Source of the DNA: a virus
Virus record (IMG/VR): IMGVR_UViG_3300020436_000124
Location: 1 to 20,468 of that record
DNA: 20,468 nucleotides
Reading direction: 5' to 3' (one strand)
Under the pieces are notes generated by a model. The model searched no databases. It was not told the origin of the DNA and worked only from the letters and a program-made list of their open reading frames with translations. A program made the position numbers and the translations under genes. This document shows positions 1 through 20,468 of the stretch, piece after piece; within the stretch, counting starts at the first letter, position 1, and every line of letters begins with the position of its first letter.

Positions 1-356
1 TTCATCTGCTCTATATCTTCGGTTGTCAATAAGGGTAAAACTTCTTTTGCTCGTTTAATACTATAACCATAAAATTCCATAACGATTTCTAACAGTTCAG
101 ATTTCTCCGCTTTGTGCCATTTAGAGAATCGTTTCTTCTTCCTTATGATATTTAGTAAGTAGGAGTTTTGTAGTTTCTTGTCAAGATGATGCCGAATATT
201 CATTTCATTTGCATCCATAATAGTGTCAAGAAAATACGATAAACCACGATTGATAATGAAAGGATTGTATTGTTTTTCAACCTGATGATCAATGTCATCA
301 ACCATCAGGTCTTTTTTACCTTGATTTATTTCATTCAGAAAGTCAAATGGTGTCAT
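1..356 (-). CDS. 62: Clamp loader small subunit gp62 (3' part outside window)
   Basis: The frame opens with MTPFDFLNEINQGKK at 356 and stays open to the window edge, about 118 codons. In T4 the gp62 protein joins four gp44 subunits to load the gp45 clamp onto primer-template DNA. The call rests on recalled similarity to marine T4-like gp62 proteins (the stretches YNPFIINRGLSYF and HHLDKKLQNSYLLNIIRKKKRFSKW) and on position after 45 and 44. The start ATG overlaps the stop of the upstream gene as ATGA, and no strong Shine-Dalgarno is visible, so translation is probably coupled. T4 gp62 is about 187 aa; the C-terminus cannot be judged here. Confidence 0.85.
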   Translation of the reverse strand, partial: MTPFDFLNEINQGKKDLMVDDIDHQVEKQYNPFIINRGLSYFLDTIMDANEMNIRHHLDKKLQNSYLLNIIRKKKRFSKWHKAEKSELLEIVMEFYGYSIKRAKEVLPLLTTEDIEQM

Positions 357-787
357 AACATATTTTTCGCATCTGGTTGTTCCATTTGTTGTTTCATTAA
401 TCTTCTTTGTTGCTCAATCATACCTTGGTGACTACATTGGCGTGAAACACCACTAATTTCTGTTACGAATTCAGGTGTAGTAGTTTCGTCATTATTCAAC
501 CTCTCAAATGTTTTAAGATCATATCTTCGTTCCATTGTTTCTATAATACATGTTGAGACCTCAAACAATGTCTCTGGTAGAAAGGATTGTCTTACTGCAG
601 GATTCCATGACAATTTAGAAAAAGTCAATGAAATCCAAAAGTCTTTTCTTTCCTCTGGCCAACTAAATTGTTTTTGAGGTAAAGAAATCGTAGCATTATC
701 TGCAGGTTTGATTTCTTCAGTTTTTTGCGTACATCCATAACCAATACCTATCACCAAAGCCATAGCAAGTATTGATTGCTTAAACAT
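353..787 (-). CDS. Signal-peptide/possible lipoprotein inserted between genes 44 and 62
   Basis: This is a 144-aa protein of unknown function. I chose the ATG at 787 because AAGGAA sits just upstream (about 790-796); an in-frame ATG at 835 would lie inside gene 44. The N-terminus MFKQSILAMALVIGIGYGC is a positive residue, a hydrophobic core and a cysteine at residue 19, which resembles a bacterial lipoprotein signal. The lipobox (IGYGC) is non-canonical because position -3 is Gly, so an ordinary signal peptide or membrane anchor is possible. The mature part is hydrophilic with WPEE, WNPAV and a Gln/Met-rich tail. It starts 8 bp after gene 44 and overlaps gene 62 by 4 bp, so it is co-transcribed with the clamp loader, an odd place for an envelope protein. 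Confidence 0.75.
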   Translation of the reverse strand: MFKQSILAMALVIGIGYGCTQKTEEIKPADNATISLPQKQFSWPEERKDFWISLTFSKLSWNPAVRQSFLPETLFEVSTCIIETMERRYDLKTFERLNNDETTTPEFVTEISGVSRQCSHQGMIEQQRRLMKQQMEQPDAKNML

Positions 788-795
788 TTTGTTCC

Positions 796-1740
796 TTAAT
801 TGAACTGACATTCTACCATCACTTCTGTAAGGCAAGCCACTAGATTCAATTCTTGGTCGGCCGCAAATGCAGATTTGTATTGATAGTCTGCCAGTATGAG
901 TATTAATTGCGGAATTGAAGATGGTTGGACATACTCGGATGCAACATCATAGATCTTGCGAAAGATTTTCTGAGGATCATTATCAACATTATCTGCAACC
1001 CATTTACGAACATCATTGAACTTCTTCTCTTTCAACGCCCACATCAATTCTTTAAGATTGACTTCAGCAACTTGAGAAAGAATACCAGCATCAATTTTAC
1101 CAGATGACGAATATTTCTGAAGTTCGTTTAGCACTCTCCTATTATCAGGAAAATGTTTCATAATGACTTCAGCAACTACCTTTTTATCGTACTCTATCTT
1201 CTCTTCGTCTAATATATATCCAATTCTTCGCATGAATGCACCAGCCATTCTTTGCTTGTCATCAGCAATAACCTTGAAGTCAATGACCTGACATCTTGAA
1301 TGCAATGGTGATATAATACGATTTGCGTAATTACATGTAAGAATGAAAGTACAATGCTTCTCAAACTCTTCAATGAAGGCTCTCAAAGCAGGTTGTGTAG
1401 ATTGTGGATTTAGATAATCTGCTTCATCAAGTATTACAACTTTGCTACCACCATCAAAACTCATAGTAGAAGCATAGCCACGAATCTTAGTTCGCAAAAC
1501 ATCAATACCTGATTCTTCAGAACCATTAATAAACAAGTAGTCGCACCCAATCTCATTGCAAAGTGCTTTCGCAATAGTGGTCTTACCAGTGCCTGGACCA
1601 CCATTAAGAATGAGATTAGGAATACGACCTTGAGATTTGATACCCTCAAATACTTGCTTGATATGGTCTGGTAGGATACATTCTGAAATTTCTTTGGGAC
1701 GATACTTTTCGACCCAAAGAAATGATTCACGATTTTGCAT
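796..1740 (-). CDS. 44: Clamp loader large subunit gp44, AAA+ ATPase
   Basis: A 314-aa AAA+ protein, close to the T4 gp44 length (319 aa). Four copies with one gp62 use ATP to open and load the gp45 clamp. Visible motifs are Walker A GGPGTGKTT (47-55), Walker B VVILDEAD (101-108), sensor 1 TCNY (135-138) and the arginine finger SRC (148-150). The N-terminal LWVEKYRP is the signature opening of clamp loader ATPases. The start ATG lies 2 bp after the gene 45 stop, with GAGGG about 6 nt upstream inside the end of 45. Confidence 0.97.
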   Translation of the reverse strand: MQNRESFLWVEKYRPKEISECILPDHIKQVFEGIKSQGRIPNLILNGGPGTGKTTIAKALCNEIGCDYLFINGSEESGIDVLRTKIRGYASTMSFDGGSKVVILDEADYLNPQSTQPALRAFIEEFEKHCTFILTCNYANRIISPLHSRCQVIDFKVIADDKQRMAGAFMRRIGYILDEEKIEYDKKVVAEVIMKHFPDNRRVLNELQKYSSSGKIDAGILSQVAEVNLKELMWALKEKKFNDVRKWVADNVDNDPQKIFRKIYDVASEYVQPSSIPQLILILADYQYKSAFAADQELNLVACLTEVMVECQFN

Positions 1741-1742
1741 TA

Positions 1743-2411
1743 TTAACCCTCAAAGTTTGAGTTTGGTTCAATTGCTACATGATATGTTAATTTACCGTCA
1801 TCAGACTCAAATTTAGAAAGACCACGAGCAGAAACAGATACAGTATAATTTCTACTCATCAATTTACTGAAATTTTCTACCTTGAAAATCATAGAAAATG
1901 TCTTGTCAGTTTCACCGATATCATAACTGAACTTGTCACTCATTGTGTTTTTACTTTCACTTGCAACAAGTTTGATACGAGAACTGTCACCAACGATTGC
2001 AATCTCTGGCACACCAAGAACAAGTGCCGCCTTGACTACGGAATCATACACGGTGTTTGACATTTTGAATGTCACATCTACGGAAGGCAATGCTACCTCT
2101 TTGTTAGGTGGTCTCACAACTAGACTTGCATCACAATAAGAATAATTCACTTGTGTTTTGTCGCTTGTGAGAGTTAGATATTTGTCCTCAAATGAGATTT
2201 CAGGACTCTCAAAGAGAGAGTGGGCACCGAGAAATTTGTTGAGGTCATAGATACCGAAATCAGAAGGAAATTCTTCTTCAACCGTTGCATCTACAAGTAT
2301 CGACTTTTGTGGCGATACTGTCTTAATTGTTTTACCTTGCTCAAAAAAGATACCATTATTAATGGCAGAAAAGTTTTTAAGAACTGCAAGGGTTTCTTCA
2401 CTTAATTTCAT
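1743..2411 (-). CDS. 45: DNA polymerase sliding clamp gp45
   Basis: A 222-aa protein (T4 gp45 is 228 aa). The trimeric ring tethers the phage polymerase to DNA, and in T4 it also activates late transcription together with gp55 and gp33. Identification rests on size, the opening MKLSEETLAVLKNFSAINN typical of phage clamps, the C-terminal YHVAIEPNSNFEG, and position directly before gene 44. The start has GGAG 5 nt upstream. It is the first gene after a near-consensus promoter at 2443-2470, so this replication block (45-44-lipoprotein-62) probably has its own early transcript in addition to read-through. Confidence 0.95.
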   Translation of the reverse strand: MKLSEETLAVLKNFSAINNGIFFEQGKTIKTVSPQKSILVDATVEEEFPSDFGIYDLNKFLGAHSLFESPEISFEDKYLTLTSDKTQVNYSYCDASLVVRPPNKEVALPSVDVTFKMSNTVYDSVVKAALVLGVPEIAIVGDSSRIKLVASESKNTMSDKFSYDIGETDKTFSMIFKVENFSKLMSRNYTVSVSARGLSKFESDDGKLTYHVAIEPNSNFEG

Positions 2412-2442
2412 AACAACTCCATATTGATTTAGTATTGTGCAT

Positions 2443-2470
2443 ATTATAACATATTAAATTCATTTGTCAA
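2443..2470 (-). promoter_or_regulatory. Sigma70-type promoter for the 45-44-62 block
   Basis: On the minus strand TTGACA (2470-2465), a 16-nt spacer and TATAAT (2448-2443) form a consensus promoter with an extended TGT before the -10. The -35 box overlaps the TGA stop of the upstream glycosyltransferase gene (2467-2469). The predicted start is about 30 nt upstream of gene 45. Confidence 0.88.
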
Positions 2471-3459
2471 TTTTTTTTAGTTGCTTTTCTTCGTTCCTTT
2501 CTAGATTGACTTTGTTTTTGTATATTTTCGATTTCATGAACCGCTTTCGCATTTTCAACTTCTGCCTTTCTTTCATTTCTTACTTGTTGTGCTTGTTGCA
2601 TATTTTTATGAGCCCAAGCATTAGATGTATCAACTCTACCAAGATCTGCCATTGTACCATCAAAAACATATGTACCAATATGACCAAGTTTCATCCATGG
2701 ACATAACCAAATCTTAATACCAATATGTCTTGCCAATTGACAAAAAGCATAATCTTCTGACAAATATCGATCTGAATTATTAGATGATCCCATAGGCATA
2801 TATTTCTCATTATCGATAACAGTATCAAAATATGCATGGATGTATCGATCACCCTTGAAATGTTCGGATCGATTATGATCAGGTTTATACTCAAATTGAG
2901 GATAAGCCTCTTTCCATTTTGCAAATACCTCTCTTCTACACATCATGAATCCTGTGCCAATTTCTAATACTTCTACTGGTTCATGAATCTGAAGTTCTTG
3001 TGTTCCCTGTACAGGATTGAATACGAAATCACCTGTAAATTTTGATAGTTCATTAGGATCTTCATCAGCAATACCTACATCAACTGCGGTACGAATACGC
3101 TCCCACGCAATGCATTTTTTACCGTATGGACCACCAATAATAGGTTTATCTTCTTGTTGTGAAAGCACCGCAAGAGACAATACATCTTTTGGGTTGAAAT
3201 TAATATCTGAATCAATGAACATCAGATGAGTAAATTCTTCGGCTCTCAAAAATTCATCTACAAGATAATTTCTTGCTCTTGTGATAAGTGATTCATTGAA
3301 TATAAAGAAAAATCTACATTCAACTCCATAGTTTGCACACATTGTAGCAAGGTCAATGGCGGCTTTAGAATACATACCTGCACACTGACCACCATACATT
3401 GGTGTTGCTACAAATAATTTAATTTTTTGCAATTCACTTGCTTTCACTTCTATATGCAC
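2467..3459 (-). CDS. GT-A type glycosyltransferase-like protein
   Basis: A 330-aa protein that looks like a GT-A fold glycosyltransferase of the type common in marine T4-like phages. KLFVATPMYGG opens the domain, HLMFIDSDINF (79-88) has the DxD-type metal/nucleotide-sugar motif, GTGFMMCRREVF (168-179) is the usual mid-domain strand, and LSEDYAFC (233-240) matches the acceptor-side acidic motif. The C-terminus (about 285-330) is a charged Lys/Arg/Glu/Gln tail, likely helical. The start is GTG at 3459, chosen because AAGGAG lies 4-5 nt upstream (3464-3469) and no ATG fits. It begins 8 bp after the small membrane protein gene. Substrate and acceptor (phage DNA, virion or host surface) cannot be told. 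Confidence 0.8.
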   Translation of the reverse strand: MHIEVKASELQKIKLFVATPMYGGQCAGMYSKAAIDLATMCANYGVECRFFFIFNESLITRARNYLVDEFLRAEEFTHLMFIDSDINFNPKDVLSLAVLSQQEDKPIIGGPYGKKCIAWERIRTAVDVGIADEDPNELSKFTGDFVFNPVQGTQELQIHEPVEVLEIGTGFMMCRREVFAKWKEAYPQFEYKPDHNRSEHFKGDRYIHAYFDTVIDNEKYMPMGSSNNSDRYLSEDYAFCQLARHIGIKIWLCPWMKLGHIGTYVFDGTMADLGRVDTSNAWAHKNMQQAQQVRNERKAEVENAKAVHEIENIQKQSQSRKERRKATKKN

Positions 3460-3467
3460 TTTACTCC

Positions 3468-3644
3468 TTAAACATGCGGTTCAGTATGACCATGTGATTG
3501 CTCTGGTTTCACGTTGTCAGTATGACATTTGTTATGTTGAATTTTTTTCTTTGGCCATATAAGAGCATATGCCATTGTAGTTAAGGAAGCCACGGCTACA
3601 ATCACCATGGCTATAAACATCATCATGAATATCATTTTGTCCAT
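3468..3644 (-). CDS. 58-aa single-span membrane protein with His-rich tail
   Basis: The ATG at 3644 gives MDKMIFMMMFIAMVIVAVAS, one strong membrane span (about 4-30), then WPKKKIQHNKC and a hydrophilic tail with five histidines ending HGHTEPHV. The positive PKKK after the span suggests the tail is cytoplasmic. It overlaps the upstream membrane protein gene by 13 bp and ends 8 bp before the glycosyltransferase. Family unknown. The histidines and one cysteine could bind a metal, but that is only a suggestion. Confidence 0.7.
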   Translation of the reverse strand: MDKMIFMMMFIAMVIVAVASLTTMAYALIWPKKKIQHNKCHTDNVKPEQSHGHTEPHV

Positions 3645-3886
3645 ACAAAAATAGATTTTTCATATAGAAAGGGAAACCTTTCTTTTGCAATAGCGTGTAT
3701 TTCAATCTGTCTCCAAAAAGCAATACACACTGCAACAGACCAATGTAATGCCCAAACTCCTAGAAAAAAAGGAGTCATAGAAGGCATAATATACATCATA
3801 GCAACTGCACCTATTAAATACACTTTACCTGTGGCAAGAATTACCCAAGCAACCTTGTCCCAGATATTGTTCATTTGTCCTGTCAT
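3632..3886 (-). CDS. 84-aa two-span membrane protein
   Basis: Unknown function. Two hydrophobic segments are visible, about residues 12-34 (VAWVILATGKVYLIGAVAMM) and 38-58 (TPFFLGVWALHWSVAVCIAF), followed by a charged tail RQIEIHAIAKERFPFLYEK. The ATG at 3886 overlaps the stop of the upstream 39-aa gene as ATGA, so the two are probably translationally coupled. Part of a run of four overlapping small membrane protein genes. Confidence 0.75.
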   Translation of the reverse strand: MTGQMNNIWDKVAWVILATGKVYLIGAVAMMYIMPSMTPFFLGVWALHWSVAVCIAFWRQIEIHAIAKERFPFLYEKSIFVWTK

Positions 3887-4002
3887 TTTTTAGGTCCGTA
3901 CAAAGATTTGGTTACACCAATTAAAAAGATAGCACTCACACCAATTCCGCAGACAAAAATGACTGCGGAATTAGGATCATTAAAAAAATCAATCAGTCCC
4001 AT
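3883..4002 (-). CDS. 39-aa single-span membrane protein
   Basis: The ATG at 4002 gives MGLIDFFNDPNSAVIFVCGI, a membrane span (about 12-31, VIFVCGIGVSAIFLIGV) and a short basic end (KSLYGPKK). A purine-rich GGGAGAGAGGAGA tract just upstream supplies the ribosome site. It overlaps its upstream neighbour by 14 bp and its downstream neighbour by 3 bp (ATGA). Unknown function; the tight packing and good ribosome site support it as real. Confidence 0.65.
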   Translation of the reverse strand: MGLIDFFNDPNSAVIFVCGIGVSAIFLIGVTKSLYGPKK

Positions 4003-4177
4003 TCTCCTCTCTCCCAGTTTCAATAACCCTGAAAGCACCTAGAATTGATGGAACCCAAAGACCAACATAGATACCATACAATTTAGCATCAGGACTGTCC
4101 ATAAAGAAAAACAAATAAATTGAGAGTGCTAATGATAGCACGGTTGCGATTAGTACATATTGATGTGATTTCTTCAT
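3989..4177 (-). CDS. 62-aa two-span membrane protein
   Basis: The sequence MKKSHQYVLIATVLSLALSI has a basic start and a first membrane span (about 7-27), then DSPDAKLYG and a second span (about 36-52, YVGLWVPSILGAF) and an acidic end. I prefer the ATG at 4177 because AAAGG is just upstream; an in-frame ATG at 4189 lacks a ribosome site. It is the first gene after the 4197-4223 hairpin. Function unknown. Confidence 0.7.
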   Translation of the reverse strand: MKKSHQYVLIATVLSLALSIYLFFFMDSPDAKLYGIYVGLWVPSILGAFRVIETGREENGTD

Positions 4178-4196
4178 TTTACCTTTCATTATTATA

Positions 4197-4223
4197 CTAA
4201 AATAAGAAACTTCCTTATTTTAG
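4197..4223 (-). other. Perfect 10-bp intergenic hairpin
   Basis: CTAAAATAAG (4197-4206) and CTTATTTTAG (4214-4223) are perfect inverted repeats around a 7-nt loop, in the gap between the peroxiredoxin stop and the first small membrane gene. The stem is AT-rich. On the minus strand it is followed by TATAATAATG, not a T-run, so it is more likely an RNA processing or stability element, or a weak attenuator, than a classical terminator. Confidence 0.6.
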
Positions 4224-4231
4224 TTTCATTA

Positions 4232-4771
4232 TTACCAAGTTGTATCTGCAATGGCAGATGTTCCCATACCAGATGATTTAGTATCATCTATATTTTTGAG
4301 AATGTTTTCAGGTTTTGTGATTTCATAAGGATCATCATCTAAACCCATTTGATTGATACCATCCTCTCTCCATAATTTTTCTACTTCCATGTCATTAATT
4401 ATCATAGCATATCTCCAACTACGATAACCAAAGTTTTGTACTGGTTTCCATACCAGCATATTCATGTCTCTTGTAAATTCACCACTACCGTCTGGGATCA
4501 TCTTGACATTTTCAATCTCAAGTTCTTTCGCCCATGCATTCATGACAAATGAATCATTTACTGAAAGACAATAGACCTCATCTATACCTTTTGCCTTGAA
4601 ATCATCGTATAACGCTTCCAGACCTGGAAGTTGCATACTGCTTCAAGTAGGTGTAAAAGCACCTGGCAAAGATACTACTAAAACACGCTTACCTGCAAAA
4701 TACTGGTGAGCGGTTTCTATAAACCAATCAGATCCTTTTCTAATCTTCCAATTAGTATTAGGAACTTTCAT
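4232..4771 (-). CDS. Peroxiredoxin (Prx5/AhpE-like) selenoprotein with in-frame TGA at the catalytic position
   Basis: The full frame is 179 residues if the TGA at 4643-4645 is read as selenocysteine (U43). The N-terminal part reads MKVPNTNWKI ... VVSLPGAFTPT, then TGA, then SSMQLPGLEALYDDFKAKGI. Prx5 proteins have PGAFTPTC at this point, so the TGA replaces the peroxidatic cysteine itself; T40 of the TxxC motif is present. Downstream DEVYCLSVNDSFVMNAWAKE and RSWRYAMIINDMEV are typical Prx5. Start: ATG at 4771 with AAGGAG 4 nt upstream (4776-4781). The only other cysteine is C68, in the usual non-catalytic place, so it looks like a one-Sec enzyme that needs an outside reductant; the glutaredoxin gene just upstream overlaps it by 14 bp. 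A C-terminal acidic/Ser/Gly extension is unusual. Read without recoding, the locus splits into a 42-aa fragment and a 134-aa fragment lacking the active site. Confidence 0.87.
4607..4638 (-). promoter_or_regulatory. Bacterial SECIS element
   Basis: CTTCCA-GGTC-TGGAAG (4630-4615) forms a 6-bp perfect stem with a GGUC tetraloop followed by U. Counting UGA as 1-3, the GGU of the loop is at 22-24 and CUG at 25-27, the same as my recollection of E. coli fdhF (UGA CAC GGC CCA UCG GUU GCA GGU CUG), where SelB binds the GGUCU loop. A lower helix GUAUG (4638-4634) with UAUAC (4611-4607, one G-U pair) extends it across a small internal loop. The structure is coding, as bacterial SECIS elements are. Confidence 0.85.
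4643..4645 (-). other. Recoded TGA (selenocysteine codon) in the peroxiredoxin
   Basis: TGA lies in frame between ACT (Thr42) and AGC (Ser44), at the peroxidatic Cys position of the Prx5 motif. Frame and family similarity continue on both sides without a frameshift. Neighbouring genes use TGA as an ordinary stop and TGG for Trp, so a genome-wide change of code does not explain it. Confidence 0.85.
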
Positions 4772-5018
4772 TATTCTCCTTTTCAAAATGTTCTACCATT
4801 TGTAGATAATCACCTACAAACTCTCCTTTGATAAGAATTTGAGGAACTGTAGTTGATTTGGTGTGTTTCATAACTTCACCAAAAAAACGCTTATCAGAAT
4901 TGATGACTGTATATTTCAGTCCTTTTTCTTCTAGATATTCTTTTGCTTTATCGCACCATTGACATTCGGGAACTGATTGGTGCCTTATGATTACGTTCCC
5001 TGTTAAATTGACTTGCAT
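4758..5018 (-). CDS. Glutaredoxin
   Basis: An 86-aa glutaredoxin/thioredoxin-fold protein. The redox motif is CQWC (C19-C22), preceded by a strand (NVIIRHQSVPE). TVPQILIKG (57-65) supplies the cis-proline loop and GEFVGDY (65-71) the typical glutathione-binding GD/G region. Length is normal for a minimal glutaredoxin. CQWC replaces the usual CPYC. It is the first gene after the terminator at 5036-5071 and overlaps the selenoprotein peroxiredoxin by 14 bp. Prx5 and Grx occur as a fused protein in some bacteria (e.g. Haemophilus), so the likely role is to reduce the peroxiredoxin with glutathione; in phages glutaredoxins also serve ribonucleotide reductase. Confidence 0.9.
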   Translation of the reverse strand: MQVNLTGNVIIRHQSVPECQWCDKAKEYLEEKGLKYTVINSDKRFFGEVMKHTKSTTVPQILIKGEFVGDYLQMVEHFEKENNESS

Positions 5019-5035
5019 TATATTCTCACGAGTAA

Positions 5036-5071
5036 ATAAAAAAATAGGTGAGCCTTATTGACTCACCTATT
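5036..5071 (-). terminator. Rho-independent terminator after the AAA+ gene
   Basis: On the minus strand AATAGGTGAG (5071-5062) pairs perfectly with CTCACCTATT (5052-5043) around a 9-nt loop, and the transcript then runs into a T-rich tract. It ends the VWA-AAA+ operon 14 bp after the AAA+ stop codon. Confidence 0.88.
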
Positions 5072-5084
5072 ATTTATGCATCAA

Positions 5085-6305
5085 TTAAAAAGGTATTCTG
5101 TCATCAGAATCAACTTGGGATTCACCTCCTTCTGAAGTCTCTTCTGAAGGTTTATTGACATCACCATCAACTTTGGTGTAAAGATCAAGAAACGCTTGTT
5201 TTGTTTCATCATCAAAACGATTGACACAAAGTTGAATTGCCTTCATTCGGTCACCGAAAATCTTGAATGCATTTACGATATGAACAAGGCGTCTGGTAGC
5301 AACGATTTCATCAATGCCACCATCATAGAATGTCTTGCGGATGATGTCGGCCCAATCAACAAGTTTTTGTGCAAACTCATCATCAAGACACCCAAGTGAT
5401 TGCATAATACCAACGAGAATTTTTTTCTCGGTAGCAGGAGTAGGATACTCTTGCTCAATGGTAATCGCAAAACGCTCAAGGAAAGCCTCATTGAGGATGT
5501 TAGTACCGATGAAACGGCCATCATCAGAACCTTTACCTTTAGTGTTTGCGGTAGCAATCACATTGAAACCAGTCTTGGGTTTGACAAAACGATTAATTTT
5601 TTTGACATAAACACCTTTACCCTCAAGAACTGGTTGCAAACACATGATCTTGTTTGATGCAAGATCGACTTCATCAAGAAGCAGAATAGCACCACGGTCC
5701 ATGGCTTGAATGACAGGACCATCTTGCCATACAGTTTGACCGTCAATCAATACGTAGTGACCGAGAAGGTCATCTTCATCAGTCTCAACAGTAATATTGA
5801 CACGGAACAATTCACGTTTGGCTTTAGCAGAAGCCTGCTCAACAAGAAAAGTTTTACCATTACCAGAAAGACCAGTAATGAAACCTGTATAGAACAGATT
5901 TGATTTGATGATATTGTAAATGTCTTTGAACTGACCGAACGGAACAAATGTTGGGTCAATCTCAGGTACAAAACTGACATCTTCAGTATTAGTGATAGAT
6001 GCAGGAAGTGAGGGTTCAATACGTGTGACCTTCTCATCAACTTTTGTTGCGATCATAGCAGGTTCTGCGGTTAGAGGTGCGGTGGTGCTTTCACTCATAA
6101 CTACTGCACCATTGGCGGCAATAGTTGGCAGACGATAAACACCACGAGACATGCGAAGCACATCAGATTTTTGCAACCATTGCACGGATAACGAATTACC
6201 GTGTTTTTCTTGCAATTCTTTAATGCCTTTACTGTCAATAGTATCGGTAAAACCTTCAGCCATTGCCAGTTCAACGAATTGTTTTTGTTTATCACTTAGA
6301 ACCAT
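5085..6305 (-). CDS. MoxR/CobS-like AAA+ ATPase
   Basis: A 406-aa protein with an N-terminal part of about 120 residues (a possible DNA/protein-binding region followed by a Pro/Thr-rich linker) and a MoxR-type AAA+ domain. Motifs: Walker A GLSGNGKT (145-152), Walker B LLLDEVD (208-214), sensor 1 ATANT (251-255) and arginine finger ERF (277-279). The C-terminus is acidic. Homologues in cyanophages are annotated cobS after the cobaltochelatase subunit, but the AAA+ family is broader. MoxR ATPases work with VWA proteins to remodel or insert metals into targets, and the VWA gene lies just upstream in the same direction. The start at 6305 has GAGG 4-5 nt upstream, and a promoter lies at 6350-6377. 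Confidence 0.9.
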   Translation of the reverse strand: MVLSDKQKQFVELAMAEGFTDTIDSKGIKELQEKHGNSLSVQWLQKSDVLRMSRGVYRLPTIAANGAVVMSESTTAPLTAEPAMIATKVDEKVTRIEPSLPASITNTEDVSFVPEIDPTFVPFGQFKDIYNIIKSNLFYTGFITGLSGNGKTFLVEQASAKAKRELFRVNITVETDEDDLLGHYVLIDGQTVWQDGPVIQAMDRGAILLLDEVDLASNKIMCLQPVLEGKGVYVKKINRFVKPKTGFNVIATANTKGKGSDDGRFIGTNILNEAFLERFAITIEQEYPTPATEKKILVGIMQSLGCLDDEFAQKLVDWADIIRKTFYDGGIDEIVATRRLVHIVNAFKIFGDRMKAIQLCVNRFDDETKQAFLDLYTKVDGDVNKPSEETSEGGESQVDSDDRIPF

Positions 6306-6349
6306 ATTGCCTCATTACGAAAGGGTTGTTTTTTTCACTCACATTAAGT

Positions 6350-6377
6350 ATTGTACCAAATTATTCAGAATTGTCAA
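6350..6377 (-). promoter_or_regulatory. Promoter for the AAA+ gene
   Basis: TTGACA (6377-6372), a 16-nt spacer and TACAAT (6355-6350) with an extended TGG before the -10. The -35 box is inside the last codons of the 40-aa acidic gene. Preceded by CCC as at 8925-8933. Confidence 0.85.
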
Positions 6378-6483
6378 GGGTTTTTTCTGCAATATCTCTA
6401 ATTGCCATCTCTTTTGCAAATAAAATATCGCCCCATTCTTCTTCTGTATAATACTCTTCATCGGATTCTTTTTCTTCTGACAT
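6361..6483 (-). CDS. 40-aa acidic protein between VWA and AAA+ genes
   Basis: ATG at 6483 gives MSEEKESDEEYYTEEEWGDI followed by LFAKEMAIRDIAEKTLDNSE. It is strongly acidic, with no membrane segment and a likely helical second half. AGAGGTG lies about 6 nt upstream, and the gene begins 10 bp after the VWA stop. The stop codon sits just before the -10 of the next promoter, so the promoter -35 is coding here. Function unknown; the context suggests an adaptor or regulator of the VWA/AAA+ pair. Confidence 0.7.
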   Translation of the reverse strand: MSEEKESDEEYYTEEEWGDILFAKEMAIRDIAEKTLDNSE

Positions 6484-6493
6484 TTTGACACCT

Positions 6494-8866
6494 CTATGCT
6501 ACTTGTTCAATGAATTTGTTAAGAACTACACGGTTGCGTAATTTCTTACGATTCATTTTTCTGAAAGCGGTACGAATTGCAGATTTTTTAGAACCAGCAT
6601 CAACTTTGTCAAGTTCTGACCGATCATCAATCTGCAAATCCGAACCATCTTTAATTATATAGAGGTTGTCGTAACCGTCAATCTCAGCAACAATGCATTT
6701 TTCTTTACGCCATGAGTCCATCATGTTCTCAAATGATTTGTTATCGTTTGAGTAATAACTTGCTTTATGACGGTCAAGACGATTGACAAGAAAGAAACCG
6801 ATGATGTTAGCACCAGTCGCTTCACGCAAAGAATTGAACAACATTTCAGTAGTTGCTCGGTGAGAAGCAGACCAACCCAGTGTTTTGGATCGTGTAACTT
6901 CTGACTTTGATGGTATGTCACGGACAGTCAATTGATCATTACGACCAATATGTTGTTCTTTACCTTCCGAATCAAGATAATAACCTGCTTGACTAGAATC
7001 ACCATCAGTGAGAAATACAGTATTGACAATCTGAACATTGTGGTCTCGCTTGAATCTGCGAACCAGTTCATGACTAGCAACGATGGCGGCATTCAACGGT
7101 GTGCCACCCAAGCAGTATTGTCCAGGTATTGAAGGAAGTTGTCCGCCATTATAATGCCAATTGTTTTTGTAATTATAATGATCACGGATGTTGATAGCAT
7201 TCCAACATGCTTTGTTGAATTCAATGTTTGACATTTTACTTGAAAACAACTGCATGAGATTGAAATGATCTTGCTCACAAAAATCACCAGGTTGATATTC
7301 CCACTTGTTTTTATTATTATCGGTGCAATCAATAATTGATTCATTGTCAGAACGCCATATTCTATCAGTAAATGCATAGACATCAAACGGAATATTCACT
7401 TTTTTGCAGAACATCACAAGTATCATCATTTGCTCAACTGTACCGGCCATGTTAGCACTCATTGAACCAGACCAGTCAATAAACATGACAAGACCATGAT
7501 TCTTACCGCTTGTAACTGTTGCCACTCGCTTGAACAGATTGTCAGAATACTTGTAAGAGTAAAGTTTTGATGTTTCAAGAACACCAGTGTTTGCCGATGC
7601 GGTACGCTTGTACTCATCTGCACGTTTCTTCATCTCAAATTCTTTAGCAAGATAATCAACAATCGATTTGTTTTGCTCACGAAATTCTTTGTATCGTTTG
7701 GGTGCAGATGACCAAGATTGAGATGGTGTCATGGTACCCCAATAACCAGAATCTTTCTCTTGATTGTAATACCATTCATGCAACTTAGCCAACTGCTTGT
7801 AATCAATAACAATCTTATCAAGAATTGGTTTTGGCAGATTGGCATAGATATATTTTTTATCACTGTCAATCTTATCATTCAGATCTGTTTCTCTTCTGCG
7901 AAAGAATTCATCAGTAATTGAACGAGGACCTGAAACTGCATTAGGATTAATGTTAGTATTGACACCACCTTCAGCACCTACAGTGTTTGACGGATTGACT
8001 TGACTATCAGACTCATCTTCTTTTTCACCCTCTGGGTTATCAGCAGAAGAATTACCAGTAGAAGAATTAGTTTCTTCTGAACCATTTGATGAATCATCAG
8101 ACTCGGCAGAATCACCATCAGAATCATCGCTTTCAGAACCCTCATTTTCATCAGAACTTTGAGGCATACCTGACTGGGACATTGACTCATCGGTGTCTTC
8201 ACTCCACTCAAACGGAGTCTCACCAGTCATATCCATTTCAATTTCTTCGTCATCTTCACCATAACCATCACTTGAAAACATATCAAAATCATGATCATCG
8301 GTCATACTTTCATTTTCTGCACAATAATCATAAAGGCGGTCAGTGAATTCAACAATCTCAGGAAAAGTTTCAAGAGACATCAATTCATCAACCCACTTCA
8401 TTTCATCTTCATTAAATGAAATACCCATTGAAGCACCACCTTTTGTATGAAGATTGATGCGGTCAATGAGAGGTAGAGTATCGACATTTACATGATTGAT
8501 ACCAAAGAAATCATTTTTCATCAATTCACGATACCCAAGCACCATGGCCTTAGATGCACCAGGATACTTTCGCTTGATTTTTTTCTCAATACGAGCATCT
8601 TCAGTGACATTAAGAAATGACTTGTAACCACTACCTTTTTCATTACCTGATGAATGCCAACCATCAGCAGGAGTATTGAGTGCATGACTTACTTCATGAA
8701 GAACAAGCAGGTCATATACATCACCGTCCATCCACTTGAAAATTGGAAGGTAAAGCACACGTTTTTTAGGATCAAAGGCGGCAGTTTCGTAATTGCCGTG
8801 TTCAACTTTGATGTTCTCAGTCGCCAGCAGTTTTGCCAGCATCGATTTTGATTCTCTTAAATCCAT
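6494..8866 (-). CDS. VWA-domain protein with N-terminal HExxH motif (CobT-like)
   Basis: A 790-aa protein. The N-terminal region carries VLHEVSHALNTP with HEVSH at 57-61 and NVTEDARIE at 86-94, a layout like a zinc metallopeptidase in which the second motif would give the third ligand. Residues about 185-295 are extremely rich in Asp, Glu and Ser (low complexity, a linker as in CobT). The C-terminal VWA domain has the full MIDAS set: DWSGS (464-468), GGTPL (587-591) and LTDGDSS (619-625). MoxR/VWA pairs drive metal insertion or protein remodelling in bacteria, and this gene is paired with a MoxR-like ATPase. Whether the HExxH site is active is unknown. It has its own promoter (8903-8930); the ribosome site before the ATG at 8866 is weak. 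Confidence 0.88.
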   Translation of the reverse strand: MDLRESKSMLAKLLATENIKVEHGNYETAAFDPKKRVLYLPIFKWMDGDVYDLLVLHEVSHALNTPADGWHSSGNEKGSGYKSFLNVTEDARIEKKIKRKYPGASKAMVLGYRELMKNDFFGINHVNVDTLPLIDRINLHTKGGASMGISFNEDEMKWVDELMSLETFPEIVEFTDRLYDYCAENESMTDDHDFDMFSSDGYGEDDEEIEMDMTGETPFEWSEDTDESMSQSGMPQSSDENEGSESDDSDGDSAESDDSSNGSEETNSSTGNSSADNPEGEKEDESDSQVNPSNTVGAEGGVNTNINPNAVSGPRSITDEFFRRRETDLNDKIDSDKKYIYANLPKPILDKIVIDYKQLAKLHEWYYNQEKDSGYWGTMTPSQSWSSAPKRYKEFREQNKSIVDYLAKEFEMKKRADEYKRTASANTGVLETSKLYSYKYSDNLFKRVATVTSGKNHGLVMFIDWSGSMSANMAGTVEQMMILVMFCKKVNIPFDVYAFTDRIWRSDNESIIDCTDNNKNKWEYQPGDFCEQDHFNLMQLFSSKMSNIEFNKACWNAINIRDHYNYKNNWHYNGGQLPSIPGQYCLGGTPLNAAIVASHELVRRFKRDHNVQIVNTVFLTDGDSSQAGYYLDSEGKEQHIGRNDQLTVRDIPSKSEVTRSKTLGWSASHRATTEMLFNSLREATGANIIGFFLVNRLDRHKASYYSNDNKSFENMMDSWRKEKCIVAEIDGYDNLYIIKDGSDLQIDDRSELDKVDAGSKKSAIRTAFRKMNRKKLRNRVVLNKFIEQVA

Positions 8867-8902
8867 AAGATATCTGGGTTAAGGTTTCTCAACAACATTT
8901 AT

Positions 8903-8930
8903 ATAGTACCAAATTTTGAGGGAATGTCAA
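8903..8930 (-). promoter_or_regulatory. Promoter for the VWA-AAA+ operon
   Basis: TTGACA (8930-8925), a 16-nt spacer and TACTAT (8908-8903) with an extended TGG before the -10. It lies between the tRNA-Gly gene and the VWA gene and leaves a leader of about 30 nt. Confidence 0.85.
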
Positions 8931-8941
8931 GGGTTTTTTTG

Positions 8942-9017
8942 TGGAGCGAGTAACGAGATTCGAACTCGTGACCTTTTGCTTGGCAAGCAAACGTTCTACC
9001 AACTGAACTATACTCGC
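8942..9017 (-). tRNA. tRNA-Gly(GCC), CCA encoded
   Basis: A complete 76-nt cloverleaf. Acceptor GCGAGTA pairs with TACTCGC; D arm GTTC/GAAC; anticodon arm TTTGC/GCAAA with loop TTGCCAA (anticodon GCC); T arm ACGAG/CTCGT with loop TTCGAAT; discriminator T and an encoded CCA. The U discriminator fits bacterial tRNA-Gly. It reads GGC and GGT codons. It lies in the gap between the methyltransferase-like gene and the VWA operon and is on the same strand. Confidence 0.96.
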
Positions 9018-9024
9018 TTTATGA

Positions 9025-9046
9025 GCCGACTTTTTCGGCATTTTTT
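9025..9046 (+). terminator. Plus-strand rho-independent terminator-like hairpin
   Basis: GCCGA (9025-9029) and TCGGC (9035-9039) form a short stem followed by A and six T on the plus strand. On the minus strand, where the genes lie, an A-run precedes it and no T-run follows, so it would only stop antisense transcription. Confidence 0.5.
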
Positions 9047-9074
9047 CCCTCCGGATTTTGGAGGGGGTATTTTT
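9047..9074 (+). terminator. Second plus-strand terminator-like hairpin
   Basis: CCCTCC (9047-9052) and GGAGGG (9060-9065) form a GC-rich stem with a 7-nt loop, followed by GGTATTTTT on the plus strand. It abuts the 3' end of the methyltransferase-like gene. On the minus strand it could act as a 3' stability or processing hairpin ahead of the tRNA. Confidence 0.45.
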
Positions 9075-9081
9075 GTTTGGG

Positions 9082-10623
9082 TTAGCCTGGTTTTTTCCAG
9101 ACAAAAATCGGTTCATACTTGAACCACTTGCCATCTACTTGAACTGCATTCTTATAACTTGGTTTGCCATCTTCATCAATACGGTTACCACCTGGCATCC
9201 AAGCCAATGTCATCTTCACTACTTCAACAAACTCCATACCATGCTCTCTCAATATCTTGTTACTGTCTTCTTCAAGAGGTAGCATGTCAGGACCAAACTT
9301 CGCATCAGCAATATTCCAAAGCAAATATCTGTTTGGTTTTAGATACTCAATACACGTTTCAAGAGTTGGTCTCAGAAAACCATCTACCCAAGACTGGTAT
9401 TCTGGGAACTTTTTGTAAGATTGCTCTTCGTCTTCTGAATAGGCTTCTTTTGCAAAATATGGAGGACTTGTGAAAACGAGATCAAGTTTTCCTCTGTACG
9501 TCTGAAACTGCTGATTGGTTTTGATTTCTTCTGAACCGAGTTGATAAACTTCATAGGTATGGTCGTGCGGGAAAAGAGATCCATATTTATTCTCGTTAAA
9601 AAAGTTTGCAAGGTACTCATACTTTGTAATACCCAATTCTTCAATCGTATGATCCGTGTTTGGGTCGGTCCCAATATAGTGGATATTACGGTCGTCACGG
9701 ACAGACATAGCCCCAAGAATACGACCGCCCCAACCGCTAGAAGGGTCATAAATGTTGATAACATCCTGCTCTTTAATGTGTTCAGTATATCTCTCATACA
9801 AATATTTAGCGGTGAGTGGTGGAAAATTCACTGCGTATTGACACCATGAAATACGAAATGCTTTAAAACCTACAGGAAATATTCTCTGACCAAATTTGAA
9901 CAAACGAATACGAAATAAATCATTTTCATCAAGTTTAGCGTTTATCAAACATTTTTCAGGAATATTTAATTGCTCGACATCTTCTTTCGAAAGTGTAGCC
10001 CACTTCACATTCAAAAGATCTTGATTGTGACCTGAATATTCAGTGTCTTCTGAAAAAGGTGCTATCCAATAATCATGTGTATTCTTGTGTCTAAAATCAC
10101 GTTCAAAGATTTCAACCCATTGCTTACCTGATTCAGCAGGTATCAAAAATTCTTTAATTTTACCTTGAATCGGTACTGTTCTTGAATACTCATAAAAACT
10201 GTCTCGTTTAAAATGACGATGTGCATACTTATAAACTTTTTCAGACAAATCATCACGAACAAAATGATCGTAGATTGAAAGACCATCATCATTTTTAGAA
10301 TAATTAATTCTGGTCTTCATCATCGTCGGAAAGAACTGATTACAGGCATTACCGATGACTGATGTATTGCGAACTATGTTGTCACCTTTGTCCATCTCAT
10401 GAACAGGAAATGATGACATCTTATTGAATTGATCTATGATATCTTTTTCATTCCAACCAACTCTCGGTGGCAACCCAAGTTCATCCCAAGCATATGCGAC
10501 TTCTTTACGCATATCTGAAAGCCATTGACGAAATTCATCATCTGACATCCAAAGAACTTCTTCAAATGTTTTATTTACTTCATGATCTAAAACGTAATCA
10601 TTACGTTCATAGAAATGTTTCAT
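9082..10623 (-). CDS. DNA methyltransferase-like protein with unknown N-terminal half
   Basis: A 513-aa protein from the ATG at 10623, chosen because it forms an ATGA overlap with the upstream stop. The C-terminal half is a SAM-dependent amino-methyltransferase: motif I YDPSSGWGGR (292-301), an acidic GTDPN after the next strand (318-322), and motif IV TSPPYF (385-390), the catalytic S/D-PP-Y/F/W motif of N6-adenine and N4-cytosine DNA methylases. The N-terminal 270 residues are not recognised; EFLIPAESGKQWVEIFERDF and HDYWIAPFSEDT (183-194) stand out. No restriction endonuclease is adjacent. It is coupled to the PLP-fold gene, so the two may act together. Target and modification are unknown. 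Confidence 0.8.
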   Translation of the reverse strand: MKHFYERNDYVLDHEVNKTFEEVLWMSDDEFRQWLSDMRKEVAYAWDELGLPPRVGWNEKDIIDQFNKMSSFPVHEMDKGDNIVRNTSVIGNACNQFFPTMMKTRINYSKNDDGLSIYDHFVRDDLSEKVYKYAHRHFKRDSFYEYSRTVPIQGKIKEFLIPAESGKQWVEIFERDFRHKNTHDYWIAPFSEDTEYSGHNQDLLNVKWATLSKEDVEQLNIPEKCLINAKLDENDLFRIRLFKFGQRIFPVGFKAFRISWCQYAVNFPPLTAKYLYERYTEHIKEQDVINIYDPSSGWGGRILGAMSVRDDRNIHYIGTDPNTDHTIEELGITKYEYLANFFNENKYGSLFPHDHTYEVYQLGSEEIKTNQQFQTYRGKLDLVFTSPPYFAKEAYSEDEEQSYKKFPEYQSWVDGFLRPTLETCIEYLKPNRYLLWNIADAKFGPDMLPLEEDSNKILREHGMEFVEVVKMTLAWMPGGNRIDEDGKPSYKNAVQVDGKWFKYEPIFVWKKPG

Positions 10624-11408
10624 GCACCCACGTTCCAAAATAATGTTGTACCTTTTTTATCTGAAAGTTCTTGAATAAACTTCCATGCTTTTGCATCATA
10701 TGTAGGTGCGGAAGGAAACGGTGGCATCTCGTCTTCTTTCACAGGCTGATCAAACTTGTATTCGCTACGATGATAGATTGCTCTACCTATTTCTCTTTCA
10801 TTCATGGTATGCCCCACACTTACAACATGTATTGTAGCATGAGGCCACGCAAATTGCAAGCCCCTATTTAATGTACCGCTTGAACCTACAGTCCATACTT
10901 CATCTGGTGTTATAGGAAGACTTCTTGCAACTTTAATTATAGAACCAAGAACTGAAGGATGCTCTAGTCCCAAAGGCAACACCATTCTGTCAGATGACTC
11001 GGCGGCATAATCTTTTGCACGTTTTTGTGTGACTGTTAGCATACCATTTTCTACCCAATGATAATCAACTCCTAATTCTATACCTCTCTTTTGATATTCT
11101 GTAAGATTTTTTTCATCTCGCTTTGCCATGAATAATACTGCCTTTTTATTGTGTTTTTTACACGCAATCGGCAAACTTATTTGTGCATATCCTGTAGCAG
11201 GGCATGATCCAAAAACCCACTCATTAATTTCTTTATTAGATGATATTAAATAATCTATAAATCGAACTTTTGAGCCTGCATTAAGTAAATCATCTCTTAC
11301 AACATGAATACCATCATGTTTAATAATTTCAGGATTAGGATATGGATCTGTCCAATCTTTTATAAGATTTAAATAATCTTCGTCAGTTTCTTCCCATAAT
11401 GTACTCAT
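10620..11408 (-). CDS. PLP-dependent fold-type II enzyme-like protein (ACC deaminase/D-cysteine desulfhydrase-like)
   Basis: A 262-aa protein. HVVRDDLLNAGSKVRFIDYL (35-54) matches the IKRDDxxG-NKxRKLE segment where ACC deaminase and D-cysteine desulfhydrase carry the PLP lysine; here that would be K47. EWVFGSCPATGYAQ (63-76) corresponds to the substrate-binding SNHxRQ loop but is altered, and VWTVGSSGTLNRG (171-183) is the PLP phosphate loop. It is shorter than the bacterial enzymes (about 330 aa). It is coupled by ATGA overlaps to the glycosyltransferase-like gene upstream and the methyltransferase-like gene downstream. The changed substrate loop suggests a different substrate from the named enzymes. 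Confidence 0.72.
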   Translation of the reverse strand: MSTLWEETDEDYLNLIKDWTDPYPNPEIIKHDGIHVVRDDLLNAGSKVRFIDYLISSNKEINEWVFGSCPATGYAQISLPIACKKHNKKAVLFMAKRDEKNLTEYQKRGIELGVDYHWVENGMLTVTQKRAKDYAAESSDRMVLPLGLEHPSVLGSIIKVARSLPITPDEVWTVGSSGTLNRGLQFAWPHATIHVVSVGHTMNEREIGRAIYHRSEYKFDQPVKEDEMPPFPSAPTYDAKAWKFIQELSDKKGTTLFWNVGA

Positions 11409-12394
11409 GATTTATATCCAAAATGCCTTTCGTCTGTTAAGTTAAATGTATAAACTTTTCTTTTTTGATATTTTAATTCGATTTTAGTAGGTTTTTCTAT
11501 TTGATGTGAAATGCCTAATTTCATTTCTTTATCATTTATAGTAAAAATTAAATTTTCTAAATCTTTTGGTGAGTCTTGCATTGGTATCATAATAATGTAA
11601 TGATTTTTTTCAACTTTATGTGGTATGGCATACACAAGATACTCTATATTTTTTTTATCTTTAAATTTTACATAAGGTGAAAAAAACTTTTTATCAGGAT
11701 CTTGATCAAAGGCAATTACACCTAAAGAACCATTTGTGGAATGTGTATTTTCTACTAACAAGGTTCTTAATCCCTCTTTTCTACAAAACAAACTCATCCA
11801 TCTCTCTAAAGTTGGTTCATGTATTGTCTTATATTTCCACCATTTACTATAAGGATACAATTTTTGAGCAAATTTAGAATTAAAACTAAAAAATTCTGTA
11901 TTACCAGCGGTATATCCTAAGTTTTTTATCTTAAACGGATAAAAAATTGAATCTGTATTATTCTTCTTTATTTCTGTAATATGATGCGGTAATTGTTCTA
12001 TGCAAAAATCAACAACATCATAATTCATAAAAGAAAATGTAGAATAGCCTTTATTAATACCAAGTGCGATACCATCACACGTTGATATCAAATGTGCAAA
12101 ACTATGATTGACCAAAGGAAAATGTAAAGTTCCATCTATTAAATTTGTTTCTAATACAAACTTCCAATTTTTCGTATAATCCTCACAAATATCCCAATTC
12201 ATTAATGGATTATATTTGTTGTATATTACATAGTTTGTATTTTCTAAAATATCACTAGGTATTGTTGTATGGTGAGTGACATAGCATGTAGTTATTTTTT
12301 CGATTTTACCCAATCGTTGAAATAACTTCGATGCTAAGTCTTCTTTTTGTTTTGTATTGGGATAACCAGCAACAATTACAAAATGTTCGCTCAA
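11405..12394 (-). CDS. Putative glycosyltransferase-like protein
   Basis: A 329-aa protein, tentatively glycosyltransferase-like. HFVIVAGYPNTKQKEDL (4-20) and a later THHTTIPSDILENTNYVIYNKYNPLM (40-65) resemble a marine bacterial/viral family with a SHxPIP..D..YNPL pattern, and GIALGINKGYSTFSFMNYDV (about 110-129) resembles its next core segment. No clear DxD is seen. The start is TTG at 12394: GAAGG lies about 9 nt upstream, and TTGA overlaps the stop of the 39-aa ORF. It ends in an ATGA overlap with the PLP-fold gene. The sequence is AT-richer than its neighbours. Confidence 0.55.
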   Translation of the reverse strand: MSEHFVIVAGYPNTKQKEDLASKLFQRLGKIEKITTCYVTHHTTIPSDILENTNYVIYNKYNPLMNWDICEDYTKNWKFVLETNLIDGTLHFPLVNHSFAHLISTCDGIALGINKGYSTFSFMNYDVVDFCIEQLPHHITEIKKNNTDSIFYPFKIKNLGYTAGNTEFFSFNSKFAQKLYPYSKWWKYKTIHEPTLERWMSLFCRKEGLRTLLVENTHSTNGSLGVIAFDQDPDKKFFSPYVKFKDKKNIEYLVYAIPHKVEKNHYIIMIPMQDSPKDLENLIFTINDKEMKLGISHQIEKPTKIELKYQKRKVYTFNLTDERHFGYKS

Positions 12395-12510
12395 TCAATC
12401 CAACCTTCACCTTTTATCAGGTGATGAAATCTATGTTTTAATACCGTAAAAAATAATTTGAGTAAAGTATCTTCGGTATATGTACCATTCTCAACTTTCA
12501 AAATATACAT
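12391..12510 (-). CDS. 39-aa small ORF between the conserved phage protein and the glycosyltransferase-like gene
   Basis: ATG at 12510 gives MYILKVENGTYTEDTLLKLF, then FTVLKHRFHHLIKGEGWID. GTGAGAG sits about 4 nt upstream. It overlaps the gene upstream by 20 bp and the TTG start downstream by 4 bp, filling what would otherwise be a 96-bp gap. The compact hydrophobic-basic pattern with the GEGWID end looks like a real small phage protein. Function unknown. Confidence 0.6.
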   Translation of the reverse strand: MYILKVENGTYTEDTLLKLFFTVLKHRFHHLIKGEGWID

Positions 12511-13099
12511 GTTCTCTCACTGTTTCAGATTTAGATCTAAATGTATCGTTTAACATACACCACCAATCATACCAGTGTGGTTTCTCTGTTTTCCATGTCG
12601 CAAATCTACGTTTTTCAGTTGCATAGAAATTGCGATATGATGGTACAGAAGATTTTACAGTCAATTTGTATTCGTCTGGCATTGCGAGAGGTGGGTCTGA
12701 CCATCCGTTGTCTTGAAGATTGTCAGGTTTTCTTTTAATATATTCACGTAAATCAAGGTCTGTCTTATGAAACTTTCCATACCGCAACGTGAATTCAGCA
12801 CACAAAGCATTAAATAACTCATACAACCAATCATAATGTTGAGTGCTAGACCTAACCCAAATATTAGAAGGGTGTTTATAATGGGCGGCAAGATATAATT
12901 TATGCTCTCGGTCATCTGAGAATCTCCATCTAGTCAGTTTGTGACCTCGTTTGTTTTTTGTCTCATATGGTTCGCCATCAAGCAATCGGTGAGCGGTACT
13001 CATAAGTTGAGCATACTCAACAATCATTTTGGGCACATGCTTATCACAGTGATAACGTGCCGCAAGTACAGGATCTCTGTCAATAAAAAATATGTTCAT
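12491..13099 (-). CDS. Conserved phage protein with YHCDKHVPKM motif
   Basis: A 202-aa protein of a type I recall from many marine and other phages but without a known function. The N-terminus MNIFFIDRDPVLAARYHCDK continues HVPKMIVEYAQLMSTAHRLL (conserved His, Cys, Asp and Lys at 17-24). HPSNIWVRSS (76-85) and an aromatic, basic C-terminus (RFATWKTEKPHWYDWW) are characteristic. The His/Asp/Lys content would suit a nucleic acid enzyme, but that is a guess. It starts in an ATGA overlap with the hydroxylase-like gene. Confidence 0.8.
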   Translation of the reverse strand: MNIFFIDRDPVLAARYHCDKHVPKMIVEYAQLMSTAHRLLDGEPYETKNKRGHKLTRWRFSDDREHKLYLAAHYKHPSNIWVRSSTQHYDWLYELFNALCAEFTLRYGKFHKTDLDLREYIKRKPDNLQDNGWSDPPLAMPDEYKLTVKSSVPSYRNFYATEKRRFATWKTEKPHWYDWWCMLNDTFRSKSETVREHVYFES

Positions 13100-14286
13100 A
13101 ATAATGTTCTAGTTTTAGGATTTGATACTATATCAATTACTAAATGCACTCTGTCTTCTTCTCCGTTATTAACTGCACGGTGCGGTTTTCTAGTATCTAG
13201 CAACCATGCTTCATTTATACCCATATTAACACATTGTTTATGTCCTGTCAAGTCCCAAGACTCAAACAGAACTTTATCATTTGTGATGATAGGAAAATGT
13301 ATTCGCATTAACTTACCATCACCGACACCTGAATCGGTATCGACTAAATCAGTGTGACGATCTAATTCACCATCACCTGATTTCAGTTTCATAAATCGTA
13401 TTCGATGCACTTCATCCGCTTTGAGCATTTGTACAAGTTCTCTCACTTCAGCAAAGTCATCATATAAGTATGTATCTTGCATCTTAAATTCAACATCTTT
13501 ATTTTCTTCTTGCCATTTACTATTCATCTCTGATGGTTTTGTCATAAACTCTGGCTCTGGTCTATAACCTCTCAACGAAACTGCTGACCAAGATTTACGT
13601 TTATTATAGTTTGAGTAATGGTTAGAAAATGTAGGAAGTTTAGAAAGTTTCTCTTGTATTGCAGATATAAGATGTGAGATATCAGTAGGCAATTTTAATT
13701 TTACAAGATTATGGTATTCTGTGTCAGGCACTTTTGGGTGTTCTCTGCTCTCACCAAAAATATCTTTTGAGTATGGTAGAAACCAATACACAATCAATTC
13801 ACCAAATGTAGTAACTTTTGTACCAACTTTTTGCAACCCTAATTGCGTGTCAAAGATATCATTTGTTGCAGTATCTTCAGCCCAAGAGCATACCCAGACA
13901 TCAGTTCTGTGATTACGTATCACATAATCATAAAACTCTTGCTGACTTTCATGTGAATAATCAGTAAAAGCAAATCTATCAATTTTGACATCACCAGGCT
14001 CACGATATCCAATCGGTATGTCTTGATACATGTAAATAGGTGAGCGAGTTTTACATTCTTGAATAGTGAATGTAGAACCTTTAAGATTGACTACCGTTCC
14101 ATTACTTAGATGTTCAGCAATATCATTCTTTTTCATCTCTGAAAAAGGTGAGCAACTAAACTTGTTATAGTTCTCAAATCTTTTAGTGTGTTCTAAAAGA
14201 GTATCAAGATCTATACCTTTCTGCCACGGTTTCATTTGGGATTCGTTTTGATTGCTCGACTTTTTTGTTGAGGACTTCATCAACAT
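13096..14286 (-). CDS. Aspartyl/asparaginyl beta-hydroxylase-like protein with an extra N-terminal domain
   Basis: A protein of up to 396 aa. The C-terminal third resembles the Asp/Asn beta-hydroxylase (2-oxoglutarate/Fe(II)) family: HTD (311-313), RIHFPI (328-333), WLLDTRKPHRAVNN (361-374, H369) and RVHLVID (379-385) give the HxD...H iron triad and the Arg that would bind 2-oxoglutarate. Residues about 20-240 are a separate unrecognised region with RHTDVWVCSWAEDT-like text near 127-140. Start uncertain: no ribosome site precedes the ATGs at 14286, 14280 or 14235 (MKPWQKG), and a 48-49 aa ORF in another frame overlaps the first part, so 14235 may be the true start. Such enzymes can hydroxylate proteins; the target here is unknown. 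Confidence 0.72.
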   Translation of the reverse strand: MLMKSSTKKSSNQNESQMKPWQKGIDLDTLLEHTKRFENYNKFSCSPFSEMKKNDIAEHLSNGTVVNLKGSTFTIQECKTRSPIYMYQDIPIGYREPGDVKIDRFAFTDYSHESQQEFYDYVIRNHRTDVWVCSWAEDTATNDIFDTQLGLQKVGTKVTTFGELIVYWFLPYSKDIFGESREHPKVPDTEYHNLVKLKLPTDISHLISAIQEKLSKLPTFSNHYSNYNKRKSWSAVSLRGYRPEPEFMTKPSEMNSKWQEENKDVEFKMQDTYLYDDFAEVRELVQMLKADEVHRIRFMKLKSGDGELDRHTDLVDTDSGVGDGKLMRIHFPIITNDKVLFESWDLTGHKQCVNMGINEAWLLDTRKPHRAVNNGEEDRVHLVIDIVSNPKTRTLL

Positions 14287-14353
14287 GTTTTTTCAATTCT
14301 TTTAATTGTAAAATATTCATAGATTCTAAATGAACCCTTGTCCATGTCATCAT
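14204..14353 (-). CDS. 49-aa small ORF overlapping deformylase and hydroxylase genes
   Basis: ATG at 14353 overlaps the deformylase stop as ATGA and gives MMTWTRVHLESMNILQLKEL, then a Lys/Glu-rich helix KKHVDEVLNKK and a basic end QSKRIPNETVAERYRS. It is in a different frame from the start of the hydroxylase-like gene and fills the 63-bp gap after the deformylase. The coupled start and protein-like composition support it. It may be a helical phage protein of unknown role; a chance frame is possible. Confidence 0.5.
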   Translation of the reverse strand: MMTWTRVHLESMNILQLKELKKHVDEVLNKKVEQSKRIPNETVAERYRS

Positions 14354-14883
14354 GTCATTTCTTTCGCTTGTCTTCGTGCCTTTCTGATATATATTTTTCT
14401 TCGTTTTTTAGCCTGCGACATGTGCATTGGTTTTGCTCTATCAAAGAAAGTATAACCATTTAGATGATCATACTCATGAAGTATAATTCTAGCAGAAAGA
14501 TCAATAAAACTTCCTGAAAATTCATTACCTTCTTTATCTTTCCAATTGATTGTGACACCTTGCGGTCGTGCAACTTTTGGAAAAAGACCGAACCATGTAA
14601 GACATCCTTCTTTTGCAAGATATTTTTCTTCTGTTGCCGACACAACTTTTGGATTAAACATCACCATCGGTTGCTCTTCATGCACCATCGCAAATGCTCT
14701 TGCGTTGATACCAATTTGATTTGCAGACAATCCAAGACCACGATAAAAATCCATGCAGTTTATCAACGTATCTTCAAGTTTTTCTGCATCATCTTTATCA
14801 AAGTTAAACTCATCAAGTTTAGTTGTGATTAGTTCATGATCTTCTGCAACAAGAGGAAGAATTTCTACTTTGTTTTCAGTCAT
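14350..14883 (-). CDS. def: Peptide deformylase
   Basis: A 177-aa metalloenzyme that removes the formyl group from the N-terminus of new proteins. All three signature motifs are present: GLSANQIG (51-58), EGCLTW (92-97, metal ligand C94) and HEYDHLNG (136-143, HExxH with H136 and H140). The C-terminus is Lys/Arg-rich. Deformylases are a known auxiliary gene of marine T4-like phages. The start overlaps the gene 46 stop as ATGA. The motif-2 Trp instead of Ser is a small variation. Confidence 0.94.
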   Translation of the reverse strand: MTENKVEILPLVAEDHELITTKLDEFNFDKDDAEKLEDTLINCMDFYRGLGLSANQIGINARAFAMVHEEQPMVMFNPKVVSATEEKYLAKEGCLTWFGLFPKVARPQGVTINWKDKEGNEFSGSFIDLSARIILHEYDHLNGYTFFDRAKPMHMSQAKKRRKIYIRKARRQAKEMT

Positions 14884-16592
14884 ACTATCCTACTAAAGTT
14901 TTTATGTTTCTCAAATTTAATCATGTTCTTGAACTTATCATAGAGAACTTCACCTTTATGACTTATTACAAAAACATTCGATTCATTACCAAGCGAATGA
15001 AGTATTTTAAGAAAATCACTTGTACCATCTTCGTCAAGCGAACTATCAAACACTTCATCAAGAATGAGTAGATTTGTACTCATACTATTTTTCAACTTGG
15101 CGATTGCTCTCCATGTGAAAAGCAAGGCCAAGTCGATTCTCATTTTCTCACCTTCACTAAATGATGCGTAGGTGAATTCATCACGAAATCTAGATTTAAT
15201 TGTCTCGTTAAAATTCTCATCGAGATTGAACGATACATAAAAATCCATTGACGCCAAATACTTGTTTATCAATTTATTCATGATAGGCAAGTATTTCTTT
15301 ATGATAGTTGTTTTGATGCCACCGTCTTTGAGTAACACACTCGCAACATCATATATTGAAGACATGTTACTATATTGCTCTTTCAATGTCAAGAGATTTT
15401 TTTGATCAGACTTTAATTTTTTGAGTTTCTTTGATGCATCTGCGACATCCGCACCATTCTCGTTTAATGTCTGTATCTCTTCATTTACCTTTTGTATGTA
15501 CTGATTGATTGCAGAAATAGATGCATTATGTTTTGTAATCTCACTCTGAAAATTTGTAATAGATTTTTGTGTTTCGGTCATCTCTTGAATTGATTTAATT
15601 GACAATTGCAATTCTTCAGCAATTTTAATTACCGCTTCATCAAGTTCTGTTTTCTTTTTCTGCTTCTCTGATATTTCACATTCTCTATGGTCTTCATCAA
15701 TCGTCTGTTTGCAAACTGGACAATCTGTATTTTGACGATAAAACTCTATTTCTTTTTCTACCTTTTTGAGATTCTTACTTATCTCATCTTCATACTTTTC
15801 TAATTTTTTCTGCTTGTTTTGTTGCTGGTCGAAATTTTCGACCAGTTTATTCAGTCCTTCAATACGAGTTTCGATATCTGAAATCTGTAAATTGTATGAT
15901 GCAATATCTTCTTTTGACTTGTCTATTTTACTCTGATTTGCAGAAATCAATTGTTCATTATTCTGCTTCATCTTTGAGATATAATCTTCTTGTAATTCTA
16001 CTGCATTTTCGGTCTTTGACATCTCAAGTTCGTTAAGATTTGCTTCTTGTTTTAGATCAGATATTTTATTTTTAAGAAGTAAATTCATAGTAGAAAATAC
16101 CTCAATGTCAAGTAAGTCTTCGATAATTACTCGGCGATCATTTGATTTCAATTGCATGAAAGGAACAAATGATGAACTACCGAGTATTACAATTTGTGTG
16201 AATGACTTATAGTTGAGTTTGAGAATATTCTTTTCAAGATGTTCTTGGTAGTCTCTGGCTTTTGAATCTTGATTTATCATCACACCATCAACTTCAATCT
16301 CAAAAAGATTTGGCTTGATACCTCTACGAACAAGAAAATGTTTTTTACCGATAGAAAATTCTACTTCAGTAAGAGCATTCTGCTCGTTAATAGAATTTAT
16401 GAGTTGTGGTTTTTTTATGTTACGAAATGCTTTACCGAAAAGACTAAATGTAAGTGCATCAAGTATTGTAGATTTACCAGAACCGTTTTCACCAACAATC
16501 AAAGTTGTTGGATTTCTTTTTAAATCAACTTCAGTCATGACTTGACCTGTTGATAAAAAGTTCTTCCAACGAACCTTATTAAAGTTTATCAT
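14880..16592 (-). CDS. 46: Recombination nuclease subunit gp46 (SbcC/Rad50-like ATPase)
   Basis: A 570-aa protein (T4 gp46 is 560). Walker A GENGSGKST (34-42), a long coiled coil, the zinc hook DCPVC (CPVC at 291-294), a second coiled coil, ABC signature FSEGEKMR (478-485) and Walker B LLILDEVFD (508-516). With gp47 it resects DNA ends for recombination-dependent replication and host DNA degradation. It overlaps the small gene upstream by 14 bp and the deformylase by 4 bp. Confidence 0.97.
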   Translation of the reverse strand: MINFNKVRWKNFLSTGQVMTEVDLKRNPTTLIVGENGSGKSTILDALTFSLFGKAFRNIKKPQLINSINEQNALTEVEFSIGKKHFLVRRGIKPNLFEIEVDGVMINQDSKARDYQEHLEKNILKLNYKSFTQIVILGSSSFVPFMQLKSNDRRVIIEDLLDIEVFSTMNLLLKNKISDLKQEANLNELEMSKTENAVELQEDYISKMKQNNEQLISANQSKIDKSKEDIASYNLQISDIETRIEGLNKLVENFDQQQNKQKKLEKYEDEISKNLKKVEKEIEFYRQNTDCPVCKQTIDEDHRECEISEKQKKKTELDEAVIKIAEELQLSIKSIQEMTETQKSITNFQSEITKHNASISAINQYIQKVNEEIQTLNENGADVADASKKLKKLKSDQKNLLTLKEQYSNMSSIYDVASVLLKDGGIKTTIIKKYLPIMNKLINKYLASMDFYVSFNLDENFNETIKSRFRDEFTYASFSEGEKMRIDLALLFTWRAIAKLKNSMSTNLLILDEVFDSSLDEDGTSDFLKILHSLGNESNVFVISHKGEVLYDKFKNMIKFEKHKNFSRIV

Positions 16593-16767
16593 AATTTGAT
16601 TTCAGTATTGAAATAATTTCTTGAGATTTAGAAAATACGTGTGCGTGTGCTATATCTCGGTTGTGCATGAACCTTACTTGCTTACATAATTCATATTCTT
16701 CTTCAAGAACTTTTAATTCATCAAGTTTGTCTTTCAGTAAGGAGTTGAGGTTTGTCTCCATTCTCAA
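16579..16767 (-). CDS. 62-aa helical protein between 47 and 46
   Basis: A Glu/Lys-rich, likely coiled-coil protein: METNLNSLLKDKLDELKVLE continues EEYELCKQVRF. It overlaps the upstream small gene and gene 46 (14 bp). The TTG at 16767 has GGAG 7 nt upstream, whereas the ATG at 16761 has no well-placed site, so TTG is the better start. Function unknown. Confidence 0.65.
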   Translation of the reverse strand: MRMETNLNSLLKDKLDELKVLEEEYELCKQVRFMHNRDIAHAHVFSKSQEIISILKSNYDKL

Positions 16768-16903
16768 ATTGGTACTCCGTATCTTTCAATTTATCTTTTA
16801 TCACATCAATAATATGAGTATTGAGTGTTACGTTTCTCTCATGTGCTTGCATGGCAAGTTTTAAGAATACATCATCAGATATATCTAATTCAATAGATTT
16901 CAT
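16721..16903 (-). CDS. 60-aa ribbon-helix-helix-like small protein
   Basis: MKSIELDISDDVFLKLAMQA begins with a beta-strand-like segment and is followed by HERNVTLNTHIIDVIKDKLK, a pattern like ribbon-helix-helix DNA-binding proteins. The start at 16903 follows the gene 47 stop by 4 bp; an in-frame ATG at 16939 would overlap 47. It overlaps the next gene by 41-47 bp. The DNA-binding role is inferred only from the pattern. Confidence 0.7.
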   Translation of the reverse strand: MKSIELDISDDVFLKLAMQAHERNVTLNTHIIDVIKDKLKDTEYQFENGDKPQLLTERQT

Positions 16904-16907
16904 TTCT

Positions 16908-17984
16908 TCAGGCTGTGATTTCATAATCCAATGCTTCATTGTAAAGTGTTCTTATAAGATTGTCAAGTTCTTTTTTATTCTTCTGAATGTTCAATGTGTC
17001 TATGTAGTTACTCAATATGGTCAAAGTATCTTCAGCCTCATCGACTACAGATTCATCATCCTCAAATTCAAGATCGACATTCTCAACCACAGAGACATCT
17101 GCGACATCCGCTTTGTATAACTCATCGAGCATTGTATCAAACCAATACGGATTGTTCTTTTCAGTAACAATAACTTTAACGATTGTTCCTGTGTATATAC
17201 TATAATCTCTTTCTTTAATAGTCTCAAACGTTTCTTTGCTATCATCGTAATAAACCTTATAAAACATATGATACGGATTTTGTATGAATTCTAGTTCTCT
17301 TGTATCCGTATCGAACACATGAAAACCTCTCGCATCACCAAAATCAGACCAAGTTATTTCATAAGGATTACCAAGATATGTGATACCACCTTGTGTAGAT
17401 TTGTGATGAAAATGCCCACTAAAAACCAAATCAAATTTAGAGAACATGTCTGCACCAAAACCTACATCACATATTTGACCACGATGCATCTCAAAACCAT
17501 TGATTTCAAGATGACCCATCATAATTTGTGCAGAAGAATTATTGATTGCATCCATGCATTCTGTATAATTATCTGAATTAATCCACGGCATCATGAGAAT
17601 TTTAGTACCGTCAAACTCTTGCTCTCTTGGGCTTGCGTAAATCCACGGCTCAAGAATATGATCTGAGGTACTAAAAAGTTCTGTAAGTGAATTGACCTGA
17701 TTTGTATTTTTGTAGTAGATATCGTGATTGCCGACAATCATATGTGTATCAACATTCATCTCCCACAATCGTTCTACAAAGTTTTCTCTCAAATCATTTG
17801 CGGTCTTAAAGTTAATGTATTTTCTTCTATCAACAACATCACCTAAATGTATGCATGTTTTAATATTATGGTCATCAATATAAGGAAAAAATACATTGTC
17901 ATAAAACTTCGAGAAATAGTCTGCAAAGATTACACTATCGTTTCTCGCACCCCAATGTGTATCCGTAATAAGTGCTATTTTCAT
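16908..17984 (-). CDS. 47: Recombination nuclease subunit gp47 (SbcD/Mre11-like)
   Basis: A 358-aa calcineurin-type phosphoesterase (T4 gp47 is 339). The metal-binding motifs are DTHWG (8-12), GDVVDRR (48-54), GNHDIYY (85-91), GHLE (157-160) and GHFHHK (190-195). It partners gp46. The C-terminal part is acidic and helical, the likely gp46-contact region. Start overlaps gene 55 as ATGA. Confidence 0.97.
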   Translation of the reverse strand: MKIALITDTHWGARNDSVIFADYFSKFYDNVFFPYIDDHNIKTCIHLGDVVDRRKYINFKTANDLRENFVERLWEMNVDTHMIVGNHDIYYKNTNQVNSLTELFSTSDHILEPWIYASPREQEFDGTKILMMPWINSDNYTECMDAINNSSAQIMMGHLEINGFEMHRGQICDVGFGADMFSKFDLVFSGHFHHKSTQGGITYLGNPYEITWSDFGDARGFHVFDTDTRELEFIQNPYHMFYKVYYDDSKETFETIKERDYSIYTGTIVKVIVTEKNNPYWFDTMLDELYKADVADVSVVENVDLEFEDDESVVDEAEDTLTILSNYIDTLNIQKNKKELDNLIRTLYNEALDYEITA

Positions 17985-18532
17985 ATAGAGTATATACCTG
18001 CGTATTCTGGTACGGTTTTCTTTTTTCTTTTAGCGGCCTTCTTTTCTTCAAACTCTGCGATAAATTCACCAATCATTATTCTCATGTCGTTTGAAGCAAC
18101 CTCTGTCATGAGATTACCTGAAGTATCATGTCTCTCATGCTCAACATTATCTTCAAGATAGTGCATTCGCTCCATCTCTTTATACTTTACATACAAATGC
18201 TTTTTTTCTTTTTGTATTCTACGAATAAAAGCATAGTAAATTATCTGTGTAAAATATGCAAAAGGATTTTGTGATTTATCTGGATTAAAATTATGTACAT
18301 ATTGCAAACAATTTTCTATGCCATCAGATATCATATCATCTTTAAAAACATAATTAATAAAATTTGGTCTATAAGATAATCTTTGTGCAATCAGAAGAAA
18401 ACACTCACCAATATAATCAGGTAGTGGTGGCTTCTCTTCACCATTTTTTTCTGCAAGTTCAATATCTGTCCTATATTTAATTAAGGCTTCTAAAAAATCT
18501 GCATTATTTACATAGTGCTTTGTTTTGGCCAT
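17981..18532 (-). CDS. 55: Late transcription sigma factor gp55
   Basis: A 183-aa protein (T4 gp55 is 185). The segment NPDKSQNPFAYFTQIIYYAF (about 84-103) plus IRRIQKEKK matches sigma region 2. It redirects host RNA polymerase to late promoters and in T4 works with the gp45 clamp. The C-terminal hydrophobic end PEYAGIYSI would fit clamp contact. AAAGGAG lies 6 nt before the ATG. It follows its own strong promoter. Confidence 0.93.
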   Translation of the reverse strand: MAKTKHYVNNADFLEALIKYRTDIELAEKNGEEKPPLPDYIGECFLLIAQRLSYRPNFINYVFKDDMISDGIENCLQYVHNFNPDKSQNPFAYFTQIIYYAFIRRIQKEKKHLYVKYKEMERMHYLEDNVEHERHDTSGNLMTEVASNDMRIMIGEFIAEFEEKKAAKRKKKTVPEYAGIYSI

Positions 18533-18556
18533 TAGTGACTCCTTTCATTGTCGTAT

Positions 18557-18584
18557 ATTATAACATATTATATGAAAAAGTCAA
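18557..18584 (-). promoter_or_regulatory. Promoter for the 55-47-46 operon
   Basis: TTGACT (18584-18579), a 16-nt spacer and TATAAT (18562-18557) with an extended TGT before the -10. The 15-nt stretch around the -10 (AATATGTTATAATAT) is identical to that of the gene 45 promoter. Confidence 0.88.
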
Positions 18585-18593
18585 GGGCTTGAC
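18580..18593. repeat. Palindrome GTCAAGGGCTTGAC between two -35 boxes
   Basis: A 6-bp inverted repeat around a 2-nt centre, carrying the minus-strand -35 on one arm and the plus-strand -35 on the other. A further CTTGACAA copy follows at 18599-18606. It could be an operator, or simply the consequence of two facing -35 boxes. Confidence 0.6.
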
Positions 18594-18617
18594 AAATGCT
18601 TGACAATGTGTTATTAT
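18589..18617 (+). promoter_or_regulatory. Plus-strand promoter-like sequence
   Basis: TTGACA (18589-18594), 17-nt spacer and TATTAT (18612-18617), with a second TTGACA at 18600-18605. No plus-strand gene follows; a transcript would be antisense to the small gene and uvsW. Confidence 0.4.
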
Positions 18618-18639
18618 AGGTATGTCCCGTTTGAGATAA

Positions 18640-18972
18640 CTAATTTAAAAGTACATTAGGTGTTTCAGTATCTTCAAATTCTATTACATCTTCCATTTTT
18701 GTGTGATGTTCTAATCCATTCTTATACATTTTCACATATTCGTCATTCAAGTTTGCCATAGTTACGATTGATTTTGCTTGTAATGGCACTTCTTCATCAT
18801 CTGAGAACGGTATCCACGGCATAAACCCAAAATGTACGTGATTATCATCTTCTTTCATTGTAAGTTTTAAAGGTTGTTTTAATTTGAAAAATCCTGTTTT
18901 TTCTTTAGGAGAATGCAATTGTGTGAAGATGTGATCTCCGTTTGTAAGATGAATATATTTATATCTACTCAT
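18640..18972 (-). CDS. 110-aa protein, possibly Sm-like small beta-barrel
   Basis: The chosen start is ATG at 18972, with GGAGAA about 4 nt upstream and 1 bp after the uvsW stop; upstream ATGs would lie inside uvsW. MSRYKYIHLTNGDHIFTQLH has the hydrophobic-NGD-strand opening of Sm-like proteins, followed by LKQPLKLTM and HFGFMPWIPFSDDEEVPL. Genes of this shape occur next to uvsW and 55 in marine T4-like phages as I recall. An Sm-like role is inference from pattern only. Confidence 0.75.
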   Translation of the reverse strand: MSRYKYIHLTNGDHIFTQLHSPKEKTGFFKLKQPLKLTMKEDDNHVHFGFMPWIPFSDDEEVPLQAKSIVTMANLNDEYVKMYKNGLEHHTKMEDVIEFEDTETPNVLLN

Positions 18973-18973
18973 A

Positions 18974-20464
18974 TCATTCTCCGATTGGTATTGTAAGAAT
19001 TTTGTATTCGAATTGCTCTTCATTGTATATCTTAATACGTTCAATGAAATGGTTAAGAGTGTAGTTTTTATGAGACTTGTAAGATAGATCATCGGCAACA
19101 TCATATAATATCGCAACATCTTTCTGTTCATTCTTTCTCAATCCTCTTCCTATGCTTTGCAGATTTCTTATACGAGATTTAGATGGGGAAGCAAAAATGA
19201 CATTATGAAGATTAGTGATATTGATGCCAGTAGAAAAAGTGCCGTAACTCGCAACGATGATGGCATTTGACTCGGACTCAACGATTCCTCGAATTTGCTC
19301 TCGGTCATTTGTGTCGGTTCCTCCATAGACGAAAAAGACTGGTCGTTCATTTGTTTTATCCTTTATCAAATCATATAAAATTCTACCGTGTCTCTCAACC
19401 AGTTGAAATAATATCAACGTATTAGTATTTAGACTCAATGCTAAATTGCGTATAAAGTTATTTCTCTTTTCATTCGATACAAGAAAATCTATTTCTTCTT
19501 GATAGTTTGCGCCTTTAAGTGCTTTACATATTTCATCTGAATATTGCAAGACCAATGCTTTAATCTCAAACTGTGATAGTGTCTTGTTGTCTATCAATTT
19601 CTTTGTTGTTGTGACTTTATAAACAGGTCCAAACAATCCTTCTAACGCAAGGCGGTGTGTTTGCGTGCCATCAAGTGTTCCAGTTGTACCAAAACGATAT
19701 CTGGTATTGACTGTTTTCTCCATAATTGCAGTCAGAGATTTTGCCTTAAACTGATGTGCTTCGTCACCTATAATTACATCAAAGTCTGAAAAATAATTGA
19801 GTGGCATTTTGTAGAGTGATTGCCAAGTTGATATGAATATAGGTTTGTCAGATACTTTGTCGTGACCAGAATAAATCATGTGTGTATTCTCTGCAACTTG
19901 CCAACGATCTTTCTTTGCATAGTCTGCAAAATCAGAATTCATCTGTGCCACGAGAGATGTAGTAGGTACTATAACAATTGCCTTGAAATTTGTCAATCTC
20001 ATTTGATAGTGTCGTAGCAACAAATATATGATAAGTGATTTGCCAGATGCGGTCGGTGAGAGCAACAACGCACGTTCATTATTGATTGAGTGTAGAAATG
20101 CATCTCTCTGATAGTCTCGTGGTTCTATTTCAAGATTGAGAGAACGCACAAGTCTTTCATAGTCGTTCTCATTATAACCATTTACGTTTTTTGGGTTTGT
20201 TTTGTAGTCTATTTTATATTCACGTTCTGAAGCGAACTTCTCAACATAGTCTATGAGACCACTGTATAGATATTTGTTTTGTAGATTGTAAAGTCGTATT
20301 TTACCATCCCATATCTTGTTTCGATACGATGGCATGAAACGATATCCTGGAACAAAGAATGTGAAAAAATCACTTAGTTCTCTTGCGAGTCCAGGTTCGG
20401 CCTGCACCGTCATGAACACCTCATTCTTTTTGTCTATAAGCAGTGTATCATGTTCGTATAGCAT
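18974..20464 (-). CDS. uvsW: UvsW-type DNA/RNA helicase (start possibly beyond the window)
   Basis: A 496-aa SF2 helicase (T4 UvsW is about 503 aa with its tail). N-terminal LSDFFTFFVPGYRF and YRNKIWDGKIRLYN (48-61) match the UvsW DNA-binding region. Motif I SPTASGKS (136-143), motif II DEAH (234-237), FGTTGTLDG (about 258-266) and the motif VI QSIGRGLRK are present. It branch-migrates Holliday junctions and removes R-loops at origins. The ATG at 20464 is 4 bases from the window edge and the frame is open to it, so a few more residues may be missing and no ribosome site can be seen. Confidence 0.93.
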   Translation of the reverse strand: MLYEHDTLLIDKKNEVFMTVQAEPGLARELSDFFTFFVPGYRFMPSYRNKIWDGKIRLYNLQNKYLYSGLIDYVEKFASEREYKIDYKTNPKNVNGYNENDYERLVRSLNLEIEPRDYQRDAFLHSINNERALLLSPTASGKSLIIYLLLRHYQMRLTNFKAIVIVPTTSLVAQMNSDFADYAKKDRWQVAENTHMIYSGHDKVSDKPIFISTWQSLYKMPLNYFSDFDVIIGDEAHQFKAKSLTAIMEKTVNTRYRFGTTGTLDGTQTHRLALEGLFGPVYKVTTTKKLIDNKTLSQFEIKALVLQYSDEICKALKGANYQEEIDFLVSNEKRNNFIRNLALSLNTNTLILFQLVERHGRILYDLIKDKTNERPVFFVYGGTDTNDREQIRGIVESESNAIIVASYGTFSTGINITNLHNVIFASPSKSRIRNLQSIGRGLRKNEQKDVAILYDVADDLSYKSHKNYTLNHFIERIKIYNEEQFEYKILTIPIGE

Positions 20465-20468
20465 TATG

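Follow-up and report, generated by a model that had tools for sequence, protein, structure and literature searches.

Sec-containing peroxiredoxins have been described from bacteria, as PrxU of Eubacterium acidaminophilum and as the "Prx" TxxU family of the Sargasso Sea and GOS selenoproteomes (PMC1088965; PMC2398784; PMC13188914). In these enzymes, as proposed for the locus described here, a TxxU motif has Sec where other peroxiredoxins have the peroxidatic Cys, and a SECIS element lies just downstream (PMC1088965; PMC2398784; PMC13188914). Bacterial SECIS (bSECIS) elements have an apical loop of 3–9 nt on an upper stem of 4–16 bp, with a G within the first two loop positions that is usually followed by G or U, a distance of 16–37 nt from the UGA to the apical loop, and a minimum free energy (MFE) of −7.5 kcal/mol or lower (PMC13188914).

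The DNA analyzed here is a virus record of 20,468 bases (the window), which carries a peroxiredoxin gene with one in-frame TGA within a T4-like replication block. Comparison of this gene with its relatives, through the conserved TGA, the hairpin that follows it and the purifying selection on the frame, supports the earlier proposal that it encodes a phage selenoprotein. We consider it very probable that the product is a 1-Sec Prx5-type peroxiredoxin, made by UGA-to-selenocysteine recoding.

The peroxiredoxin gene, its neighbors and its relatives

The gene occupies positions 4771 to 4232 on the minus strand and, with TGA read as Sec (U), translates into a 179-aa protein (MKVPNTNW...LPGAFTPTUSSMQLPGLE...TTW) that ends at a TAA codon. 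The only internal stop is the TGA at 4645–4643, which is codon 43 and falls at the peroxidatic position of a PxxxTxxU motif. The protein matches Redoxin (PF08534, E = 5e-25) and also AhpC-TSA in Pfam, and PHROG 2281, "peroxyredoxin antioxidant" (E = 3e-67). When aligned with the Haemophilus influenzae hybrid Prx5, the best solved relative, U43 pairs with the peroxidatic Cys. An AlphaFold2 model (pLDDT 85.8) has the Prx5 fold, with PDB 1nm3 as the top Foldseek match. The family matches come from a search against Prx5 families that the preliminary description had proposed and, along with the translation and the 1nm3 alignment, they confirm its claim of a full Prx5 frame with a single TGA at the catalytic position. 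Pro36, Thr40, position 43 and the active-site Arg120 are invariant in the alignment; Cys68, which is not a C-terminal resolving Cys, is the only other conserved cysteine. The Redoxin/Prx5 sequence and fold, the PxxxTxxC(U) motif and the active-site Arg place the protein in the Prx5 subfamily, while against the PrxU model (NCBIfam NF040737) it scores 25.1 bits, far below the curated cut-off of 270. As had been predicted, ordinary ORF listing breaks the gene and gives only a 134-aa C-terminal piece that starts at an ATG at 4636.

A glutaredoxin (Grx) gene with a CQWC active site (4758–5018, minus strand), identified from the ORF list and a family match, overlaps the start of the peroxiredoxin gene by 14 nt, and the two remain neighbors in most phages of the window's cluster and in SAR324. 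Downstream lie four small overlapping ORFs (3468–4189, minus strand) with no family match; three of them (sm1, sm3 and sm4) are 72–100% conserved across the phages of clusters A and B (defined below), even where the gene order differs. The surrounding block contains gp44 and gp45 (clamp loader and clamp), gp46/gp47-like nuclease, the late sigma factor gp55 and UvsW, the last found by tblastn and the others by PHROGs, which agrees with the earlier assignment to a T4-like phage. Elsewhere in the window, an aspartyl/asparaginyl beta-hydroxylase-like protein sits beside a peptide deformylase (13096–14286 and 14350–14883, minus strand).

Scanning IMG/VR with the protein returned 80 relatives. The codon at the peroxidatic position divides them by identity: all 12 genes at 75% or above, counting the window's copy, have TGA, and all 69 at 63% or below have TGC or TGT. 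Further TGA genes came from a pattern scan for CCNGGNGCNTWYACNCC-NNN-TGA and from a scan for the SECIS pattern. The latter matched 118 stretches in IMG/VR, mostly without a peroxiredoxin match, and added two contigs, L330 and the distant L348. In all, some 34 different viral contigs, drawn from many separate metagenomes, and at least two bacterial loci carry TGA at this position, where 72 more distant relatives carry TGC or TGT. Comparison of the codon across homologous phages, which had been put forward as a check, thus returned these three codons and no other. The viral TGA genes form at least three sequence clusters: cluster A, which includes the window, cluster B at 56–61% identity to it, and cluster C at 49–51%. 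The peroxiredoxin of L348 (7061–7591) is 39% identical, reads PGAWTPIU and is followed by the same SECIS.

Several of these relatives deserve separate mention. Among phages with Cys, those of L013–L015 branch nearest the Sec clade, and a reversion from Sec to Cys is possible there. The cluster C contigs L097 (4453–11912) and L123 (138–4828) encode PnrA/Bmp-like and family-3 solute-binding proteins and a CxxCH protein, a transport cargo that is unusual for a phage; L097 has an ABC transporter operon as well, PhoH-type genes adjoin the cargo and L123 has a RuvC-type gene. The L348 contig has a CxxCH protein that resembles that of L097. Four further loci (L143, L187, L192 and L211) are alphaproteobacterial Prx5 genes, for example of Enhydrobacter aerosaccus; they share the TGA at this position but have another hairpin, GCCAGGTTTTCTGGC. 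These more distant genes, with their other hairpin, indicate that Sec-Prx5 is not confined to phages.

The hairpin downstream of the TGA

Conservation and comparison with Escherichia coli fdhF point to a bacterial-type SECIS hairpin at 4615–4630 (minus strand), CUUCCA-GGUC-UGGAAG, with a stem of 6 bp and a loop of 4 nt. Counted from the TGA, it runs from +13 to +28 and its loop from +19 to +22. Loop and stem sizes lie within the bSECIS ranges, and the loops of the window and its relatives (GGUC, GGGC, GGCU, AGGU and AGUU) follow the loop-G rule. The spacing of 18 nt, found in the two main clusters and the SAR324 copy, is also within range. The window's hairpin has an MFE of −10.0 kcal/mol over 45 nt, or −7.9 kcal/mol over 33 nt, which likewise passes the bSECIS limit; a few relatives miss it, for example at −6.8. 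In the fdhF SECIS of E. coli, a stretch verified in 5368 genomes, the loop lies at the same offset, and CAGGUCUG (+17 to +24) is identical in the window. The E. coli element has a bulged U, whereas the phage stem is an unbroken 6 bp without it. An Rfam scan of the window returned one tRNA and nothing else.

All 27 members of the two main clusters, of which 25 are from phages and 2 from bacteria, have a hairpin at +13 to +28, in each case within an intact frame; this joint retention of TGA and hairpin goes beyond chance, and a TGA without a conserved hairpin in a frame accumulating damage was not seen there. Outside them, the TGA of L125 is not followed by a clear hairpin, and the cluster C genes have a shorter hairpin that differs from this one. 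The counts that follow are descriptive and not probabilities, as the sequences are related, though identity between clusters A and B is only about 60%. Of the 37 TGA genes tested, 26 have the exact 6-bp stem, against none of 72 Cys genes; the codon pair CTT-CCA is found in all 27 Sec genes (clusters A and B and the bacterial pair) against 7 of 72 Cys genes, or 21/21 against 6/46 among unique sequences. The 27 Sec genes invariably encode Leu at residue +8, in contrast to Phe or Tyr in each of the 72 Cys relatives, and this difference suggests that a residue of the protein is set by the RNA hairpin. The codon in the loop, codon 7, is free to vary (GGT, GGG, AGG or AGT, for Gly, Arg or Ser), and the stem is constant. 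For the window's hairpin alone, the folding energy is not significant against shuffled sequence (z of about −1), and when synonymous codons of the window sequence are resampled, about 2.7% of the draws form the stem. The argument for a SECIS draws its force from conservation, single-sequence folding statistics being modest by themselves.

Read-through or termination at the TGA

The first question is whether the gene has simply been broken, its Cys codon (TGC or TGT) turned into a nonsense TGA, or whether the TGA is a sequencing error. The C-terminal fragment that ordinary gene calling shows alone would fit such a history, but the TGA is common to the roughly 34 contigs, down to about 39–50% protein identity, in a frame otherwise undamaged, and its recurrence at the same codon in many separate metagenome assemblies excludes a sequencing error. 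Median pairwise dN/dS values are 0.19–0.21 upstream of the TGA and about 0.08 downstream. Coding constraint on either side of the UGA is expected of a selenoprotein, as is an in-frame UGA at a redox-active position where homologues have Cys, and the downstream value speaks against decay. We hold a pseudogene or an error to be extremely improbable. A conserved gene could also be split for regulation, with termination at the TGA and re-initiation at the ATG at 4636 giving two proteins. The window and most cluster A phages have that ATG three codons past the TGA; in 15 of the 27 genes, including the whole of cluster B, codon +3 is instead CAA, CAG, CGT or CTA, which argues against re-initiation, and the break would hit an active site that is invariant on either side. 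The likelihood of such a split is negligible.

If the TGA is translated, an altered code or a suppressor tRNA for Trp or Cys might supply an amino acid other than Sec, and recoded stops are indeed used by some phages. This is very unlikely here. TGA ends 15 of the 24 genes of the window and 22 of the 31 peroxiredoxin genes counted, and its use as an ordinary stop elsewhere argues against a changed code; moreover, the phage tRNA-Trp has a CCA anticodon, no tRNA with a TCA anticodon was found in the contigs examined, and a SECIS-like hairpin comes after the recoded codon. A search of 27 contigs for TGA followed by such a hairpin returned mostly the peroxiredoxin gene; the other candidates were scattered and none was recognized as a gene, while two lie on the strand opposite a known gene. 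The hairpin could, in turn, be a by-product of the conserved protein sequence LPGLE and have no function as RNA, in keeping with the stems that arise when the same peptide is recoded at random. We give this next to no credence, as Leu +8 belongs exclusively to the Sec genes (0/72 Cys relatives), the synonymous sites of the Leu-Pro pair do not vary, and the stem persists though the loop codon changes between Gly, Arg and Ser.

Under the selenoprotein reading, the hairpin would act as a bacterial SECIS and bring the host's SelB·GTP·Sec-tRNA(Sec) to the ribosome, leading to insertion of Sec at the UGA. The selenol at position 43 would then reduce H2O2 or organic hydroperoxides, and the Grx encoded just upstream, with glutathione, would recycle the enzyme. 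Grx is the predicted reductant on the basis of the gene order and of the H. influenzae homologue, in which Prx5 and Grx are fused.

Bacterial copies, hosts and known systems

Neither tRNA-Sec nor SelB was found above cut-off in the 25 phage records with the TGA, all of which are fragments, and the lack of Sec machinery on these contigs suggests that expression depends on a Sec-decoding host. A scan of bacterial genomes found the Grx-SecPrx pair on at least two contigs. One is a 16-kb contig of the SAR324 single cell AG-404-P05, where the peroxiredoxin is 81% identical to that of the window and the neighboring genes are of chromosomal type, including ABC-transporter genes; inspection by eye recognized no phage gene among them. 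The other has the same gene order and is binned as Legionellales, although this metagenome-assembled genome (MAG) contig is probably mis-binned. The copies of the single cell and the Legionellales-labeled MAG lie at 689–1425 of L141/L282 and 1708–2444 of L225. In the protein tree, both fall inside the phage Sec clade (support of the enclosing clade, 100/98), and this nesting of chromosomal copies indicates exchange of the pair between viruses and bacteria, with phage to bacterium as the simplest direction. The bacterial copies, the Grx overlap and the wide spread among phages are additions to the preliminary description.

The single-cell genome (SAG) also encodes SelB (L284, 4429–6387; 377 bits) and tRNA-SeC; searches of this draft for SelA and SelD found neither, and across the SAR324 phylum 43 of 52 genomes have SelA. 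A close homologue of the peroxiredoxin occurs in just one of these 52, the AG-404-P05 SAG itself. The window's tRNA-Gly has no near match in the SAG and is uninformative as a host marker. With the same gene pair, SelB and tRNA-Sec in one genome, SAR324-type bacteria are the best host candidate, and SAR324-like bacteria are likely hosts or gene partners of these phages. The earlier claim that a host with SelA, SelB, tRNA-Sec and SelD is required is therefore plausible, with SelB and tRNA-Sec seen in the candidate itself and SelA in most of its phylum.

We lean, with some reserve, toward a broader picture in which marine T4-like phages keep and spread selenoprotein auxiliary genes, host selenium tunes the output of infection, and a SAR324 chromosome received its selenoprotein operon from a phage, in working order and complete with the SECIS. 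If the selenoprotein reading is right, bacterial viruses tie oxidative-stress defense to selenium and to Sec-decoding hosts, and phages are vehicles that move Sec genes between lineages. Such genes would be systematically truncated by standard annotation, and the codon would become a predictor of hosts, as the presence of a SECIS in a phage would imply a host range limited to bacteria that decode Sec.

In agreement with the earlier statement that no well-characterized phage selenoprotein is known, none was found in the literature searched, which was largely open-access and included a 2026 review of prokaryotic selenoproteomes. The surveys of bacterial Sec-peroxiredoxins do not mention phages, as searched (PMC1088965; PMC2398784; PMC13188914), and some of their unassigned reads could be viral. 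The window's protein differs from PrxU and the other bacterial enzymes in being Prx5-type and phage-encoded. Its best match in sequence and fold is the H. influenzae hybrid Prx5-Grx (HI0572, PDB 1nm3), where Prx5 is likewise partnered with Grx; in the window, however, these are two adjacent genes and no fusion, and Sec replaces Cys. Peroxiredoxins of Kyanoviridae and Pelagibacter phages (PHROG 2281; S-H9-1 and HTVC008M) are a homologous auxiliary gene of T4-like marine phages, with up to about 60% identity. In the six deposited phage records examined, the peroxiredoxin is annotated as one uninterrupted gene, and the two that were aligned (HTVC008M and C48C1) have Cys. The glutathione peroxidase of Molluscum contagiosum virus is a viral selenoprotein that detoxifies peroxide by way of the host's Sec machinery, but this is an animal virus with a eukaryotic SECIS in the 3′-UTR and an enzyme of another family. 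Sec peroxiredoxins and bSECIS elements were already known, and what appears new, as far as the literature searched shows, is that a phage carries them.
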